Virus record (IMG/VR): IMGVR_UViG_3300036771_000101
Location: 21,023 to 85,022 of that record
Length of the DNA: 64,000 bases
Reading direction: 5' to 3' (one strand)
From: a virus
Part shown: positions 1-64,000 of the stretch, in pieces
Numbering within the stretch: the first letter of the stretch is position 1
Layout: each line of letters begins with the position of its first letter
The notes under the pieces: generated by a model
What the model was told of the DNA's origin: nothing
Seen by the model: only the letters and a program-made list of their open reading frames with translations
The model's database searches: none
Made by a program: the position numbers and the translations under genes

Positions 1-1
1 C

Positions 2-886
2 AACTCGGCTGCAGCCGGGATCGTGGTGGCGACAGGCACGGCCATCTCGATGGCTGAGGCGATCATGTCGCATGGGATCAGTCCCGCCAAGCTCCTCGAA
101 ACGAACATCAGGATCTGCAAGCTGGCGCAGGATTCGATGCTCAGGGGTCTGGCGAATCGCACGCCGCGGCGAAGCCCTGCGTTGAGAGCGATGTATGCCT
201 CCTACCGCAACAGCAACAGCAGCCAGCGGGCTTCGGGGGCGCTGAAGCGGGTGATCGGAGACGACAACTTCTACGAGGCGACGGTCCAGGGGATCCGTTT
301 CATCAACACGAGTCTTCTCAACACCGAGGCGAAGCATTGGAAGCGGCTGAACTTCGGTGCGGGCAGCGGAGCGATCGCTGTCCCAGGCAAGTTCCAGCTG
401 GACGTCGGTGGGCAGCTGATCGGCGAGGCGATTGGACTGAATCCAGATCCGCGGATCGGGTTCAACATGCCGCCGGGGTTCTGGCTGGGGCCGGGAGGGC
501 AGCATCAGGCAGCAGGGTTCGCTGGGTCTGGCGTGTTCGTTCCGACAGGGAAGTGGCCCCGGTCGAAGAAGAAGTCGGGGATCGTCACGACCAACTTCAT
601 GGACGCTGGCGTGAAGAGGTTGGTTCGCGAGGTGGGGTTGCAGTACACGGCGTTGCTGGACGACTACGTCCGGGCGATCGCCAACAGTGGGGTGGACGGA
701 TATTCGGAGGGGGCGGTGCGACTGCCTTCGGTCACGGTGCGGTCAGTGGCACCGCAGGTGGACCCTCGGCAGAAGGACAAGATCAACGCGCGGCTCGCCT
801 ACTACAACGCTCACACGCCAGCGCGGAGTAATCCGTTGACGATCCAGGATCGTCGCCGTGGGAAGCCCTACAAGTTCATCGTCTGA
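2..886 (+). CDS. Neck or tail-completion type protein, 5'-truncated
   Basis: The frame is open to the window edge (NSAAGI precedes the GTG at 23), so the true start probably lies outside and at least 295 codons are visible. I recognise no catalytic motif. The protein is basic at its end (DRRRGKPYKFIV) with a Gly/Pro-rich middle (NMPPGFWLGPGG). It lies immediately before the major tail protein, where head-tail connector and tail-completion proteins usually sit; that role is inferred from position only. A 213-base spacer with a strong hairpin follows, setting it apart from the tail genes. Confidence 0.6.
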   Translation, partial: NSAAAGIVVATGTAISMAEAIMSHGISPAKLLETNIRICKLAQDSMLRGLANRTPRRSPALRAMYASYRNSNSSQRASGALKRVIGDDNFYEATVQGIRFINTSLLNTEAKHWKRLNFGAGSGAIAVPGKFQLDVGGQLIGEAIGLNPDPRIGFNMPPGFWLGPGGQHQAAGFAGSGVFVPTGKWPRSKKKSGIVTTNFMDAGVKRLVREVGLQYTALLDDYVRAIANSGVDGYSEGAVRLPSVTVRSVAPQVDPRQKDKINARLAYYNAHTPARSNPLTIQDRRRGKPYKFIV

Positions 887-1000
887 TCCTGCAGGATCGA
901 TGGGAACGACCATCGGCTGGGCGAGTTGAACGCATACGGCTGGGTGTCGATCTGAAGACGTGAGCATCAGCGCGTCAGCTGATCGGATCGTATCGAGTGG

Positions 1001-1034
1001 AAGGTCGGGGCCGACGAGGGGTGGCCCCGACCTT
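1001..1034 (+). terminator. Strong hairpin before the major tail protein gene
   Basis: A perfect 12-bp stem (AAGGTCGGGGCC with GGCCCCGACCTT) closes a 10-base loop. No T-run follows, so it may be a partial terminator, a processing site or a stabiliser for the very abundant major tail mRNA. The rest of the 887-1099 spacer holds a palindrome (GATCCTGCAGGATC, 885-898) and no credible gene. Confidence 0.6.
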
Positions 1035-1099
1035 GGCGCGGACTCCTCTCGACACCCGGCATGTGCGTCGAGTGACGCACTCAAGAGGAGGTAGTTCCA

Positions 1100-2302
1100 C
1101 TGGCTATCCGCTCAGGCGCCATTCTCCACGACGTCAACGGCTTCGTCATCGACCGGATCCAGACCGGCGGCGCGGGGAACCTGAACATCCCCACCGAGAA
1201 GATCAACGAGCTCGGCAACTGGCAGACCGTCGCAACGATCCGCGACATCCCTGACCTCTCGTTCGACCTCGAATCCCTCGACGTCACCACCGAGATCGAA
1301 TCGACGCTGCTCTACAAGAACCCCACCTCCGTCTCTCCCGGCGACGAGTTCGACTTCACTCTGGCGAAGCCCATCGACGTCATCTCCCCGTTCAAGTCCG
1401 GGCCGGGAGCGTTCGACATCGTCCGAGGGCTCGCCCTGCCGTACCTCACTCTGGAGAGCGCCACCTACCGGTTCGGCACCAAGGCCAACGCCACCCAGGC
1501 GTTCGCGCTGCGGGGCGACTCGATCTACTACATCCCGGGCACCCCGTACTACGAGGAGTTCTCGGCGTCGGGTACCGGCCCATACACCCTCGCCCACACG
1601 GCCATTCCGTACACCGAGCGGGGCGACACATTCCACGCTCTCGGGGTGTGCACGATCAGCGCCACTGGCGTGTACAAGCGGCTGTTCCACGGGTCGGACT
1701 ACACCGACACCACCACCACGGTCACCCTTCTCGCGGCGGCTCCCGTCGGCGGCAAGGTCCGGATCGTCTACGGATCCACGACGGCCGCAAACTATCCGCA
1801 GAGCGTCCACCAGGACGTGACCGTCAAGCCCGCCGCTGTCCGCGGCAAGGACATCGACGTCTACATCGGCACCACCGACGCCACCCCCACCTTCACCCGG
1901 TGGACCGGTGTGCAGAACTTCGAAGTGGCCTGGAAGGTCACCCTCGACAACGACGAGGAATTCGGCAACTACCACTACGTCGCGCAGGACTACGACTACC
2001 CGGACGTCAGCGGCACCATCACCGTCCGGTCCCGCGACCCGCAGGATCTGTGGGACAAGATCTACCAGGTCGCCAACATCACCGGCACCCAAGTCGCAGG
2101 CCCCAACACTTCGGTGGGGCTCCCCATCGAACTGCGGATCAACAACCCGGACACCGGCGCTCGGATCAAGACGCTCTACGTCCCGGACGCCCGGTTCACC
2201 CCGCCGCCGATTCAGGGTCGGGTGGCCCAGAAGCTCGAACCCCAGTTTGCTTTTACGTCTGACACGGGTGTGCTGAAGGTGTACGCCGGGGCTCGGCCCT
2301 GA
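1100..2302 (+). CDS. Major tail (tube) protein, CTG start
   Basis: About 400 residues, starting MAIRSGAILHDVNGF if CTG 1100 is used. The frame has a TGA at 1073-1075 and no ATG, GTG or TTG between that stop and 1100, while AAGAGGAGG at 1083-1091 sits 8 bases before the CTG. The next usual start would be far downstream and would discard some 180 residues that read as good protein. The position just before the tail chaperones and tape measure identifies it as the likely tail tube subunit. No domain was recognised by eye, so the name rests on gene order. Confidence 0.8.
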   Translation: MAIRSGAILHDVNGFVIDRIQTGGAGNLNIPTEKINELGNWQTVATIRDIPDLSFDLESLDVTTEIESTLLYKNPTSVSPGDEFDFTLAKPIDVISPFKSGPGAFDIVRGLALPYLTLESATYRFGTKANATQAFALRGDSIYYIPGTPYYEEFSASGTGPYTLAHTAIPYTERGDTFHALGVCTISATGVYKRLFHGSDYTDTTTTVTLLAAAPVGGKVRIVYGSTTAANYPQSVHQDVTVKPAAVRGKDIDVYIGTTDATPTFTRWTGVQNFEVAWKVTLDNDEEFGNYHYVAQDYDYPDVSGTITVRSRDPQDLWDKIYQVANITGTQVAGPNTSVGLPIELRINNPDTGARIKTLYVPDARFTPPPIQGRVAQKLEPQFAFTSDTGVLKVYAGARP

Positions 2303-2353
2303 TCAACGCTTCACGGAAATAGGACGCCCGCGAGGGCATACAAGGAGATGGAG

Positions 2354-3202
2354 ATGGCGAAGGCTCGGCGACGGTTGGAGGATCTCTACGTCATCGGTCG
2401 GGAATACACGGCTGAGGACGGGCAAGGCGAACCGGTCACGGTCTGGTTGCAGAAGATGTCCCCTCTGGATCACGAGAAGGCGATCCGGCGGGCTGGCGCG
2501 GCGAAAGCCAAGGTGCTGTTGGCCCGCCACGACAGAACCCACGAGATCTGGCAGGAGAGCTACGCCGACCTGACGGACATCGGGGGGCGGGATCAGCTGA
2601 TCGAGTTCATCGCTTCGGAGGAGATCTCGAAGCTGCACGAGTCGGCGGAACGGGAGTTGGAGTTCTCGGAGGAATGGACGAAGGACGACTATCTCGAAGG
2701 GTTGCGGGACGCGTGGGAGGTCGGCGAGCCTCCGTTGAGGGAGCAGTATCTCAAGGACTCCGAAGATCCGGAGGCTCGCCGGGTGTTCCTCGAACTGAAA
2801 CGGTTCGCGGACTGTGTGAAGTCCAACGTCGACCCGGAGATCGAGAATCTGAAACGCGACTACGAGAACGCGTCGGATGAGGAACTCCGCGACAAGGTGG
2901 TCGACAAGATCCTCGATCTGAAGAGCGGTCTGGCGTGGCTGCAGGAGTACCGGAAGTGCGAAGTGGCGTACGCCACACGGGAACTCGGCAACCACGACGT
3001 CTACTACTTCCAGGAACGGCAGGCGGTCGATCGGCTCGCACCGCAGATCTTTGGCGCGTTGAGCACCGCCTACCAAGAGATGGTGGTGGAGATCCCCGAG
3101 GGAAAAGAATCGCCCAACACCCCCAATTCCTCGCCCTCGTCCGAACCGCCAAACGAGGAGGAGACCTCGCCTGTCTCTGGCCCCCAAGTTGTACGTCTGT
3201 AA
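2354..3202 (+). CDS. Tail assembly chaperone, short form
   Basis: An acidic, helical protein of 282 residues (MAKARRRLEDLYVIGREYTA) ending in a Ser/Pro/Glu-rich tail. It lies between the major tail and tape measure genes, the invariant place of the gpG-like chaperone that coats the tape measure during tail assembly. AAGGAG at 2342-2347 abuts the ATG at 2348 but lies 6 bases before ATG 2354, so 2354 is the better start. The frame carries a canonical slippery heptamer at 3100-3106 that lets some ribosomes enter the longer form. Confidence 0.85.
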   Translation: MAKARRRLEDLYVIGREYTAEDGQGEPVTVWLQKMSPLDHEKAIRRAGAAKAKVLLARHDRTHEIWQESYADLTDIGGRDQLIEFIASEEISKLHESAERELEFSEEWTKDDYLEGLRDAWEVGEPPLREQYLKDSEDPEARRVFLELKRFADCVKSNVDPEIENLKRDYENASDEELRDKVVDKILDLKSGLAWLQEYRKCEVAYATRELGNHDVYYFQERQAVDRLAPQIFGALSTAYQEMVVEIPEGKESPNTPNSSPSSEPPNEEETSPVSGPQVVRL

Positions 3203-3438
3203 CGGCCGTTCCGATCGACCTGTACAAGGCGATCGAACATTCTCTGAACATCCTCTCCTGGCAGGAGAACTTGGGTGAAGAAGATATGCCTCCGGAATGG
3301 ATGTGGAGCGTGGACCACGAGCTCGACAAGTGGTTCGACAAGATCAAGGTTCAGCGGGACGAGAAGTACGGGACCAACCACGAGTCGGCCCCGATGATGG
3401 AGAACCAGTACGCCCAGAGAATGCGTGAGGCCCGCTGA
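2354..3438 (+). CDS. Tail assembly chaperone, -1 frameshift long form
   Basis: Reading the zero frame to the AAA at 3104-3106, slipping back one base and continuing from 3106 gives about 361 residues (gpGT-like). The downstream part reads KRIAQHPQFLALVRTAK and later AVPIDLYKAIEHSLNILSW and MPPEWMWSVDHELDKWFDKI, a compact helical domain with no start codon or ribosome site of its own. Its stop TGA overlaps the ATG of the tape measure gene. Short and long chaperones joined by -1 slippage are the rule in siphophages. Confidence 0.8.
3100..3106 (+). promoter_or_regulatory. Slippery site for -1 frameshift
   Basis: The heptamer G GGA AAA is in the X XXY YYZ phase of the chaperone frame (GAG GGA AAA GAA). 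After slippage both tRNAs can re-pair on GGG AAA. It lies 96 bases before the zero-frame stop, and the -1 frame is open from there to 3438. A second, weaker candidate (C CCC CAA at 3181-3187) lies further on. Confidence 0.8.
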
Positions 3439-6400
3439 TGGCTGGCGAATTCCTGATCGAAGGCAAGGTCAAGATCGGGCTGGACGCTTCACAGTTCAGT
3501 TCGCAGCTGCAGAAGATGGCGCAGGACGCCGAGTCTGCAGTCAACAGCCTGAAGAGCACGTTGACGAAGCAGTTGACGTCGACCAAGCCGGAGTCGGAGA
3601 AATCGGCCACGGTGGCGTCTGGAGTCACGAAGTTCCAGGGGCAGCAACGCGGCTTCGAGAAGCAGATCTCGGAGTTGCAGGCATCGGGTGCTGTCACACC
3701 TCAGCAAGCGACGCAGCTGCGACAGGCCGTCTCGAAGCAGATCAACCAGATCAACAATCTGCTGAAGATTGACGAGTCGACGGGCAAGATCCAGAGCGAG
3801 CTCGGTCAGGTACTTGAGAAGTACGGCCAGAACGTCAAGCGTCAGAACGAGGTTGTCGCCGGGGTTCGCGGGAAGGGCGGTTCCAGCGGCGGGCGTGGCG
3901 GCGGTGGAAACCCGCCTCGTCCACTGGCTGGCGGTGGAGGCGAAGGAGAAGAGGGAATCTCCGACGCCGCGATTCGGCAGCGAGAAGCTGCGGCTGGAGC
4001 TCGCGCTCTCATAGCTGACGAAGCGTACATCGAAGCCACCGTGCTGCTGAATGCTGCTCGGCGCGCTCTTTCCGCCAACATTATCGCCGAGGAAGAAGCC
4101 AGTGTTCTTTCTCTGCGAGAGATCATCAATCTGAGGATTGCTCGCGAGAAGTTGGCTGCTCGCACCGAGAGCGAACTGTCGAATCAGCCGGAGTTCATCG
4201 GGGCGAAGACGTCCCGGGCGCTGTCTGGGCTTGATATCAAAGCGCAAGTTGCACAAGGAGTAGCCGGAGAGCAAGGAGCGGAGTCAACGCTGGCCTTGGA
4301 AAAGGGCCAGAAGACATTGGCAGCGCTTGTTCAAGAGTTGGCGCTTTCGGACGAGAGTCTTATCGAGCTCAATGCCAAGTTGAAGACTCAAGGTCTTCAA
4401 CTTGTGGCCGCCACCAACGAGAAGCTTGCCGCTGACGAGACGTACATCGAAACCCAGCACACGCTGAATCGACAGAAGGTCGAAGAAGCGACGACGTTGG
4501 CACGGGAGCGCACTGTTGACCAAGAGATGGTTGGGGTCAACGCTGAACTCCTCAATGCAAGGCGTGCCGAGAAGCGTGCGGTTGAACAGAGAGCGATCGA
4601 TGAGCGGAACGCTGAGCTTCAACAGCAAGGGATCACGCCGACGCGTTGGCAGTCGCTCGGAGCGAAGGTCAAGAGCGCTACCACGGGGGAGGCGCAGGAC
4701 CCGTTCGAGCAGGCGACGTTCGGTTCACAGCTTGCTCAACGAGGACTGATCGCTGGGCAATACGCTATAGCCGGTCTGTCGATCCGTCAGGTACTCACGA
4801 CTGTTACGTCGATGGTGGCCGAAGCTGAGAAGCTGGAGGTCGTCTTCGGTCAGATCGATCTGGAACTCAAGGCGATCGGTCAAGGTGACGCGTTCGACAA
4901 GGTGCGCTCTGACGTCCTCGACATCGCGAAGAACCTCGGGATCGCCGCAGATCAACTTGCTGGCATTGAACAGCGAACAATCGGCGTCTACCAGAACATC
5001 TCTCAGGCTACGGCAGCAACGAAGGCCATCGGGCAGTTGCAACTCGTCACCGGGATCCCGTCTGCCGACCTGTTCAAGAATTTGATTCCGGCGGCGTTGG
5101 CTTTCGGCACAACCATTGACCAGATCGGCGACAAGGTTATCGGCCTCAGTCAACGGTTCGGTACGAACAATGCCGAGACGGTGGCGTTCTTCGGGCGGGC
5201 TTCGGAGGTTGCGTCTTCCACTGGTCTAACACTTGACCAGTTGGGTGCCATTTCGGCGACGTTGCAGCAGCGGCTAGGTCAGGGCGGTACCGCATCCGCT
5301 GACCTCTTCGACCGTGTCGCTACTTCGCTGGGACAAAACAGCGAAAAAATCCTGGACATCATGGGTCGCATTCCCTCTTTGGCGCCGCAGGTCAACGAGA
5401 CTGCTGCTGCCATTGCTAAGGGCAATACCGGGCAAGCGCTGCTTACCATTGCTCAAGGCTGGAGTAAGGTCGGCGAAGACGCTCGCAAATCGCTGCTTCA
5501 GCAGGTAGCGAATCGTCGTGAAGCAGCGACGATGAAGGTGCTACTCGACAACCTTGCTCCGGCTCTGGCAACTGAAGGAGCGGCCGGGGACGACAGCGGG
5601 AAGTTGGGAACAGCGGCTGCCAAGACCCAGGACACGATCGCTCAGGGTATCGCCCGGCTGAAGGAAGCGCTGCGGCAGCTGGGCGACACGATCGCCAGGT
5701 CCGGGCTCAGTTCCTTCCTGAAAGACGTCCTGACTGTTGCCGATGCGCTGGCAAAGGTTGCTGGTGTACTGCTCGGCGTTTTCGGGGCGATCAACAACAC
5801 CACTCACGGGCTTGTGGGCACATTCGCTGCCCTGACCGCCGCTCTGTTCGCTGTGCGCTTCGCTATGAACGCCATCGCCAACTTGAAGGGCAGCCAGTTC
5901 GGCGCTTCTGTTCGGCGTGGACTTCAGCCCGCCGAGCAGGTGGCGGAAGGTGGAGCGGCGGAAGCAGCGGGAGCTACAGAAGCCGCTGGGGTGGCTGGGG
6001 GAGCGACTCTGGCCGAGGGCGGGACTGCTGCTGGAACCGAGGTCGCCGCTGGCGGGAAGGCCGCTGGCGAGGCGTTGGAAGCGGGGGCGGAGCAGTCGGC
6101 TGTAGGAATGGAAGCCGGGGCTGGGGCGGCTGCTGAAACGATCGTTGCCGGTGGCGTTGGTGCGGCGGAGCAGATCGCTGCTGCGGGACCTGAAGTCGCA
6201 GCGAGCCTCGAAGCTGCTGGTGCTGAAACGGCGACGCAGGTCGAGGCGGCTGGTGTCGGGATGCGAGCTCGACTCGCATCCGCTGGTAGCGGAGTTTCTG
6301 AACTGACCGTGGCGGGTTTCAGTCTCGGGACGCTTGCGTTTACTGGCGTTGTGTCGGCAGCGATCATCGCTGTCACTAACACGTACAACCACGCGAAGGA

Positions 6401-8759
6401 AGCATCGGAGAAGCAAGGAAAGGCGTTCGAGACTCAAGCCGAGAAGCTGCTCAACACCGGAACTGATCAGCAGAAGGCGTACATCGAGCATGTAGCGACG
6501 GGTCAGGAAGACATCTGGACACGTCTCGCTGGGGACATCGGGCTGGACACACCGAAGAAAGAAGCGGGGAAGGCCGTCATTGCGGCCGAGGCTCCTGCAC
6601 TGACGGCGAAGCTTCAGGCTCTGAAGAACCAGAAGATCCCTGGGCTCGAAGGCACGATCGACACCATCAAGCCGAAGAGGGATTCGTGGCTTGAAGAGAA
6701 CCTGCACACCTTGGTGGATCCGACGTACAAAATCCCCAAGGACCGCAAGATCACGATCGATAGTCTGATCAGCAGACTCGCCAGCGGCGATGCGAAGGCA
6801 GCGGCAGACGCAAAGGCTGAGCTCGACAGACTCGGCAAGGACCCCAAGTACGCAGCGGCGGTAGCGCAGGCCATCGGGCTCGGCAACGACGTTGCTGATC
6901 AGGCGAGTGGGGCGATCGTCCAGACGGCCGATGAGGCAGTCAAGGGCTTCAAGGCCGGGCGAAACACCGCTGCTGAGACGTTCGACAACATCAACCAGGC
7001 ACTCGCTCGGGATCGGAATGTTCTTGCCTCGGAAGGGGATCAGCCCGACCCGAAGATCCAGGAAGAGATCGACAAGCTGATCGCCATGTCGAACGACGTG
7101 ATCAGCACGATCACGTCGCAGGCGGAGTCTTGGATTTCCCTGGTCACGGCTGCTGGTGGAACGTCAGCGGATATCGCGGCGGCAACCCAGGATGAGATCA
7201 CCAAGCTGGAATCAGCGTTGGCGTCAGCTTCGCTGGATCCGGCAACGAAAATTGCAACTGTTGCCAAGATCTTGCAGATCAAGCAGGGGTTGTTGAAGTC
7301 GCTGGCGGATCATGCGCACTCGGCGGCTGACGCTTACAAGCTTCTGCTCGGTGGAACGACGATTTCCACTGAGGATCTCATCGCGGCGGGGGTGCTCACG
7401 GCTCCGGCTGCGGCGGGTGCCGCACCGTCGGGACCGTTGTCAGTACCGGAAGATGCGTGGAAACCTGGTGGCGTTCCGACGGGACCAGTAGCTGGTCCGC
7501 CAGTACCTGCTGCGCCTACTCCTGCATATCAGCTGCCAGCGTTTACTGGGCCGTTCGGGGCGGCTCCTCCGCCGACTGGGGCTGGTCCTGTCCCGACTGC
7601 TGCAGCGCCGACTGGGCAGGCACCTGCTTCACCGACGACGGCCACCTATGCGGATGGCTACACGGTGGATGTCGGTGGAGTGAAGATTGTCTACGACGCC
7701 AAGACAAATTCTTGGAAGATCCCGGCTCTATCGGAGTCGCTCAAAGCGGCGTCGCGTGCAGCTATCCAGGAAAGTCTTGGCACGTACACCCTGCAGAAGT
7801 CCGAGACCAGGGACCCGCAGAAGCAAGCCCAGATTAGTCTCAAGTCGGCTCAGGACAACCTTGCTCAACTCAAGGCGCAGACTGGTGATGCGGCGGCGAC
7901 GAAGGCTGAGCTCGATGCGGCTCAGGCTCAAGTCAACGATGCGCAGAATGCTCTGGACGACGCGAACAATGCTGCTGATGACGCCAATCTTCAGTTGTCC
8001 CGAGCTCGGATCGGGACGTTACCGAACGCTCTTGAGGACGCCAAGCTCGCCCAGCAGGACGCTAAGAACGCCATTGCCCGAGCTCATGGTCCAGTGGCGG
8101 AGGCTCAGGCTCAGATCGCGAAGCTGAAAGCGGATCAGCAGTACAAGGACGCGATGACGGCCATTGCTGACTCCCGGGTCAATCTGTTGATCACGTTGGC
8201 GCAGGCAGCTGGAGATGACGTTACGGCTACGAAGCTGCGGTTGGACGATGACCAGAAGAAACTCAGGGATGCCATCGCTCAGGGCGGAGCGGGCGACGAG
8301 TACCTCAACCCACTGAAGGCGCAAGTCGCCCAGGACCGCGCATCGGTGATCGCCGCGCAGCTGGCTGATGTGGAGAGCACGATCGACTTCCAGCTGGAGA
8401 TGGGTCAGCTGACCAAGGGTCAGGCCATCGCTCAACTTCAGGCTGAACTTCCGTTGGTGGCAGGGAATCAGAAGCAGACGAGAGAGCTTCTCTTGAAGAT
8501 CCATCAGCTGATGAACGACACAGCTTCGGGGTTGCAGTTCAACCTCGGTGACATCAAGCTCCCGACGCTGTACGAGGTAAACCGGCTGGCCGGGACCAGG
8601 GCCGCTGGCACTGGATACAACGACAATCGGCAGATCTCGATCACCATGCACAACTACAACTCGACCGATTACCAGGGTTCCATCGATCAGTTCGTTGATC
8701 TTGCGAACCAACCCAGTCGGTACGGCACGTACGCCAGTATCTACCCGACGAGGAACTGA
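3438..8759 (+). CDS. Tape measure protein
   Basis: At 1773 residues the longest gene in the window; it sets tail length and threads the tail tube. At about 1.5 Angstrom per residue it predicts a tail near 265 nm. Visible parts: helical Gln/Ala-rich N-terminus; hydrophobic stretch about residues 765-815; Ala/Gly/Glu low-complexity region about 834-954, followed by a membrane-like segment (FSLGTLAFTGVVSAAIIAV) near 957-980; Pro/Thr-rich linker about 1320-1400; long coiled coil about 1450-1560 (AQVNDAQNALDDANNAADD). It begins at ATG 3438 inside the TGA of the frameshift product, which indicates translational coupling. Confidence 0.95.
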   Translation: MAGEFLIEGKVKIGLDASQFSSQLQKMAQDAESAVNSLKSTLTKQLTSTKPESEKSATVASGVTKFQGQQRGFEKQISELQASGAVTPQQATQLRQAVSKQINQINNLLKIDESTGKIQSELGQVLEKYGQNVKRQNEVVAGVRGKGGSSGGRGGGGNPPRPLAGGGGEGEEGISDAAIRQREAAAGARALIADEAYIEATVLLNAARRALSANIIAEEEASVLSLREIINLRIAREKLAARTESELSNQPEFIGAKTSRALSGLDIKAQVAQGVAGEQGAESTLALEKGQKTLAALVQELALSDESLIELNAKLKTQGLQLVAATNEKLAADETYIETQHTLNRQKVEEATTLARERTVDQEMVGVNAELLNARRAEKRAVEQRAIDERNAELQQQGITPTRWQSLGAKVKSATTGEAQDPFEQATFGSQLAQRGLIAGQYAIAGLSIRQVLTTVTSMVAEAEKLEVVFGQIDLELKAIGQGDAFDKVRSDVLDIAKNLGIAADQLAGIEQRTIGVYQNISQATAATKAIGQLQLVTGIPSADLFKNLIPAALAFGTTIDQIGDKVIGLSQRFGTNNAETVAFFGRASEVASSTGLTLDQLGAISATLQQRLGQGGTASADLFDRVATSLGQNSEKILDIMGRIPSLAPQVNETAAAIAKGNTGQALLTIAQGWSKVGEDARKSLLQQVANRREAATMKVLLDNLAPALATEGAAGDDSGKLGTAAAKTQDTIAQGIARLKEALRQLGDTIARSGLSSFLKDVLTVADALAKVAGVLLGVFGAINNTTHGLVGTFAALTAALFAVRFAMNAIANLKGSQFGASVRRGLQPAEQVAEGGAAEAAGATEAAGVAGGATLAEGGTAAGTEVAAGGKAAGEALEAGAEQSAVGMEAGAGAAAETIVAGGVGAAEQIAAAGPEVAASLEAAGAETATQVEAAGVGMRARLASAGSGVSELTVAGFSLGTLAFTGVVSAAIIAVTNTYNHAKEASEKQGKAFETQAEKLLNTGTDQQKAYIEHVATGQEDIWTRLAGDIGLDTPKKEAGKAVIAAEAPALTAKLQALKNQKIPGLEGTIDTIKPKRDSWLEENLHTLVDPTYKIPKDRKITIDSLISRLASGDAKAAADAKAELDRLGKDPKYAAAVAQAIGLGNDVADQASGAIVQTADEAVKGFKAGRNTAAETFDNINQALARDRNVLASEGDQPDPKIQEEIDKLIAMSNDVISTITSQAESWISLVTAAGGTSADIAAATQDEITKLESALASASLDPATKIATVAKILQIKQGLLKSLADHAHSAADAYKLLLGGTTISTEDLIAAGVLTAPAAAGAAPSGPLSVPEDAWKPGGVPTGPVAGPPVPAAPTPAYQLPAFTGPFGAAPPPTGAGPVPTAAAPTGQAPASPTTATYADGYTVDVGGVKIVYDAKTNSWKIPALSESLKAASRAAIQESLGTYTLQKSETRDPQKQAQISLKSAQDNLAQLKAQTGDAAATKAELDAAQAQVNDAQNALDDANNAADDANLQLSRARIGTLPNALEDAKLAQQDAKNAIARAHGPVAEAQAQIAKLKADQQYKDAMTAIADSRVNLLITLAQAAGDDVTATKLRLDDDQKKLRDAIAQGGAGDEYLNPLKAQVAQDRASVIAAQLADVESTIDFQLEMGQLTKGQAIAQLQAELPLVAGNQKQTRELLLKIHQLMNDTASGLQFNLGDIKLPTLYEVNRLAGTRAAGTGYNDNRQISITMHNYNSTDYQGSIDQFVDLANQPSRYGTYASIYPTRN

Positions 8760-8761
8760 AC

Positions 8762-9145
8762 ATGGTCGTTCGATGGACGCTTACGGATCCGACGGTGCCG
8801 GAAACCTACACGTTCCCGATGAACCCGAATGAGGGCGGCACGCCAGGGATCACCAAGAAGATCACGTCTTCGGTGACAGCAGCGGCTGATGGTCAGGCTC
8901 TGGTCTTCGAGGGTCGTCCCGATCCGCAGAAGTTCACTTTCTCCGGGAGCATTCTCGATGAGAGCCACCTCGAATCGCTCATCTACTGGTTCCAGAAGGA
9001 ACACCAGCTGCAACTGACGGATGACCTCGGACGCCAGTACTGGGTGTATCTCACGAGTTTCACGCCAACGCGGCAGCGGCGCGCTAGCCATCCGTGGCGG
9101 CACACCTACCAGGCTGAAGCGACGATTCTTGATGTGACGACGTGA
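8762..9145 (+). CDS. Distal-tail-like minor tail protein
   Basis: A small beta-rich protein of 127 residues. The central stretch FSGSILDESHLESLIYWFQK, followed by LTDDLGRQYWVYLTSFTPTR, matches the pattern of small phage proteins that sit between tape measure and hub (Dit-like), with the recurrent LTD-x-LGR turn. Starts two bases after the tape measure stop, and its TGA overlaps the GTG of the next gene. Assignment is by gene order and fold pattern, not by a catalytic motif. Confidence 0.65.
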   Translation: MVVRWTLTDPTVPETYTFPMNPNEGGTPGITKKITSSVTAAADGQALVFEGRPDPQKFTFSGSILDESHLESLIYWFQKEHQLQLTDDLGRQYWVYLTSFTPTRQRRASHPWRHTYQAEATILDVTT

Positions 9146-12100
9146 GACTGCTGCCCCCTTACCTCCTTGAGCTCATCCAGCGCGGTGGCCCCTTCGTCGG
9201 CGCTGACCGTTCAAACGGTCGTGTCACGGTCGAGAAGGACTGGATGCTCAACCTCGCAACGGATGTGTTCACGGATGATCCGTCGAAGCTTCCGTTCCGT
9301 TGGTGGCAGCAGGCAGACAACTCGCAGGTCGAAACGGAGATCCCCAACATCAAGTCGATCTCCTGGGATCGCAGTGTCGACACCGACGCGGCGTCATGCA
9401 ATATCGCGGTCTACAACCAGAAGATGGACCCGAACGTGTCGGGTCAGAACCGGATGCTGGGGAAACCTGGGTACTTCACGTGGCATGGCCGTGACGCCAA
9501 TGCGACGGCTCGCTGGGTGAATCTCGTGGAGAACGAATGGAAGGGGGTGCTCATCCCCAACGCGCTTCTGCGCACTTACGAAGGGTTCGGCGGGCACGAC
9601 AAGACCCTCATGGAAGCCATCGGAGATGGCAACCTTGTTCTCACAGGTGTGTGGCTGATCGATGAGGTGAAGGTCACCTCCGATGGGCTCCTCAACCTGA
9701 CCTGCCGCGACATGTGCAAGCTCCTGATCGAGCAGCAGATGTATCTGCCGTTCATGCCCCCAGCGAAATATCCGTTGGCGTACTCGCGGTGGCGGTACGA
9801 AACCTTCTTCTACCCCGCCGTCAATGCCTACGACCGGGTTGATCCCGACCCGAACCCGGTGCAGTACGGACCAGGAGCGGAAGGCCGCAAGTACATCACG
9901 GATCTGGCGCTCGACGCTGACGGCGGTGGGTACGGTCTGCTCGGAACGGACGGCGGGGTCTTCTGTTACAACACGACGTTCTACGGGTCGCGTGGGCAGG
10001 GTGCCGTCGGGTCCGTGGCGGGGATGGCCTCAACTTCCGGTGGGGATGGCCTCTGGGCGGTGAACGCCGGGGGTGACGTGTTCACGCGGGGAACGGCAGT
10101 CGATCTCGGCGGAGTCACCGACTGGCCGATCACCGCTGACATTTCCAGCATCGTCGCGATTGAACCGACCCACACCGACGGGGGCTACTGGATCCTGAGT
10201 GACAACGGATGGGTGTTCCCGAAAGGCGACGCGGGAACCCTGAGCGTGACTCCTCCGGACACGTCGGTGTTCCTTGCTGATATGGCGAGAACACCGAACA
10301 GCGCTGGCTACTGGATCCTCGCCGAAGACGGCGCCGTCTACTCCTACGGCAACGCCGGATACCACGGCAACGCCACTATCGCTTCAGGGCATTCGGCAAC
10401 TGGGATTGTCGGGACTCTTGATGGTGGCGGCTACTACATCGTCGCCGACGACGGGGCAGTATTCGCGCTCGGGGACGCTACTTACCACGGTGGAGCGAAC
10501 ACGTTGTCGCTGACCAAGCCGGTCATCGACATCGTGTTGACTTCGACCGGGAATGGCTACTGGCTGGTCGCATCTGACGGTGGCGTGTTCGCTTTCGGTG
10601 ACGCCGTGTTCCACGGGTCGCTCTCGGGGAGTCTCTTCACCGTTCGAGCTATGGCACGCACAGCTGACAACGGGGGCTACTGGTTGATTGTCGATGGCGG
10701 TGGCATCACCCAGTACGGCAACGCCACCGACTTCGGAGACGTAACTGGCGCGGTCGACGCGGCGCCCATGACCGGGTACGACATGGACCCGCTCGGTCGG
10801 GGCTACTGGCTGGCAGGAGCAGACGGATCCGTCTTCGCCTTCGGGGAAGCTGTCTACTACGGCCGGGCGACGGTCGATCCCAACGGTGCCGGGCGGATCT
10901 GGCGGCTCGTTGCCCACCCCTCCGGGAGAGGATACTGGCTCCTCGGACGCGACGGTGGTGTGTTCAGCTACGGGAGCGCCGGGTTCCATGGCAGTGGTTC
11001 GGGACTCATGGAATCTCCAGCTGTGGACATGGCATCCACCCCCTCGGGGAACGGCTACTGGATCGTTTCCGAGCAAGGCCACGTGTTCGCCTTCGGTGAC
11101 GCCACCTACTACGGCAATGCCACGATCACATCGCCGGACAAGGCGGCGGGGATGGCAGTCCGTTCACAAGGCGACGGCTACTGGATTTGTTCGGAGAAAG
11201 GAGCGATTTTCGCTCTCGGCCAAGCTCCCTACTACACACCCAACAGCGACTACGCCACTGCTCTCACCAATCTCAGCGACCCGATGATCGGCATGGACGC
11301 CATGCCTGATGGAGACGGCTACCTGCTCGTAGCTGGGGACGGTGGAGTTTTCTCCTTCGGTAGTGCACCGTTCGAAGGATCGCTTCCTCTCGACTTCTCG
11401 GGCACGAAACGGTTCGACGGGAACTACAAGGACTTCACCGAGATCATCAAGGATCTTCTGCTGTGGGCAGGCTGGCTGCTCCACGGGGCGTCTGACACGC
11501 AGCAGGCAGGGTTCCCGGTGTACGGCAACCTCGAATCGACCGGCACCTTCGCCGAGGATGCTTTCCCGCCCGATGCGTTCGACAAGAAGCCGATCATCGA
11601 TGGGATCAACGCGGTCAAGGAAATCGTCGGGTTCCAGTTCTGGATTGACGAGGAAGGCGGAGCTCGTTTCGAGAGCCCGAACTGGTACACGTTCGGGAAC
11701 TTCATTCAGGAAACCGGCGGTCGTACGGGTCAGATCCCAACGATCGATGAGCGGCTGCACCTGACCCAGTACGGGCTCTCCTACGTGGACCGGCCGGTGC
11801 GAACCGAAATGATCGTTACGAGTGACGACCCAACACGGGGTTCTGACACGACGATCACCACACGGCTCGTTCCTACCAATCCGCTGCTGACACAGCTGTT
11901 CCGTGGGATGGTGCGACCGGCGATGCTGCCGGTGCCGCTCACGGTCACGAAGGCGCAGCAGGAAGACATGGCGCGGCTCATCGAGATCCACATGTCCTTC
12001 CAGCTGCTGCAGGGGCAGATGTCGTGTGTCGCTAACCCGGCGGTTCAGATCAATGACCAAGTACGGGTCTACGAACGGGTCACTGGGGACACCGATGTCC

Positions 12101-12210
12101 ACTACGTGCGAGGAGTGTCGTCATCTCATGACTTGGACTCAGGCGTATGGACGTACGAACTGACGACGAACCGGTTGGGGGCCGGGGTGACGGGAGCGAT
12201 CAGTGGATGA
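9142..12210 (+). CDS. Tail hub / minor tail protein with 12-unit propeller-like insert
   Basis: A 1022-residue protein in three parts. Residues 1-245 (WMLNLATDVF, ISWDRSVDTDAASCNIAVYN) look like the first half of a siphophage hub. Residues about 250-750 are twelve tandem units of roughly 42 residues with the core GYWxVxxDGGVFxFGDAxFHGS. Residues about 750-1022 (YLLWAGW, VYERVTGDTDVHYVRGVSS) resume hub-like sequence. The repeat is well known from secreted actinobacterial proteins, notably Acidimicrobiia, and probably forms beta-propeller blades exposed on the tail tip. The GTG start overlaps the previous TGA. Confidence 0.8.
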   Translation: MRLLPPYLLELIQRGGPFVGADRSNGRVTVEKDWMLNLATDVFTDDPSKLPFRWWQQADNSQVETEIPNIKSISWDRSVDTDAASCNIAVYNQKMDPNVSGQNRMLGKPGYFTWHGRDANATARWVNLVENEWKGVLIPNALLRTYEGFGGHDKTLMEAIGDGNLVLTGVWLIDEVKVTSDGLLNLTCRDMCKLLIEQQMYLPFMPPAKYPLAYSRWRYETFFYPAVNAYDRVDPDPNPVQYGPGAEGRKYITDLALDADGGGYGLLGTDGGVFCYNTTFYGSRGQGAVGSVAGMASTSGGDGLWAVNAGGDVFTRGTAVDLGGVTDWPITADISSIVAIEPTHTDGGYWILSDNGWVFPKGDAGTLSVTPPDTSVFLADMARTPNSAGYWILAEDGAVYSYGNAGYHGNATIASGHSATGIVGTLDGGGYYIVADDGAVFALGDATYHGGANTLSLTKPVIDIVLTSTGNGYWLVASDGGVFAFGDAVFHGSLSGSLFTVRAMARTADNGGYWLIVDGGGITQYGNATDFGDVTGAVDAAPMTGYDMDPLGRGYWLAGADGSVFAFGEAVYYGRATVDPNGAGRIWRLVAHPSGRGYWLLGRDGGVFSYGSAGFHGSGSGLMESPAVDMASTPSGNGYWIVSEQGHVFAFGDATYYGNATITSPDKAAGMAVRSQGDGYWICSEKGAIFALGQAPYYTPNSDYATALTNLSDPMIGMDAMPDGDGYLLVAGDGGVFSFGSAPFEGSLPLDFSGTKRFDGNYKDFTEIIKDLLLWAGWLLHGASDTQQAGFPVYGNLESTGTFAEDAFPPDAFDKKPIIDGINAVKEIVGFQFWIDEEGGARFESPNWYTFGNFIQETGGRTGQIPTIDERLHLTQYGLSYVDRPVRTEMIVTSDDPTRGSDTTITTRLVPTNPLLTQLFRGMVRPAMLPVPLTVTKAQQEDMARLIEIHMSFQLLQGQMSCVANPAVQINDQVRVYERVTGDTDVHYVRGVSSSHDLDSGVWTYELTTNRLGAGVTGAISG

Positions 12211-12359
12211 CTGTCGGGGAGTCCTTCGAGGATCATTCGCATCTCTCTCCGAAGCTGCAGCGGGCCGTGGAGGACGGGTGGCGTCGCCCCCGGTTGGGGC
12301 TGAGGAAGCAGCGGCGAGTTCCGAGGGTGGAGAGCCATGACGGCACCCCGGATTCGTAA
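12207..12359 (+). CDS. Small protein, 50 residues
   Basis: Begins MTVGESFEDHSHLSPKLQRA at an ATG overlapping the hub gene stop (ATGA), with GGGAG about 10 bases upstream. The end is strongly basic. It overlaps the next start by 23 bases. No family recognised. The ATGA coupling is the main reason to believe it. Confidence 0.5.
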   Translation: MTVGESFEDHSHLSPKLQRAVEDGWRRPRLGLRKQRRVPRVESHDGTPDS

Positions 12360-12741
12360 CGTCCAGGCTCCGTTCGAAGCACGCCGCGCCGACGTCGAAC
12401 GGGGCAAGGCAGTTCAGGGCAAGACGTATCAGGTGTATGGGCGACTGGAGTTCCAGGGTCCCGGGGAGACCACCGCCAACGTCACCTTTCCCGTCTGGTT
12501 CTTCATCGACTCGCCCCAGTTCACATTCGGGGCGGAGCTCGGCGGAAACCAGGCGATCGAGGCGGGGAACTTCCCGCGAGTGAACGTCATGGTTCGTTCG
12601 TGGACAACGACCGTGCGGAACGGCGTGACCTACTACACGGGCGCCCAGTTGATTTTGGTTGCTGAAGGGTCGACAGACATGACGGGTATCGCTCACTGGC
12701 AGGTTGAAGGAACGGGTCTTACGAACCCGTTGTCACAGTAG
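12337..12741 (+). CDS. Tail-tip structural protein, unknown
   Basis: 134 residues, beta-rich, with LEFQGPGETTANVTFPVWFF and VNVMVRSWTTTVRNGVTYY. It has no signal peptide or enzymatic motif. Lies between the hub and the first fibre-family gene and is probably a virion component. Stop TAG at 12739-12741 lies a few bases before the next GTG. Confidence 0.6.
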   Translation: MTAPRIRNVQAPFEARRADVERGKAVQGKTYQVYGRLEFQGPGETTANVTFPVWFFIDSPQFTFGAELGGNQAIEAGNFPRVNVMVRSWTTTVRNGVTYYTGAQLILVAEGSTDMTGIAHWQVEGTGLTNPLSQ

Positions 12742-12748
12742 GAGTCTC

Positions 12749-13192
12749 GTGGCTGGTTCAATGACCGACTATCTGGAGAAGCGGGTCCTGGACCTGATCT
12801 TCAGAAACGCGAACGCTTCGGCGACGGTCCCTCTGGGGCTCGATTCGGCGAGTGTTTGGGTCGGGTTCTTCACGGACTCTGCTGGTACGTCGCATGAGAC
12901 GGGGACCGGGACGGAAGTGGCCTCGGGCGGCTACGCCCGTGTTGCTGTGGCCCGTTCAGGGTCCCCTGGCTGGACGGCAGCTGCCGGTTCGTTGGGGACC
13001 ACTGGGAATAGCGGTTCGATTGCCTTCACGACGGCAACCGGGTCGTGGGGCACCGTCAATCAGTTCGGGATCTTCGATGCTTTGACGGGTGGGAACTTGC
13101 TCTACTGGGGCGACTTGGGGTCGCCTCGAACGATCGGGGCGGGTGATACGGCGACGTTCGCCGCAGGAGCTATCACGATCACGCAGGACTAG
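12749..13192 (+). CDS. Small tail fibre family protein (copy 1)
   Basis: Start GTG 12749 follows TAGGAG by 5 bases and gives MAGSMTDYLEKRVLDLIF; a longer frame upstream is only read-through of the preceding gene. The family pattern is a short N-terminal helix (MTDYLE), then VGFFTDS, GTEVASGGYARVAV, SWGTVNQFGIFDALTGGNLLYWG and a GDTATFAAGAITIT end. This compact beta-sandwich is common among phage tail fibre proteins. Paralogues lie at 28940-29332, 29329-29712 and 29721-30128. Confidence 0.75.
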   Translation: MAGSMTDYLEKRVLDLIFRNANASATVPLGLDSASVWVGFFTDSAGTSHETGTGTEVASGGYARVAVARSGSPGWTAAAGSLGTTGNSGSIAFTTATGSWGTVNQFGIFDALTGGNLLYWGDLGSPRTIGAGDTATFAAGAITITQD

Positions 13193-13206
13193 GACAGGAG
13201 GATTTC

Positions 13207-13575
13207 GTGCCGCACATCGAACTGGGCAACATCTCGCCGATTGAAATGATCACCGACCCGGAGACTGGTCTGCGAACCAAGTACCGGTTCACCAACATCG
13301 AACAGGCCATCACAAGCTTCGCGGTTCCGGGAGGTCGGGACCTGCTCACGCTGCTCACCGAGGTCAACTCGGCGTGGGCTGCTCACAGCGATCAGCCGCC
13401 GGTGTGGGTGACCTGCTCAGACGATCTCGATCTGCAGGACATCCTGCGGAAGCACTTCGCGACTGGTGAGCGTCCGGAGGGTTGGGACATCGTCGTGACT
13501 GGTCCCTCGGTCGCCGTTCCGGTCGAGGATGGGATTCCCAATGTCGAGGTCAACACCGCAGGAGGTGAGGGGTAG
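13207..13575 (+). CDS. Hypothetical protein of the tail-tip operon
   Basis: 122 residues from GTG 13207 after AGGAGG. N-terminus MPHIELGNISPIEMITDPET, then DLLTLLTEVNSAWAAHSD and an acidic Val-rich end. The stop overlaps the next gene's GTG (TAGTG). No family recognised; it may assist or decorate the fibre assembled from the neighbouring genes. Confidence 0.6.
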   Translation: MPHIELGNISPIEMITDPETGLRTKYRFTNIEQAITSFAVPGGRDLLTLLTEVNSAWAAHSDQPPVWVTCSDDLDLQDILRKHFATGERPEGWDIVVTGPSVAVPVEDGIPNVEVNTAGGEG

Positions 13576-14288
13576 TGTCGAAGATCAACAACGGCATCGA
13601 TGCTATTGCGATGCAGGGTGGGTACCCGGGGACAATCAGCACTGCAATGACAGGAACGTCGACTACGGCTCCGACCGCTACGACGTTTCCGATGGATGGT
13701 GCGACGATGCCCTCGGCATCTACTGGTGGTCCGCCGCAGAACGTTGGTGCTCTCATCGGTTCCGTGGTCTGCCGCGCCAACCGTTACGGGATCATCCTTC
13801 AACACTCGGCGACTGCTGCTACTGGCGCTACCATCGATCAGTGGTACGACCCGACGACGGGTCTGCAGGGTTCGACTCCGGCGGCAGGTCAGTGGATGAT
13901 CGCTCCGGGAAACGCCCATGCCATCCAGATGGGTTTGTCGACGGCGACGGCGACGATCAACGCGACGGACACCTGCCTGGGCGGTACTTCGGTCAGCGAG
14001 ATCTGGAACTCTGGTGGTGGTCTGAACCGAGGCGTGTGTGTGTTCGGTCACACCCGGGGGACTCCGTCGGCTTCGTATACGTTGACGAAGGTGTTCACGT
14101 CGACGGGTTCCGACCCGGCTTCTTCGACGGTCCACCGTGTTGGGATTTTCCAGCACGCAGTGAACGCGGCACCGTCGACTACGACGACGGGCATCATGAT
14201 CTATGTCACCAACCTGTCAGCCGACGCGATCATCACCAACAACGGCACGGACAGCTTGACCGTCACCGAAACCGTCACGATTTCGTAA
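13575..14288 (+). CDS. Structural protein, Thr/Ala-rich beta protein
   Basis: 237 residues, very rich in Thr, Ser, Ala and Gly (TGTSTTAPTATTFPMDGA), with few charged residues, as in extended virion proteins. Contains IIDQWYD-like and GVCVFGHTRGTPSASYTL segments and ends in a beta-strand pattern (DSLTVTETVTIS). A 399-codon frame that overlaps it from 13529 is a shadow caused by the absence of stops in GC-rich sequence. Confidence 0.65.
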   Translation: MSKINNGIDAIAMQGGYPGTISTAMTGTSTTAPTATTFPMDGATMPSASTGGPPQNVGALIGSVVCRANRYGIILQHSATAATGATIDQWYDPTTGLQGSTPAAGQWMIAPGNAHAIQMGLSTATATINATDTCLGGTSVSEIWNSGGGLNRGVCVFGHTRGTPSASYTLTKVFTSTGSDPASSTVHRVGIFQHAVNAAPSTTTTGIMIYVTNLSADAIITNNGTDSLTVTETVTIS

Positions 14289-14300
14289 CGGGCGTTTCGA

Positions 14301-14801
14301 ATGACTTTCATCCCGAACGACGTCGTCGGCGGGACGCAAACGCAACACGCGATTGCGTCTCCCGACGCTGTCGACTTCATGATCATGCTCGCCGCGGACG
14401 CCGGAATTGGCGTTGTCTCCGGGTTGACCGTCACTCCCAACAGTTCTGGTGTCAACCTGAACGTCAACATCGCGGCGGGTACGGTCCTGATCAACGGGAT
14501 GCAATACAGCATCGCTGCCGTTACGAACCTGACCGTGGCTGCAGCAGACGGTACGAACCCCCGGTTCGACCTGATCGTGTGCTCATCCACGACCGTGTCA
14601 CGGACAGGAGGGACGGCGGCAGCGAACCCGGTGTTCCCTGCCATTCCGGCGAGCTCGGCGGTGCTCGCCGCTGTCTACATTCCTGCAGCGGCAACGTCGA
14701 TCACGGCGACGAACATTGTGGATAAGCGCGTGATTATGTCGCCCGGCGGGGTTCCGAAGAACTACGCGGCCCGTACTTACGCTCGGGGGACTTGGAGGTA
14801 G
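14301..14801 (+). CDS. Tail fibre attachment-type protein
   Basis: 166 residues. The stretch VAAADGTNPRFDLIVCSS, then PVFPAIPASSAVLAAVYIP and NIVDKRVI, is a recurrent domain in phage tail fibre and baseplate proteins of actinophages. It usually forms the N-terminal trimeric part that connects a fibre to the tail. No enzymatic residues. Directly followed (3 bases) by the next small structural gene. Confidence 0.7.
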   Translation: MTFIPNDVVGGTQTQHAIASPDAVDFMIMLAADAGIGVVSGLTVTPNSSGVNLNVNIAAGTVLINGMQYSIAAVTNLTVAAADGTNPRFDLIVCSSTTVSRTGGTAAANPVFPAIPASSAVLAAVYIPAAATSITATNIVDKRVIMSPGGVPKNYAARTYARGTWR

Positions 14802-14804
14802 CGG

Positions 14805-15212
14805 ATGGCGACCGATCCGCAGTTCGCAGCAGTGGTGTCGGTGGCGGCGGCTCAGTTGACGGGGGCTGCGGAGACGAGCCTCACGGCTCCGACGACGGCG
14901 ACAACGGTTCTGACGGCCGGAGCCAACGGCACGAAGATAGAGGAGATCGTGATTCACGCGATCGGGGCGAGCTTGACCCAGGCGACAACGGCGGGATTCG
15001 TCTATGTCTTCATCAACGACGGGTCCTACCGTCTCTATGACACGATCCCGATCACGGCGGTGACGCCGAGCGCCGGGACCACTGCGCCGTTCCGTGTCAG
15101 TCGCACGTACACGAACCTGTGGATCAAGTCTGGCTCGACGTTGCGGGCGAGCAACTCCGTCGTTGGCAATCAGAACTTTCTCATGATGTTGGTGTTCGGT
15201 GGTGACTACTGA
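14805..15212 (+). CDS. Small structural protein
   Basis: 135 residues of beta-type sequence (TTVLTAGANGTKIEEIVIHA, FRVSRTYTNLWIKSGSTL). Its layout resembles small capsid or tail decoration proteins, but I cannot name a family. The TGA overlaps the following ATG (TGATG). Confidence 0.6.
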   Translation: MATDPQFAAVVSVAAAQLTGAAETSLTAPTTATTVLTAGANGTKIEEIVIHAIGASLTQATTAGFVYVFINDGSYRLYDTIPITAVTPSAGTTAPFRVSRTYTNLWIKSGSTLRASNSVVGNQNFLMMLVFGGDY

Positions 15213-16009
15213 TGAACAAGGGCGTGCCGAGCGGGGTGGCAGCAGAGAACCTGATCCCTGCTGGGGTCATCTGGGAGTTTGGCGGGAATGCCGCCGACAT
15301 CCCGGTTGGTTGGCTGCTGTGCGATGGGTCAGCGGTCAATCGAGCGCAGTACTCGCGGTTGTTCAAAGCGATCGGCGTGTTGCATGGCTCTGGGAATGGC
15401 ACGACGACATTCAACTTGCCGAATCGGCAAGGTCGAGTGGGTGTCGGTCAAGACGGCTCAGCCGAGTTCGCGAACGTGGGTTCTGTCGGTGGATCGAAGA
15501 CGACCACCGCTTCGCACACCCACGCCACGACGACTGGAACGCCCAGTTCCACGAATACGGATGTTCCCAGTTCGAACTCCACCAGTTACCTGAGTGGGAA
15601 CACCGGTGGGCAGGATGCTGTGACGTGGTGGGTGAACCAGGACCATGCCCATGGTACCGGGTTCATGTACGCCAACGCATCGAACCACACCCACTTTTAC
15701 AACAACCCGAATGCTGGCGGTACGGTCGGGCTGACGCCGGGGTCCAACACGTACCAGTTCTTGCCGTTGGGGGCCCAGACCGGCACTGGGTACGTCGACC
15801 ACCAGCACGGAACGTACGGTGAGGACACGAACCATAACCACAACATGAACAGCCACGTGCATGACCACAGCCACGGCCACGATTTGCAGTCACATACGCA
15901 CAGCATGCAGGGCCACACGCACACTGGCACGTCTGGCGACTCAAGCACGACAGCTTCGGCGGGTAACTTGAGCCCGTACGTGGCTGTCAACTACATGGTC
16001 AAAATCTGA
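15212..16009 (+). CDS. Tail Collar domain fibre protein, His-rich tip
   Basis: 265 residues. Residues about 10-85 carry the phage Tail Collar signature (AGVIWEFGG, GWLLCDGSAVNRAQYSRLF, FNLPNRQGRVGVGQD). The C-terminal half alternates histidines (HNHNMNSHVHDHSHGHD, HTHSMQGHTHTG), the pattern of receptor-binding fibre tips in which His pairs bind iron or other metals along the trimer axis, as in T4 long tail fibres. It is therefore a probable host-contact protein. It ends with the usual NLSPYVAVNYMVKI. Confidence 0.85.
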   Translation: MNKGVPSGVAAENLIPAGVIWEFGGNAADIPVGWLLCDGSAVNRAQYSRLFKAIGVLHGSGNGTTTFNLPNRQGRVGVGQDGSAEFANVGSVGGSKTTTASHTHATTTGTPSSTNTDVPSSNSTSYLSGNTGGQDAVTWWVNQDHAHGTGFMYANASNHTHFYNNPNAGGTVGLTPGSNTYQFLPLGAQTGTGYVDHQHGTYGEDTNHNHNMNSHVHDHSHGHDLQSHTHSMQGHTHTGTSGDSSTTASAGNLSPYVAVNYMVKI

Positions 16010-16030
16010 GGCGGACGAAAGGAGGAGGGA

Positions 16031-16258
16031 GTGGCACTGCGTATCGAGTGTGACAACTGTGGAGCGCAGCTAGGCGAGGAGTTCATCCGGGTGCAGGTGA
16101 ATTGGCGCGGGACGATCGCTGACATTTGCTTGCCATGCTTCATGACGAAGACCTCGTTTGAAGACACGTTCTACAGCCAGATCGACCGTCCCGACATGCC
16201 ACCTCCTCCGAATCCGGATGTGCCTACGGCGAAGACTCCTCAGTGGGTGAGGCCGTGA
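16031..16258 (+). CDS. Small zinc-ribbon protein
   Basis: 75 residues, GTG start 5 bases after AAAGGAGG. CDNC near the start and CLPC at about 35 make a CxxC...CxxC zinc ribbon; the tail is Pro-rich. Its stop overlaps the next GTG (GTGA). Function unknown; it begins a three-gene insertion (16031-17190) of non-structural type between the collar fibre and the repeat fibres. Confidence 0.65.
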   Translation: MALRIECDNCGAQLGEEFIRVQVNWRGTIADICLPCFMTKTSFEDTFYSQIDRPDMPPPPNPDVPTAKTPQWVRP

Positions 16259-16995
16259 AGTGGCGTCGCAAGCGTCCAGTGATCGAGTTCGTGACAGACA
16301 ACGAACGGATCCGAGAGTTCTTTCCTCCCGTCCCAGCTGCGCGTTTGGTGCCCGACTGGTTTCGACAGGCGAAGCTGACACACGGTGAACCCAAGACGGT
16401 TCGTCGCCGTGGGGACCTCACCATCAAGGGCTGCCCTGGGGTTCATGACTACCTGAGCCTCGGTTACATCATCCCGATGTGGGCAGACCACATTATCTCT
16501 GCCGTCGATGGCGGGTTCTCCTACGATGTCGACTATCCGCCGCAGCATTCGATCACGTCCTTCCCGCCAGTTCAGTGGGATGCCGTCCCGCGAAGAGAGC
16601 AGGAGCACGCCAACGTCCTGAAGCTTGCGCTTCCCTGGGAACTTCGAACTCCAAAGGGTTGGTCAATCCTTCTGATGGAACCGTGGTATCACCGTGAAGA
16701 TCGTTGGACGGTCATGCCTGGGGTCGTGGACAGTGACATTCTGGGGACGCTCAATCTCGTAGCGTTGTGGCACTTGCCGGTGGGTGAGCAGACCTTGATC
16801 AAAGCTGGAACGCCGCTGGTGCATGTCATTCCCTTCCGGCGGGACCGCCTCGATCTGTCGGTCATCGCCGACAAGGACCGGTTCGCTGACATTGTGGGCC
16901 GGGGGGTACGGGCGACGGGCGTGTCTAGCTCAAGGTTCGCTACCGGGGCGTACCGCGAAGTGCAGCGTCAAGCTCGCGAATCGTCTCGTGGTTGA
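16255..16995 (+). CDS. Conserved phage protein of unknown function
   Basis: About 246 residues. The GTG at 16255 overlaps the preceding TGA and gives MKWRRKRPVIEF, a better start than GTG 16243. The core DWFRQAKLT, KGCPGVHDYLSLGYIIPMW, TPKGWSILLMEPWYHRED and PGVVDSDILGTLN resembles a family seen in environmental phages (perhaps DUF6065), which I recall only by pattern. A beta-rich fold with many Trp/Pro suggests a cupin-like or binding protein. Confidence 0.6.
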   Translation: MKWRRKRPVIEFVTDNERIREFFPPVPAARLVPDWFRQAKLTHGEPKTVRRRGDLTIKGCPGVHDYLSLGYIIPMWADHIISAVDGGFSYDVDYPPQHSITSFPPVQWDAVPRREQEHANVLKLALPWELRTPKGWSILLMEPWYHREDRWTVMPGVVDSDILGTLNLVALWHLPVGEQTLIKAGTPLVHVIPFRRDRLDLSVIADKDRFADIVGRGVRATGVSSSRFATGAYREVQRQARESSRG

Positions 16996-17004
16996 GGAGG
17001 AGTC

Positions 17005-17190
17005 ATGCCTATTCTGAATATTTGGCGTTGCCCGGTGTGTGGCAAGGAGAGCGAAGCTTCTCTGACTCAGCCACCGAACTGGATCTCGGTCGGGGGTTCG
17101 CCGGGGGCGGGGGGTGCGGGCAACGAAGTGTTCGATCAGTGGCAGTGCGTAGCGACCTACGCCCAGGAGAATCAACCGTCAGGGTCTTGA
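17005..17190 (+). CDS. Small Cys-containing protein
   Basis: 61 residues (MPILNIWRCPVCGKESEASL) with a strong GAGGAGG site upstream. One CPVCG knuckle near the start and a lone later Cys. The middle is Gly-rich. No family recognised. Confidence 0.6.
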   Translation: MPILNIWRCPVCGKESEASLTQPPNWISVGGSPGAGGAGNEVFDQWQCVATYAQENQPSGS

Positions 17191-17216
17191 CGGTGAGCCA
17201 GGAGAACGCTGCGTAA

Positions 17217-18062
17217 GTGCCGACTTTCCGTCTTCGTCGGAGCATTGGGAGCTCGGCGCTACGATCCAGCGTGGCGGGCGGTGCTCCTGGGGACACGCTG
17301 CGTTACAGCGTTGTTCTCTCCCCGACGACTTCGGACACGCTAACTCTCACCGACACCAACACGCAGCGACGCAACGTTCTGGCCCGCCCGGACAGCGACA
17401 CGCTTACTGCGGCTGACACAAACACGAGAGACTACGATCCGAAGCGGGCACTGTCGGAGACGTTAGCGGAAGCCGACAGCATCACTCGGGTGGTTGGACG
17501 AGCTCGGGCAGCAAGCGACACCGAGACGCTCAGCGACACGGTTGCTCGACGTAATGTTCTCGCTCGTCCGAACGCTGAGACGACGACAGAAGGCGACTCC
17601 CTCACCCAGACAGACGCGCCGAAACGAGCGCTCTCCGATGCTCTGGTTCTGAGCGATACTCAAACACGGGACTACGACCCGAAGCGGGCCATCTCGGATA
17701 CCGAAATGACCGTGGACACGGCGGCGCGGTCGAATGCGCAGGGCCGTTCCGGGTCCACGGAAGCTACTGTCTGGACAGATACGTGGACGTCGCTACGGAA
17801 CCTGAAACGAGCGATCTCAGATCAGTGGTCGACTGGCGTCAGTCCGATCCCAGAACGACTCTCACCTGACTACATCCGCACGGCTATCCATTACGTCGGG
17901 CCAGTCAGCTACATCCAGGACGACCCCGACGCCGCTGACGCCAACTGGATCGTGTGGGACGGGATGCTCGGCGAGCTCAGGGTGAGTTTCCCTCAGCCTG
18001 CCGGTAACCCCACGACTGGTGCGGGGCTGCAGGAATTCCGCATTCGGGTGCGGCCAGGATGA
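17217..18062 (+). CDS. Asp/Thr 20-residue repeat fibre protein A
   Basis: 281 residues from GTG 17217 (AGGAG 12 bases upstream). Residues about 35-190 are tandem 20-residue repeats of form SDTxTxxDTxTRxxxxxRxx, for example SDTLTAADTNTRDYDPKRAL. The last 60 residues (SYIQDDPDAADANWIVW, LRVSFPQPAGNPTTGAGLQE) equal the first half of a module found whole at the start of the next gene, where this gene stops abruptly (ATGA overlap). This is probably a fibre shaft with a broken or shared terminal domain. Confidence 0.7.
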   Translation: MPTFRLRRSIGSSALRSSVAGGAPGDTLRYSVVLSPTTSDTLTLTDTNTQRRNVLARPDSDTLTAADTNTRDYDPKRALSETLAEADSITRVVGRARAASDTETLSDTVARRNVLARPNAETTTEGDSLTQTDAPKRALSDALVLSDTQTRDYDPKRAISDTEMTVDTAARSNAQGRSGSTEATVWTDTWTSLRNLKRAISDQWSTGVSPIPERLSPDYIRTAIHYVGPVSYIQDDPDAADANWIVWDGMLGELRVSFPQPAGNPTTGAGLQEFRIRVRPG

Positions 18063-21000
18063 CCCAACGTCTCGCTCCTGATGCTCTTCTACTCCAGACC
18101 AACCTCGTTGGGGCTGTTGGCGCCATCCAGGACGACCCGGACTCTCCTGACGCCAGTTGGCTCACGGCGAGCTCCACCACCGCTGCGTCGATTCTGCGGG
18201 TCTCCTTCCCGACGCCCACGGGATCGCTACCGCAGGGTGCGGGTTTGCAGGAGTTCCGGGTCTGGGTCCGTAAGACGAGCGCTTCGGGTACGCCGACCAC
18301 GACGATCGAGTTGTGGGAGAACGGCACGCTGAAGTCGACGCTGCTGGCAGCGACCAACATCACTTCAACTACCGGACAGCTTCTCTCGGCCACATGGAAC
18401 TCGTCGTCTCTGACGACTGCCGACGGTTCGCTGGTTGAGTGCCGCCTCACGGGCACTGTCGGAGGTTCGGGTGGTAACCGGGCCACGATGGAAGTTGGAG
18501 CCGTCGAGTGGAACGCCACCACCGGCATCTACTCGGTCTCGATCTCCGATTCACTGACTGAAGCGGACACGGTTGCCAGTTCTGTATATCTCTCGCCGTC
18601 GATCTCCGAGACGGACACTACCGCCGACACTGTCGCCACTGTCATCTCTCGCATCAGGACAGCGGCTGACGCTCTCGTTCTCACCGATGTGGCAACGAAC
18701 CCTCTTCTCTCCGTAGAACTGTGGGAGAACGGCGCCTTCGTTGCGTCCCTCGGTCAGTACAACATTTCCGACGGGGTTCTCTCCGTCACCTGGAACGCTT
18801 CGCTGCTCTCCCAAGCCAGCGGAGCGGGAGTCGAGCTCCGTCTCGTTCCGCTCTACGCGGCTGTTGATCTCGGAGCCGTCGAATGGAACGTGACACGGGC
18901 GTATAGCGGTGACTTCGCTCGCCAACAACACGTCGTTACACGCACCTGTTCTGACTCCGTAACACTGACCGGCACGGTTGGTGGTGCTGCCCAGTTCGCC
19001 ACCGCCACGGACACGGTTACTACTGCCGATGCGAACACGCAGCGACGCAATACTCTCGCTCGACCAATCAGCGAGACCGTCGCCGAAGCTGACGCCGTCA
19101 GCCGCGATTACGACCCGAAGCGTGCAACGTCTGATACCGAAACGACCGTTGATACGGTTGCACGTGGAGTGTCCTTCGCCCGAGGGCCAGCCGATACCAT
19201 CACAACTGGCGACACCGGTACCCGAGCCAACGGTTTGCAGCGCCCAACGACAGAGACGACCACCGACGCGGACACGAACATCCGTGACTACGACCCGAAA
19301 CGCTCACTGTCTGACACGCTGTCCCTCACAGATACAGTCACTCGTTCCGAACCTGCAAGCAGAACGGGTGCAGACACGTGCACCTTCGCCGACACCGCGA
19401 CTCGCTCGATCGGGCTGCAACGCACCGGATCGGAGACGCTCACCACCTCGGATTCGGCCGCAACATCGACCGTTCGCCACTACGCCCGTGCCGTAAGCGA
19501 AGTTCTCGCCGAAGCGGAAGCTCTTCTCCGGTCAGAGTCTCTGGCTCGCGGTCCGCCGGAGACCTGCACTACCTCAGATTCGGTAACGAGATCCGAACCG
19601 CAGGCCCGTCCCGTCTCGGAAACGCTCACCACTTCTGATTCTGGGGCAGCCTCACGGCATGATACGCGTGCTACCGCCGATACTGAGACCACTGGCGAGA
19701 CAGTGGTTCGCTCGGAGGTGCTGGGGCGCAGCAACGCAGATACGTGCACCACCTCTGACTCTGGGTCCGGGTCTTCGACGCGGCCGCGTGCTATCTCCGA
19801 TACTGAGACAACCACCGACACCGTCACTCGGTCGGTGTCCGAACCGCGGTCGAGCTCGGACACTGAAACGACATCGGATTCGGCTGCTGTCAGCCGTGCG
19901 CTTGGCAGACCGACCAGCGATACGGCTGGCCTAGCTGACACGGCGACACGCAGCGACACGCTGAGTCGTTCGAATAGCGATACATGCGGAGTGGCAGAAA
20001 CGTGTGCTCGGTCCTCTGCCGATGCCCGTCCACTCAGCGACACGGTGGGTCTGGCGGACACGGTATCGAGAACGGCGATCAGACCTCGGTCAATCTCCGA
20101 TTCGGTCACGCTGACCGATACGGCGGCGCGGTCGCTGGTTCGGTCAGCAGCAATCAGCGACACGCTCACCACTGCGGAAACCGTCACCCGAGGGGTGTCG
20201 GAGCACAGATCACCCAGCGACACGGTGACTGACGCCGATTCCGTCACTCGGGGTGAGACAACCAACCGGACGAGCTCCGACACGATCACTCTGACTGACA
20301 CGGTCGCTCGCGGCATGAGTCTCACTCGCACAGCCAGCGACACGGTGACGCTCACTGATTCGGTGACCACGGCGAGCCGGGGTGCGAGTCGGGCTATCTC
20401 GGAGACGGTCACCACGGTCGAAACGGTTGTGCGGTCTGTTGGTCAGGCCCGTGCCCCTCCAGAAACCGTCACGAGCGGGGATGCGACAACCCGAACCGAG
20501 TCGCTAGCACGGACTGGCTCCGACACGTGGTCGACGTCGGAAACAACGTCGACGCCGTCAGTGACGCGCTCGGGCGCCGACACGCTGACAACGACTGACA
20601 CGGCAGATCGAAGCACGGCCGAGAGCCGTTCTGGAACCGAAAGCCTGGTGACGAGCGACACGATCGTTCGGTCGCTCACCGACGCGCGTACGGGCTCCGA
20701 CGGTCTGGGCCTGGCAGACACGGTCACTGCGTCGAGCTCAACAACCCGGACCGCTTCTGATTCGCTCACGGAGACCGAGACGGTCCTCCGAGGTGAATCT
20801 CTTGCTCGGTCGCCATCGGAAACCTGCACGCTGACCGATGCAGGCTCGGTTACGGCGACACGACCGCGGGTCATCTCCGACACGCTCACCGAAACCGAAA
20901 CGGTCGTTCGGACAGAAGATCTTGCTCGGACGGGTTCTGATTCCACGACGAGCTCTGATTCGGGATCTGGGTACTCCACCCGACCCAGATCCACTTCCGA

Positions 21001-21335
21001 GACACTCACGCTCACCGAGACGGCAGGACGGGCTCTCTCTGAGTCTCGGACGATCAGCGATACCCGTGTGCAGAGCGACACGAGTGCTTCCTCGACTGCT
21101 CCTCATCGAACCGCATCAGAAACTGAGAGCACCGCGGACGCCGTTGCTTCCGCACGGGTTGCATCCAAGACTGTTTCCGATACGTGCACTCTTGCCGAGA
21201 CGGCAACGCGGGTTCTTGTCGGGTCTCGGACCATCTCCGATACCCGTGTGCAGAGCGACACGATCAGTCGCTCCGAAGCTCTCCACCGGACCGCATCCGA
21301 CACGGAGAGCACAGCGGACGCAGTCGTTTTCAGTC
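17340..21335 (+). repeat. 60-bp coding repeats in two fibre genes
   Basis: Two coding blocks, about 17340-17780 and 18950-21335, consist of 60-base units encoding SDTxTxTDTxxRxxxxxRxx. From 19561 to 21301 the unit boundary stays at one place in every successive 60-base interval, so length change has been by whole units. Several units are near-identical, for example those carrying DYDPKR at about 17430, 17670, 19110 and 19290. Confidence 0.85.
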
Positions 21336-21586
21336 GTGTCGTTGGGTTCTCTGGAACGTCAGCCGGTGTTTCCGGCGTTCCGAACGCCACGCTGACGGTT
21401 CAGAACCTCCGAGGGTCGACAGCGGGGACTTCAACGGTCAGTGGATCTCTCCGGATGATCTGGGGGCTCTCTCTCCTCTATGAAGGAGAGAGCAGCTACC
21501 TTGTTCTTGATCCAGTAGTTGCTGCAATTCCATTGCCGCCGTCCATGGTGATCACCGGTAGTGGACGAACGAGAGTGAGGGCCTAA
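18059..21586 (+). CDS. Asp/Thr 20-residue repeat fibre protein B
   Basis: 1175 residues. Residues 1-150 hold a beta module (IQDDPDSPDASWL, GAGLQEFRVWVRKTS, IELWENGTLKSTLL). Its second half recurs near 215-290 (VELWENGAFVASLG). From about residue 300 to 1090 there are roughly 40 near-perfect 20-residue repeats (SDTxTLTDTVTRxxxxxRxx). The end is a short beta domain (SAGVSGVPNATLTVQNL). The repeat register is exact (60 bp) over more than 1.7 kb. Likely a long, acidic, thread-like adhesin; no family name known to me. Confidence 0.75.
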   Translation: MTQRLAPDALLLQTNLVGAVGAIQDDPDSPDASWLTASSTTAASILRVSFPTPTGSLPQGAGLQEFRVWVRKTSASGTPTTTIELWENGTLKSTLLAATNITSTTGQLLSATWNSSSLTTADGSLVECRLTGTVGGSGGNRATMEVGAVEWNATTGIYSVSISDSLTEADTVASSVYLSPSISETDTTADTVATVISRIRTAADALVLTDVATNPLLSVELWENGAFVASLGQYNISDGVLSVTWNASLLSQASGAGVELRLVPLYAAVDLGAVEWNVTRAYSGDFARQQHVVTRTCSDSVTLTGTVGGAAQFATATDTVTTADANTQRRNTLARPISETVAEADAVSRDYDPKRATSDTETTVDTVARGVSFARGPADTITTGDTGTRANGLQRPTTETTTDADTNIRDYDPKRSLSDTLSLTDTVTRSEPASRTGADTCTFADTATRSIGLQRTGSETLTTSDSAATSTVRHYARAVSEVLAEAEALLRSESLARGPPETCTTSDSVTRSEPQARPVSETLTTSDSGAASRHDTRATADTETTGETVVRSEVLGRSNADTCTTSDSGSGSSTRPRAISDTETTTDTVTRSVSEPRSSSDTETTSDSAAVSRALGRPTSDTAGLADTATRSDTLSRSNSDTCGVAETCARSSADARPLSDTVGLADTVSRTAIRPRSISDSVTLTDTAARSLVRSAAISDTLTTAETVTRGVSEHRSPSDTVTDADSVTRGETTNRTSSDTITLTDTVARGMSLTRTASDTVTLTDSVTTASRGASRAISETVTTVETVVRSVGQARAPPETVTSGDATTRTESLARTGSDTWSTSETTSTPSVTRSGADTLTTTDTADRSTAESRSGTESLVTSDTIVRSLTDARTGSDGLGLADTVTASSSTTRTASDSLTETETVLRGESLARSPSETCTLTDAGSVTATRPRVISDTLTETETVVRTEDLARTGSDSTTSSDSGSGYSTRPRSTSETLTLTETAGRALSESRTISDTRVQSDTSASSTAPHRTASETESTADAVASARVASKTVSDTCTLAETATRVLVGSRTISDTRVQSDTISRSEALHRTASDTESTADAVVFSRVVGFSGTSAGVSGVPNATLTVQNLRGSTAGTSTVSGSLRMIWGLSLLYEGESSYLVLDPVVAAIPLPPSMVITGSGRTRVRA

Positions 21587-21768
21587 TGACAGACACACCC
21601 GTCCCTGACGAAATCACTACGTTGACGCAACGCGTCGCTGATCTTGAAGCGGTGATCGCTCAGCTGATGGCGGATCCACGAGTTGGACGCCGGGTTCTGA
21701 GAGATGCGCAGGGGAACGCGCAGGTGAGTCGGATCGTACAGCGGGCTGGCGAGACGCCGCCCGGTTGA
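21586..21768 (+). CDS. Small coiled-coil protein
   Basis: 60 residues (MTDTPVPDEITTLTQRVADL) with a heptad pattern TLTQRVADLEAVIAQLMAD and a Gly/Pro end. ATG overlaps the previous stop (TAATG). Could trimerise or serve as a fibre chaperone or connector; the role is inferred only from coiled coil and position. Confidence 0.6.
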   Translation: MTDTPVPDEITTLTQRVADLEAVIAQLMADPRVGRRVLRDAQGNAQVSRIVQRAGETPPG

Positions 21769-21779
21769 GGAGATAGTTC

Positions 21780-24314
21780 GTGGCGCCAGTTCTGCGGGGT
21801 CGTGCTGTTGCGGCCACCGATTCAAACTTTTCCAGCACGGTCACGGTCCCGCTCAGTTCGTTGGCGCCGTCGGCGGCGCAGGTTGGCGACGTGATGGTGA
21901 TGTTCGTCTGGCAGCCGGGGACCGTGTCAACCATCACCATCCCGACTGGCTGGACGCAGGACATTGCCTACCCTTTGTCGGGCAGCAGTCTCGTTGTGGC
22001 GCACCGGGTCAAGCAGGCGGGTGACCCGAGCTCCTGGACGGTAACCGGAATTGAACACACGGCCACCAACCAAGTCACCTACGGCATGTGGGCGTACAGC
22101 GGAGCGTCAGACAGTTTCTACGGCGTGTACGCCCAGGGCGGCACGGACACTTCACTGGAGACGTACAGCGTCAACACGCTCGCCGACATGGCGGTTGTCA
22201 CGTGGCTCTCCGCTGAGGACGGCGATAACCCCGCCGCGAGGATCAACCTCCCTTCGGAGCTCACCCCGCGACTGAACAACATCACCTACGTCGCGTTCGG
22301 CGACGCCGAGGTGTATGTCCCGGGCGGAACGACCGTTGGACCGTACACGGCGACGAGGAGCGGGGCGTGGTCCGCTCCATGGGCCTACTTCATGATCCTC
22401 ATGGATGGGATCCACCCGCCGCCCATGAACGACAACTGGGCCAACGCAACGGATCTCGGTCGGGCTGTCTCCGGATCGTTCTCCGGCACCACGAAGGGCG
22501 CCACGTCGGAAGACGTCGAAGACACGATCTTCACGGATGCCAGCGTCTGGTACGGCTGGACAGCCCCCGACCGTGGAGTGCTGACGCTTACCCCGGAACC
22601 GAACTACGGCCAGCTCGATGTGTGGATCGGATCACCACTGGCGCAGACATGGAACGTTTTCGACACTGCCGACGTCGCCGTCGGGGATGGCTCTTATCGG
22701 CTAGCAGTCTCTGTGTTCGCTGGGGTCCATTACTGGATACGAGTATCCGACTCCGCGGACTTCACCGTGAACTGGACCTTCGAGGACTTCCCGGTTGGTT
22801 GCGTGCCAGCCGAAGAATGGATCGCAGCCGGGTTCGTTCGTCGCTACATGACAGACGACCAGTACGCCGATCTCTACCGCGGTTTGAAGGTAGCTCCAGA
22901 CTTTGCTACTGCACTGATCACCACGGACCACGCCACGTTCAGTCCGCTGACGCTTCCGATCACGGGTGATTGGACATCGACCAACTTCATTGTCAGCGAC
23001 GGTCCCTGCGCAGCTATCGGAGGGTGGATCTTCCCCGGCGAGAACCACGGTCTTGCTTCGGCTGGTCTCGTCATCACCAACGACGCGGGGCGCACCTGGA
23101 AATACCCGAGCAGCGTTTTCTTACACGACCACGATCAGCATCCCGACCCGACTGATCCCAACGATCACGACGTCTTCATCGACTATGACAAATGGACCGA
23201 CCAGGGAGCCGTGGGCAACGGTCGGATGGTCGTGATCGGCTACGTGACCCATCCAGACTCGGTTCTCGATGAGACGGGGGCGTCCGCGGCGTTCTTCGGT
23301 GATTCGGCACCTCGGGTTATCAGTGCTCCGAGCGACGATCTCTCGACGTGGGGGACGGCGTCGATCTCTTATCTCACGGCAACGCCGCTGACCCATCATT
23401 ACGATTCGATCTACCCGGGTGGAGATGAGTTTCCGTTTGGGCTTCAACCACACTTCGTTATGTTGGCGTTCGCTGGGGGCTACTTCTTCGTTGTGGCCGA
23501 ACCTGATCTCATTGGTGGGCTCTACGGGGAAGACCCGCCGGGTTACACAGCACCCGACGAGCTCGCCCACATGTGGCGAAGCCTTGATGGCATCACCTGG
23601 ATTGAAACTGGGCGACTTCCGGAGACAAATTCGGCGCTGCGGGCGATCGCCAGCGACGGTACGAAATGGATCGGTTCGGGTTTCTGGTACGACAATCCTC
23701 CCTACGGAGGAAGTTACAGTTTCAACCGAAGCGGTCCCAGTCACGGTCACCCCTTTGGAGGCACGCGACACAAGGCCATGTGGAGATCGTTGGATGCCGG
23801 GAATACCTGGGTCATCGTCGCTGACGACCTTTCTGAGCATCTCAATCCGATCGTCTGCGACCATGGGGTTTGGTTGGCAGCTGGTAGTACCGGGCTCCAC
23901 CGCAGCGACGATGGTGAAACTTGGACACTCGTGCGAACGCTTTACAACATTTCGGATATCTACTGGGACGGTGATCGCTGGTGGGTGAGCCGGGGCGGTG
24001 TCGACGCCGTCGCCACTGTTTGGACCGGATCTTCAGATGGTCTGACGTGGACTCCGATCACCACCAATTTTGACGATGGGCAGGCGTTCGGAAGTTTCTT
24101 CAGTCGCGGCTACTGCATCGGGGTTCGGAAGGTCGTTCCTGTGTATGTCCCGCCGAACCGCACTCCTCGCGCCGATATCCCGGTGCAGCAAGTCGAACTT
24201 CATCTTCCCTCGGGGCGGGGGAGTCCACGCACTCGCGTGAAGGTTGGTAGCGACAGCATCATCCAGATGACATCACGAGATCCGCAACCGCCTACTTCTG
24301 GATCGCCAACATGA
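21780..24314 (+). CDS. BNR/Asp-box propeller tail protein
   Basis: 844 residues from GTG 21780 (GAGGAG 8 bases upstream). The N-terminal third is beta-sandwich-like (STITIPTGWTQDI, WAPWAYFMILMDG region). The C-terminal half carries at least five Asp-box turns of type SxDGxTW: ITNDAGRTW, WRSLDGITW, WRSLDAGNTW, HRSDDGETW and TGSSDGLTW. This is the hallmark of sialidase-type or BNR beta-propellers. No sialidase arginine triad was identified, so binding rather than cleavage is the safer guess. Probable receptor-binding protein; ATGA link to the next gene. Confidence 0.75.
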   Translation: MAPVLRGRAVAATDSNFSSTVTVPLSSLAPSAAQVGDVMVMFVWQPGTVSTITIPTGWTQDIAYPLSGSSLVVAHRVKQAGDPSSWTVTGIEHTATNQVTYGMWAYSGASDSFYGVYAQGGTDTSLETYSVNTLADMAVVTWLSAEDGDNPAARINLPSELTPRLNNITYVAFGDAEVYVPGGTTVGPYTATRSGAWSAPWAYFMILMDGIHPPPMNDNWANATDLGRAVSGSFSGTTKGATSEDVEDTIFTDASVWYGWTAPDRGVLTLTPEPNYGQLDVWIGSPLAQTWNVFDTADVAVGDGSYRLAVSVFAGVHYWIRVSDSADFTVNWTFEDFPVGCVPAEEWIAAGFVRRYMTDDQYADLYRGLKVAPDFATALITTDHATFSPLTLPITGDWTSTNFIVSDGPCAAIGGWIFPGENHGLASAGLVITNDAGRTWKYPSSVFLHDHDQHPDPTDPNDHDVFIDYDKWTDQGAVGNGRMVVIGYVTHPDSVLDETGASAAFFGDSAPRVISAPSDDLSTWGTASISYLTATPLTHHYDSIYPGGDEFPFGLQPHFVMLAFAGGYFFVVAEPDLIGGLYGEDPPGYTAPDELAHMWRSLDGITWIETGRLPETNSALRAIASDGTKWIGSGFWYDNPPYGGSYSFNRSGPSHGHPFGGTRHKAMWRSLDAGNTWVIVADDLSEHLNPIVCDHGVWLAAGSTGLHRSDDGETWTLVRTLYNISDIYWDGDRWWVSRGGVDAVATVWTGSSDGLTWTPITTNFDDGQAFGSFFSRGYCIGVRKVVPVYVPPNRTPRADIPVQQVELHLPSGRGSPRTRVKVGSDSIIQMTSRDPQPPTSGSPT

Positions 24315-26980
24315 CAACAACCCATACCGTCGGTGAGCAGAACATCAGCGGATACGTGAATCTTACGGTTGAAGGGACTACTGGGTTCCCTGCGTCTGGC
24401 TGGTTGAAGATCGGTGCTTCGCTGTACAGCTACAACGGCAAATCCTCGTATCAACTGTTGCAGGTGACCGGTCCTCAGTGGCAGTTCGACTCCGGAACCG
24501 AGGTGACGCTGTATAGGTCGGCGCTGGCTCCGCCGGTCATCGTTGGCGAGTTTCGCAACGAGGGGGTCGGGAGTGTCGCCACATTGGACGTGACTGGCGC
24601 TGTTGGAGATGTCGTAGGTCTCTGCCTGGTGGTACCAGAGCGGTCAATTACGTATCTCACGCACCAGAGCCCACCGACTCGCTATTGGACTCAGAGCGTC
24701 GGTGGCTGGACTCATGCTAGCGGCACCAATCCCGTGCGCGGCTACCATAGTTGGTACCGGTTCATGACTGACAAAACCCAAACGTTCCAATGGACGTTTG
24801 ATCAGTCGTTCGCATGGGAGTTCGCGGGAGCAACTTTCCAGCTGGCGGAAGACCCAGGGCATCTCGCCGGGTCAGTAGCAAACTCATCTGCGACTGATGG
24901 CACTATTGCCTTTGGCTACAATCAGCTGGTCAATTTCCCGCCAGAATCGGTTATGGTCGATGTGCTGGGAGGGAAGAGCTCTGGATCTACGATCACTGCT
25001 CCAGATCCCGATCCGGGTCTCTACACGTCGTTTCGTCCCTACGGCGAGTTCCCGATGTGGGCAGGGGGTGGCGGTGGAACGCCTGCATACCCCGCCGATC
25101 TGCGGCCCTACTACAATTCGGTTGCTTCGGTGCAAGCGGGGGACTTACTGCTGTTACAGGCATGGTCTGCTACGGGCGGGTCAACACCGCTTCTTGCGGG
25201 CTGGACTTCGTTGTTCACTGCCAGTGACCCACAATGTCGGTTGTCGTACCGGGTCTGGCAAGAAGGTGATCCCACGACGATTGCAGGGGCGGGCGACCTG
25301 TTCTACTTCTATATCTTTCGAGGAGTAAGCCAGTCGTCGCCGATCGAGGCATTTTCATCCTCCGGTTCAGTTGGAGCGACTGACGACAGCCTTTGGGTGG
25401 CACTTTTTTTCTTGACGACAGTATCTACCTCGTACTACATCGATAGTCCCTCAGGGAGATCAGGTAATCCGTGGGGGTTCGCTGAACGTGCAGGTATCAA
25501 CTCGTACGGTACGAACAAAATGGGTCTCGCTGATCAACCCGTCGAAGCCGGGACGTACAATCAACTTGTTTGGACGTGGGGCAACGGGAACCCTATGTCG
25601 TCGCTGGGGACGTTTGCTCAAGCTGCGGTTATGCTTCGGCCAGCAACGCCACCTTCAGCGCACGGAACGCTCAAGAAGACCCCAGCGTTTTTCACGCGTA
25701 CGGAGCCGGGGGGATTGTGGACCCCGTACAGCTATACGAGCAGCGACCGAGGTACGTGGTTTGTCTCGCAAAGTATCCTGTCGGCGCCTCCTCCAGAGGA
25801 GGCTTACGGCGATTTCCTGTCAGCAGCAAATGCCACGATTGCCATTGCCGTAGCAGGACTTGAGAACTATCACGGGGGCAGTCCTCAGGATGGAACGCTG
25901 AGGGAGGAATGGCTTGCTCTCTACCCGGAAGATGCTCGCCCGTTCCTCGCCGCGTTTCCCGATAGTCCGGTTCCCGAGAATGTTTCGTCCATCATCTATC
26001 TGAACGACAACGGCGACACCGTAGCTGTCCATCCGTACAGCCGGGGCCGAGACACATGGGGATACGGCCCGGTGTTCAGCCCGGACGGCTCAACTCTTGT
26101 CGTCTCAGGGTGGTTCAGCGACACCGACTTCTACTGTTTCGGTCTGGACGGCACTGCGCTCTGGCAAACCTCCAACTATGGAGTTGATACGCCGCCGTGT
26201 TTTTCGGCCGACGGGACGGTGCTCTACGCGTTCAGCACTTGGGGTCCCGAGAACACGCTGCTCACGATCGACGCGGCGACTGGTGATCTACTCGACTCGA
26301 AAGCGCTGAGCGATCAGGGTCAGTGGCCTCCGTGGAACCCGCGTTTCATGCCTGACGGCACGCACCTCATTGGAGCGGTGTACGACAATGATGAGCCGAT
26401 TGGGATTTACACGATAGAGATCGCAACCGGAGCGTACGAACCGTGGTTGTTGTGGGACGACGTTGTAGGCGACTTGCCGTTCCCTGTTTCGTCTGGGGAG
26501 TGGGGGCTTGACGTTCATCCGGGTGGTGAAGGTTTCGTTGTAGCTGTTCGTGGCAATTCGTCTCGTCGTTCGTTTGAGACGATGCTGATCGAGGTTGGCT
26601 GGGACAAGTCGATTCAGAACACTTACCGGATGGGGGACTGGGCGTTTACTTCCGGGTTCCCTCCGGGGATGATCGAGCTCTGCTACTCGCGAGATGGCAA
26701 TTACATCTACACGACGGATGATCTTGGGTGGCTCGTCATGCGGTTCACTCGGGGACCGGGGAGTGTCGGTGGCGAGCTCCCCTTCATGAATCTCCAATAC
26801 GTTTCGCGGGCCGATTGGGAAGCGGAAGGTTTCCCTCTGGATCTGGGTGATTTCTCGGAGACCGACGTTCGTGCTGCCTGGTTTCCCGGCACCACGGGGG
26901 TGGACACTCGGATCCCCTCTGTTGCACGTCCATCGAACGCGATCAGTCACTCCGTGGTGGGGGTGCGGGGCCGATGGTGA
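24311..26980 (+). CDS. Tail protein with PQQ/WD-like propeller
   Basis: 889 residues. The first half repeats the beta-sandwich style of the preceding protein (GEFRNEGVGSVATLDVTG, RYWTQSVGGWTHASG). The second half (about residues 560-830) reads as a PQQ/WD40-like propeller: PVFSPDGSTLVVSGW, CFSADGTVLYAFSTW, RFMPDGTHLIGAVYD, VHPGGEGFVVAVRG and LCYSRDGNYIYTTDD. Probably another host-surface binding protein. An 87-base spacer follows. Confidence 0.7.
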   Translation: MTTTHTVGEQNISGYVNLTVEGTTGFPASGWLKIGASLYSYNGKSSYQLLQVTGPQWQFDSGTEVTLYRSALAPPVIVGEFRNEGVGSVATLDVTGAVGDVVGLCLVVPERSITYLTHQSPPTRYWTQSVGGWTHASGTNPVRGYHSWYRFMTDKTQTFQWTFDQSFAWEFAGATFQLAEDPGHLAGSVANSSATDGTIAFGYNQLVNFPPESVMVDVLGGKSSGSTITAPDPDPGLYTSFRPYGEFPMWAGGGGGTPAYPADLRPYYNSVASVQAGDLLLLQAWSATGGSTPLLAGWTSLFTASDPQCRLSYRVWQEGDPTTIAGAGDLFYFYIFRGVSQSSPIEAFSSSGSVGATDDSLWVALFFLTTVSTSYYIDSPSGRSGNPWGFAERAGINSYGTNKMGLADQPVEAGTYNQLVWTWGNGNPMSSLGTFAQAAVMLRPATPPSAHGTLKKTPAFFTRTEPGGLWTPYSYTSSDRGTWFVSQSILSAPPPEEAYGDFLSAANATIAIAVAGLENYHGGSPQDGTLREEWLALYPEDARPFLAAFPDSPVPENVSSIIYLNDNGDTVAVHPYSRGRDTWGYGPVFSPDGSTLVVSGWFSDTDFYCFGLDGTALWQTSNYGVDTPPCFSADGTVLYAFSTWGPENTLLTIDAATGDLLDSKALSDQGQWPPWNPRFMPDGTHLIGAVYDNDEPIGIYTIEIATGAYEPWLLWDDVVGDLPFPVSSGEWGLDVHPGGEGFVVAVRGNSSRRSFETMLIEVGWDKSIQNTYRMGDWAFTSGFPPGMIELCYSRDGNYIYTTDDLGWLVMRFTRGPGSVGGELPFMNLQYVSRADWEAEGFPLDLGDFSETDVRAAWFPGTTGVDTRIPSVARPSNAISHSVVGVRGRW

Positions 26981-27067
26981 CTTGGATCAGAAAGACCATG
27001 TGTCGATGAGCTCCGTAGGTGATCGAGGTGCTGGTCGCGCGGAGACGCGAGGTGAAAGAAGGAAGGT

Positions 27068-28432
27068 ATGGGCTTCACCCAACGGTACGGTCTGAAGAAG
27101 CTCAACGTTGGAGACAACCTCTCCGATGACAGCTACAAGTTCTCCGATGCCGACCGAGACACCGAAGATCTCCTCTTCTTCCTCGGGGTAGAGGGACACC
27201 ACCACACTGGCGGGGCTGGCTCAGGGAGCGCACCGACCAGCGGGCCGGGCCTGACTGTCGTGACGACGTCGGGTGTGATCCCTTCTGGTCGTAGGGTGTA
27301 CTACAAGTACACGCTCGTTGATCCTACGGGGGCGGAGAGCGGGTCTTCGCCAGAAGCGTTCGTTGATACCCCGGCGCAGATCCAGGCACCAGCGAAACCG
27401 ACACTGACGTTCGACACGACAGGTGGAGCGCTTCTCCCCGGGAACTACTACTACATCCTCTCGGCGTACTCCGGAACGGTCAGCAACTACGAAACTCCAG
27501 CGACGAACCCTGAATACATCTTCGTGTCGTCAACGACCGCGACGAACGTCATTACGGTTACACTCCCAGCGCTTCCCTCCGGGGCTACGGCCTTCAACGT
27601 GTATCGGCAGGCACCAGACGGTCCCGGATACTTCTTCCTGACATCGATCGACATGTCGGCGGCGACACCACCGACGCAGTTCATCGATGACGGATCGATC
27701 GCTCCGAACTGCGACCGGACCAGACCACTGACGAACACGTCGCGGCAGACCAACTCGATCATCATCACGCTGCCGACGACACTAACCACTGGCTGGTCGT
27801 GGCGGATCTACCGGACGTTCACCACCAACGACTACACCACCTCGCTGCTGACCACGCAGACCGTCTCGCCGTACACTGACACGGGTATTCCAACGACGTC
27901 GGGTCAACCGCCACTGCAAGGACTCAGCCCCGGGAACCCAGCCAGGGTGCAACTCACTGACATGGCTGAAGTCCAAGGGCGGCTTCCCATGTCCGGCGTG
28001 TCAGCGTTTCCGGAGGTCATCACGTTCACGATGGACGGCGACGTGTTCGCTCTGACCGGAACGAACGTGTGGGTCTGCGAACATCCTCAGGCGACGATCA
28101 TCGCTGTGCGGGCCTCGCTCGGTCGAGGGTACACGCCGACGAACCAGGATGTGATCGTCAACGTAAAGAAAGGCAGCGGAGCGACACCTGTGTTCTCGTC
28201 CATTTTCACCGCTGATGCTGACCGGCCACGGATCCCAGTTGGGTTGCAGATCGGGACCAGGATGCCGCCAACGGCCATCACTGAACTCGTGGAGGGCGAC
28301 TGCCTCACGGTCGATGTTGATCAGGCGGACACGGCCAGCCCACCCACGGATCAGGATCTCACCGTGTCGATCTGCATCTACTCTTACGGTTGGACTGACC
28401 CGACGAGCCATCCCTGGACGGTGTGGCCGTGA
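27068..28432 (+). CDS. Tail fibre protein with attachment motif
   Basis: 454 residues. N-terminus MGFTQRYGLKKLNVGDNLSD, then LFFLGVEGHHHTGGAGSG, a His-His-His-Thr-Gly junction frequent after the tail-attachment helix of actinophage fibres. Two fibronectin-like beta domains follow (PGNYYYILSAYSGTVSNYE, WRIYRTFTTNDYT), then a beta domain with FTMDGDVFALTGTNVWVCE. SD AAGGAAGG precedes the ATG. Confidence 0.7.
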   Translation: MGFTQRYGLKKLNVGDNLSDDSYKFSDADRDTEDLLFFLGVEGHHHTGGAGSGSAPTSGPGLTVVTTSGVIPSGRRVYYKYTLVDPTGAESGSSPEAFVDTPAQIQAPAKPTLTFDTTGGALLPGNYYYILSAYSGTVSNYETPATNPEYIFVSSTTATNVITVTLPALPSGATAFNVYRQAPDGPGYFFLTSIDMSAATPPTQFIDDGSIAPNCDRTRPLTNTSRQTNSIIITLPTTLTTGWSWRIYRTFTTNDYTTSLLTTQTVSPYTDTGIPTTSGQPPLQGLSPGNPARVQLTDMAEVQGRLPMSGVSAFPEVITFTMDGDVFALTGTNVWVCEHPQATIIAVRASLGRGYTPTNQDVIVNVKKGSGATPVFSSIFTADADRPRIPVGLQIGTRMPPTAITELVEGDCLTVDVDQADTASPPTDQDLTVSICIYSYGWTDPTSHPWTVWP

Positions 28433-28938
28433 CCATCCAAGACGATGCTCGGGCCATCCTCATCGACAGGTTCGCCAATGCTGGGGTGACTTTCACTGAT
28501 GAGGTTCTCGACGCGGTTCTGCTCAACATCCCTACGGATGGCCTGATCACGGCCGCTGCAGCCCGCGTGAGGTGGGAATGGTGGGATGGGGTATCGCCGG
28601 TCAACGGGGTTCCTGCCCAACGGGTGTTGCAGCAGTTCGAGATTCCTGATCGGGCGTTGCTGGTGTATGTAGACGACCAGCTGTTGTACTTCCAGCCTCA
28701 CGATCCGTCGGAGGACGGGATGGTGCCTCTTACGTCAGCGTCGGATGCCGTAGCAACGGCGTTTGCTGACACCGTTGTGCAGAGCCTTGCGCTTGAGGCG
28801 TTCACGGCCTTGGCCGGTATCCAGTTGCAGCAGGTAGCCGATCAGCAGGCAGCGCGAACTGGTGTGACACCGACGCCTGCTGATCAGTCCCCCGCTGCTG
28901 TGAGGCGACGTAGAACTACTTCGGCCTCGGGAGGTTGA
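28423..28938 (+). CDS. Hypothetical minor tail protein
   Basis: 171 residues (MAVTIQDDARAILIDRFANA) from GTG 28423, or MTIQDD from GTG 28429, which overlaps the previous TGA. Helical N-terminus, then YVDDQLLYFQPHDPSEDGM and an Ala/Gln-rich helix, ending in a basic RRRRTTSASGG tail. No family recognised. Neighbours are small fibre genes. Confidence 0.6.
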   Translation: MAVTIQDDARAILIDRFANAGVTFTDEVLDAVLLNIPTDGLITAAAARVRWEWWDGVSPVNGVPAQRVLQQFEIPDRALLVYVDDQLLYFQPHDPSEDGMVPLTSASDAVATAFADTVVQSLALEAFTALAGIQLQQVADQQAARTGVTPTPADQSPAAVRRRRTTSASGG

Positions 28939-28939
28939 C

Positions 28940-29332
28940 ATGGGCGTTGGGGTTGTCCTCGCCAACTCGGTTCTCACCTACATCCTGAAAAGTGGCAGCA
29001 TTTCGTGCTACGTGTCGCTGCACACGGATGAGCCGCAGCCGTTGATCGCGACACCGGATCTGCATGAGGTGACCGGTTCGGCGTATGCACGGGAGCCGCT
29101 TACTGGAACGGACTGGGCAGCGGCGGCTGATGGGATGATCGAGACGGATAACGCGGTGACGTTCCCACCCGCCGGGGCGTCTTGGGGAACTGTGACGCAT
29201 GTCGGGATCTACGACGCTTTGACTAGCGGGAATCTGCTGTGGTGGGGGCCGCTTGCTACACCGAGAGCGGTGAGCTCTGGCGACACGATCAGTTTCCCGG
29301 TGGGGAACCTGTCGGGGCGGGTGCCTCAGTGA
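28940..29332 (+). CDS. Small tail fibre family protein (copy 2)
   Basis: 130 residues with the family signature: VSLHTDEPQPL, GSAYAREPL, ASWGTVTHVGIYDALTSGN LLWWGPL and SSGDTISFPVGNLSG. It differs from copy 1 mainly in the helix at its start. Its TGA overlaps the GTG of copy 3 (GTGA). Probable structural subunit at the tail tip. Confidence 0.7.
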   Translation: MGVGVVLANSVLTYILKSGSISCYVSLHTDEPQPLIATPDLHEVTGSAYAREPLTGTDWAAAADGMIETDNAVTFPPAGASWGTVTHVGIYDALTSGNLLWWGPLATPRAVSSGDTISFPVGNLSGRVPQ

Positions 29333-29712
29333 GCGACAATCTCAGCGACTACCTGGAGAACGCTCTCCTCAACGCTGTGTTGCGAGCGACGAGCTACACG
29401 TCCCCCACGACTGTTTATCTGGCGCTGTTCACGACTCCAACATCGGACGCTGCACCAGGCACCGAGGTTTCTGGAGGAAGCTACGCTCGGCAGGCAGTGA
29501 CGTTCGCTGCTCCAAGCGGGGGTCTCGCCTCGAACTCTGGGGTTATCACGTTCAGCAACATGCCCGCCTGCACGATCACGCATTCGGCGATCATGGACGC
29601 TCTCACTGGCGGGAACATGCTGTTCCAGGGATCGTTGCCTTCGGCGCGAACGTTGGCCGTGGCTGATTCGGTGACGTTCGCGGTCGGTTCGATCACGGCG
29701 ACTTTGGCGTAG
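29329..29712 (+). CDS. Small tail fibre family protein (copy 3)
   Basis: 127 residues. GTG 29329 overlaps the stop of copy 2 and gives MSDNLSDYLENALLNAVLRA; upstream in-frame sequence is only shadow. Family marks: VYLALFTTP, GTEVSGGSYARQAVTF, ITHSAIMDALTGGNMLFQG and ADSVTFAVGSITATLA. Closest in style to copy 1. Ends TAG. Confidence 0.75.
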   Translation: MSDNLSDYLENALLNAVLRATSYTSPTTVYLALFTTPTSDAAPGTEVSGGSYARQAVTFAAPSGGLASNSGVITFSNMPACTITHSAIMDALTGGNMLFQGSLPSARTLAVADSVTFAVGSITATLA

Positions 29713-29720
29713 GAGGCAGA

Positions 29721-30128
29721 GTGGGGAGCGCATCTGATACCTACGAGAACAACCTCCTGAATGCCATCCTGGGTGCAGGCTTCACCAAGGACGCCACCGT
29801 GTATGTGGCGCTCTGCACGTCCGCTCCGACGGACTCGGCGCTCGGAACGGAACCGAGTGGGAACGGCTATGCCAGAGCAGTCGTCCCGAACAACGCAACG
29901 AACTGGCCCACTGCTGCAGGGGGGCAGAAGAGCAATGGTGCGGCGATCGCGTTTCCTATGGCGACGGGAAGCTGGGGCACGGTGACGCACTGGATGCTGA
30001 TGAACCATGCGACAGCTACAGCAGCGTCGAACATGATTGCCTGGGGAGTGCTTGGTTCGTCGTTGGCGGTGGCGAACTTTGACGTGCCGCAGTTCGGGAT
30101 TAACGCGCTTGTGCTGACAATGGACTGA
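29721..30128 (+). CDS. Small tail fibre family protein (copy 4)
   Basis: 135 residues from GTG 29721 (MGSASDTYENNLLNAILGAG). Keeps VYVALCTSAPTDS, GNGYARAVV, GSWGTVTHWMLMNHATA and a final NFDVPQFGINALVL, so it is the most diverged of the four tail copies. GAGGCAG upstream is a modest ribosome site. The tandem of copies 2-4 points to local duplication. Confidence 0.7.
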   Translation: MGSASDTYENNLLNAILGAGFTKDATVYVALCTSAPTDSALGTEPSGNGYARAVVPNNATNWPTAAGGQKSNGAAIAFPMATGSWGTVTHWMLMNHATATAASNMIAWGVLGSSLAVANFDVPQFGINALVLTMD

Positions 30129-30129
30129 G

Positions 30130-32865
30130 ATGCCGACCTACACGATCTATGCCGATTCGACTTCTGGCTGGATGTACCAGACGGGGGCGAATCCCGGCGC
30201 GAGCCCGATCTACTGCGGTTACGACACGACGCCGAATTTTTATCAGCTTGGGCTCGCATTCGATACGTCGAGCGTGGTGGGGACCGTTACTTCGGTGACG
30301 CTTTCACTTCGAGGCACCAACAACAGCTTGTCGACGGTGTTGGCGTTCGAGGCTCGACTGTACGACTGGGGCTCAACGCTTACGACAGCTGATTGGCAGT
30401 CAGGCAGCGCATTCGGTGCTCTTCCGCTTCTGGCGACGTTCGGTTCAGGGTCGGTTTCTTTCAGTACGCTGGATGCTTGGTCTAGTCAGAGCGCGTTTTT
30501 GACGAGCATCAACCAGTCTGGATTCACTCGCATGGTCGTTTCAACCGCTGCTCAGCGGTTGGGGACACAATCAGGGGTCAGCTACATCGGGTTCTACCCA
30601 CCGGCGAATGGTGCAGGGTACGCTCCGCAGCTTGTCATCACGACGACGGTCTCCGTGACCAGATCGATCACGGGCCAAGCCGACATGGCGATGTCAACGT
30701 CGGGGACAGCCGCTACGACGTACGTCGCCTTCTCTGGGGACAGTGGGTACAGCGCTTACTCGCGTCGTGTTTCCGGTTCGGTGTGGGAAGAAATCGCCGT
30801 TCCGATGCCTTCCGGTGGGCGTTGGGAGCTCGGAGTGGGGGCGGTAGGAGGGAAGCTCTACGCTTTGGGTGGCTGGAGTGTTGGCAATGCGTTCATCTCA
30901 GGGAAGCTGGTCGAAGCGTACGACCCAACGCTGAACGTGTGGACAGCCAAAGCGAACCTGCCAGAGGCGCGCACTGGCGGTGGCGTAGCAGTTGTCGGGT
31001 CCTATCTGTACTACGTCGGTGGGTATCAGCCGGTCAGCAATAACCCGCACACGAATCTGTGGCGATACGACCCTGCGGCGAACACCTGGGCAACGCTGGC
31101 GGCGATCACGCCTGCACCGGCCAACTATCTGACCGTCGCCATCGGTGATCCGGTGCACAACAAGCTGTACTGCTGCGAGAACGAATCCACCACGCTTTAC
31201 ATCTACGACATTGCAACGGACGCGTGGTCGACGGCGACGAAACCGACGATGCTCATCCCGATGGGTACGTGGCACTCCAATGGGAAGGCGTACTTCTTCA
31301 CTCTGGTCGCTTGGACTTCCGCTCCGAACTCTCTGTATGAGTACGATCCGGTGGCAGCAACGTTCACAGCGAAGGCCACCGATCCCAATCGCTATGCCTG
31401 CGCCATGTTCTCCTTCGATGGTCAGGTATGGGTGGCTGGGGGCTTCACGGTCACCGGTCCCGATCTGTCGCAGGCTGTTCATTCGTTTGATCCGGCGACG
31501 AACACGTGGACCGTCCGAGACGACTTGACTCGCCCTCGTACATCCTTCAATGGGGATGTACTCGATGGACATCCGGTTGTGGCTGGCGGCTTCACCCCAA
31601 GCGCGCCGTACCCGACTTACGCTATCAGTTCAGCCGAACGGTACGCCCTGCCGCAGGATTCCAGCTGCGAGTTCGAGCTCGACCTTGATCCGTTCTACCC
31701 GATGAAACTCATGAAGGGCACGTTCGACTTCGAACTCGACGTCGATGGCGATACGCGGATCGATCCGCAGCGAATGAACCCTGGGTTCGTGCACATCGGG
31801 CACCGACCGGTTGGGTATCGAGATCGCACCTACTTCCACGTCGTGGCGAGCAGCGATCTGCCGCTCCCAGCCGCCGATGCTTCTGACATCTGGGTTGATG
31901 GCGGGACGCAGGACCGAGCGCCGGTCTGGCTTGACGAGTTCGCCTACACCACGAGCGCTGATGGACGCTACTTGTACATCATCTCGGGCTACTGGTGGGG
32001 CAACTCCTACACGTGGGAGCAGTGGTGGTCGAACCGCCTGTACCGCTGGGACGCTCACGATCTCACGTGGACGGAAATGGCGCATCTCCCGGGTTACGTC
32101 GGTTCGGAAGGCTGCGTCGGCGGTCGGATCGGCGACAAGATCTACGTGTTGATGGCCGACACCGGAGACGACGACGTGCAACCGTTCGGGGTTGGCGGTG
32201 ACGCTCCCGACCCGGAATGGCTGGGTGGTGGCACAGATCAGCTGCAATCGATGTGGGTGTACGACATCACGGGGGATTCGTGGTCACGAGGAACCCAGCC
32301 GCCGTTTGCTCAGGACTACGGAGGTTGCGCGGTTCTCGACGGGAAGCTCTACGCCGCGCCGCAGTGGGATGGGGTGATTCCCGGTGAGTCTCCGGCGTTC
32401 TACGTCTACGACCCGGTAGCTGACACGTGGACGCAGCTAGCTGATCTGATCGATCAGATAGACGACACGCCTGCGATGTGGGGTGCAGACGGAAAGATCT
32501 GGCTGGTCAGCCGGATCTGGAACGTCTGGAACGTCATCGTCTGGTCTTACGATCCGGGAACTGACGCGTGGACTGATGAAACAGCGAACTTCCCTGGGGC
32601 GACAGACGTGCTGCCGGGGTATGCACCGGCGGTGCTGATCGTTTCCCCAACGGTCGTTCGGCTTGTCGGTGGCGGCGGGGGGAGCGGTCCTTTGGCTGAT
32701 GATCGAACGACTCTTGAGATCGACGTTGTCGCCAAGACAGTGACAGATCTGAACATTCACATGTTGTTCGGGGATAGCTACTTCGGGGGCACCTACTACA
32801 ACGGCAAGATGTTCGTCGTGGTGGCTGACGACGACTCGAACTCAACCAACGTGGAGACGGACTAG
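30130..32865 (+). CDS. Double Kelch-propeller tail protein
   Basis: 911 residues. Residues 1-175 form a jelly-roll-like domain (LGLAFDTSSVVGTVTSVTLS). Residues about 215-510 are Kelch repeats: GGKLYALGG, VEAYDPTLNVWTAKANLPEA, GSYLYYVGGY, YDIATDAWST, FDPATNTWTV. After a linker with acidic strands (FELDLDPFYP, FDFELDVDGD), a second set runs about 590-890: LYRWDAHDLTWTEM, GDKIYVLM, YVYDPVADTWTQL, WSYDPGTDAWTDE. Probably a receptor-binding protein; last gene of the tail block. Confidence 0.8.
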   Translation: MPTYTIYADSTSGWMYQTGANPGASPIYCGYDTTPNFYQLGLAFDTSSVVGTVTSVTLSLRGTNNSLSTVLAFEARLYDWGSTLTTADWQSGSAFGALPLLATFGSGSVSFSTLDAWSSQSAFLTSINQSGFTRMVVSTAAQRLGTQSGVSYIGFYPPANGAGYAPQLVITTTVSVTRSITGQADMAMSTSGTAATTYVAFSGDSGYSAYSRRVSGSVWEEIAVPMPSGGRWELGVGAVGGKLYALGGWSVGNAFISGKLVEAYDPTLNVWTAKANLPEARTGGGVAVVGSYLYYVGGYQPVSNNPHTNLWRYDPAANTWATLAAITPAPANYLTVAIGDPVHNKLYCCENESTTLYIYDIATDAWSTATKPTMLIPMGTWHSNGKAYFFTLVAWTSAPNSLYEYDPVAATFTAKATDPNRYACAMFSFDGQVWVAGGFTVTGPDLSQAVHSFDPATNTWTVRDDLTRPRTSFNGDVLDGHPVVAGGFTPSAPYPTYAISSAERYALPQDSSCEFELDLDPFYPMKLMKGTFDFELDVDGDTRIDPQRMNPGFVHIGHRPVGYRDRTYFHVVASSDLPLPAADASDIWVDGGTQDRAPVWLDEFAYTTSADGRYLYIISGYWWGNSYTWEQWWSNRLYRWDAHDLTWTEMAHLPGYVGSEGCVGGRIGDKIYVLMADTGDDDVQPFGVGGDAPDPEWLGGGTDQLQSMWVYDITGDSWSRGTQPPFAQDYGGCAVLDGKLYAAPQWDGVIPGESPAFYVYDPVADTWTQLADLIDQIDDTPAMWGADGKIWLVSRIWNVWNVIVWSYDPGTDAWTDETANFPGATDVLPGYAPAVLIVSPTVVRLVGGGGGSGPLADDRTTLEIDVVAKTVTDLNIHMLFGDSYFGGTYYNGKMFVVVADDDSNSTNVETD

Positions 32866-32873
32866 GCGGGCGG

Positions 32874-32900
32874 GGAGCTCTGGCTGGGGATCAGAGCTCC
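32874..32900. terminator. Bidirectional hairpin closing the tail block
   Basis: GGAGCTCTG (32874-32882) pairs with CAGAGCTCC (32892-32900); outer bases GCGGGC and GCCCGC can extend it. It lies between the Kelch gene ending at 32865 and the converging minus-strand gene ending at 32920, so it can serve both. No T-run. Confidence 0.7.
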
Positions 32901-32919
32901 ACCAGCCCGCGCTTGAAGT

Positions 32920-33129
32920 CTACTGGGGCAGCCCCAGCTGTTTTGAGAGGGCAGTCATGTCGTCTAGTTCCTTGGCGATGTTGACGACGGCCACGTTGGC
33001 TTTCCGTAGGAGATCGACGCGGTGGAAGAGGCTGGGTTGACGCATGGCGCGTTCTACGACCGTGGCGTGCCATCGGTCGATGGCGACTCTGATGATGGCG
33101 ACTTCTTCCGGGTCAGGATCAGGTTTCAT
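32920..33129 (-). CDS. Small hypothetical protein
   Basis: 69 residues (MKPDPDPEEVAIIRVAIDRW), helical and amphipathic throughout. Its start overlaps the previous stop by 11 bases. Last gene of a leftward operon of small proteins that starts at 35793. No family recognised. Confidence 0.6.
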   Translation of the reverse strand: MKPDPDPEEVAIIRVAIDRWHATVVERAMRQPSLFHRVDLLRKANVAVVNIAKELDDMTALSKQLGLPQ

Positions 33130-33301
33130 CGAGGTCGATCTCGGTGGGTCCGGAGAGCACGAACTGGAACTTGCATTTGTGGTCGTCTCCTTCGCCGTGT
33201 CCTCTGCACACGGCGAAGGAGACCCGGTCGGCGATGAGCTCGGCGTCGGCGCGGCTGATCGCTTCGAACGTGACGTGCAGGTCGAACCAGGGCCGCGCCA
33301 T
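33119..33301 (-). CDS. Small hypothetical protein
   Basis: 60 residues starting MARPWFDLHVTFEAISRADA at ATG 33299-33301, which overlaps the upstream stop. A longer frame to 33388 is upstream shadow. Alternating hydrophobic residues (HVTFEAI, CKFQFVLSG) suggest a small alpha/beta fold. Confidence 0.6.
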   Translation of the reverse strand: MARPWFDLHVTFEAISRADAELIADRVSFAVCRGHGEGDDHKCKFQFVLSGPTEIDLDET

Positions 33302-33480
33302 CAGACCTCTTCTTCGACCTTCCGGAAGGCGGGGGTGGTGACGATCTGGTGAGTGTGGCCTTTCTCGGTGTAGTCGTGGGCGTGCCACACCTCAGAGAAC
33401 ATGGGGAGGTCGGCGCCGTCGAGAGTGAGCCGGTGATAGTGGTAGTTGGGATCCTCGGTGAGATCAGTTGCTCTCGCCAT
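33301..33480 (-). CDS. Small hypothetical protein
   Basis: 59 residues starting MARATDLTEDPNYHYHRLTL, with ATG at 33478-33480 overlapping the upstream TGA. It contains HAHDYTEKGHTHQIVT, an unusually His-rich stretch that may bind metal. Function unknown. Confidence 0.6.
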   Translation of the reverse strand: MARATDLTEDPNYHYHRLTLDGADLPMFSEVWHAHDYTEKGHTHQIVTTPAFRKVEEEV

Positions 33481-33710
33481 CAGCCTTCTCTTCGCAGATC
33501 GGCCATGGGTTTCCGGTCCCCGTGGGCGCGGGCGGTGACGGCCACGCTGAGGTTGACGAGGAACCATCCGAGATCTTCGGCTTGTTCGGGAGTGAGGTGG
33601 GTGACTGTGTCGCCGATAGCGACACGGATATCCACCTTCTCCGGAACCGACACGACCATTTCGGGATGGCCTCCGATCCCCCGAGTCTTGAACTTCGGAT
33701 CCGACTTCAC
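33480..33710 (-). CDS. Small hypothetical protein
   Basis: 76 residues (MKSDPKFKTRGIGGHPEMVV), with ITHLTPEQAEDLGWFLVNL-like helix typical of small actinophage proteins in which a strand pair precedes LTPxQAxxLxxxL. Overlaps both neighbours by 1-4 bases, marking a tight operon. Confidence 0.6.
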   Translation of the reverse strand: MKSDPKFKTRGIGGHPEMVVSVPEKVDIRVAIGDTVTHLTPEQAEDLGWFLVNLSVAVTARAHGDRKPMADLRREG

Positions 33711-34132
33711 GAAGTTTCCTGATCGGCCTGCAGCAACTCCGCTACTCGTTGTTTGATCTCCGGTATGTCGCTGGAGATACCGAGCGGTATGCCGTACTTG
33801 AGTTTTGCCTTGACAGTGGTGGCTGTCTGCTGAGCGATCGTTTCGAAGAAGGTGTCGTCATCTTCGGCTTCGTCGTAGAAGTCGCCCCACTGTTCCGGGT
33901 CTGTCGCCGTGGCGTCGCTGACGACGTGGATGGCGGGGTAGCCGCCGTGCATGTCGGCTTCAGTGTCGAACCAGGCGGCGACACGGCTGTTGCAAGGGCC
34001 GTACCAGCCCGTTTCGATATCGCCCTCTAACCAGGCGTTGGCGGCGTCGGCGTCCGCGAATGGACCGATGATGTCGGGTTCCAGGACGCCATTCTTCTCT
34101 TCGGTCCCGATGAGAATGACGTACGCGCTCAT
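33707..34132 (-). CDS. Hypothetical acidic protein
   Basis: 141 residues, acidic (MSAYVILIGTEEKNGVLEPD, DEAEDDDTFFETIAQQ). Pattern of a small alpha/beta protein with AAWFDTEADMHGGYPAIHVV in the middle. No catalytic motif. Its TGA lies within the start of the following gene. A role in host takeover is conceivable but unsupported. Confidence 0.6.
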   Translation of the reverse strand: MSAYVILIGTEEKNGVLEPDIIGPFADADAANAWLEGDIETGWYGPCNSRVAAWFDTEADMHGGYPAIHVVSDATATDPEQWGDFYDEAEDDDTFFETIAQQTATTVKAKLKYGIPLGISSDIPEIKQRVAELLQADQETS

Positions 34133-34428
34133 CAGTTCAGTCCATTCCGATGGGTGATGAACTCGGACTTAGCGAAACGGTACTCGGAGATTACGGCGAC
34201 AGACGCCTGCTCGGCGGTCTGGTTGAACACGATCGGTTCGCCGTCGACCCACAGGTCGTAGCCGTCAACGGCGTAGACGACTTCGGTGGGGCCGTACGAC
34301 TGGGACGGCTGGTGGTAGGCGGTCAGCACGGGCATGTCGCGTTCGATCGTCACGCAGTTACACTGCGCGGCGACCACGATCTTGGCGACAGCAGCGAGAC
34401 CGGCGATCTGCTCTTCAGCGGTACGCAT
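34132..34428 (-). CDS. Small hypothetical protein
   Basis: 98 residues starting MRTAEEQIAGLAAVAKIVVA at ATG 34426-34428, with GAAAGGA upstream; a longer frame to 34485 would run into the terminator hairpin. Contains VVYAVDGYDLWVDGEPIVF. No family recognised. Confidence 0.6.
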   Translation of the reverse strand: MRTAEEQIAGLAAVAKIVVAAQCNCVTIERDMPVLTAYHQPSQSYGPTEVVYAVDGYDLWVDGEPIVFNQTAEQASVAVISEYRFAKSEFITHRNGLN

Positions 34429-34452
34429 CCTGATCCTTTCAGGCAGAGGGTA

Positions 34453-34487
34453 AAGTGGGGCTGGAGATCTGACCTCCAGCCCCACTT
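34453..34487 (-). terminator. Terminator hairpin between two leftward genes
   Basis: A perfect 14-bp stem (34453-34466 with 34474-34487, core GTGGGGCTGGAG) and a 7-base loop. Read leftwards it is followed by TTTA. It separates the gene ending at 34495 from the one starting at 34428, so downstream genes probably receive reduced read-through. Confidence 0.8.
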
Positions 34488-34494
34488 GTAGCTG

Positions 34495-34920
34495 TTAGGG
34501 ACGGTTGGCGATACGGTCCAGACGGTCAGCCATCTGACCGAGGTCGTAGGCGATGTCGTCCAGAGTCACGTCGGGGACTCCACCGCTACCGAGCTTGATG
34601 GCGGCGGAGGCCACGATGTTGCGGAGGCGACGGACGCCCTTGATGATGGGCTTCAGCCGGGTTCTCCGGTAACCGTGGATCTCAGCAGCCGTGGTAGCCA
34701 GGTAGTAGATGCCGTTCCGGCAGGTGACGAGGTCACCCCGGTCACGCGCTTCGGCGAGACCGGCGTTGATGCTGACGGAACCGTATCCCGTCAGTTCCTC
34801 GAACTCGCGCATCGTCTTCGGACCAGGCGAAGCTGTTCTGACACGCCCACCGTAAGATGCGACGGTGCCCCCTTCGAGGCAGGTCACGATCCGGTCGGCC
34901 ATGCGGGTCTTCCAACTCAT
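34495..34920 (-). CDS. Putative winged-helix DNA-binding protein
   Basis: 141 residues. The stretch EFEELTGYGSVSINAGLAEARDRGDLVTCRNGIYYLA has the shape of a winged helix: a helix-turn-helix followed by a beta wing. A basic helix follows (RRTRLKPIIKGVRRLRN), then an amphipathic end. Second gene of the leftward operon from the 35855 promoter, where early regulators are expected. Function inferred from shape only. Confidence 0.55.
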   Translation of the reverse strand: MSWKTRMADRIVTCLEGGTVASYGGRVRTASPGPKTMREFEELTGYGSVSINAGLAEARDRGDLVTCRNGIYYLATTAAEIHGYRRTRLKPIIKGVRRLRNIVASAAIKLGSGGVPDVTLDDIAYDLGQMADRLDRIANRP

Positions 34921-34923
34921 GAG

Positions 34924-35793
34924 TTACACACCCCCTTCCCGCAACATGTCCTCGAAGGCGTCGGCGAAGCTGCCGCCTTCGGACCAGGACCGGACGAACC
35001 CGAGCTTCTGCTCGATCCGGTCGACGGTGGTGAGAATCTCGGCCTTGTTGCGGTTGGTGGCCGCGACGCGAGAGAGGAGCTCGATGGCTTCGTTGATCTT
35101 GTCCTCGGCCTGGTCGAGACGAACGGCGGCGGTGTTGAGCTCGTCAGCTTCGACCAGCCCCGGTGCCGCGTCGCGCTCCCGCTCCTCGCGGTCGTAACGG
35201 TCGTTGCGGCCCACGACGCCGTAGGCGGCGGAGATACCCTTCCGCATCGGCTCGTTTTCCACGAGACCGCGGGCGACGTTGGGGTCACCGGCGATGTCGG
35301 GGTCCTTCGAGTACTCCAGGAAATCGGCCCGCTTCTCCTCCGCGGTCATGAGCTTGCGGCTGGGGCGGCGAGCGGGAGCTTTCCCGACGAAGGCCCGGAT
35401 GTCGTTGACGACGAGGGTGCGCTTGTGCTGCTTCTTCAGCTGGGTCCACACGGCGAGGCGTTCGTTCTCCTCGGTGTGCTGAACGAGCTCCTTGCAGAAG
35501 CTGTAGCTCTCGGGGAGCTCCATGATCTGGTCGCGGAGCTTGGCGGGGAGTCCGCCGACGGTGATGCGCCGCTCGGCGAGCTCGTCGGTGGGGAGCCCCG
35601 CTTCCTGGGCCAGCGCGTGAACGAGCCGCTGGGCCTCTCCGGGGTCGGTGTCCATCGGGATCTCCGCCAGGGCGATCTGCCCCTGGAACTTGCTGTTGTC
35701 GGAGACCACCTTCTTCGAGCGCTTGATGACGCCCTGGAGTTGCCCCAGCGCGACTACCCGCTGGGCGTGGGTTTTCGGGACGACGTACTGCAC
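34924..35793 (-). CDS. Early protein, possible DNA-binding regulator
   Basis: 289 residues from GTG 35793 (GAAAGGAGC upstream). Begins MQYVVPKTHAQRVVALGQLQ. The middle has IMELPESYSFCKELVQHTEE and LKKQHKRTLVVNDIRAFVGK, a helical block that recalls ParB/KorB-like or DUF6192 proteins without clear motifs. The C-terminus is a coiled coil (LDQAEDKINEAIELLSRVAA). First gene behind a near-consensus promoter, so expressed early and strongly. Confidence 0.55.
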   Translation of the reverse strand: MQYVVPKTHAQRVVALGQLQGVIKRSKKVVSDNSKFQGQIALAEIPMDTDPGEAQRLVHALAQEAGLPTDELAERRITVGGLPAKLRDQIMELPESYSFCKELVQHTEENERLAVWTQLKKQHKRTLVVNDIRAFVGKAPARRPSRKLMTAEEKRADFLEYSKDPDIAGDPNVARGLVENEPMRKGISAAYGVVGRNDRYDREERERDAAPGLVEADELNTAAVRLDQAEDKINEAIELLSRVAATNRNKAEILTTVDRIEQKLGFVRSWSEGGSFADAFEDMLREGGV

Positions 35794-35826
35794 GATGCTC
35801 CTTTCGGTTCTGGTCGGTCGAAGGCC

Positions 35827-35855
35827 ACTCTACGAACGACCACCGAGGGTGTCAA
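35827..35855 (-). promoter_or_regulatory. Leftward sigma70-type promoter
   Basis: On the minus strand TTGACA (35850-35855), a 17-base spacer and TAGAGT (35827-35832). It lies 34 bases before the GTG of the 35793 gene and drives the small leftward operon. Its -10 box is identical to that of the divergent promoter at 35930-35958. Confidence 0.85.
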
Positions 35856-35929
35856 GAGGGACCCTTGAGGGGGGACAGTTTTGTGGCGAAAAGTGCCTTC
35901 TGTACACGCAAGACTTCACTTTGTGACTC

Positions 35930-35958
35930 TTGCATAGCCTCACAAGGATCCTTAGAGT
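35930..35958 (+). promoter_or_regulatory. Rightward sigma70-type promoter
   Basis: TTGCAT (35930-35935), a 17-base spacer and TAGAGT (35953-35958), 48 bases before ATG 36007. The roughly 75 bases between the two divergent promoters are comparatively AT-rich and are a natural place for an operator. Confidence 0.75.
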
Positions 35959-36006
35959 GGCACTCAACGATGATTCGAAAAACATCTTTTGAAAACGAGG
36001 CTCAGA

Positions 36007-36504
36007 ATGTTCTCCTACAACGAACGTCTTTCTGACGACGGACGAACGCTGCTCATCGACGTGCAGATTCCACTGGAGATGAGACCAACGTGGAGATCTG
36101 TCGTAACGGCCTTCCTCCAGTCCGATCGCGAACTCGACTACCGCATCGCAGTAGTGAGGCAGACCTATCTGTCCTGGGTGGCGGAGGACGAGCCCCTCGC
36201 GCAGGAGCTCGTGGAGAACATCACAACATCTTCCCGGCGGGCGCTGTGGCTTTTGGCGCGCCGGGCTGACACCTGGGTGCAGATGGATGATCTTGTGCGG
36301 GAGATGGGTCTGTCGTCGCAGGCGGCGTTGTCGGGGGCGTTGTCGTGGCCGTCCCGGCATGCTCGGAGGCTTGGTCGGAAGCACCCGGTAACGCGGCAGC
36401 GAGAGCGGGTGATGATGAAGGGAGAGGTGGCGGTTCTATTCCTCCCGGCGTTGGAGAGGGTGCTTGATAGACAAGAGCTCCCGGCTCTGGGACCTGTCCC
36501 TTGA
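36007..36504 (+). CDS. Possible regulator, winged-helix-like
   Basis: 165 residues starting MFSYNERLSDDGRTLLIDVQ at ATG 36007, with CGAGG 6 bases upstream (a TTG at 35989 has no site). The second half, MDDLVREMGLSSQAALSGALSWPSRHARRLGRKHP, resembles the corresponding part of the next gene product (SGVAGAWAWPGRHAKELG), so the two are paralogues sharing a probable winged-helix domain. First gene behind the rightward promoter. Confidence 0.6.
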   Translation: MFSYNERLSDDGRTLLIDVQIPLEMRPTWRSVVTAFLQSDRELDYRIAVVRQTYLSWVAEDEPLAQELVENITTSSRRALWLLARRADTWVQMDDLVREMGLSSQAALSGALSWPSRHARRLGRKHPVTRQRERVMMKGEVAVLFLPALERVLDRQELPALGPVP

Positions 36505-36529
36505 CATACCTCTGAGATAGGTCCAGACT
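36501..36529 (+). promoter_or_regulatory. Promoter with overlapping operator-like palindrome
   Basis: TTGACA (36501-36506), a 17-base spacer and CAGACT (36524-36529). Inside the spacer is an imperfect palindrome, ACCTCTGAGATAGGT (36508-36522). A related TGACATAGG follows at about 36536. The -10 is weak, so activity may depend on a regulator; the palindrome is the obvious candidate site. Confidence 0.5.
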
Positions 36530-36568
36530 GGGTACTGACATAGGTTGCCCTCTGCCACGAGGAGGATC

Positions 36569-37081
36569 ATGGAACTCGTCCACGTCTCCGGCGCGGTCCC
36601 GCAGGACCGTCTCGCCGACTACTACAGGATGCTCGCCGACCTCAACGCTCCCGCGGTTCATCCCGCTCTGGCTGGACCGGCAGTTGCTCTCGCTGATCTC
36701 CTCAACGAGGGTGGCCCGGTCAGGGAGTACTGGCGGCGGCTCAGCCCCCACGCCAAGAACATCCACACGCTCCTCGCGCTCAACCCGAAGAAGCGGTACG
36801 ACGGGCAAGAGCTCGCCGACAAGCTCCAGATCCCCAACGGTCGTTCCGGTGTGGCGGGGGCGTGGGCGTGGCCCGGCCGACACGCCAAGGAACTCGGCAT
36901 GGAATACCCGTGGTCGTGGCACTCCGACGGAGTCGAGACGTCCTACTGGTTCGAGGAAGCCGAAGCGGAGATGTTCCGGCCGTACGCCGAGAAGTGGCTG
37001 TCTTCCACTGAGTGGCAGAACCTCGAAGCGGAGTGCTGGCTCGGGGCGCCGTCTCGGCACGACATAATCGCTGCACAGTGA
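36569..37081 (+). CDS. Paralogous regulator-like protein
   Basis: 170 residues starting MELVHVSGAVPQDRLADYYR at ATG 36569 with GAGGAGG upstream. Shares with the preceding protein the block AGAWAWPGRHAKELGMEYPWSW after KKRYDGQELADKLQIP, consistent with a helix-turn-helix followed by a wing. Ends just before a strong terminator, so it closes this short rightward unit. Confidence 0.6.
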   Translation: MELVHVSGAVPQDRLADYYRMLADLNAPAVHPALAGPAVALADLLNEGGPVREYWRRLSPHAKNIHTLLALNPKKRYDGQELADKLQIPNGRSGVAGAWAWPGRHAKELGMEYPWSWHSDGVETSYWFEEAEAEMFRPYAEKWLSSTEWQNLEAECWLGAPSRHDIIAAQ

Positions 37082-37128
37082 CGTAGACTACGGAAGCGCT
37101 AGGAGGATGCTCACTGCGTCCGACCTAC

Positions 37129-37170
37129 AAGGACCCCTGGGACGCACACTCCCAGGGGTCCTTCGTTTTA
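37129..37170 (+). terminator. Strong intrinsic terminator
   Basis: A perfect 14-bp stem (37129-37142 with 37150-37163, core AGGACCCCTGGG) and 7-base loop, followed by CGTTTTA. It ends the 36007-37081 unit and also faces the converging leftward operon ending at 37168. Confidence 0.9.
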
Positions 37171-37395
37171 CCCCTCGGCGGGAGGGTCGGTGGGCGTTGC
37201 GGGAGCCGGATCAGGGGCAGGTTCCGGGTCGGCCGGAGCAGGCTCGGGTTCCGGTGCGGGAGCGGGAGGCTCCGGAGCCGGAGGAACGTCGGTGGGAGCA
37301 TCGCCCGCGGGTTCCTCCACGACGATGGTCTCCTCGATGATCTCCTCGACTACTTCCCCCTCGGGCTCATCGGAGGGGTCCTGAACGTCGGTCAT
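37168..37395 (-). CDS. Pro/Glu-rich acidic protein
   Basis: 75 residues from ATG 37393-37395, preceded by AAGGAGATCTG, a good ribosome site. MTDVQDPSDEPEGEVVEEII is followed by Pro-Ala-Glu-Pro repeats, so it is unstructured and very acidic. It is in frame with the long 37869 frame, so it may be a separate internal-start product. Such tails occur in phage decoy or anchoring proteins; its role is unknown. Confidence 0.5.
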   Translation of the reverse strand: MTDVQDPSDEPEGEVVEEIIEETIVVEEPAGDAPTDVPPAPEPPAPAPEPEPAPADPEPAPDPAPATPTDPPAEG

Positions 37396-37869
37396 CAGAT
37401 CTCCTTCTAGGGATTGGGATTGATCGTGTGGGTATGGCTGGACGAGCTCCACGTCGTCGGCCAACCACTCGCCGTCACTGCTGTTTGTCCGCCGATCGCT
37501 ATCGCGTTCGTCCCGGAACCGGGCGAGTGATGGGCGCCGATTGCCACCGAGTACACCGGGTTCGCCGACCCCATCGCGTACACCGGCTGCGAGGTCTGCA
37601 GCGGCTCCGGGAACGGCAGGTAGTGCTCCGGGTCCTCCCGTAACGCCCGTTCCATCGCCCGGATTTTCTTGTCGATGTCGTCTTGTTTCCGCACCGGCTA
37701 CCTCCTCATCGAACGGTTCAAGGTCAAGCAGCGGGATCCACTCGGTGACCGGTCGCCGGTCACTGGTCCCCCAGTGCACCAGGGCCGCACCATCCTCGGA
37801 AACCTCCAGAACGATCGCGCACTGGGGGAGCCCGATGCGGTGTACCCGATCCTGCGGTTGAATGCTCAT
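37168..37869 (-). CDS. Long frame; N-terminal small beta-barrel-like protein
   Basis: Starts ATG 37869: MSIQPQDRVHRIGLPQCAIV, then VSEDGAALVHWGTSDRRPV and IPLLDLEPFDEE, which reads as a genuine small beta-barrel (KOW/Tudor-like) domain of about 60 residues. The frame then runs without a stop through low-quality Gly/Arg-rich sequence to 37168 and joins the Pro/Glu-rich protein below. Between 37407 and 37694 another frame looks more coding. A lost stop, a +1 shift or read-through are possible. Confidence 0.4.
   Translation of the reverse strand: MSIQPQDRVHRIGLPQCAIVLEVSEDGAALVHWGTSDRRPVTEWIPLLDLEPFDEEVAGAETRRHRQENPGDGTGVTGGPGALPAVPGAAADLAAGVRDGVGEPGVLGGNRRPSLARFRDERDSDRRTNSSDGEWLADDVELVQPYPHDQSQSLEGDLMTDVQDPSDEPEGEVVEEIIEETIVVEEPAGDAPTDVPPAPEPPAPAPEPEPAPADPEPAPDPAPATPTDPPAEG
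37407..37694 (-). CDS. Small protein overlapping the long frame
   Basis: 95 residues from GTG 37694 with GAGGAGG about 6 bases upstream. MRKQDDIDKKIRAMERALRE is an amphipathic helix; the rest (AMGSANPVYSVAIGAHHSPG, GTNAIAIGGQTAVTASGW) resembles trimeric adhesin-like AIGxxxxA strands. In this frame a TAG lies two codons before the GTG, after an ATG AGG AGG. Confidence 0.5.
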   Translation of the reverse strand: MRKQDDIDKKIRAMERALREDPEHYLPFPEPLQTSQPVYAMGSANPVYSVAIGAHHSPGSGTNAIAIGGQTAVTASGWPTTWSSSSHTHTINPNP

Positions 37870-37895
37870 ACTGGCCCTCTCATCGACAGATCAAC

Positions 37896-38561
37896 TCACT
37901 TTTCGAAGACGATGATCGCTTCGGTTGGGACTCTGGCCTCTCGGTTCTCCCCGTGGCGGAGCCGAGGAGTCGGGATCTCAAACGACTGTGTCACCGTGAA
38001 CCCGATCTCCTGGCACAAGATCCGGTGGCGAGCCACCACCGGGAACACCTTCTTGCTGCGGATGCAGTCCGACACGTTCAACACGAACACCGCGTTCGGT
38101 TTGAGGGTCCGCCACACCTCCCGCCACGCCGCTTCGTGAAGCTTCCAGTAGGCCGGGTTCCAGGCGTACAATCTTCCGGCGTTTTGGGGGTGCAGCTGGT
38201 GGGCAGTGTCCCCGACAGTTCGTTGGAGGTCGTGTGTGTACGATCGGCGTAAGGAGCCATCGCGGGCATGGTGACTGTCGGACATCCTGTTGCCGTACAC
38301 GGGGCTGGTGAATGCCCCATCGAAGATTTCGTCACGGAATGGCAGATGACGGGCGTTCCCAACGATCGTGCTACGGCGGGCGGAGGCCCACGGGAACTCG
38401 ATCTCGACACCGACGGTGAACCGGAGCGAGTGATTGAGCTCGTGGATCCTCCCCACACCAGCGAAGCAATCCAAAATGAGTCCATGCGGAACCAGATGCT
38501 TTTTGACTACGAATTCTAAGATTCCGTCGGAGAAGGTGGCGGGGTGGTAGCGCCGCGTCAT
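37896..38561 (-). CDS. DNA methyltransferase (N4/N6 amino type)
   Basis: 221 residues. Motif I is LILDCFAGVGRIHEL at about residues 28-42 (SAM binding) and motif IV is AFTSPVYGNRMSD at about 84-96, the TSPPY-type catalytic loop with Val replacing the second Pro. Further Rossmann strands: TVGVEIEFPWA, NAVFVLNVSD and a C-terminal EAIIVFEK. It probably methylates an exocyclic amino group of phage DNA for protection from restriction. No partner nuclease is adjacent. ATGA overlap with the HNH gene upstream. Confidence 0.8.
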   Translation of the reverse strand: MTRRYHPATFSDGILEFVVKKHLVPHGLILDCFAGVGRIHELNHSLRFTVGVEIEFPWASARRSTIVGNARHLPFRDEIFDGAFTSPVYGNRMSDSHHARDGSLRRSYTHDLQRTVGDTAHQLHPQNAGRLYAWNPAYWKLHEAAWREVWRTLKPNAVFVLNVSDCIRSKKVFPVVARHRILCQEIGFTVTQSFEIPTPRLRHGENREARVPTEAIIVFEK

Positions 38562-39007
38562 GCGTGTCCCCAGCGAGCGAGGCTTGCGTTGCGGGCACGC
38601 TTTTCTTCGAACTCTGGCCGGTGCTCATTCATGTGTTCTGCTCGGGTCAGGAGATGCAGGTTCGTAATGGAGTCGTCCAGGGTGTCGCGGCTGATGTGAT
38701 GCACCAAAAAGCCCGATGGGATCGGACCGTGGGCTTGCTCCCAGACCAGTTGGGACCGCAGCTTCCAAACGTTGGGTTCAGCTGTCTTCACCCAGACGCG
38801 AGGACCGTCGTCTCGCTTGGGTCGGAACCGGGTTTGTTCGCTGCCCACTGGGAGTCGATTGTGAGCGGGTTGGCCTTGGGTGAAGCTCCCGGTGTTGGGC
38901 TTGGCGTCGGAGAAGTAGCAGGCGCGGGAGCAGTAGACCTCGTGTGTGCGTTTGACGGGAGTACCGCAGACTCGACAAAGCCGCCGCGGTTTACGAGGCG
39001 GCGCCAT
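38558..39007 (-). CDS. HNH endonuclease with zinc knuckles
   Basis: 149 residues from ATG 39007 (MAPPRKPRRLCRVCGTPVKR); the ATG at 39049 would overlap the upstream gene more. CRVC and CSRAC form a zinc knuckle; the HNH core is LVHHISRDTLDDSITNLHLLTRAEH, as in homing-type HNH_3 nucleases. It sits before a methyltransferase (4-base overlap), so it could be a modification partner or a free-standing homing endonuclease. Confidence 0.75.
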   Translation of the reverse strand: MAPPRKPRRLCRVCGTPVKRTHEVYCSRACYFSDAKPNTGSFTQGQPAHNRLPVGSEQTRFRPKRDDGPRVWVKTAEPNVWKLRSQLVWEQAHGPIPSGFLVHHISRDTLDDSITNLHLLTRAEHMNEHRPEFEEKRARNASLARWGHA

Positions 39008-39170
39008 TGCTCCATGCGGGACGTTGCGGGCGCGTTTTGGCGAGCTCATCCAACGCGGCGCTGATCGGCTTCCGGAGGCAAGGGGTGCACCACCAGTCCT
39101 TCACCTCTGGTTCCTGCCGAGCGAACAGGTCATGCTCATCCTGGAGCCCACACCCTGGGCAGACCTTCAC
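38991..39170 (-). CDS. Small zinc-ribbon protein
   Basis: 59 residues from GTG 39170, GGGAGG 5 bases upstream. MKVCPGCGLQDEHDLF and WWCTPCLRKPISAALDEL give a CxxC...CxxC ribbon with a following helix. GTG overlaps the stop of the 39343 gene (GTGA), and its own end overlaps the HNH start by 17 bases. Confidence 0.65.
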   Translation of the reverse strand: MKVCPGCGLQDEHDLFARQEPEVKDWWCTPCLRKPISAALDELAKTRPQRPAWSNGAAS

Positions 39171-39343
39171 CGAACCTCCCGCCGGATCGTCAAGAACTCG
39201 CGGTCCAACACCACCCAGCCATGCAGATCATCTCGGTTTATCTCTTCGACGTGGCCGAGACACGCTGACAGCACGACCACCCCGTTCCAGATCAGAGGGC
39301 TTGTCGCTTCCTTTCTGCACAGGAACACTGGACACAGCAGCAC
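39167..39343 (-). CDS. Small zinc-ribbon protein, possible amber-interrupted start
   Basis: 58 residues if started at GTG 39343 (MLLCPVFLCRKEATSP, LGHVEEINRDDLHGWVVLDREFL). Its GTGA link to the next gene supports it. Upstream the same frame reads ATG AGA TCG TAG CGA GAA GAG TTC AAC GTG, so a natural-looking N-terminus (REEFN) is cut by a TAG at 39359-39361. It overlaps the 3' end of the 39926 gene by 116 bases in another frame. Confidence 0.5.
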   Translation of the reverse strand: MLLCPVFLCRKEATSPLIWNGVVVLSACLGHVEEINRDDLHGWVVLDREFLTIRREVR

Positions 39344-39926
39344 GTTGAACTCTTCTCGCTACGATCTCATCGATCTTCGTAGCGAGGATCTCATAGACCC
39401 GGTCTTCCATGCAGGTGAGTTTCAGGTCGAGTCCGTCCCCCACGGTCGTTCCGAGTAATGCTCGGATGGTGCTGATCAGCCGTCGGATCTCTTCCGTGTC
39501 GAGTGCGCTTTCGGCGGGGAGTGTGCAGGATGGCTGGCCGATGCCGGGTGCTCGAAGGAACGACTGCCGGTGTTTCTTCGATGCTTCGTAGTATCCCCGT
39601 TGGACAACGCGGGCGTCGGTGAGTGCTTCCAGGATCTTTTCGTACTGCTCCCAGGTCATCTCTTTGTCGATGTACAGATGGAAGTGGCCGGGGGTGCGCG
39701 ACGGGTACAGCTTGCAGGGGAGATCGATGTCGATGGCGGGTGCGTGCATCCCGTTTGGCAGTGATGATCCGATCAGGTTGTACTGGTACGGCTTGTCGCC
39801 GGGCGCGACGGGGGCGCGGTTGCTGTAGCCGTCGCCTGTGTCGAGGTTGGCGAGGTACCAGTGGGTGCGTTGCAGGAGGGGATGTTCAGTGAAGTGGATG
39901 GTAGCCATCTCTTCCATCATTCCCAT
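39228..39926 (-). CDS. Conserved actinophage-type protein
   Basis: 232 residues (start possibly ATG 39908, MATIHFTEHPLLQR). The N-terminal domain has AIDIDLPCKLYPSRTPGHFHLYID, a conserved stretch in actinophage proteins of unknown function, followed by a helical domain (TEEIRRLISTIRALLG). The last 35 residues are basic and of low complexity and lie over another small gene. An ancestral end near 39345 followed by loss of the stop would explain this. Confidence 0.65.
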   Translation of the reverse strand: MGMMEEMATIHFTEHPLLQRTHWYLANLDTGDGYSNRAPVAPGDKPYQYNLIGSSLPNGMHAPAIDIDLPCKLYPSRTPGHFHLYIDKEMTWEQYEKILEALTDARVVQRGYYEASKKHRQSFLRAPGIGQPSCTLPAESALDTEEIRRLISTIRALLGTTVGDGLDLKLTCMEDRVYEILATKIDEIVARRVQRAAVSSVPVQKGSDKPSDLERGGRAVSVSRPRRRDKPR

Positions 39927-40100
39927 TGTTCGAACGATTGTTAGCTCTGACGCTTAGGCCCCTATGGTTATTGCCAGCCTTTGTGCATTGAGGAGCAATG
40001 CTCTGACCTGCACTTTTACGATTCGGTGGAGTTGCTCCGAGAGGGAAAGCGGCCCGTACTCCCCCTTGAAGGTTGAAACAATAACTCCGCCGTTAACGCG

Positions 40101-40373
40101 TTATGAGCGTGGGAGCTCGAACAGCCAGTGCTGACCGGAGAACTGGATCGGTTCGGGCTCCCATCGCACGGGTTGGGAACGGACGATCTCGACCGTTGCG
40201 CCGTACCGTTCGAAGATCTGAGCTCGGCGTTGAGCGCCCGTGAGGCTCAGGTAGGCCCGGTTCATCGGCCAGTGGAACGGGACCATCATCCCGTCCTCTT
40301 CCCAGTGGGTGAGATCAGGTTCGTCAGGCAGGGTCACGATCAGGCGAAACACTCGACGGTCTCGTTCTTTCAT
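40101..40373 (-). CDS. Small hypothetical protein
   Basis: 90 residues (MKERDRRVFRLIVTLPDEPD, FSGQHWLFELPRS). Mixed alpha/beta, Trp-rich, no motif. Its stop lies within the palindrome TAACGCGTTA (40094-40103). ATGA overlap with the lipoprotein gene upstream. The 39927-40100 spacer after it holds inverted repeats (GTTCGAAC, GCATTG...CAATGC) but no gene. Confidence 0.6.
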   Translation of the reverse strand: MKERDRRVFRLIVTLPDEPDLTHWEEDGMMVPFHWPMNRAYLSLTGAQRRAQIFERYGATVEIVRSQPVRWEPEPIQFSGQHWLFELPRS

Positions 40374-41116
40374 CGGCGTCCTCCACCAAACGAACGACCT
40401 CCACCTCCGAACCCGCCAGAGTGACCGCCACCAAAACCGCCACCACCGCGGCTGCCCCCACCAAAGCCACCGGAATGACCACCGCTAGATCCACCGACAT
40501 GCGACCCTCCACTACGAGAGCCTCCACCGTAGCCCTTCCCACCCGACGGAGCCTTCGGGGTCGACGGAGCCTTCGGGGTCGGGGTACTCTGAGCGGGAGG
40601 GGAAACGGACTTCGGGCCGGGGACACTCGGAGTCGCGGGTTCGGGGGTGGCACCACGTGCGCCGCCCCCGAATTTCGTTCCTGGCGCACCGAACCGAGCC
40701 CCACCCCCGTATTTCGCAGCGCCGATCTTCGACGCGGGGACGGTTTTCCCGTTCGATCCGAGGTAGGTCGCTTCCCGGGTGGCGGTAGCGATCGCCGACT
40801 TGTTGGTGGATCCCCACGACCGTTCCGAGTTGACGTAGACGGTGCGGGAAGCCCGAGGGACGTACACGCTGTAATACGCGGGGCTGCTGTAGTAGGGGTA
40901 GTAACGCTGATGCCAGTACCCAGGCATCAAGGTCGGCGCCCAGCCTGGTTGGCACAGACCGGCGGCTTGCAGAGCGACCGCTTCCGCGGGGCTGTTGATG
41001 TAGTAGCACTGGTTGTTCTCGCCGTAGGCGATCGGCCGGTACGCCAATCTGCTGCCTCCGCCGCCGCAGGCGACGAGACCCAACACCATCGTGAGAGCGA
41101 CGAGAACACGTTTCAT
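40370..41116 (-). CDS. Gly/Ser/Tyr-rich phage lipoprotein
   Basis: 248 residues from ATG 41116, GGAGA upstream; a longer frame is shadow. MKRVLVALTMVLGLVACGGG is a lipoprotein signal peptide with a lipobox ending in Cys 18. Then a Tyr-rich region (YWHQRYYPYYSSPAYYSVYV), a Pro/Ser linker and a C-terminus of Gly-Gly-Phe/Ser repeats (GGFGGGSRGGGGFGGG). It would be anchored outside the host membrane; superinfection exclusion or lysis assistance are possible. Confidence 0.7.
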   Translation of the reverse strand: MKRVLVALTMVLGLVACGGGGSRLAYRPIAYGENNQCYYINSPAEAVALQAAGLCQPGWAPTLMPGYWHQRYYPYYSSPAYYSVYVPRASRTVYVNSERSWGSTNKSAIATATREATYLGSNGKTVPASKIGAAKYGGGARFGAPGTKFGGGARGATPEPATPSVPGPKSVSPPAQSTPTPKAPSTPKAPSGGKGYGGGSRSGGSHVGGSSGGHSGGFGGGSRGGGGFGGGHSGGFGGGGRSFGGGRR

Positions 41117-41256
41117 GGTTTCTCCTTCGGCCATCGCCATTGGATGTAGAGCTTGCCGCGGCGCCACTGCCACTTCAGGAGCTTCTTCAGTTCCGGCTGG
41201 TGTTTCGTGATGACGGCTGGGATTAGGTAGCGGGTCGGGTACAGCTTCTCGGTCAC
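41113..41256 (-). CDS. Small basic protein
   Basis: 47 residues from GTG 41256 (MTEKLYPTRYLIPAVITKHQ), GTGA-linked to the upstream stop and ATGA-linked to the lipoprotein gene. Lys/Trp-rich end (LLKWQWRRGKLYIQWRW), possibly membrane- or nucleic-acid-associating. Confidence 0.55.
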   Translation of the reverse strand: MTEKLYPTRYLIPAVITKHQPELKKLLKWQWRRGKLYIQWRWPKEKP

Positions 41257-41450
41257 AGCTTGTCGGCGAGGGGCATCCCTTCCGGTTCCAGGAACCGGCG
41301 GCATCCCAGTAGGTACCCTTCGGTTTCACGGAGGATCGAGTACGCCTCGTGAGATTCCGCAACGGTCATGACGTTGAACTCTGCCTTGATCTCTTCCAGT
41401 AGGGATGCGGCGGCTGACCGGATCTTGTTGGCGTTGTCGAGGGCACTCAT
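41253..41450 (-). CDS. Small helical protein
   Basis: 65 residues from ATG 41450 (MSALDNANKIRSAAASLLEE), ATGA-linked upstream. Entirely helical. A longer frame to 41630 is shadow of the zinc-ribbon gene. No family recognised. Confidence 0.6.
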   Translation of the reverse strand: MSALDNANKIRSAAASLLEEIKAEFNVMTVAESHEAYSILRETEGYLLGCRRFLEPEGMPLADKL

Positions 41451-41650
41451 CTGCGCAACATCCGTTGAACGGAAGCGTTTTCGTAGTCCTGACAGGGTTG
41501 ACACACGTCCCATTTCTTTCCGTCCTCTGGGTCTACAGCCAGTTCGTCCTGGGTGACCCGTTCGAAGCAGATGCAGCACATGACTTTCCCGTCGGGGCAC
41601 ACCGGACCGGCGTGGCGTTGCCCGCAGCACAACCTGACCGGGTCGATCAT
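41447..41650 (-). CDS. Small zinc-binding protein
   Basis: 67 residues from ATG 41650 (MIDPVRLCCGQRHAGPVCPD). Cys pairs CC, C...MCCICFE and VCQPCQDYE suggest one or two zinc sites. ATGA overlaps at both ends place it in the same transcript as its neighbours. Confidence 0.6.
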   Translation of the reverse strand: MIDPVRLCCGQRHAGPVCPDGKVMCCICFERVTQDELAVDPEDGKKWDVCQPCQDYENASVQRMLRR

Positions 41651-42261
41651 TCGCTCGTCCACCCTTCGCGTTTGTCCCACTGGTTCAACTCATCGAGTTC
41701 CTCCGGGGACAGATCCTCCCGTGCTTCGGCTCTCATCTTCCGGGCGGCGAGCGCGTCGAGGAACTGCTGATTGAACTTGTGCTTGTCAAACGGAGTGAGG
41801 GTGCCGTCGCGGTCGAGGTACTGCCAGATCCGTGTTCTTCTGCCGACGAACACCAACGTCCAAGTCGGTACGCGGTGGAGGTGGCTGATCCAGTGCATGG
41901 CGTCGAATGGCATGACGTTGAGACGGCGCACCTTGTGGGGGTAGGCGTACATCCAGTTCTGCGGGCCGGGTTTCGTGTGGGTGTCGCGGCGCATCTCGTC
42001 GTACCCGCCGCGTAGCACCACGGCGGTGAACGGCCATGGATGGTCGTGGAGGGTGGGTCGCGGGTCGGGTGTTTCAAGTTTGTGGAGGTACACCCCGAAC
42101 AGTGGTGTCTGGATGATCCGCAGCCGGGTCAGATAGTTGTCGTCGGTTTCGGGGTGGGCGTAGTCCGGAACGACGAACCGTTCCATGAACGCCCAGTCAG
42201 GAGAGCGACGATTCGCCAGCTGCACCTTGTTCTGCTTGGGGACTCGCGGTCGGAGTCTCAT
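41647..42261 (-). CDS. Cupin-like protein
   Basis: 204 residues. FGVYLHKLETPDPRPTLHDHPWPF and HWISHLHRVPTWTLVFVGRRTRIW are the two motifs of a small cupin-like family frequent in actinophages; the HDHPW and H-x-H histidines are placed to bind a metal. Reaction unknown. Start 42261 follows GGGGGG and overlaps the upstream gene by 65 bases; ATG 42186 is a shorter alternative. Confidence 0.65.
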   Translation of the reverse strand: MRLRPRVPKQNKVQLANRRSPDWAFMERFVVPDYAHPETDDNYLTRLRIIQTPLFGVYLHKLETPDPRPTLHDHPWPFTAVVLRGGYDEMRRDTHTKPGPQNWMYAYPHKVRRLNVMPFDAMHWISHLHRVPTWTLVFVGRRTRIWQYLDRDGTLTPFDKHKFNQQFLDALAARKMRAEAREDLSPEELDELNQWDKREGWTSE

Positions 42262-42409
42262 GTTTCACCCCCCAACACCCGGGGCACGGCACGTCGACGC
42301 GTCGTTTGGATGCGCTGACGCAGTCGCACTGTTCGATGATCCGTTTGTGGTAGGAGCAGACAATCATGTAGCACTGACCGCAGGTCGGGAGTCGCGGTTC
42401 GTCGCTCAT
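42197..42409 (-). CDS. Small zinc-binding protein
   Basis: 70 residues (MSDEPRLPTCGQCYMIVCSY) with CGQC, CSYH, CDC and CPGC clusters, enough for two zinc sites. ATGA-linked to the upstream gene. The last 20 residues overlap the cupin start. Confidence 0.6.
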   Translation of the reverse strand: MSDEPRLPTCGQCYMIVCSYHKRIIEQCDCVSASKRRVDVPCPGCWGVKHETPTASPQAEQGAAGESSLS

Positions 42410-42612
42410 TGCTGCTCGTTGTTGCGTGCGATCCAGGCGAGAAGCCCGTCGCCGATGGCCTTCGCTCTGGTCGAGTCGAAGATGCCCGCTTTCTCGGGGA
42501 ACTCCCAGCAGACGCTCGCGGCTCCGAGTGCTTGAAAGACGGCTGAGGCCAGGTCTTCGGCGTCCTCGAAGTCGTACGGTCCTGCTACATCTTCGGCGGG
42601 TTGTGCATCCAT
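42406..42612 (-). CDS. Small acidic protein
   Basis: 68 residues starting MDAQPAEDVAGPYDFEDAED at ATG 42610-42612, then a helical core (LASAVFQALGAASVCWEF, AKAIGDGLLAWIARNN). Fits a pattern of small actinophage proteins; function unknown. Confidence 0.6.
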   Translation of the reverse strand: MDAQPAEDVAGPYDFEDAEDLASAVFQALGAASVCWEFPEKAGIFDSTRAKAIGDGLLAWIARNNEQQ

Positions 42613-42613
42613 G

Positions 42614-42895
42614 TCAGTATTCCGCAACGGTCGTGCGGTCAGGATCGTCGGCGAAGGTTGCATAGGTGTCGACCGCGGCGAGTTTCCCTTCGAACACGGC
42701 ACACACCCACAGCACCCCACCCTTCTCGTTCGCGGTCAGCTGCACAAGATCCTCTGCTTGTCGTGGCGACGCGGCGGAGACGTGCTCCATGTACCGCTCC
42801 TTCGTCTCCGGCCACACACCGCACACCGTGTAGTAGTTCTGGAGTTCCTCGATCTTGTTCAATGCCGCGTCGATCGGGTCACCGTCCACCGCCAC
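42614..42895 (-). CDS. Small hypothetical protein
   Basis: 93 residues (MAVDGDPIDAALNKIEELQN) with YYTVCGVWPETKERYMEHVSA, then a strand-rich end (GGVLWVCAVFEGKLAAVDTY). Small alpha/beta protein; overlaps the membrane protein gene start by 17 bases. Confidence 0.6.
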   Translation of the reverse strand: MAVDGDPIDAALNKIEELQNYYTVCGVWPETKERYMEHVSAASPRQAEDLVQLTANEKGGVLWVCAVFEGKLAAVDTYATFADDPDRTTVAEY

Positions 42896-43091
42896 GACCT
42901 CCTTCCACTATGCACAACGTGCGTAGTGATTGATCAGTGAGCGTTCCGCACGCCCGGATCTTCTCCACCTTCAAGTCGTGTGCGTGTTCGTTGTTGCTAT
43001 GAGCGTTTTCATACAGCAGGTTCATCATCAGGAACAACGAGATGATCCCGATCACACCGGTGATCGTCCACCCGATCCATTCCTTGTTCAC
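42879..43091 (-). CDS. Small membrane protein
   Basis: 70 residues (MNKEWIGWTITGVIGIISLF). One transmembrane segment at about residues 6-27, then a charged helix. A pair with the next membrane protein (ATGA overlap). The topology suits holin or spanin-like proteins, but no lysin is nearby. Confidence 0.6.
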   Translation of the reverse strand: MNKEWIGWTITGVIGIISLFLMMNLLYENAHSNNEHAHDLKVEKIRACGTLTDQSLRTLCIVEGGRGGGR

Positions 43092-43414
43092 AGATCACTC
43101 GGTTCGCCGAGCTCCCTACTCCACTGCTGCAACTCCAGCGCAGCTGCAGTCAGTTTCTTCTTCGACGGCTTCTTCGCTGGGATCTCTGGTTCTGCCGCGA
43201 CGTTCTGCGGCGGGGTGCACTTCTGGCAGTACGACAGTTGCCGTTGCAACACGGCGATCTCGACGGAGAGTTCTTCTTCTCGTCTCCGAGCCTTGATCAG
43301 CTGATGCTCACGCTTCTTGCATTCGTTCGCCCAGTAGAAAGCGAGCCCCGCCGCGAGCACGAACAGCGTGATGACGTAGATGAGCGTCGCCGGGTTCGCT
43401 CCGATCTGGTTCAT
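43088..43414 (-). CDS. Membrane-anchored coiled-coil protein
   Basis: 108 residues from ATG 43414 (MNQIGANPATLIYVITLFVL). One N-terminal membrane segment (about 9-31), then a charged coiled coil (KKREHQLIKARRREEELSVE), then a Pro/Lys-rich linker and a short helix. The arrangement resembles inner-membrane spanins (Rz), which span the cell wall, but the host type and missing partner make that uncertain. Confidence 0.55.
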   Translation of the reverse strand: MNQIGANPATLIYVITLFVLAAGLAFYWANECKKREHQLIKARRREEELSVEIAVLQRQLSYCQKCTPPQNVAAEPEIPAKKPSKKKLTAAALELQQWSRELGEPSDL

Positions 43415-43427
43415 AGGCCAGCGAACC

Positions 43428-43691
43428 TCACAGACCACGCCGCATCTCTTTGAGATCAGCGAGGATCACCTCAGCGCTGCCGTCCACCATGTCATCGGCG
43501 ATCTCAACGAGAGCCTCAGCCAGCGGTTCGAACACCCGTTTCGGGAGGCGAAACGTGACTTTGATCGTCGGACCCTTCACATCTCGCGGGCGACCCTTCG
43601 TGATCAAGGCGTCCATTCCCCGAACCTTCCCGGCGGTGTCGTACTGCGGAGAGAACTGCACCCACCGCGTCGTCTCCACATGATCAGCCAT
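43428..43691 (-). CDS. Small hypothetical protein
   Basis: 87 residues (MADHVETTRWVQFSPQYDTA). KGPTIKVTFRLPKRVFEPLAEALVEIAD has the length and strand-helix form of a ribbon-helix-helix-like element, so a small DNA-binding role is possible. Overlaps its upstream neighbour by 8 bases. Confidence 0.55.
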   Translation of the reverse strand: MADHVETTRWVQFSPQYDTAGKVRGMDALITKGRPRDVKGPTIKVTFRLPKRVFEPLAEALVEIADDMVDGSAEVILADLKEMRRGL

Positions 43692-43998
43692 CCATCCCCC
43701 GCTTCCGTGCTTCCTCGATCAACTCCGCCGGATACTCATACGGCACGCACCTACCGACATGTCGGTATCCCAGCCGACACGCCGCCACCCCACCCTCCGA
43801 CACGGTCGTTTCAGGACACATGTCCATCGCCTGATTCACGTCCGCCTCACACACCTTGCACGCCGCGATCCCCTGCAGCTTGAACCGCGCGTCCGCGAGC
43901 TCCTGAGTCGTTTCCCACACCCGATGAAACGAGATTTTGCCGCACCTACAGCTGATCCAGCCCTCCGCTGAGAACTTCCCATCCGCCCTACGGTTCAT
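43684..43998 (-). CDS. Zinc-binding protein, first gene of leftward operon
   Basis: 104 residues (MNRRADGKFSAEGWISCRCG). Cys pairs CRCG, ACKVC, MCPE and CRLGYRHVGRC support zinc binding. There is no ribosome site before the ATG; instead a -10 box (TACTCT) ends 7 bases upstream, so the mRNA is probably leaderless. Leads an operon of about 20 genes. Confidence 0.6.
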   Translation of the reverse strand: MNRRADGKFSAEGWISCRCGKISFHRVWETTQELADARFKLQGIAACKVCEADVNQAMDMCPETTVSEGGVAACRLGYRHVGRCVPYEYPAELIEEARKRGMDG

Positions 43999-44005
43999 GA
44001 AGTCG

Positions 44006-44035
44006 AGAGTAGCTCGCGGCGAATCGAGTTGTCAT
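44006..44035 (-). promoter_or_regulatory. Leftward promoter, leaderless start
   Basis: On the minus strand ATGACA (44030-44035), an 18-base spacer and TACTCT (44006-44011). The -10 box ends 7 bases before ATG 43998, so transcription would begin at or beside the start codon. Confidence 0.55.
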
Positions 44036-44070
44036 GGATCTGGATCTGACTCGAACGTTCGTTTCGGATC

Positions 44071-44113
44071 GCGACTTGTTACGTGATCGGAGGAGTACCG
44101 GCGACTTGTTACG
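44071..44113 (+). repeat. Two 13-bp direct repeats, possible operator
   Basis: GCGACTTGTTACG at 44071-44083 and again at 44101-44113, a 30-base period (about three DNA turns). They lie in the divergent spacer between the leftward 43998 operon and the rightward 44159 region, so they could be sites for a regulator bound on one DNA face. Confidence 0.6.
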
Positions 44114-44158
44114 CCTGGAGGGTTGACGATTTGGTCGACCTTGCTCAAGCTCGCATCC

Positions 44159-44479
44159 ATGACTTCTGAAGCAGAGAGATACCGACAGTCGTTTAGGAAG
44201 TGGGGTCGGCTTTTGCTGGCCGAGCAGTGGAATCATGGTCTCTTCGTCGGAAGCGACGGAGCTTGGTGCGGTGCGCCGTGCCGTAGGCCGGGTCCACAGA
44301 TACCACTGAAGGCGCCCCTCTTCGACCGTAGAAATTTCCGGATCCACCGGCTTGCTGCTCTGGAGACAGGTCTCCACCAGGAGTATCTGCGGCATCGAAT
44401 CGATCGGCAACGTGCACGGATAGATCGCGAGCGACTCATGGGCTCCGGTTGGTGGCGAGTTCTCGGAATGGAAGGCTGA
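44159..44479 (+). CDS. Possible small basic protein
   Basis: 106 residues from ATG 44159 (MTSEAERYRQSFRKWGRLLL), basic, with HRIDRQRARIDRERLMG near the end. All three frames are fairly open here, and short frames at 44232 look about as coding, so the choice is uncertain. Ends 3 bases before the next gene. Confidence 0.35.
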   Translation: MTSEAERYRQSFRKWGRLLLAEQWNHGLFVGSDGAWCGAPCRRPGPQIPLKAPLFDRRNFRIHRLAALETGLHQEYLRHRIDRQRARIDRERLMGSGWWRVLGMEG

Positions 44480-44482
44480 TCG

Positions 44483-44983
44483 ATGGAACAGCAGCAACTC
44501 TGGTACGAAGCGCGCCCTCAACGACTCAACCGACGATTCTTCCGAGACACCCAAGTCGCATCCCTCCTCGAACTCAGGGTCCTCATCTGGCTCCAAACAC
44601 TCCTCACCAGCCTCTATGAACGCGATGCCTGGAACACCGGACTCCTCAACTACCCCAAAACCATGTTCAGCGACGGGCAACGCACCCACACCCCCGACAT
44701 CACCATCGATTTCGACGCTGACATGCGCACCTTCGAAGAAGCACTCCGCACCGACGGCGCTGGACTCCTCCACATCGCCGTCAAACCAGCCAACTACCCC
44801 GACCTCGAAGGAGAATTCATGCGGCTCCACGCCGTCCGTGTCACCCACCCCGAGGCCGATCTCGCCATCGTTGTCGGCGACTGGGACCCCACCGAACACG
44901 CTTATCGCTGCCGGTTCCACCACACCTGCCTCTCCAGAGCTGGCTGCGACCACTGCATCGCCGAGCTCGCCAACGCTGCCTGA
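44483..44983 (+). CDS. Hypothetical protein
   Basis: 166 residues (MEQQQLWYEARPQRLNRRFF) with GGAAGG upstream. Segments DITIDFDADMRTFEEALRTD and LHIAVKPANYPDLEGEF suggest an alpha/beta fold; CLSRAGCDHCIAEL near the end may bind metal. Third positions are unusually rich in C (CTC, ACC), unlike neighbours, hinting at recent acquisition. A 322-codon minus-strand frame over it is a shadow. Confidence 0.65.
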   Translation: MEQQQLWYEARPQRLNRRFFRDTQVASLLELRVLIWLQTLLTSLYERDAWNTGLLNYPKTMFSDGQRTHTPDITIDFDADMRTFEEALRTDGAGLLHIAVKPANYPDLEGEFMRLHAVRVTHPEADLAIVVGDWDPTEHAYRCRFHHTCLSRAGCDHCIAELANAA

Positions 44984-44989
44984 CTAGGT

Positions 44990-45371
44990 TGCAGAAAAGT
45001 GGTTGGGGTGCGCCGAAGGCGTGACCCAAAGTGGAGGGTCAAGGGAGGGAGAGCGACCCGAAGCGAAGCGAGGAGCGAACCTCCCTTGCAGTCGACAGCA
45101 ACTGCACAAGCCCGCGCCCACCCACTACCAAGGGGTAGGGACGTCATTCGATGTGTCCTGGTGTCAGAGGTTCTGGCAGCGGCCGTAAGGCTCAGGCATC
45201 CGTCTGGCTCTCCCGCCTAACCGTTCCAGCTTCTCGACGTCCAGGATTGTCCTGGCTGGTCTGGAGTGATCAGGGAGGCTTGAGCCCACGGTCTGGTCGT
45301 GATACGTTCATGCCACATCCCGAGTAGGTAGTGGATCCCGTCGAGTGTCGAGCTCGGCGGGATCCTTTTTT
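44990..45371 (+). ncRNA. Candidate structured noncoding RNA
   Basis: A 648-base stretch (44984-45631) has no convincing gene. Its first part folds into several stems: AAGGGAGG with CCTCCCTT around a purine-rich loop (about 45048-45095), TGCAGT with ACTGCA, and CCAGGA-TTG-TCCTGG (45241-45255). It ends in a textbook terminator with six Ts. A dedicated promoter was not identified, so it could equally be a long 3' untranslated region of the preceding gene. Confidence 0.4.
45333..45371 (+). terminator. Intrinsic terminator with T6
   Basis: GGATCCCG (45333-45340) pairs with CGGGATCC (45358-45365), with inner TCGAG/CTCG pairing, followed directly by TTTTTTG. This is the best intrinsic terminator in the window. 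It ends rightward transcription from the 44159-44983 region before the replication genes. Confidence 0.9.
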
Positions 45372-45631
45372 GTCTGTGTCGGGACGGTACGCCCGTCACT
45401 ATGGGTCGTCAAGGACCCTTTTCGGACCCCCGATCGATACTATCGGAACAACGCCGAACGTGACTTTCAGCCACCTTCGGGCGTCCTTCCTGGTCGTGGC
45501 GTTATCCCCAACTCTTCCCCACCTTGGGGACAAGTTTTTGTCTTGACGCACTCAGCGCGAACGGCGTACACCGTGTTCTCGGACCCCAGACCCCGGTCCA
45601 GCCCCACTGGTCGCGAGGTGAAGGGAGTGAC

Positions 45632-45928
45632 GTGAACCGTGACGTCGCTCCGACAGAACAGGACCCAGGAAAACGGCGGTTAACACCCACCGAACCCATC
45701 GGTTGGGCGCTCCGCCATAAACGAGAAAGCCTCAAACTCAGCGCCCGCACCGTCTCCCTCAACGCGGGCCTGAGCGAGAGCTACGTGGGCAAGGTTGAGT
45801 CGGGTCGGATAGAACTCTCATTCCGCAACTTCGCCAAGATCTGCCAGGTGCTGAAGCTGAACAACCAAGAGATCTGCTGCTTGGTCAGGCAAGCTGCCCT
45901 GACCTCCGACGACCCCGAGGCGGCATGA
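45632..45928 (+). CDS. XRE-family helix-turn-helix regulator
   Basis: 98 residues from GTG 45632 (MNRDVAPTEQDPGKRRLTPT), GAAGGGAG upstream. IGWALRHKRESLKLSARTVSLNAGLSESYVGKVESGRIELSF is a Cro/C1-type HTH, ending in the usual ESGR turn and followed by FRNFAKICQVLKLN. It opens the replication operon and probably regulates it. A candidate promoter is TTGACG (45542-45547), 18 bases, TACACC. Its stop overlaps the next ATG (ATGA). Confidence 0.8.
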   Translation: MNRDVAPTEQDPGKRRLTPTEPIGWALRHKRESLKLSARTVSLNAGLSESYVGKVESGRIELSFRNFAKICQVLKLNNQEICCLVRQAALTSDDPEAA

Positions 45929-46821
45929 CTGTCACACCCTCTCTGCAGAATGACGTCGTGCCCACGATCGAGCTCACCAAGCGATGGTCGGCCTCCAGGC
46001 TCAAGACCTGGAGTGCCTGTCCACTGCAAGGCCACTACAAGTACGACTGTCTCCTGAAGGAGCCACAGGGCTCCAAGGCCAGCTATGGCAGTTGCCTTCA
46101 TGCAGCGCTCCACGAGTACAACCAGGGCGCCAGCATTGAAACGGCTGTTGCGATTTTCGAGGAGCTCTGGCGGAACCCGGAAAAGATCGGTCTGGCAATC
46201 GACGTGTGGAATAAGGGCTCGACATTTGGCGGGCTTCTAGAACACGGAGTCGAAGTACTTCGCCGCTACCACGACTCACTCAAGTGGGACGAACGAGACG
46301 TCATCTGTTCCGAACACCCGTTCCTCGTGCCATTCGGCGACTACGAACTCACCGGATACGTCGACCTTCTCGAACTCCGGAAGAGCGGGAACGGACGCCG
46401 ATCTCTTCGGGTGATTGACTACAAGGGCGGCAGCTGGCAACCCCGAACAGCTGAACTGTTGTTGGATATGCAATTCACCAGCTACCTATGGGCCGTAGAC
46501 CAAATCGAGTTTTGGACTGGCAACGGAACGCCAGAATTCCCAGCCATCGAAAACGGTGAAGAGCTCTACGAAGAATTGCTGAATGTGCCTCGTCGGGCTA
46601 TCTGGTACCACCTGAACGGCCCGAAGGAAGTAGACGCCGGGAAGCGCGGCGACGAGGACTTCGCCAGGATGTATCGCCTGATGCGCGAGATCAACCGTGC
46701 GGAAGCGGCACAGGTGTTCGTGCCGCGGATCGGCGACGCCTGCGGTCTCTGCGGCTTCACGAAGGAATGCGGGATCCCGGTCCTCGTCAAGGACGACGCC
46801 GACGAGGACCGGTGGCTATGA
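45925..46821 (+). CDS. Cas4/RecB-like PD-(D/E)XK exonuclease
   Basis: 298 residues. Signature: SASRLKTWSACPLQGHYKY (first Cys), GSCLHAALHEY (motif H), ELTGYVDLLELRKS (catalytic Asp), RVIDYKGGSWQP (D-x-K, here DYK), a Q-motif helix (MQFTSYLWAVD) and C-terminal CGLCGFTKECG that completes a four-Cys Fe-S site. It resembles Cas4 and AddB nucleases, which resect DNA ends to single strands. It precedes a Sak4-like recombinase, a common pairing in phage recombination modules. Confidence 0.85.
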   Translation: MTVTPSLQNDVVPTIELTKRWSASRLKTWSACPLQGHYKYDCLLKEPQGSKASYGSCLHAALHEYNQGASIETAVAIFEELWRNPEKIGLAIDVWNKGSTFGGLLEHGVEVLRRYHDSLKWDERDVICSEHPFLVPFGDYELTGYVDLLELRKSGNGRRSLRVIDYKGGSWQPRTAELLLDMQFTSYLWAVDQIEFWTGNGTPEFPAIENGEELYEELLNVPRRAIWYHLNGPKEVDAGKRGDEDFARMYRLMREINRAEAAQVFVPRIGDACGLCGFTKECGIPVLVKDDADEDRWL

Positions 46822-46830
46822 CCTATCCAA

Positions 46831-46875
46831 GCCGTCCGGGCCGCGGTCTCGGGGAAGTGACGCGGTCCGGACGGC
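46831..46875 (+). terminator. Long hairpin between nuclease and ATPase genes
   Basis: GCCGTCCGG (46831-46839) pairs with CCGGACGGC (46867-46875), extended inside by GCCGCG with CGCGGT, about 15 bp in all. No T-run, so an attenuator or RNA-processing structure is as likely as a terminator. Confidence 0.5.
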
Positions 46876-46938
46876 CCGACCCGTTGGGAAGTCGGGGGCT
46901 GGGATGGGTGGGGGTGGGGCGATGAGATCGGAGAAGTC

Positions 46939-47022
46939 GTGGCTTGGGACGTCGCTAGCCGTCTTGCTACCGGCGTTGAGCGAATCGTACTAGAGATCGA
47001 GAGGTTGAGGCAGTGGCACTGA
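46939..47022 (+). CDS. Possible 27-residue peptide
   Basis: GTG 46939 with GGAGA upstream encodes MAWDVASRLATGVERIVLEI plus seven residues ending RQWH, a clean amphipathic helix. Its stop lies inside the start of the ATPase gene (10-base overlap), so it could be a leader peptide that couples translation. The rest of the 46822-47012 spacer shows only the hairpin. Confidence 0.3.
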   Translation: MAWDVASRLATGVERIVLEIERLRQWH

Positions 47023-48290
47023 GGACGAGACGGACAGGATCGGCAGATTACGGAAGGTGGGTCAAGGCTCTCGTCTGTGGTGAGCCGGGAGTGGGGAAGA
47101 CCTTGTTCGGGTCTAGCTGGCCCAGCCCTCTCTACTTGAATGCAGAGGGCGGGCTCATGTCGGTCGCGGACAGAAACGTGCTCACCGTTGACGTCGAGGA
47201 CAGCCAGACGCTTTTGGAAGCGATCGTTGCTCTCCGGCAGGAGCCGAAAATTCGGGAGAAGATTTTCGGCGGCGAGGTCGAAACGGTTGTGCTGGATACG
47301 GTGGATGAGGTGGCACGGCTCTTGCAGCGGGAGCGGCTCACCGAAACGAGGAAGGAAACGTTGGCGCAGGCCGACTGGGGCTGGTTCGGCGATCAACTCC
47401 GTGGGATCATCCGCGGGCTCCGCAATCTCGATCTCCACGTCATCCTCACATGCCACGTGAAGACGACGGAGGACACGGACAGCGGAACGATGCTGGTCAA
47501 GCCCGCTGTTCAAGGCGCGGTCGGTGACGAGCTCGCCGGGTACGTAGATCTCGCCTTGCTTATGCGCTCCAACCCGATCCAGAAGGTTGTGGACGGCGAG
47601 GTCGTACGGGAGACAGCGCGTCTTCTCCAGACCTACGGCACGAGCAGGTACCCGTGGATCAAGGATCGGTCGGGGAAGCTCCCGCCGGAACTCGACATCA
47701 ACTTCGAAGACGACTACAAGCGGATTGACGAGGCGATCTTCGGTGGGCGGGACATCGACCGCACCGCTCCGCCCACTCCCCTTGTGGTCGAGGTTGAAGC
47801 TCCGGCATCGGTGGTCGAAGCTCTGGCTGAAACGGCCGTGGCGGAACCGGCGGAGAAAACGGTTGTACCGGAGACACCGGCGAAGAAGACCCGAGCCAAG
47901 AAAACGATGCCGCCGCCAGGTGTGGACCCGGGAACGGGAGAGATGGAGAAGTCCCTCATCGACCCGGCTGACGATCCGCACCCGCCTCTACCTGCGGACG
48001 CGATTACGGAACCGTTGATTCCGGAGCCTGAAGCTCCCGTGGAACCTGAGACTCCGCCGGAAGCTCCAGCCGAAACACCCGTGCCGGAAACGCCGGTGGC
48101 GGAAGCTGGGGCGGCAACTCAGGAAGAACCGAAAAACAAGATGGGCTTCCCCGACGACGGTCCGCCCTGGAAATGCGCGGACTGCGGCGATGAGTTTGAA
48201 GACCCGGACCAGGCCGCGCTGAGCCGCATCAGGTTCCGCAGGCTGCTGGACGGCAAGTGCTTCAGAGCAGCGAAAAGCGCGAAGAAGTGA
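47013..48290 (+). CDS. Sak4-like RecA-fold ATPase
   Basis: 425 residues. Walker A GEPGVGKT at about residues 24-31, Walker B VETVVLDTVDE near 90-100, and LDLHVILTCHVKTTEDTDSG later, as in the AAA_24/Sak4 single-strand annealing family. After about residue 260 comes a Pro/Glu/Ala-rich linker, then a C-terminal zinc finger (WKCADCGDEFEDPDQAA, GKCF). It probably anneals or exchanges strands together with the OB-fold protein downstream and the Cas4-like nuclease upstream. Confidence 0.8.
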   Translation: MALRTRRTGSADYGRWVKALVCGEPGVGKTLFGSSWPSPLYLNAEGGLMSVADRNVLTVDVEDSQTLLEAIVALRQEPKIREKIFGGEVETVVLDTVDEVARLLQRERLTETRKETLAQADWGWFGDQLRGIIRGLRNLDLHVILTCHVKTTEDTDSGTMLVKPAVQGAVGDELAGYVDLALLMRSNPIQKVVDGEVVRETARLLQTYGTSRYPWIKDRSGKLPPELDINFEDDYKRIDEAIFGGRDIDRTAPPTPLVVEVEAPASVVEALAETAVAEPAEKTVVPETPAKKTRAKKTMPPPGVDPGTGEMEKSLIDPADDPHPPLPADAITEPLIPEPEAPVEPETPPEAPAETPVPETPVAEAGAATQEEPKNKMGFPDDGPPWKCADCGDEFEDPDQAALSRIRFRRLLDGKCFRAAKSAKK

Positions 48291-48316
48291 CGACGGACTG
48301 AGATCAAGGAGAAACA

Positions 48317-48718
48317 GTGGGCAAGTACACCGTTGGCGAGTACGTAGAAACCCCGCCGATTCCCGAGGACACGATCTTCCCGGGGAAGATCATCGAGATC
48401 AAGGACATCGAGCGGGAGATCAAGGGCGAGAAGGTCGGCAAGGTCTCGTTCAAGGTCAAGCTCTCTGCACCGGGAACGGATTGGGACGGCTTCCATTACA
48501 CCGGCGAGGTGTTCTCCAGGCTTACGGAACACCCCGACAACCAGTTCCGTCTGTGGGTGGAGGCGTTGCTGGGACACGAGCTCCCGGCGGGATACGAACT
48601 CGACACCGACAAGCTGGTCGACATGCCGTGCCGGGTGGCGATCGGCTACCGAACCTACGTGAAGGACGGGAAGGACCGCTGGGTCAATTTCATCAGTGAC
48701 ATCCTGCCCGCTCGATGA
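48317..48718 (+). CDS. OB-fold, single-strand-binding-like protein
   Basis: 133 residues from GTG 48317 (AAGGAGAAAC upstream). MGKYTVGEYVETPPIPEDTI, then FPGKIIEIKDIEREIKGEKV and VSFKVKLSAPGTDWDGF read as an OB barrel; the end GYRTYVKDGKDRWVNFISDI closes it. Proteins of this length and pattern (DUF669-like) follow Sak4-type ATPases in many phages and act as single-strand-binding partners. ATGA overlap with the next gene. Confidence 0.65.
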   Translation: MGKYTVGEYVETPPIPEDTIFPGKIIEIKDIEREIKGEKVGKVSFKVKLSAPGTDWDGFHYTGEVFSRLTEHPDNQFRLWVEALLGHELPAGYELDTDKLVDMPCRVAIGYRTYVKDGKDRWVNFISDILPAR

Positions 48719-48927
48719 GCGAGCTCTACCTCTGCATGTACTGCGGAAGGGAAGTGCGTCCCGCTTCCGATGGGACGTGGCGGGAGATCACCGGCTGGGT
48801 TTGTCAACGGTCGGGTGGCGGGGCGCACGGCGTCCACGGACAGGAAGCAACTGGCAGGTACGCCTGCCAGTCGTGCATGGAACTTGTTAAGCGTGGCATC
48901 TCTGTCGATCAAGGATCCATGTTGTAG
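48715..48927 (+). CDS. Small zinc-ribbon protein
   Basis: 70 residues (MSELYLCMYCGREVRPASDG) with CMYC and CQRSGG/CQSC pairs. Common type of small actinophage zinc protein; function unknown. ATGA-linked to the OB-fold gene. Confidence 0.65.
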   Translation: MSELYLCMYCGREVRPASDGTWREITGWVCQRSGGGAHGVHGQEATGRYACQSCMELVKRGISVDQGSML

Positions 48928-48939
48928 AGGAGAGCTCTC

Positions 48940-49086
48940 ATGGCCCGCTGTGCTTGCGGCAGGTTCCGGTCCTCCTGGTGGTGCCAGTGGTGCTGGGACT
49001 TCCGGGTGCGGAAACTCAAGAAGAACCTGCTGCGGGCGCAGCGGCGGTGGGAAGCAGTGGGCTGGTGCGGAAGTTGGCTGATCTGA
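48940..49086 (+). CDS. Small Cys/Trp-rich protein
   Basis: 48 residues from ATG 48940, GAGGAG 7 bases upstream: MARCACGRFRSSWWCQWCWD, then a basic helix (RKLKKNLLRAQRRWEAV). CxC and CxxC give a zinc site. Lies just before the primase-helicase gene. Confidence 0.6.
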   Translation: MARCACGRFRSSWWCQWCWDFRVRKLKKNLLRAQRRWEAVGWCGSWLI

Positions 49087-49098
49087 GAGAGGGGTCCG

Positions 49099-51000
49099 AT
49101 GGCGGAGGACGTGCTGGCCTACCTCCAAAGCAAAAGCCTCCGCCCCCGGCGAGCCAGCGGGGTAGAGGTCCATCTTCCCTGCATGTTCTGCGGGGAGGAC
49201 GACTCGGAGCGAGGCAGGCTGTACGTCAACGTCGATCCGTACGCCACGATCACCGGACTGTTCCACTGTTTCCTCTGCGACGAATCCGGGTCGATTGTCA
49301 AGCTCAAGAAGTTCTACGGCGATTACGAACGACCAGTCGAGGAACACGACGACTACATCCGTCTCGCTATCCTGAAAACAGCGGCGGACTACTACCGCGA
49401 CATGCTGGAAAGCGAGAACCGCGACGTCCGGAACTGGCTCCGGGGTCCGGAACGGATGCTCGAACTTGAAACGGTCGTGGATGCCAACCTCGGTTACGCC
49501 CCGCCGGACACACAGGACGCCCTGTATCGGTTCCTCCGCAGTCTCAATTTCAAGACGGCAGACATCATGGCGACCGGTCTCGTCATCGACAGTAACGGGC
49601 GGCTCACCGACGCGTTGACGGGGATGGTGACGATCCCGTACTACGTGGCGGGGAACTGCGTCACGATTCGCGGGCGGCGCTGGCCGATGGAACCCGACGA
49701 GAAACAGAAGTACAAGACACTCGCCGGTCAAGCAGCACGGGTGTACCACTCCGAAGCGTGCTGGGGTGTCACCGAAGTGATGATCACCGAAGGGGAACTC
49801 GACGCACTCGTCCTGGGGCAGATGGGGTTCAACGCCATCGGGATCCCCGGAGCCAACGTGTGGCAGCCAGGATGGGACGTGTACCTGGAAGGGATGCGCC
49901 GCGTCTGGGTGGCGTTCGACCCCGACGAAGCAGGCGACAAAGGCGCAGAGAAACTCATCGAACGGCTGGGACCGAAAGCGCGACGGCTCCGACTCCCATC
50001 CGACGTCACCGAGTGGGTATCCCACGGCCACGGAGCCGACGAACTCACCCAGATCATGGCTGAGATGGGCCGCAGCCCGCTGCTCATCTCAGTCGATCAA
50101 GCCATCGATGAACACACCGAACTCCAAGCCGCCAAAGGAGTGAAGCTCGACTGTTCCTCGCTGGACAGATACATCGACCCGGGGCTGATGCCCGGGCAGC
50201 TGGTCATCATCCTCGCTGGCACGGGCGTTGGGAAAACAATCTGGATCGAGAACATGCTGCAACGCATCGCCTCCCACCCAGACCAAGCCGGGTTGAAGAT
50301 GCTGTTCGTCAGTCTGGAGCAGACCCGGGCCGAGTGGTGGGAACGAGCACGGAGAATCTGGCGGTTCTACAACCTCAACGGCACCGATCAGCAGTGCGCC
50401 AACTTCTGGCGGGCACGGCTCCAGCTGGTCGACAAGAACCGACTGTCAACCCACGAGCTCGAAGCGGTCCTGGACGACTTCGAGTACGAGATGGGCCAGA
50501 AACCCGACGTGGTGTGCCTCGACTACCTCGGCTACTTCGCACGGTCGTTCAAAGGGGAGCGGTACCAGCAGGTCGGCGACGCGGTGATGGAACTGAAAGC
50601 AGTAGCGAAGGAGCGGCGCATACCGTTCCTCGCTCCGCATCAGGTATCCCGCGGGACGACCTACGGCGAGGAACCCGACATCTCCGCCGCCCGCGACGCG
50701 GGAAGCGTGGAAGAAACCGCCGACATTCTCCTCTCCATGTGGCGTCCCGATCTCCAGAAAGGGAAACGGGACGAGGAAGTAGACGGCAAGGTACTCATGC
50801 GAGTGAAGAAGTCACGGGCAGGCAACGTCGGGAAAGTTCAAGAGTTCGTGTTCTGCCCCTTCTCGCTGGCGCTGGTGCCAACCCACGACCCGAGGTATTC
50901 GCGTGCGCATCTCATGGCAAAGGCCGAACTTCGCTGGGATCACGACCGCACTGTCGCTAGCTGGGAACAGGCGGTTCAGAGGCACCGCGGGGAGGGGTGA
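49099..51000 (+). CDS. Bifunctional primase-helicase (zinc finger, Toprim, DnaB)
   Basis: 633 residues, similar in order to T7 gp4. Residues 1-70 hold a zinc finger (CMFCGEDD, CFLCDESG). Toprim follows about 215-310: VMITEGELDALVLGQMGF (catalytic Glu), GIPGANVW and RVWVAFDPDEAGDKGA (DxD). The DnaB-like core about 330-620 has Walker A LAGTGVGKT, Walker B VVCLDYLGYF, and PFLAPHQVSRG (motif H4-like). It primes and unwinds DNA at the fork, so this phage replicates with its own replisome parts. Confidence 0.92.
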   Translation: MAEDVLAYLQSKSLRPRRASGVEVHLPCMFCGEDDSERGRLYVNVDPYATITGLFHCFLCDESGSIVKLKKFYGDYERPVEEHDDYIRLAILKTAADYYRDMLESENRDVRNWLRGPERMLELETVVDANLGYAPPDTQDALYRFLRSLNFKTADIMATGLVIDSNGRLTDALTGMVTIPYYVAGNCVTIRGRRWPMEPDEKQKYKTLAGQAARVYHSEACWGVTEVMITEGELDALVLGQMGFNAIGIPGANVWQPGWDVYLEGMRRVWVAFDPDEAGDKGAEKLIERLGPKARRLRLPSDVTEWVSHGHGADELTQIMAEMGRSPLLISVDQAIDEHTELQAAKGVKLDCSSLDRYIDPGLMPGQLVIILAGTGVGKTIWIENMLQRIASHPDQAGLKMLFVSLEQTRAEWWERARRIWRFYNLNGTDQQCANFWRARLQLVDKNRLSTHELEAVLDDFEYEMGQKPDVVCLDYLGYFARSFKGERYQQVGDAVMELKAVAKERRIPFLAPHQVSRGTTYGEEPDISAARDAGSVEETADILLSMWRPDLQKGKRDEEVDGKVLMRVKKSRAGNVGKVQEFVFCPFSLALVPTHDPRYSRAHLMAKAELRWDHDRTVASWEQAVQRHRGEG

Positions 51001-51944
51001 TGAGATGGGATCAGATCACACCGGAGATGATCGCCAAGGAACCTTTGTACGGGCAGCAGTTGCGGTTGTTCGCTCGGTACTGCCAGCAGACCGTGGGCAC
51101 ACCAGTGCCGCAGGGGAACCAGTACCCGGCGTTGGCTCGGAAGGTGAAGGCGTTCTTCATCGAGTATCCGGCTGCCGACTGGTACACGCTGTGTCGGATC
51201 GCCCACTGGTGCACCAGTCACAAGGTGCGACCCCGGACAACAGTCGGTCTGGTCTCGTGCTTCCGTTCCGCGTGGGCGGACGGGGCACTGTCGGAACTGG
51301 ACCCTCAGAGCATCGATCTAGAAGTGGAACGGAGGATCGAACAGGCGTTGGACACGGAACTGGACGAGGTGTGGCGGGACAAGCTGCTCCTGTCGAGGGG
51401 AGTGGAGACTCGCCGGAAGCTGATCGAGCAGTGGGAAGAGCGCTCTGCTCGAACTGCACGAACGGCTACCTCGGCGACTCGGGGGTCTACTGCATCGAGT
51501 ACCGCGAATTCATCGACAACGAAGAAGTCGCGTACGAGTGCGAAGCGTGGGACGAACGGTGAGCTCGGAGTCATCGTCCTCGATCTCGGGCTCCCCCCGG
51601 AACGACCGTTGTCGACCAACGAATCGAACCGGATGCACTGGGCGCAACGAGAACGGAAGCTGGAACCGTGGCGGAAAGCCGCCTGGGCCTTGGCGCAGCA
51701 ACAGAAACTCGCCGAGAAGGTGGGGGGAAGACAATCGAAGGTCACGGTGGTGATCCCGTTCCGCACCAAAACGAAACGGGACCCGTCGAACTACGTTGGC
51801 ACGGTTGTGAAATCGGTGGTGGACGGTCTCGTCACCGCCGGGGTATGGCCGGATGACGATCCTCGGTACGTTGAGATTCAGGAACCGTCACTGGTGATCG
51901 GTCGGAACGCAGAGGTGCACATACTGGTGAAGGAGGGGCTGTGA
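51000..51944 (+). CDS. Fusion: helical protein plus RusA-like resolvase
   Basis: 314 residues. Residues 1-150 (MRWDQITPEMIAKEPLYGQQ) form a conserved-looking helical domain. A 40-residue Ser/Thr/Arg linker follows. Residues about 188-314 match RusA Holliday-junction resolvases: VIVLDLGLPPERPLSTNESN, KTKRDPSNYVGTVVKSVVDG and VWPDDDPRYVE, with the Asp residues expected at the active site. No ATG, GTG or TTG precedes the RusA part after 51562, so fusion is favoured. The linker region is also read in another frame by the zinc protein at 51431. Confidence 0.75.
   Translation: MRWDQITPEMIAKEPLYGQQLRLFARYCQQTVGTPVPQGNQYPALARKVKAFFIEYPAADWYTLCRIAHWCTSHKVRPRTTVGLVSCFRSAWADGALSELDPQSIDLEVERRIEQALDTELDEVWRDKLLLSRGVETRRKLIEQWEERSARTARTATSATRGSTASSTANSSTTKKSRTSAKRGTNGELGVIVLDLGLPPERPLSTNESNRMHWAQRERKLEPWRKAAWALAQQQKLAEKVGGRQSKVTVVIPFRTKTKRDPSNYVGTVVKSVVDGLVTAGVWPDDDPRYVEIQEPSLVIGRNAEVHILVKEGL
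51431..51562 (+). CDS. Small zinc-ribbon protein nested in the linker
   Basis: 43 residues from GTG 51431: MGRALCSNCTNGYLGDSGVY then CIEYREFIDNEEVAYECEAWDER. CxxC...C...C with EFIDNEExAxEC matches a small zinc family frequent in actinophages. It lies wholly inside the 51000-51944 frame in another reading frame, over the low-complexity linker. Confidence 0.6.
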   Translation: MGRALCSNCTNGYLGDSGVYCIEYREFIDNEEVAYECEAWDER

Positions 51945-52294
51945 CGCAGGCACGCTTTGACGGTTTCGAAGTGAACGTCTACGAGGGGAAGCTCACCGGC
52001 GGGTTCGAACTGGATGAGCTTCAGGCAGCGAAACTGAACCTGGACAGGATCGCCGTGTTCGTCGTCGCGGCGCGGTTGGGGAAGGCGCAGGTGGAAGCGA
52101 TGAAAGACGGCGACGTGAAGCGCACCAACACGTTCGTGGTCAGCGAACTGCAGATCCTCGAAGGGGAACTCCGCGACCAGGCCATCCAGTACTTGGCGAT
52201 GCCGAACCAGGGGATCCTGGAGTTCGACCTGGATGACGAGGACGACGACGTGGAACTGGACGAACTCGCCGCCGAGGCTGTGCCTGTTCCGTGA
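51941..52294 (+). CDS. Hypothetical acidic protein
   Basis: 117 residues from GTG 51941 overlapping the previous TGA. MTQARFDGFEVNVYEGKLTG, ELDELQAAKLNLDRIAVFVV and an acidic end (FDLDDEDDDVELDE). No family recognised; the strands around EVNVYEGKLTGGFEL suggest a small beta domain. Replication operon member. Confidence 0.6.
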   Translation: MTQARFDGFEVNVYEGKLTGGFELDELQAAKLNLDRIAVFVVAARLGKAQVEAMKDGDVKRTNTFVVSELQILEGELRDQAIQYLAMPNQGILEFDLDDEDDDVELDELAAEAVPVP

Positions 52295-52527
52295 TGGACG
52301 AAGAACAGGATCTTCTCTTCCAGAGCATCGCTTTCAGCGGCAGTCACGTGGAGGTGGTCTATCTGGAACCCCGCGACAGCGAAGGGCCGATCCAGGAGTA
52401 CCGAACACTCGTTGTGCCGGTGACGGTAGTGGCAGAACAGATCCCCGAGGTGTTCGATGCGCTCCAGCAGTTGGTGGATCACGCCCTTCTCGTCCGCCGC
52501 AACCCCCCCGAACGGATACGTCGGTAG
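52294..52527 (+). CDS. Small hypothetical protein
   Basis: 77 residues from ATG 52294 (MDEEQDLLFQSIAFSGSHVE), overlapping the preceding TGA. Strand-rich (VVYLEPRDSEGPIQEYRTLV) with a helical, basic end. No family recognised. Confidence 0.6.
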   Translation: MDEEQDLLFQSIAFSGSHVEVVYLEPRDSEGPIQEYRTLVVPVTVVAEQIPEVFDALQQLVDHALLVRRNPPERIRR

Positions 52528-52534
52528 AGCCCAG

Positions 52535-52822
52535 TTGTCTCTTCAGAGCGTGCCGGTGCCGGGGGAGTGGGCGGATCTGGCGGCGTGTCGGGGACGGGAA
52601 ACGAGCGCGTTCTTCCCGTCCTACGGCGATTCGCATGGCGTAGTTGCCGAGTTCTGCAACGTGTGCCCGGTGAAACGGGAGTGCCGCGAGTACGGCTTGA
52701 AGTACCCGGGTCTCAAAGGGATCTGGGGTGGTCTGTCAGACCAGGAGCGTCGGAATGAGCGGCGTCGCCGACGAGAGTTCGTGCCGAGTGAGGGCGTCGC
52801 CGCTCGCCGCTTAGTGAGTTAG
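52535..52822 (+). CDS. WhiB-family Fe-S regulator
   Basis: About 95 residues. The four WhiB cysteines are present: ADLAACRGRETSAFF, then FCNVCPVKRECREYGL, and the conserved GIWGGLSDQER turn followed by a basic tail RRNERRRRREF. WhiB proteins bind a [4Fe-4S] cluster and the housekeeping sigma factor, and exist only in actinobacteria and their phages, so this fixes the host phylum. Start is uncertain: TTG 52535 or GTG 52550. Confidence 0.9.
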   Translation: MSLQSVPVPGEWADLAACRGRETSAFFPSYGDSHGVVAEFCNVCPVKRECREYGLKYPGLKGIWGGLSDQERRNERRRRREFVPSEGVAARRLVS

Positions 52823-52854
52823 CCCACGCTCCCTCACTCGGCCGGAGGAATCCT

Positions 52855-53532
52855 ATGCTCGACAAGTTGGAGGTGCGAGAGCAGATCTTGGACTGTCGCG
52901 CTTGCGAGTTGTCGGAACGGAACCCGCCTGTTCCGTTCTACGGTCCGGTCCCGGCGCACATCGCGGTGCTGGGCGAAGGGCCGGGGAAAGAGGAGACGAA
53001 GCAGGGACGGCCGTTTGTGGGTCCCGCGGGGCAGGTCGCCAGAACAGCCATGCGGGATGTTGGTTTGGATGATGAGGCCATGACGTGGCTGAACGTGACG
53101 TGCTGCTGGCCGGGAGTCGGAACGAACCCGTCCGCAACACATGTCAAGAGTTGTGCCCCGAACCTTGAAATTCAGATGGCACTTCTCAAGCCGACGTACA
53201 TGATCGTGTTCGGTCAGTCTGCGCTGGGCGGGATCCGACCCGAGTTGACGATCAGAAGAGGAAGAGGGAAGCCGTTCCTCTATGGGGACACGATCGCGTT
53301 CGCGGTGTACCACCCGTCGGCGGTGCTGCGGAACGGGATGATGGCAGAGCCGTTCCGGCAGGATCTGGAGGCGTTCGTGGAGCTCGTGGATGATGGCCCG
53401 TCGCGGTGGCTGGAACATCTGTCCGACAGGTGTGTGTATTGCCCAGATTTCGTCGCTAGCTATGACGTCACGGGGATAGGTTTTTGTCCGCGGCACGATC
53501 CAGCGCGTGTCGGAGACGCTTTCCGTCGCTGA
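52855..53532 (+). CDS. Uracil-DNA glycosylase, Fe-S family 4/5 type
   Basis: 225 residues. CRACELSERNPPVPFYG (two Cys of the cluster), AVLGEGPGKEETKQGRPFVG (motif 1), LNVTCCWPG with further Cys, and AVYHPSAVLRN (motif with catalytic His) mark it. It removes uracil from DNA in repair. The last 40 residues (DRCVYCPDF, GFCPRHDP) carry extra Cys pairs, beyond the usual length, and overlap the antisense HNH gene by 65 bases. Confidence 0.85.
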   Translation: MLDKLEVREQILDCRACELSERNPPVPFYGPVPAHIAVLGEGPGKEETKQGRPFVGPAGQVARTAMRDVGLDDEAMTWLNVTCCWPGVGTNPSATHVKSCAPNLEIQMALLKPTYMIVFGQSALGGIRPELTIRRGRGKPFLYGDTIAFAVYHPSAVLRNGMMAEPFRQDLEAFVELVDDGPSRWLEHLSDRCVYCPDFVASYDVTGIGFCPRHDPARVGDAFRR

Positions 53533-53929
53533 TGGTCCGCCTTGGAACGCCCATGCGCTGCAGGGCTCGGAGCACGACTGATGGATCATGTCCGATCTGG
53601 CGTCCGATCTGGCGTGTAGAAAGGCCACTCTCGTAGAGTCGTTTCACCAAGGGCTCGTTGACTTTGGTGTGCTGTCGGCGGTGTTCGCTGCGCGTAAGGA
53701 CTTCGAGATTGCTGGGCCTGTTGTCGTCTTTCTGGCGATTCTCGTGATGGACGTCCCGTGGTGGGAGCCCAGCGATGAGGCGATGCTCGTAGCAGCGGAT
53801 ATAGCTGTAAGGTCCGACTTTCCATGAGAGCCGGATATAGCCGTTGCCGTCATGTGAACGCGAAGGCGTTCCCTGTGGGATTGGGTCGCCTGGTTTGAGC
53901 CAGTAGACGTGGTCCTTCTTCGCTCCCAT
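53468..53929 (-). CDS. HNH homing endonuclease with HTH
   Basis: 153 residues. YIRCYEHRLIAGLPPRDVHHENRQKDDNRPSNL is the HNH core; SGLSTRQIGRQIGHDPSVVLRALQRMG is a C-terminal helix-turn-helix for target recognition. Antisense to its neighbours, at the 3' end of the glycosylase gene, it looks like an inserted mobile gene. A possible -10 box (TAGACT) ends 6 bases before its ATG, so its mRNA may be leaderless. Confidence 0.8.
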   Translation of the reverse strand: MGAKKDHVYWLKPGDPIPQGTPSRSHDGNGYIRLSWKVGPYSYIRCYEHRLIAGLPPRDVHHENRQKDDNRPSNLEVLTRSEHRRQHTKVNEPLVKRLYESGLSTRQIGRQIGHDPSVVLRALQRMGVPRRTISDGKRLRHALDRAADKNLSP

Positions 53930-53981
53930 GACGAAAGTCTATCGTGACTTTGTGTAGACATGTTCCGGCACGGTCGTTTGC

Positions 53982-54010
53982 TTGCATGGTGACATCGCTG
54001 TAGTTACAAT
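53982..54010 (+). promoter_or_regulatory. Promoter for a leaderless mRNA
   Basis: TTGCAT (53982-53987), a 17-base spacer and TACAAT (54005-54010). The start codon GTG 54019 is 9 bases beyond the -10 box and has no ribosome site, so transcription begins at or next to it. Its -35 box equals that of the promoter at 35930. Confidence 0.8.
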
Positions 54011-54018
54011 GGGCGCCC

Positions 54019-54294
54019 GTGGACAACGACGTGACGGATGTCTGGCAGTCGTACTGGAGTGAGCCATCCTCAGACACCAGGAACCGACTCGTTCTCCAAT
54101 ACGCACCACTGGTGAAGTTCTACGCTCACCGCATACCCGGTGACCCGCAGGAGAGCGTGCAGCGAGGACTCGAAGCTCTCACTGCCGCCATTGACGAGTA
54201 CGCCCCCGGCAACGGATCGTTCGAGTCTCACGTCTCCGGAACGTTCAGGGACGCCTTCTCGTGGGATTCGGAAGGCTGGGTGGAGGCGTTCTAG
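54019..54294 (+). CDS. Sigma factor region-2-like small protein
   Basis: 91 residues. DTRNRLVLQYAPLVKFYAHRI, then VQRGLEALTAAIDEYAPGNG and FESHVSGTFRDAF, follow the sigma70 region 2.1-2.2 pattern (core RNA polymerase binding). Regions 3 and 4 are absent and the -10-reading helix looks shortened (DAFSWDSEGW). It may act as a minimal sigma, an anti-sigma competitor or an RNA polymerase binder. Single-gene unit with its own strong promoter. Confidence 0.6.
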   Translation: MDNDVTDVWQSYWSEPSSDTRNRLVLQYAPLVKFYAHRIPGDPQESVQRGLEALTAAIDEYAPGNGSFESHVSGTFRDAFSWDSEGWVEAF

Positions 54295-54587
54295 CTGGCG
54301 TAGCCAGCGTCGATCAGCGCAACGGTGAGATGTTCGTCGTTGTGTGCGTCAACGAACTCCGCGAACCACCGTCCCGAAACGGTGATGCCAGAGGTGCGCA
54401 CGAGGAGTTCGCGACCGTCGAGCCAGCCACGGGTGTAGTCAGCGGCGTCTTCGGTGTCGAGCCCTTCCAGCTGAAACTCGAACCGGCCCTGGATCCCGAA
54501 CCCCAGATCAACGAGGCAGGCGATCCGGTGACCTTCGCTGACGTCGAGCACTGTGTGAACGTGATGTTCGTACGGCATGCCGTTCAT
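54291..54587 (-). CDS. Staphylococcal-nuclease-like OB protein
   Basis: 98 residues. VHTVLDVSEGHRIACLVDLGFGI, then FEFQLEGLDTED, YTRGWLDGRELLVRT and VSGRWFAEFVDAHNDE, LTVALIDAGYA follow the SNase-like barrel order (DG-D, R-x-x-G-I-D-x-P-E, G-R, G-x-A). Several catalytic positions are altered (DVSEGH for DGDT, FEFQ for RLxG), so it may bind rather than cut. Convergent with the sigma-like gene. Confidence 0.6.
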   Translation of the reverse strand: MNGMPYEHHVHTVLDVSEGHRIACLVDLGFGIQGRFEFQLEGLDTEDAADYTRGWLDGRELLVRTSGITVSGRWFAEFVDAHNDEHLTVALIDAGYAS

Positions 54588-54829
54588 TGCTTCGGGTAGG
54601 AGGGGCGTCCACCGAGCAGCCGGATCCCCTCCGGGGTGCGGATCGGCATTCCGGCTCGCTCCCAGCAGGGTGTGCAGAAGAACTGGCGGGTCCGCAGATC
54701 GAACGTTTCTTCGTACTGTTCAACGTATTCGTCGGGGGTGAGCTTCAAAGCGTCAGCCATCTCTTGGTACTCATCGATGTGGCTGGGGGTTCGTTGGCAG
54801 CCTTTGCAGATCGGGGTGGATCCGGTCAT
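54584..54829 (-). CDS. Conserved small Cys protein
   Basis: 81 residues from ATG 54829 (MTGSTPICKGCQRTPSHIDE). CKGC and CTPCW flank EYQEMADALKLTPDEYVEQY, a pattern I know from many actinophages; role unknown. It overlaps the HNH gene upstream by 4 bases. Confidence 0.65.
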   Translation of the reverse strand: MTGSTPICKGCQRTPSHIDEYQEMADALKLTPDEYVEQYEETFDLRTRQFFCTPCWERAGMPIRTPEGIRLLGGRPSYPKQ

Positions 54830-55119
54830 GTGTTCTCCTGCTGCCCCAACCATCGTTGGACTTGCGGAACGGTGAGGCTCACTCCCCTCTCCTGGAATTC
54901 GAGAGTCGCTATGAGAATCGGCATGAACTGTCTCTTGTCGGAGTGAACTAGCTGGTGGTGCCGCTGACACAAGAGGATTAAGTTGTCAGCGGTGTGCGTG
55001 CCGCCTTGAGAGCGGTATTGGATGTGATGGGCTTCGGCGTTGGGTGATCCGCACCAGCGGCAGCGGCCGTGGTCGCGCTCCTGGACCTCGCTGCGAACCT
55101 TCGGCGGGATGCTGCTCAC
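54826..55119 (-). CDS. HNH endonuclease
   Basis: 97 residues. CRWCGSPNAEAHHIQYRSQGG and NLILLCQRHHQLVHSD are a classical McrA-type HNH fold with zinc-binding CxxC...CxxH. Small free-standing HNH proteins act in DNA packaging or as homing nucleases; the terminase is not in view, so no choice is made. Confidence 0.85.
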   Translation of the reverse strand: MSSIPPKVRSEVQERDHGRCRWCGSPNAEAHHIQYRSQGGTHTADNLILLCQRHHQLVHSDKRQFMPILIATLEFQERGVSLTVPQVQRWLGQQENT

Positions 55120-55227
55120 GGAACAGCCGTGTGAGCAGGGTCCTCAGACCACCGTCCCGAAATATGTACGCGGAGCTCGCCCCGTCTGAACGACCGTTTC
55201 TCGGAGGGGAAAGCTCTTTCCTTCGGC

Positions 55228-55371
55228 ATGTTCCAAGACTACCGTCGGGTTATGCCGAACCTGTTGCACCTCAGCGTCATCGTGGTCGTCGGTCTCGTCA
55301 TCCTCGCCATCTGGGAAGAAGCCGTCGTCAAGAAGCAGCGGTTCAAAGGACGAGGTTCAGGTCGATCTTGA
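55228..55371 (+). CDS. Small single-span membrane protein
   Basis: 47 residues from ATG 55228: MFQDYRRVMPNLLHLSVIVV, a hydrophobic span (about 13-30), and a basic tail (VVKKQRFKGRGSGRS). GGAGGGGA lies 16 bases upstream, rather far; ATG 55252 would give 39 residues. It is a lone + gene among leftward genes and overlaps the next gene's 3' end by 29 bases. Confidence 0.5.
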   Translation: MFQDYRRVMPNLLHLSVIVVVGLVILAIWEEAVVKKQRFKGRGSGRS

Positions 55372-55732
55372 GGGTGTCTCCCGCCACGATCTGACGAGAC
55401 GCGTTCAGCTGAATTCGAGCTAGTGAGATTCCATCGGCGTGGAGCTCGATGCTTTCGATAGTTCCCCAGGGTTCCTGAGCGGTGAACGTGATCGTCTTGT
55501 CAAACGCTTGGCGTTCATAGCCTGCTCCGGACACCTCTTCCGACTGGTCGGTGTAGAGCGCAACCTGAAGTGTTTCCGGGGCGTTGTGGAGCAGCATGTG
55601 GAGTCGCATGGTCGGGTTGGCTTTCGCCAACTCGTACCCGATCTGCCGCAGGTTGGCTTCGAGCGGATCGAGGCTCGGATGCAAAGAGAGGGTTTCGACC
55701 ATGTCGATTCTGGCGTCGAGTTCGTCGCTCAC
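55343..55732 (-). CDS. Fibre-family-like beta protein in the early region
   Basis: 129 residues from GTG 55732, GTGA-linked to the upstream stop (MSDELDARIDMVETLSLHPS). The second half (LQVALYTDQSEEVSGAGYER, PWGTIESIELHADGISLARI and a GDTLKIDL end) has the same strand order as the small fibre family at 12749 and 28940-30128. Its place among early genes on the other strand is odd. It may be a general assembly factor rather than virion part. Confidence 0.6.
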   Translation of the reverse strand: MSDELDARIDMVETLSLHPSLDPLEANLRQIGYELAKANPTMRLHMLLHNAPETLQVALYTDQSEEVSGAGYERQAFDKTITFTAQEPWGTIESIELHADGISLARIQLNASRQIVAGDTLKIDLNLVL

Positions 55733-56052
55733 GAGCGTGTCCAGTCTGTTGTCCAGGTCCAATAGCCAGATTCGCCTGACCAGCGCGGAATGGAACCGAT
55801 GAAGTGATTCACTCGGACACGGTAGGTGCGGCCCGCTTCGAAGATTCCCCGCGTCGCGTAGGTCTCGACCACCGCCCCCTTGGGGATGATGATGGTGTCG
55901 CCTTGGTGGACCCGGTCGGGGAACTCGGAGCACATGACGGGGCGGGTCAGGAACCAGCGGCCCCACGAGCAGCGTGGACACACCCGAGGGTCGATCGTCT
56001 GCCCTTCCTCTTCGAGTTCCCGTTCCCGAGCGACGACGTCGGTGTGGTCCAT
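55729..56052 (-). CDS. Hypothetical protein with zinc knuckle
   Basis: 107 residues (MDHTDVVARERELEEEGQTI). CPRCSWGRWFLTRPVMC gives a partial zinc site. GDTIIIPKGAVVETYATRGIFEAGRTYRVRVNHFIG reads as a small beta barrel. TGATG junction with the 56948 gene. No family recognised. Confidence 0.6.
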   Translation of the reverse strand: MDHTDVVARERELEEEGQTIDPRVCPRCSWGRWFLTRPVMCSEFPDRVHQGDTIIIPKGAVVETYATRGIFEAGRTYRVRVNHFIGSIPRWSGESGYWTWTTDWTRS

Positions 56053-56948
56053 CAGGGCCTCAGCTTGTAGTCGGTGACGTTCTCTCCGAATTCGGTAGAG
56101 CCGCGGGCGTGGGGTGCTATCCAGAACCGACCGGCGTACTTCCCGAACAGCAGGCCCCGGTCGTACTCCGGGCCGTAACAGGCAAAGTGGCCCCGAACCG
56201 AGGTGAGCGGTGTGCCGGTGGACTCACCTTTCTCCGCCGCGGAGCGTGCCGAGACGCCGGTGGGAAACACGTTGATGGTGTGTACCGAAACACCCGTGCG
56301 GGCGATCCGTTTCGCTTCATGGCGCTCTCGTTTTGGTTCAACCAGAGCGACGTTGCGGCAATTCATGAAGTTCAACGCGCCGAGCAGCACAAGATGCGCC
56401 ATATCCCACGACTTCATCTCGTACTCCGGAGTGAGATGAACCCAGTGCAGATCAGCTGGTTCACCGTCGGCGTAGATGGCGAACTGCCACATGTGCACCG
56501 GCCCGGACGTCCCGAACGCTCCGCCCTGGATCTTGGAACGACCACCGAGCCACACGAACGTGTCGACCCGCCACTTCACCCGACCCCAGTCGATCGTGTG
56601 GGTGTCTGCCATGTCATCCCACGGCGGTTTCTCCGGGTCGAACGGCATCACGGAGGCGTGCATCACGATCACGTTCCCGTGTTCATTCTCGTAGCAGATC
56701 GCCGCTTCTTCCCACGGCGGAGCGATGCACGGGTGGTCTTCGTACATGTGGATCGGTTCGTCTTTGGCAACGAGCGAGTGGTAGATCGCGGTGGCGTCCA
56801 CCACCACGGGGTGCATGACGAGTTGCAGAGCGAGCTCGTGGATCCGTTTGTCGTGCACGTTCCGGACCCGGTCCTTACCGGGGCCGAGTGGTCTGACACG
56901 ACCGTTCCGCATGTCGGCGATGACCTTGGCGATCTGCTCAGCGCTCAT
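56052..56948 (-). CDS. Conserved actinophage protein
   Basis: 298 residues (MSAEQIAKVIADMRNGRVRP). The end RGHFACYGPEYDRGLLFGKYAGRFWIAPHARG is a conserved block of a protein family present in very many actinophages; function unknown to me. Mostly beta-rich with many Trp. Its start lies 14 bases from the divergent promoter of the peptidyl-tRNA hydrolase operon. Confidence 0.7.
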   Translation of the reverse strand: MSAEQIAKVIADMRNGRVRPLGPGKDRVRNVHDKRIHELALQLVMHPVVVDATAIYHSLVAKDEPIHMYEDHPCIAPPWEEAAICYENEHGNVIVMHASVMPFDPEKPPWDDMADTHTIDWGRVKWRVDTFVWLGGRSKIQGGAFGTSGPVHMWQFAIYADGEPADLHWVHLTPEYEMKSWDMAHLVLLGALNFMNCRNVALVEPKRERHEAKRIARTGVSVHTINVFPTGVSARSAAEKGESTGTPLTSVRGHFACYGPEYDRGLLFGKYAGRFWIAPHARGSTEFGENVTDYKLRP

Positions 56949-56962
56949 CTCTCACCCGAGGG

Positions 56963-56991
56963 TTGACAAGATCTGAGTCCAATCGTATGTT
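56963..56991 (+). promoter_or_regulatory. Consensus promoter of the hydrolase/tRNA operon
   Basis: TTGACA (56963-56968), a 17-base spacer and TATGTT (56986-56991), the best promoter in the window. ATG 56998 begins 7 bases after the -10 box, exactly where transcription should start. No ribosome site exists. The expected transcript therefore begins AUG ACU CCC ACC UAG. Confidence 0.88.
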
Positions 56992-56997
56992 GCCTTC

Positions 56998-57369
56998 ATG
57001 ACTCCCACCTAGATTTCTACTGACACGGACCACCTCGACCGTCTCTACGTCGTCACCCGCCGTGATCTGAGCCCCGGCCTCCAGGCCGCGCAGGCCGTTC
57101 ACGGCGCTTTCGCGTTCGCCACACGATTCCCTACGCTGGTGGCTGAGTGGCTGGAACGCAGCAACTTTCTCGTGGTCGTCGCCGCCGAGAACGAGGACGA
57201 GCTCATCGAGCTCCTCGAAAAGGCGGGGAAGGCTGACATCTGTCGGTGCCCGGTGCGGGAACCAGACCTTGATGGGGCGCTGACCTGCGTGGTGCTGGAA
57301 CCGGGCGACACGGCGAAACGGTTGTGCGCATCGATGCCGCTGGCGTTGAAGGAGCCGCAGATGTGCTGA
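56998..57369 (+). CDS. Pth2-type peptidyl-tRNA hydrolase with amber at codon 5
   Basis: The enzyme family frees tRNAs from stalled peptides. ATG ACT CCC ACC is followed by TAG (57010-57012), then the frame runs 118 codons: DRLYVVTRRDLSPGLQAAQA, VHGAFAFATRFP, FLVVVAAENEDELIELLEKA, CRCPVREPDLDGALTCVVLE and CASMPLALKE, following the Pth2 order of strands and helices. No ATG, GTG or TTG occurs between the TAG and GTG 57139, which would remove the conserved first 42 residues. Options: amber suppression by the adjacent CTA tRNAs, an ATT start at 57013, or a dead gene. Confidence 0.75.
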
Positions 57370-57374
57370 GACCT

Positions 57375-57428
57375 GGGGGAGGCCGTACTTGAGACGGCTT
57401 CCAGGTGCGAGTCCTGGCTCCCCCACCA
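57375..57428 (+). tRNA. D-armless tRNA-like gene
   Basis: GGGGGAG (57375-57381) pairs perfectly with CTCCCCC (57418-57424), then A and encoded CCA. Between are only a 5-bp hairpin with 7-base loop (GCCGT ACTTGAG ACGGC, 57382-57398), two bases, and a T-arm (CCAGG TGCGAGT CCTGG). The whole D-arm is missing. The loop would give anticodon TTG (Gln) with C instead of T at position 33. Either a minimal tRNA or a decayed one. Confidence 0.5.
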
Positions 57429-57429
57429 A

Positions 57430-57498
57430 GGGTCCGTCCGCTGGCGCGGCAGCGTGCCCCTAAAGCACGCGATGTGAGTTCGATCCTCACCGGACCCT
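57430..57498 (+). tRNA. tRNA with amber anticodon CTA, short D-arm
   Basis: Acceptor GGGTCCG with CGGACCC, T-arm GTGAG TTCGATC CTCAC, anticodon stem CGTGC with GCACG and loop CCCTAAA, giving CTA at positions 34-36. Position 33 is C rather than the near-universal T, and the D-arm is about three bases short. All stems pair, so it may be functional, but it is less orthodox than the CTA tRNA at 57557. Confidence 0.6.
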
Positions 57499-57501
57499 CT
57501 T

Positions 57502-57552
57502 GCCCTTGCTCCGTATCCATGCGGTCTGGACGTTCGAGCCGTCCCAAGGGCG
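57502..57552 (+). tRNA. D-armless tRNA-like gene, possibly CCA
   Basis: Acceptor GCCCTTG (57502-57508) pairs perfectly with CAAGGGC (57545-57551), discriminator G. T-arm GGACG TTCGAGC CGTCC is perfect. Only 19 bases lie between, forming one small hairpin (CCGT ATCCAT GCGG) that includes TCCA, so the anticodon could be CCA (Trp). No D-arm. Same geometry as the 57375 element. Confidence 0.45.
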
Positions 57553-57556
57553 CTAA

Positions 57557-57627
57557 GCCCCCATAGCGTAAGGGCAGCGCGGGAAGCTCTAATCTTCCTT
57601 GTCGAGGTTCGAATCCTCGTGGGGGCG
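57557..57627 (+). tRNA. Amber suppressor tRNA, anticodon CTA
   Basis: A complete cloverleaf: acceptor GCCCCCA/TGGGGGC, D-stem GCGT/GCGC with loop AAGGGCA, anticodon stem GGAAG/CTTCC with loop CTCTAAT (T33, anticodon CTA at 57589-57591), 4-base variable loop, T-arm CGAGG TTCGAAT CCTCG, discriminator G73. G73 and U35 are glutamine identity elements, and the T-arm recalls bacterial tRNA-Gln, so charging with Gln is a reasonable guess. It reads UAG. Abuts the converging gene that ends at 57631. Confidence 0.88.
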
Positions 57628-57630
57628 CGG

Positions 57631-58242
57631 TCAGGGGCCGAGTGCACCGACGTAAATGAGGTGTTCGAGGAGATCGTCGGTGTCCAACGCCTGGAAGTCC
57701 ATCTCGCATGGGCAGTCCAACGCTTCGTGGACCGTCACCAGCTGCTGGAACAGCCGATCGATCCTGGCACACTTGTTTCGGAGCTCCTCTTCGGTCCAGT
57801 CAAGCTTCTCTCGCATCACCTTCACCAGTCCAGTGAGGCGGGAGAGCTCATCGACACGGTTGAGGTGCACATCGAGTTTCTCTTCGAGGCTGCGCATCCA
57901 GCCGACCATGTCCACCTCGGCGTAGGACGGTCCGGTGTTCACGGTCAGACCGGATCCAATCATGTACCCAGTGCAGACATGCTGATAGCTCCACAGCGTG
58001 GAGTTGGTCGCCGGGTCCTTGAGGAGGAACACCGTCGTGACGCTTTGTTGTTGTGCCTGCTCCTGGGTGATGAGAAGCTCAGCGCTCGGCAGGTAAGCAG
58101 TGACACTGAACCGCATCGTGTAAGTGCACGTCGGGCAGGCGACTTGCATGTCATACATGTACGGCCCGCACTGGGGCGGTACAACACCCGACGAGTAGGC
58201 CACACCCTGGATGTACTGTCTCGTCTTGACAGTCGGTGCCAT
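57631..58242 (-). CDS. Hypothetical protein with coiled coil
   Basis: 203 residues from ATG 58242 (MAPTVKTRQYIQGVAYSSGV). CPTCTYTMRF gives a zinc knuckle, then LKDPATNSTLWSYQHVCTGY beta region and a long helix (MRSLEEKLDVHLNRVDELSR) to an acidic end (LDTDDLLEHLIYVG). No family recognised. Last gene of the long leftward operon. Confidence 0.6.
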   Translation of the reverse strand: MAPTVKTRQYIQGVAYSSGVVPPQCGPYMYDMQVACPTCTYTMRFSVTAYLPSAELLITQEQAQQQSVTTVFLLKDPATNSTLWSYQHVCTGYMIGSGLTVNTGPSYAEVDMVGWMRSLEEKLDVHLNRVDELSRLTGLVKVMREKLDWTEEELRNKCARIDRLFQQLVTVHEALDCPCEMDFQALDTDDLLEHLIYVGALGP

Positions 58243-58243
58243 T

Positions 58244-58465
58244 TCAGGCGTCTGCGTGAGTGCAGGTGAGCGTCGCCGGATCCTCCCGCACGTAGATCCC
58301 CGAAATGGTCGGGCCGTCACAGAAGCAGCACTTTTCAATGGGCGCTTCGGTGACACGAGAGGGACGGCGAACCGAGGTGAGAACCTGGACGCCGGGGTCG
58401 ATCGTCTCCCAAGTCCCTTCGCGCTCAAGCCAACACATCTCGCAGCAGGCGTGGGTCCATGTCAT
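58244..58465 (-). CDS. Small Cys-rich protein
   Basis: 73 residues (MTWTHACCEMCWLEREGTWE) with CCEMC and CCFCDG clusters, enough for one zinc. ATGA-linked to the small gene upstream. Function unknown. Confidence 0.6.
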   Translation of the reverse strand: MTWTHACCEMCWLEREGTWETIDPGVQVLTSVRRPSRVTEAPIEKCCFCDGPTISGIYVREDPATLTCTHADA

Positions 58466-58563
58466 GGCCGCAGCTTCCGGAGGAACCCGCAGAACCTGCA
58501 GCGTCCCATCCGCTCTTTCATTTCCCGAATGATCGTTTCACTGATGCGGGGTTTGGGTCTCAT
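58462..58563 (-). CDS. 33-residue CxxC peptide
   Basis: MRPKPRISETIIREMKERMG, then CRFCGFLRKLRP. ATGA overlaps at both ends (58560-58563 and 58462-58465) tie it into the operon, which is the main reason to accept such a short gene. Confidence 0.55.
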   Translation of the reverse strand: MRPKPRISETIIREMKERMGRCRFCGFLRKLRP

Positions 58564-59102
58564 GCCGCTCCGTGATGGTCGACGGGTCGGAACTCCTTGC
58601 GGGCCATGTGAGCCTTGACCTTCTCGAACGAGATCGGGTAGTAGCCGTTGGGGTCGACACCGACGTCCATCGACAGGGAGTTGGGGTCGTCGGGGAGTGT
58701 TCCATGGGAGTGCCCGTAGAGACTCCAGCTGCCGTAATGGGAGCGGGACCACACCCGGAGGGCGTAGTGGCAGAGGGTGATGTGCTGGTCCCACAGCTTC
58801 ACTTCGAGGAAGGGCTGCACCGACGCGAACACGTCGGGGAGTTTCCGGACGGTGGCTTCGTCGTGGTTCCCCCAGATCAGATGGATCTCGCCGTTGAGAC
58901 GCGACACGATCTCCCGAGTCACCGGCGGCTTGTGGAATGACAGATCCCCGAGATAGAACACCCGGTCGCCGGGAGCGACACGGTCGTTCCAGTTCCGGAT
59001 GAGGGCGGCGTCCATCTCCTCAGCTGAAGCCCACGGTCGGGTGGTGTGCTTCAGGATGCCGTGATGCCCGAAGTGGTGGTCGCTTGTGAACCAACATTCC
59101 AT
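58560..59102 (-). CDS. Metallophosphoesterase
   Basis: 180 residues from ATG 59102 (MECWFTSDHHFGHHGILKHT). Calcineurin-type motifs in order: D-x-H (TSDHHFGH), GDLSFH, IWGNHDEA, H in LCHY and GHSHGTLP. It hydrolyses phosphodiesters or nucleotides with two metals; phage members include 2',3'-cyclic phosphodiesterases and RNA end-repair enzymes, but substrate cannot be read from sequence. Overlaps the PurA-like gene end by 52 bases. Confidence 0.85.
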   Translation of the reverse strand: MECWFTSDHHFGHHGILKHTTRPWASAEEMDAALIRNWNDRVAPGDRVFYLGDLSFHKPPVTREIVSRLNGEIHLIWGNHDEATVRKLPDVFASVQPFLEVKLWDQHITLCHYALRVWSRSHYGSWSLYGHSHGTLPDDPNSLSMDVGVDPNGYYPISFEKVKAHMARKEFRPVDHHGAA

Positions 59103-60301
59103 CGGATGTTCTTGCTCCCTGCGGTTGGTCCCCACGATTCGATGGCGATAGGGATGTCGATCAGGTCTTCGATAGTTTCAACCCACCGACGACGCCGGGG
59201 CGTCAATTGGGGGAGAGCCTGCTTCAAGTCGTAGGTGAAGGCCGTCCGTGCCTTGAGGTCCCGGACGTCAGCCGGTGAGGTCAGGAATACCTCGGTGCCT
59301 CTGCGGTTCCAGTAGCGCTCGACGTACAGGTCGTACCGGTCGCCGTTGTCGAGGTGAGTGACCGCGAGAGCATCTGGTGTCGCGACAGTGCAGGCGTAGC
59401 GGGCGGCGACAGCGTCGAAATAGCCGATGCGGAAGTTGCCCTGCCAGCCGTTGAAATTGTTGTACTCCCAGTCGGGACGCCACGTGCAACCGTTGATCTC
59501 GGAGACGAAGGGGCCGGGACCGTGACGGGTCGAGAAAGCCCGGAGTACCCCGAGTTTCATGGCGGTCTCCCCGAGCTCATCGAGGAGCGTCATGGCGTTC
59601 TCAAACGTGCATGTCGACCACGTGGTGTACGGATGAAACCCGTGCCACTCGTCCAGGAGGACACCTTGGGCGCCTTCGAAGATCAGGTCGCCTGCTTCGG
59701 CGAGTAGAGCGAGACGGCGTGGCGTGGCGACAGTGATGAGCGACGCCCAGAGCTCGTAGCAGTCGAGGATCTCGCGGGGGCTGTCCTCACCGTCGATGGC
59801 ACCACCAACGAGCTTGGCGTAGGCGGTGCCATCGAAGATGTCCCGCACTCGCAGTGCTTGGTCAGGGTGTCGGAGGGAATGTTCGACGGCGGCGCCGTGA
59901 CCCATTCCGCAGCTACCGTGCTGCTGGTAACCCCGTGCTGTTTCGGTCCGCTGACCTCTCCTTTTGTGGTACGGAGTGATGATCAGACAGTCGGGGTCCA
60001 CGACCAGCAACGAATACGGTTTCGAAACACCCATGCTGACGAGATGGTCGGCTTCGGTGGTGGACGACATCGGATCCAACGCCGAGAACCGAGAATGAAA
60101 CGTCGGGATATCACGGAACGTCCCCGATCCCCACTGAGAAAAAACGTGGTCGCGGCCATCGACCATGACAACACGATGCCCAGCCTGCGGGCCACCATTG
60201 AAACGCACTGTCGCCGACACCGACTGCTGACCGCAGAGGGCATCCACGATCGTGCCTTTGCCTTCGTCGCCATAGCCGAGGCCGCACACCACCACGTTCA
60301 T
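59051..60301 (-). CDS. Adenylosuccinate synthetase-like enzyme
   Basis: 416 residues from ATG 60301. P-loop GLGYGDEGKGTIVDAL keeps the PurA catalytic Asp; NGGPQAGHRVV corresponds to the catalytic-His segment; FSTRHGPGPFVSEI matches the TRVGxGPFPTEL block of PurA. PurA joins IMP and Asp towards AMP. PurZ, its phage relative in 2-aminoadenine pathways, is reported to replace that Asp by Ser; here Asp remains, so PurA-like or PurZ0-like activity is more likely. ATGA link to the vWA gene. Confidence 0.85.
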   Translation of the reverse strand: MNVVVCGLGYGDEGKGTIVDALCGQQSVSATVRFNGGPQAGHRVVMVDGRDHVFSQWGSGTFRDIPTFHSRFSALDPMSSTTEADHLVSMGVSKPYSLLVVDPDCLIITPYHKRRGQRTETARGYQQHGSCGMGHGAAVEHSLRHPDQALRVRDIFDGTAYAKLVGGAIDGEDSPREILDCYELWASLITVATPRRLALLAEAGDLIFEGAQGVLLDEWHGFHPYTTWSTCTFENAMTLLDELGETAMKLGVLRAFSTRHGPGPFVSEINGCTWRPDWEYNNFNGWQGNFRIGYFDAVAARYACTVATPDALAVTHLDNGDRYDLYVERYWNRRGTEVFLTSPADVRDLKARTAFTYDLKQALPQLTPRRRRWVETIEDLIDIPIAIESWGPTAGSKNIRWNVGSQATTTSGITAS

Positions 60302-61137
60302 GACAGGTTCGACAGAGCCTTCCCGACCGCGTCGCCAGCGTCGCTGCCCGCCTCGGCGAGATGCTCGATTCCTTCCTCCAGATCCTTGATCGCTCCTTCG
60401 GCGAGCCCGACAGTGAGAGCGATCGTCTCGCACACCGCGTCGGGGTCGGGAAGATCAATGACGTTCTGGCTGCCGAGGAGAGCCCGCCACGTCTCGATGA
60501 TCTTGTCCCCGGTAGCGTCGCCCGGTCGGTAGGAAGCACCGCCGGGGCGGATCAGGTAGGTGTCGTACTGCTCTTGGAGTTCCGCAACGATCGTGGCGGT
60601 GGGGATGTCCTGCGGGAGGGTGTCGCCGATCGTCTTTTCCACTTCGAGGTGCTTCACGTTCGGGTAGGGCGCCTCGTCGCCGATGATGAACAGGTAGCCC
60701 CGATGGTTCCGCTGTTCGAGGCAGTCGGTGGAGGTGTGGCGAGCCATGAAGTACATGGCGAGCTCGTAGGACTCCTGCGCGCCGCCTCCGCCGCCACCTT
60801 CGAGCAGGATCGCTTCCAGGTTGGCGTCGACCCGGTTGTCCGACTCGAACTGTCCGATCTGCAGCGGGACGTTGTCGCAGGCGGCGTCCCCGATCGCTCC
60901 GAAGAGCACCTGGGGGTGTTCGGTGTAGCCTCGGAGCATGAGGAGGCTGAAGAGCTCACCGAGTTTCTTCTGCATCCCGCGGGGGACGTTCCGCATGGAG
61001 CCGGTGACGTCGAACAGGACGGCGATGGCGAGGCTGGTGGGGTGTTCGGTGCTGTCTCGGGATTCGCGGAACGTGACCCCTTTGGGGTCGAGGAGAGGGT
61101 TCGCGGTCCAGCTGGACGGCGGGGTGGTGGTTGTCAT
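60298..61137 (-). CDS. vWA-domain protein
   Basis: 279 residues from ATG 61137 (MTTTTPPSSWTANPLLDPKG). LAIAVLFDVTGSMRNVP is the MIDAS (DxTGSM) of a von Willebrand A domain; GDAACDNVPLQIG, ELAMYFMARH and GYLFIIGDEAPYPN provide the later metal-contact strands. Ends in a helical region. Lies between pseudokinase and PurA-like genes; with the Ro60 gene it forms a vWA-rich set. The 61138-61234 spacer shows no gene. Confidence 0.8.
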   Translation of the reverse strand: MTTTTPPSSWTANPLLDPKGVTFRESRDSTEHPTSLAIAVLFDVTGSMRNVPRGMQKKLGELFSLLMLRGYTEHPQVLFGAIGDAACDNVPLQIGQFESDNRVDANLEAILLEGGGGGGAQESYELAMYFMARHTSTDCLEQRNHRGYLFIIGDEAPYPNVKHLEVEKTIGDTLPQDIPTATIVAELQEQYDTYLIRPGGASYRPGDATGDKIIETWRALLGSQNVIDLPDPDAVCETIALTVGLAEGAIKDLEEGIEHLAEAGSDAGDAVGKALSNLS

Positions 61138-61234
61138 GGTGTCGGAGTACGCAAAGGCGGATGTGCCGCTGGCGGCTCGAAGTGAGTTCGTCGCTGTGTA
61201 GGTGGTCGCATCCCATCTGCCGCTGCCCAAGGGA

Positions 61235-62005
61235 TCAGTCCTTCCTGTTGAGTGCCGGGGGTCCCGGCATGGTGAACGGATGGAACTTGCGCCGCCCAAA
61301 CAGTCGTTCCAGGAGGATGTCGTAGTCCTCCTTGAGCTCCCAGGCGCTCCGGTCGCTGAAGTGGCAGCCTTTGCTGAACGCTCGCATTTCTTGCGGGGCT
61401 TCGTCGCCGAGCACGGAGAGCATCGTGTTGTTGGCGGCGCGGATGTCGGTCAGCGGAGTGGTGTGAACCGGTGTTCCGTCATCGGAGATTTCTCCGACGT
61501 TGACGCTGCCGCCCCAACCGACGAGGACGAGACCGTGTTTCTCTGGGTGGATCATCACATGGTGAGGTTCGACGTTGCTGTGGATCACCCCGACTTCGTG
61601 GGCGAACCCGATGGCGATGAGGAGCCGTCTCCACATCCACGCGGCTTCTCGGGGGCCGATCCCACCCGGGTAGGCCCGCATGACCTCAGCGAGGGTGTAG
61701 AACCCGTCGAGAGGGTCGATGACAAGACAGGTGAGTTCTTCGCTGGCGATGATGGCGCGGCAGAGCTCGTAGGCGTTCGGCACGAACGCTACGAATCGTT
61801 TGTCTCCCTTGGCAGAGAGCCGTCGGAGGATCATCGCTTCTCGTTCGATCCGGTCGTTGTGTTCAGCGGAGCGGGGCATCTTGATGACGCTGAGCCGCTC
61901 CGCTGAACGTGAGGCGTAGAGGTCGCAGATGGCGCCTTGGGCGAAGGGGGTTGCTTCGACCGTGTAGCTATGACTGCGGGTCTTCAACGTCCAAGGCGGC
62001 AGCAC
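61235..62005 (-). CDS. Protein kinase-like fold, probable pseudokinase
   Basis: 256 residues from GTG 62005. N-lobe: LYASRSAERLSVIKMPRSAE (VIK lysine) and REAMILRRL (C-helix Glu). Hinge: TCLVIDPLDGFYTLAEVM. The catalytic loop is VIHSNVEPHHVMI where active kinases have HRDxKPxN, so the catalytic Asp is Asn; the DFG site reads VGWGG. Both catalytic Asp residues are thus lost, implying a scaffold or binding role. Conserved context: next to Ro60 and vWA. Confidence 0.75.
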   Translation of the reverse strand: MLPPWTLKTRSHSYTVEATPFAQGAICDLYASRSAERLSVIKMPRSAEHNDRIEREAMILRRLSAKGDKRFVAFVPNAYELCRAIIASEELTCLVIDPLDGFYTLAEVMRAYPGGIGPREAAWMWRRLLIAIGFAHEVGVIHSNVEPHHVMIHPEKHGLVLVGWGGSVNVGEISDDGTPVHTTPLTDIRAANNTMLSVLGDEAPQEMRAFSKGCHFSDRSAWELKEDYDILLERLFGRRKFHPFTMPGPPALNRKD

Positions 62006-62020
62006 CCCTCGAATCTACCA

Positions 62021-63595
62021 TCAGAAGGGCCATTCGGCGTCTCTGCCCTTCTCCACGACACCCATCACTTCGAACACGGCGTCGGAGAAACCAGCCCACG
62101 TGAACCGGCCCGGACCAGCCTCGAACGTCGCGGTCTGATACCCGGCCAGGTTGAACACGTGAAGCATCGGGATCGCCTTCTCGGTGATCTGAGCCGAGTC
62201 GCGGGCAGCCTCGTCGGTCATGAGTACGACACGGTCGTGCCCAGCGAATGTCTGTCGGACTGCCTGGTGGAGGTTCGTGCCGTGGCCGACCTTGCCGATC
62301 TGCCGCTGCACGTTTTCGATGTACCGCAGCGTCGAGATCGACGGGTCAACCACCGGGAACGGCATCGTGTCGGTGGCGAACAGATGTACGTCCACCTTCT
62401 CGCTCTTCTTCGCCACCGCGGCGGCGAACAACGCCCCGATCTCGTACCGCTGAACCTTCGATCGGTTCGACACTGGCGACTGCATCGACCCGGACGTGTC
62501 GATCAGTACGAGGGTGCGACCCGGGAGCTCCGGGATGTTCTTGGTGGAGAGCTCCAGAGCCTTCTCCAGGGACGCGGCCCACTCCATCGACGGCACGTTC
62601 TTGTACGCCGACCAGAACCGGTACGGGAACTGCCGCGACTTCGCCACCTCAGCCGGGTCTTCGAGGCGGGCCTTCACCTCGGCCTTCACCTTGGCGAACA
62701 CCTGTGCCTCATCGAAGTTCCGAAGGTTCCGGAGCAGCGCCATGTACCCCATCTGCGGGATGACACCCATCCACGCCTCGGAGTCCATCCCGCCCGGAAG
62801 CCAACCAGCGAGCCGCTCCCACGACCACCCAACCTCCGCGACACGACCGTTTCGGAACGCGTCTCGGCGAGCAGCCTCCGGCAGAGCCAGAAGCTCACGA
62901 TCCAGCGAGATCAGCGGCAGGGTCGTCACCGCGGCCCGGATGTTGTCGGAGTGGTGCCGCTTGTCGAGCAGGTAGGAGAACAGCACCGACTGATCCCCGT
63001 TCTTCGGCCGCGGGTGAACAAGCTCGATCACGTCCGCGAACCGGATCCCCTTCGACTGGCCGTCCCACTTCAGAGCGTTCCGTTCGGTGTACAGCCGACG
63101 TGCGGCGTCAGCGATGCCTCGCTTCACCGGAGCGGGCAGCTTCCGGCCGTGGACGTTCATCCAGTAGCCGAGCATCTCGGCGCATTCGTCGGCGCGGACG
63201 ATGGCGTGGTCGATCACCTGACGCCCATCGGGACCGCCAGCAGCGACGTACTCTGCGGCGGCGACGATGGGAGCGGAACGCATGTTGAGACGGTTCCGCA
63301 GGTACGAGATGAACCCGACCTTCCCCCGGTCACGTTCCACTTCGTCGGACGACCCAGCCAACCACGTCGGGTTCGACTTCGCCACGGCGTGGACCAGCTG
63401 AACGAAACGGTTGTCGCGATCCGCGGCCGACTCGTAGAACGAGTCTTCCGAAACGAAGTTCGTGGCGGCGAGTACGTAGAGTTCCGACTCCGGGTCGCGG
63501 AGCCAGCCAGCCCCACCCTCGTGGGTGGCGGCGCGCTCGGTGGTACGAACCGGACCCCGCGGCTTGGCGGGCGGCGTGTTGGTGAACTTCGACAC
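62021..63595 (-). CDS. Ro60-like TROVE/vWA RNA-binding protein
   Basis: 524 residues from GTG 63595 (CAGGAGAC upstream). The N-terminal two thirds are HEAT-like helices of the TROVE module: YVLAATNFVSEDSFYESAAD, FVQLVHAVAKSN, RNRLNMRSAPIVAAAEYVAA, LPAPVKRGIADAARRL. The C-terminal third is a vWA domain with MIDAS LVLIDTSGSM and VVLMTDEAARD. Ro60 proteins form rings that bind Y RNAs and misfolded RNAs and guide exonucleases. Bacterial and some mycobacteriophage relatives (for example in Bxz1) are known. Confidence 0.9.
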   Translation of the reverse strand: MSKFTNTPPAKPRGPVRTTERAATHEGGAGWLRDPESELYVLAATNFVSEDSFYESAADRDNRFVQLVHAVAKSNPTWLAGSSDEVERDRGKVGFISYLRNRLNMRSAPIVAAAEYVAAGGPDGRQVIDHAIVRADECAEMLGYWMNVHGRKLPAPVKRGIADAARRLYTERNALKWDGQSKGIRFADVIELVHPRPKNGDQSVLFSYLLDKRHHSDNIRAAVTTLPLISLDRELLALPEAARRDAFRNGRVAEVGWSWERLAGWLPGGMDSEAWMGVIPQMGYMALLRNLRNFDEAQVFAKVKAEVKARLEDPAEVAKSRQFPYRFWSAYKNVPSMEWAASLEKALELSTKNIPELPGRTLVLIDTSGSMQSPVSNRSKVQRYEIGALFAAAVAKKSEKVDVHLFATDTMPFPVVDPSISTLRYIENVQRQIGKVGHGTNLHQAVRQTFAGHDRVVLMTDEAARDSAQITEKAIPMLHVFNLAGYQTATFEAGPGRFTWAGFSDAVFEVMGVVEKGRDAEWPF

Positions 63596-63658
63596 GGTCG
63601 TCTCCTGTTCTGTCGATGGTCCGTCCGAGAACCGCTTGCCGCCACGGAGGATGCTCAA

Positions 63659-63673
63659 CTCAACCCGGTTGAG
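63659..63673. repeat. Inverted repeat upstream of the Ro60 gene
   Basis: CTCAAC-CCG-GTTGAG, a 6-bp stem with a 3-base loop, 64 bases before the Ro60 start. A second small hairpin (CCCC...GGGG, about 63681-63698) follows. They may be operator or RNA elements in the 5' region of the Ro60 transcript. Confidence 0.5.
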
Positions 63674-63703
63674 CTTTCAGCCCCATTTCACCAGGGGCGG
63701 GTG

Positions 63704-63788
63704 GTGCTTGGCGTGAAGTACCGCGTCGGCGTCGCATCGGACGGTTGGTGAGAGTGAATTTTCAAGGTTCGAGTTCTATGGCACGCAC
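63704..63788 (+). ncRNA. tRNA-like element beside Ro60, Y-RNA candidate
   Basis: On + a D-loop-like GGTTGGTGAGAG (about 63743) is followed within 20 bases by a T-loop-like GGTTCGAGTTC (63766-63776). GTGCTTG (63704-63710) pairs with CACGCAC (63782-63788) at six of seven positions. It is too irregular for a tRNA, but D- and T-like arms close together recall bacterial Y RNAs (YrlA), whose genes flank Ro60. Not confirmed. Confidence 0.3.
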
Positions 63789-63810
63789 CTCTTCACCGTT
63801 TCTCACCAGA

Positions 63811-63884
63811 GCCTCCGCTAGGGCTCGAACCCAGTTCCTCTCGCTTACAAGGCGAGCGCTCTATCCACGTTGAGCTTCGGAGGC
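63811..63884 (-). tRNA. tRNA-Thr (TGT)
   Basis: Full cloverleaf on the minus strand: acceptor GCCTCCG/CGGAGGC, D-arm GCTC...GAGC, anticodon arm CTCGC CTTGTAA GCGAG with TGT, T-arm CTGGG TTCGAGC CCTAG, discriminator T. No encoded CCA. Unlike the 57.4-57.6 kb cluster, every arm is standard. Confidence 0.9.
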
Positions 63885-63920
63885 TTGCTTGGCCTGAGAA
63901 CCAGTCGGAGAAAGGAAACG

Positions 63921-64000
63921 CCCGTTGCCGGGCACCCGTTGCCGGGCTTGATGGGTTTGAACCATCTTCCAGGTGACCTCGGAACACCTTTCGGTGTCGA
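63921..64000 (-). ncRNA. Structured RNA or tRNA 3' part, cut by window end
   Basis: On the minus strand: a hairpin ACACC-GAAA-GGTGT, a hairpin with TTCC...GGAA ends, a T-arm GATGG TTCAAAC CCATC (63950-63966), then CCCG-GCAA-CGGG twice (63935-63946 and 63921-63932), both with a GNRA tetraloop. No 7-base anticodon loop fits before the T-arm. It may be a Y-RNA-like molecule near Ro60, or a tRNA with unusual arms whose 5' part is outside the window. Confidence 0.45.

What the first reader, a model, noticed from the sequence alone, without database searches (positions are those of the whole stretch)
56963..57627. Peptidyl-tRNA hydrolase with an early amber codon, in one operon with amber-suppressor tRNA genes
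A consensus promoter ends 7 bases before ATG 56998, so the mRNA should start with that ATG. Codon 5 is TAG, after which 118 codons of a Pth2-type enzyme follow with no ATG/GTG/TTG until 57139, too late for the conserved N-terminus. Downstream on the same transcript lie a canonical tRNA with anticodon CTA (57557-57627) and a second CTA tRNA (57430-57498). The simplest reading is a feed-forward switch: hydrolase is made only when the phage's own suppressor is charged and active. Since suppressor tRNAs and drop-off load the cell with peptidyl-tRNA, the coupling makes biological sense. I know of no described case of this arrangement.
Basis: partly seen in the sequence, partly recalled or inferred. 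Interest (0 to 1): 0.92.

Follow-up and report, generated by a model that had tools for sequence, protein, structure and literature searches.

The report
Stop-codon-gated phage tRNA-recycling gene
Many unrelated large phages carry a tRNA-recycling gene with a stop codon placed just after its start, next to the matching suppressor tRNA that can read through it, so the enzyme is probably made only when the phage's own suppressor tRNA is working.

Summary
A Pth2-fold gene (56998-57369) has in-frame TAG as codon 5. No start codon follows until inside the folded core. Two CTA-anticodon tRNAs lie downstream on the same strand.

It is not an isolated error. The same design (start codon, usually 0-4 codons, TAG, Pth2) occurs in 51 of 103 phage Pth2 clusters (80% aa), including cultured mycobacteriophages (Myrna, Bixzunavirus) and jumbo phages (Serratia BF, Pectobacterium CBB). 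In 42 of the 51 no ATG/GTG/TTG lies between TAG and the Pth2 domain. A same-strand CTA tRNA lies within the fetched 10 kb or close by in 47 of 51.

Two variants are telling: one phage has TGA with a TCA tRNA, another TAA with a TTA tRNA. TAG is an ordinary stop in these phages, so this is not whole-genome recoding.

Best reading: translation of pth2 depends on the phage's own suppressor tRNA. Decoding is strongly supported by comparison; regulatory purpose and enzyme activity are inferred. I found no published description; the XacN1 jumbo-phage paper says it could not identify targets of its suppressor tRNAs. D-armless tRNA-like elements precede each CTA tRNA in the window; their role is unknown.

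The parts
56963..56991 (+). sigma-70-type promoter: TTGACA, 17-base spacer, TATGTT; implies a leaderless mRNA starting at or next to ATG 56998
   Evidence: same layout 6-7 bases before the start in L004, L006, L038, L049, L090, L100, L044, L048
56998..57369 (+). pth2-like gene with in-frame amber as codon 5
   Evidence: model pLDDT 93.5; PDB Pth2 folds are the best matches
57010..57012 (+). in-frame amber codon, followed by A; read by suppressor tRNA under the best explanation
57375..57428 (+). D-armless tRNA-like element 1: 7-bp acceptor, 5-bp anticodon-like arm, T arm, ACCA
   Evidence: 0 per 64 kb in shuffles
57430..57499 (+). tRNA with CTA anticodon, loop CCCTAAA (C33)
   Evidence: (score 19.3); below the Rfam threshold
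57502..57555 (+). D-armless tRNA-like element 2
57557..57628 (+). canonical tRNA with CTA anticodon, loop CTCTAAT
   Evidence: (Rfam 59 bits)

Best explanation
This is a stop-codon gate on a phage Pth2-like gene. A leaderless mRNA (Shine-Dalgarno-led in many other phages) is initiated at a start codon followed within a few codons by UAG. Release factor 1 normally ends translation there after 1-4 residues. Phage CUA tRNAs from the same strand, probably the same transcript, compete with RF1; when charged and abundant, ribosomes read through and make the whole Pth2 protein. Output therefore rises with suppressor-tRNA activity, so a tRNA-recycling enzyme appears in step with amber suppression and the phage tRNA array. 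Shown: the anatomy, its recurrence, the matching of stop type and anticodon, the absence of alternative starts, and TAG being an ordinary stop elsewhere. Inferred: charging, decoding, dose dependence, hydrolase activity and the regulatory purpose.
For: (1) Family A: 54 clusters at 80% aa; 25 have an early amber and one (L024) an internal amber; all 26 have a CTA tRNA near, against 3 of 28 others (Fisher p=5e-11 on 25/26, phylogeny uncorrected). (2) Second set, jumbo subfamily B: 49 clusters, 26 with an early TAG, 22 of these with a CTA tRNA in the fetched locus; all 41 suppressor tRNAs on the pth2 strand. (3) Stop type matches the anticodon: L192 TGA with a canonical TCA tRNA 353 nt upstream and no CTA; L067 TAA with a TTA tRNA. 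(4) 42 of 51 early-amber clusters have no ATG/GTG/TTG between TAG and domain. (5) TAG is an ordinary stop in the same phages: 15/87 predicted genes in this contig, 32/190 in Cane17, 4/68 in part of BF, 14/102 in part of LR756511; no other gene of this contig shows the pattern. (6) The base after TAG is a purine in 27/29, never T; +4U is the context that lowers read-through (PMC5289835 abstract). (7) Residues just after the TAG are disordered in the model, so any inserted residue should be tolerated.
Against: No protein, ribosome-profiling or charging data. In family B, 16 clusters have a CTA tRNA but no early stop, so pth2 and suppressor tRNAs are linked even without the gate. In mycobacteriophages a GTG directly follows the TAG and could be a start. 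No CTA tRNA was found for early-TAG contigs L199 and L204 (fragments) and only a doubtful one for L166. The canonical Pth2 lysine is missing. Queries were built mainly from amber-bearing genes, so the 51/103 frequency is biased upward.
Confidence: 0.8

Rival explanations
1. The amber is read through, but without regulatory purpose: suppressor tRNAs make early ambers tolerable, or the amber is an addiction device that makes the suppressor tRNA indispensable.
For: Some lineages have pth2 next to CTA tRNAs without an amber; the amber position varies (codons 2-10, one at about codon 55).
Against: In this contig only pth2 carries an early amber; drift would scatter ambers over many genes. The position clusters at codons 2-5 across very diverged proteins.
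Confidence: 0.17
2. The TAG ends a tiny leader ORF and Pth2 starts downstream at a GTG or a non-standard start such as ATT, making the leader a conventional attenuator.
For: GTG or ATG directly follows the TAG in mycobacteriophages, with GGAGG-like sequence upstream in Myrna; GenBank annotates that GTG.
Against: No start codon exists in 42/51 clusters and the codon after TAG varies (ATT, AAC, ACA, GTA, GGC, GAA, CTG). It does not explain the matching suppressor tRNA or the TGA/TCA and TAA/TTA cases.
Confidence: 0.08
3. The phage simply reassigns TAG genome-wide, as in code 15, and pth2 is one of many recoded genes.
For: Lak phages, which from my own knowledge use code 15, also carry Pth2; LR756501 has a second in-frame TAG in pth2.
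Against: TAG terminates 17% of predicted genes in this contig and in Cane17 and is an ordinary stop near most amber loci.
Confidence: 0.03
4. Sequencing error or pseudogene.
For: The window is one metagenomic contig.
Against: The feature recurs in 51 clusters, including cultured phages; about 190 Bixzunavirus records share the start region.
Confidence: 0.01

Closest known systems
Phage stop-codon recoding by suppressor tRNAs (code 15; Borges et al. 2022 PMC9197471, cited through PMC10879173)
   Same: Phage-encoded suppressor tRNA reads TAG in phage genes and may time expression
   Different: There many lysis and structural genes are recoded; here TAG stays an ordinary stop and one tRNA-recycling gene carries an early stop near its tRNA
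RF2 (prfB) autoregulation by an early in-frame UGA (own knowledge)
   Same: A translation factor gated by an early stop codon at its own 5' end
   Different: RF2 uses +1 frameshifting and senses RF2 itself; here read-through by a dedicated tRNA is inferred
Programmed stop-codon read-through in viruses (own knowledge)
   Same: Leaky stop inside a gene
   Different: Usually makes a C-terminal extension with a host tRNA; here the stop is at codons 2-10 and the cognate tRNA is phage-encoded
Lambda bar minigenes and Pth (own knowledge)
   Same: A very short ORF linked to peptidyl-tRNA metabolism
   Different: Bar minigenes trap tRNA and have no read-through product

Membership tests
Pth2 peptidyl-tRNA hydrolase (PF01981) | Profile match above the curated cut-off | tested here: met
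   32.9 bits against 23
Pth2 peptidyl-tRNA hydrolase (PF01981) | Pth2 fold | tested here: met
   pLDDT 93.5; AF2095 TMq 0.75, E 4e-8, and other Pth2 structures
Pth2 peptidyl-tRNA hydrolase (PF01981) | Conserved Q and H (AQxxH), D and T | tested here: met
   Q27, H30, D85, T91 invariant in 51 sequences
Pth2 peptidyl-tRNA hydrolase (PF01981) | Lysine of the canonical GKGKxAAQ motif | tested here: not met
   PG--LQxAQ here against MGkgKVAAQ in Bit1; hence called Pth2-like
Pth2 peptidyl-tRNA hydrolase (PF01981) | Peptidyl-tRNA hydrolysis | not testable with these tools
   Needs an enzyme assay
Suppressor-tRNA-dependent expression | In-frame stop in a conserved gene without alternative start | tested here: met
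   51 clusters; 42 without any alternative start
Suppressor-tRNA-dependent expression | Cognate suppressor tRNA in the same phage, same strand | tested here: met
   exceptions listed
Suppressor-tRNA-dependent expression | tRNA is charged and decodes the codon | not testable with these tools
   Needs aminoacylation assay and mass spectrometry
Genome-wide stop reassignment (code 15) | TAG avoided as terminator, in-frame TAG in many genes | tested here: not met
   15/87 and 32/190 predicted genes end in TAG; no other early-amber gene in the contig
RF2-type frameshift autoregulation | +1 slip at the stop codon | tested here: not met
   Pth2 continues in the zero frame; only L053 could need a +1 shift at CAT TGA

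The most novel reading that the evidence does not exclude
A widespread, previously undescribed phage module: the first codons of pth2 form a stop-codon sensor that couples synthesis of a peptidyl-tRNA-recycling protein to the state of a dedicated suppressor tRNA, using any of the three stop codons. Placing the stop at codons 2-5 puts the suppressor in the position most prone to peptidyl-tRNA drop-off, so the gene's own start would report Pth substrate load. D-armless tRNA-like RNAs in the operon (the acceptor-T half that Pth enzymes bind) would be part of the circuit.
Probability: 0.3. Interest if true: 0.95.

Novelty: new variant of a known kind. Interest (0 to 1): 0.87.

Why it matters
Phage-encoded suppressor tRNAs in phages that do not reassign their code have lacked a known target; the XacN1 authors stated they could not identify one (PMC5852040). 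A conserved target gene makes the question testable in cultured phages of M. smegmatis and enterobacteria. Gene callers miss or truncate these genes: in Serratia phage BF the gene is unannotated, and mycobacteriophage starts are placed after the TAG. It would be a natural single-gene version of the engineered amber switch.

Tried and rejected
Close relatives by DNA: none in phages. Single-protein IMG/VR scan found none; profile scans worked. GTDB genome scan found no cellular relatives, so this form looks phage-borne. ARAGORN alone missed CTA tRNAs in L009, L042 and L044; a custom scanner (no shuffled hits at score 16 or more) found them. XacN1 itself has a Pth2 domain at the C-terminus of ORF364 without an amber. 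L023's 'CTA' tRNA looks spurious. The amino acid inserted could not be told from tRNA identity elements. No CTA tRNA was seen in the sampled parts of LR745206 and LR756504.

Full report
What was reported. A Pth2-type gene at 56998-57369 with TAG as codon 5, expressed from a leaderless promoter, followed by two CTA tRNAs. All elements are in the sequence at the stated places. The window is part of an 85,022-base IMG/VR contig with no close DNA relative in the phage collection.

The gene. The region after the TAG matches Pfam PTH2 above its cut-off. The AlphaFold2 model, built on 46 phage sequences, has mean pLDDT 93.5, and its best PDB matches are archaeal and human Pth2 structures (AF2095 TMq 0.75). 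Residues 1-9 after the TAG are low-confidence coil; the first strand is residues 10-16. The only downstream start, GTG 57139, is residue 43 inside helix 2, so a protein started there would lack the first strand and the helix bearing the invariant Q27 and H30. The lysine of the canonical Pth2 GKGKxAAQ motif is absent, so I call it Pth2-like.

Relatives, first set. tblastn against cultured phages found Pth2 genes in about 200 mycobacteriophages. Myrna, ScoobyDoobyDoo, Cane17 and others show the same layout: TTGACA promoter, then RTG TAG GTG at the expected transcription start, then pth2, then a CTA tRNA. About 190 Bixzunavirus records share this start region. IMG/VR profile scans gave, with the cultured phages, 97 loci in 54 clusters at 80% amino-acid identity. 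Twenty-five clusters have a start codon followed by 0-8 sense codons and TAG; L024 instead has an internal TAG near codon 55. All 26 have a CTA tRNA near pth2, including three missed by ARAGORN and LR756501, whose two CTA tRNAs lie about 2 kb downstream. Of the 28 other clusters, three do. Fisher on 25/26 against 3/28 gives 5e-11, not corrected for shared ancestry.

Relatives, second set. A diverged jumbo-phage subfamily emerged from Stenotrophomonas, Xanthomonas, Serratia and Pectobacterium phages. Serratia phage BF has ATG ACG CAC TAG and Pectobacterium phage CBB has ATG GCA CAA TAG; both genomes have a CTA tRNA, and in BF the gene is not annotated. A scan with this subfamily gave 49 clusters: 26 with an early TAG, of which 22 have a CTA tRNA in the fetched locus. 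All 41 suppressor tRNAs found lie on the pth2 strand. L200 has its CTA tRNA 20 kb away on the same strand; L166 has only a doubtful one; L199 and L204, short contigs, show none.

The strongest evidence is matching of stop and anticodon. L192 has an early TGA, no CTA tRNA, and a canonical TCA tRNA 353 nt upstream. L067 has an early TAA and a TTA tRNA downstream. These are single cases, but they are what the read-through model predicts and what a 5'-UTR accident does not.

Alternative starts. In 42 of 51 early-amber clusters there is no ATG, GTG or TTG between TAG and the Pth2 domain, and the codon after TAG is not conserved. In mycobacteriophages a GTG follows the TAG, and that case alone would be ambiguous.

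Not genome recoding. TAG ends 15 of 87 predicted genes in this contig and 32 of 190 in Cane17, near its share among stop triplets, and ends genes near most other amber loci. No other gene in the contig shows an early amber. The base after the TAG is a purine in 27 of 29 cases and never T; +4U reduces read-through in bacteria (PMC5289835 abstract).

Mechanism. I infer that RF1 and the phage CUA tRNA compete at the early UAG, so Pth2 output follows suppressor activity. Why tie this to a tRNA-recycling enzyme? Three readings fit: the enzyme deals with peptidyl-tRNA produced by drop-off and by translation past normal stops; the early codon itself reports drop-off; or the amber merely makes the suppressor tRNA indispensable. 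The data do not separate these. Family B has 16 clusters with a CTA tRNA and no early stop, which suggests that the pth2-suppressor link is more general than the gate.

Extra element. In the window each CTA tRNA is preceded within 1-2 bases by a tRNA-like element with acceptor stem, anticodon-like arm, T arm and (first copy) ACCA but no room for a D arm. Apart from the real tRNAs and the antisense mirror of the first element, no similar hit occurs in 64 kb, and none in shuffles. Similar elements, some with a longer middle, lie between pth2 and the CTA tRNA in Myrna, ScoobyDoobyDoo, Bixzunavirus, L048, L049, L079, L100, L042, L044 and L071. I could not assign a function.

Literature. The XacN1 paper reports two CUA suppressor tRNAs and a peptidyl-tRNA hydrolase, and states that targets of the suppressors could not be identified (PMC5852040). 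A survey of mycobacterial tRNA arrays notes PTH2 genes in cluster C phage arrays but no amber or suppressor (PMC5966550). Work on recoded gut phages links suppressor tRNAs to lysis and structural genes (PMC10879173). Nine searches of the open library found no description of a stop codon in phage pth genes. Subscription papers and preprints are not held, so absence is not proof.

Limits. Everything is comparative. Query choice favours amber-bearing genes, so 51 of 103 is not a population frequency. Clusters are not independent in the strict sense. Many contigs are fragments.

Noticed in passing
window 57375-57428 and 57502-57555; L004, L006, L038, L042, L044, L048, L049, L079, L100, L071: D-armless or otherwise reduced tRNA-like elements (acceptor plus T arm, often with ACCA) directly before CTA tRNAs; a 64-kb shuffle gives none.
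   Followed up: partly
L053, about 35 bases before the Pth2 domain: ATG AAA CAG TCC CAT TGA T precedes Pth2 in the +1 frame with no other start, resembling an RF2-type +1 frameshift.
   Followed up: no
window 14301-15212; contig G000 8758-10719: Two tail-fibre-like genes end in TAG and continue in frame into similar 'MAxDPQFAA' genes; read-through by the phage's CTA tRNA would fuse them.
   Followed up: partly
window 1100-2302: A long coding frame without ATG/GTG/TTG for 190 codons; AGGAGG followed by CTG at 1100 suggests a CTG start.
   Followed up: partly
family B clusters such as L196, L198, L201, L210, L211: Pth2 genes without an early stop that still lie about 300 bases upstream of a CTA tRNA; L211 has an internal TAG at codon 32.
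   Followed up: partly
NC_054716 99258-99692 and 119913-120269: Cane17 also encodes a tmRNA and a short RF-1-domain protein, so the phage carries a ribosome-rescue kit alongside Pth2.
   Followed up: no
L135, L136: Lak phages carry a Pth2 without an early stop, with a TTA-anticodon tRNA about 0.7 kb upstream.
   Followed up: no
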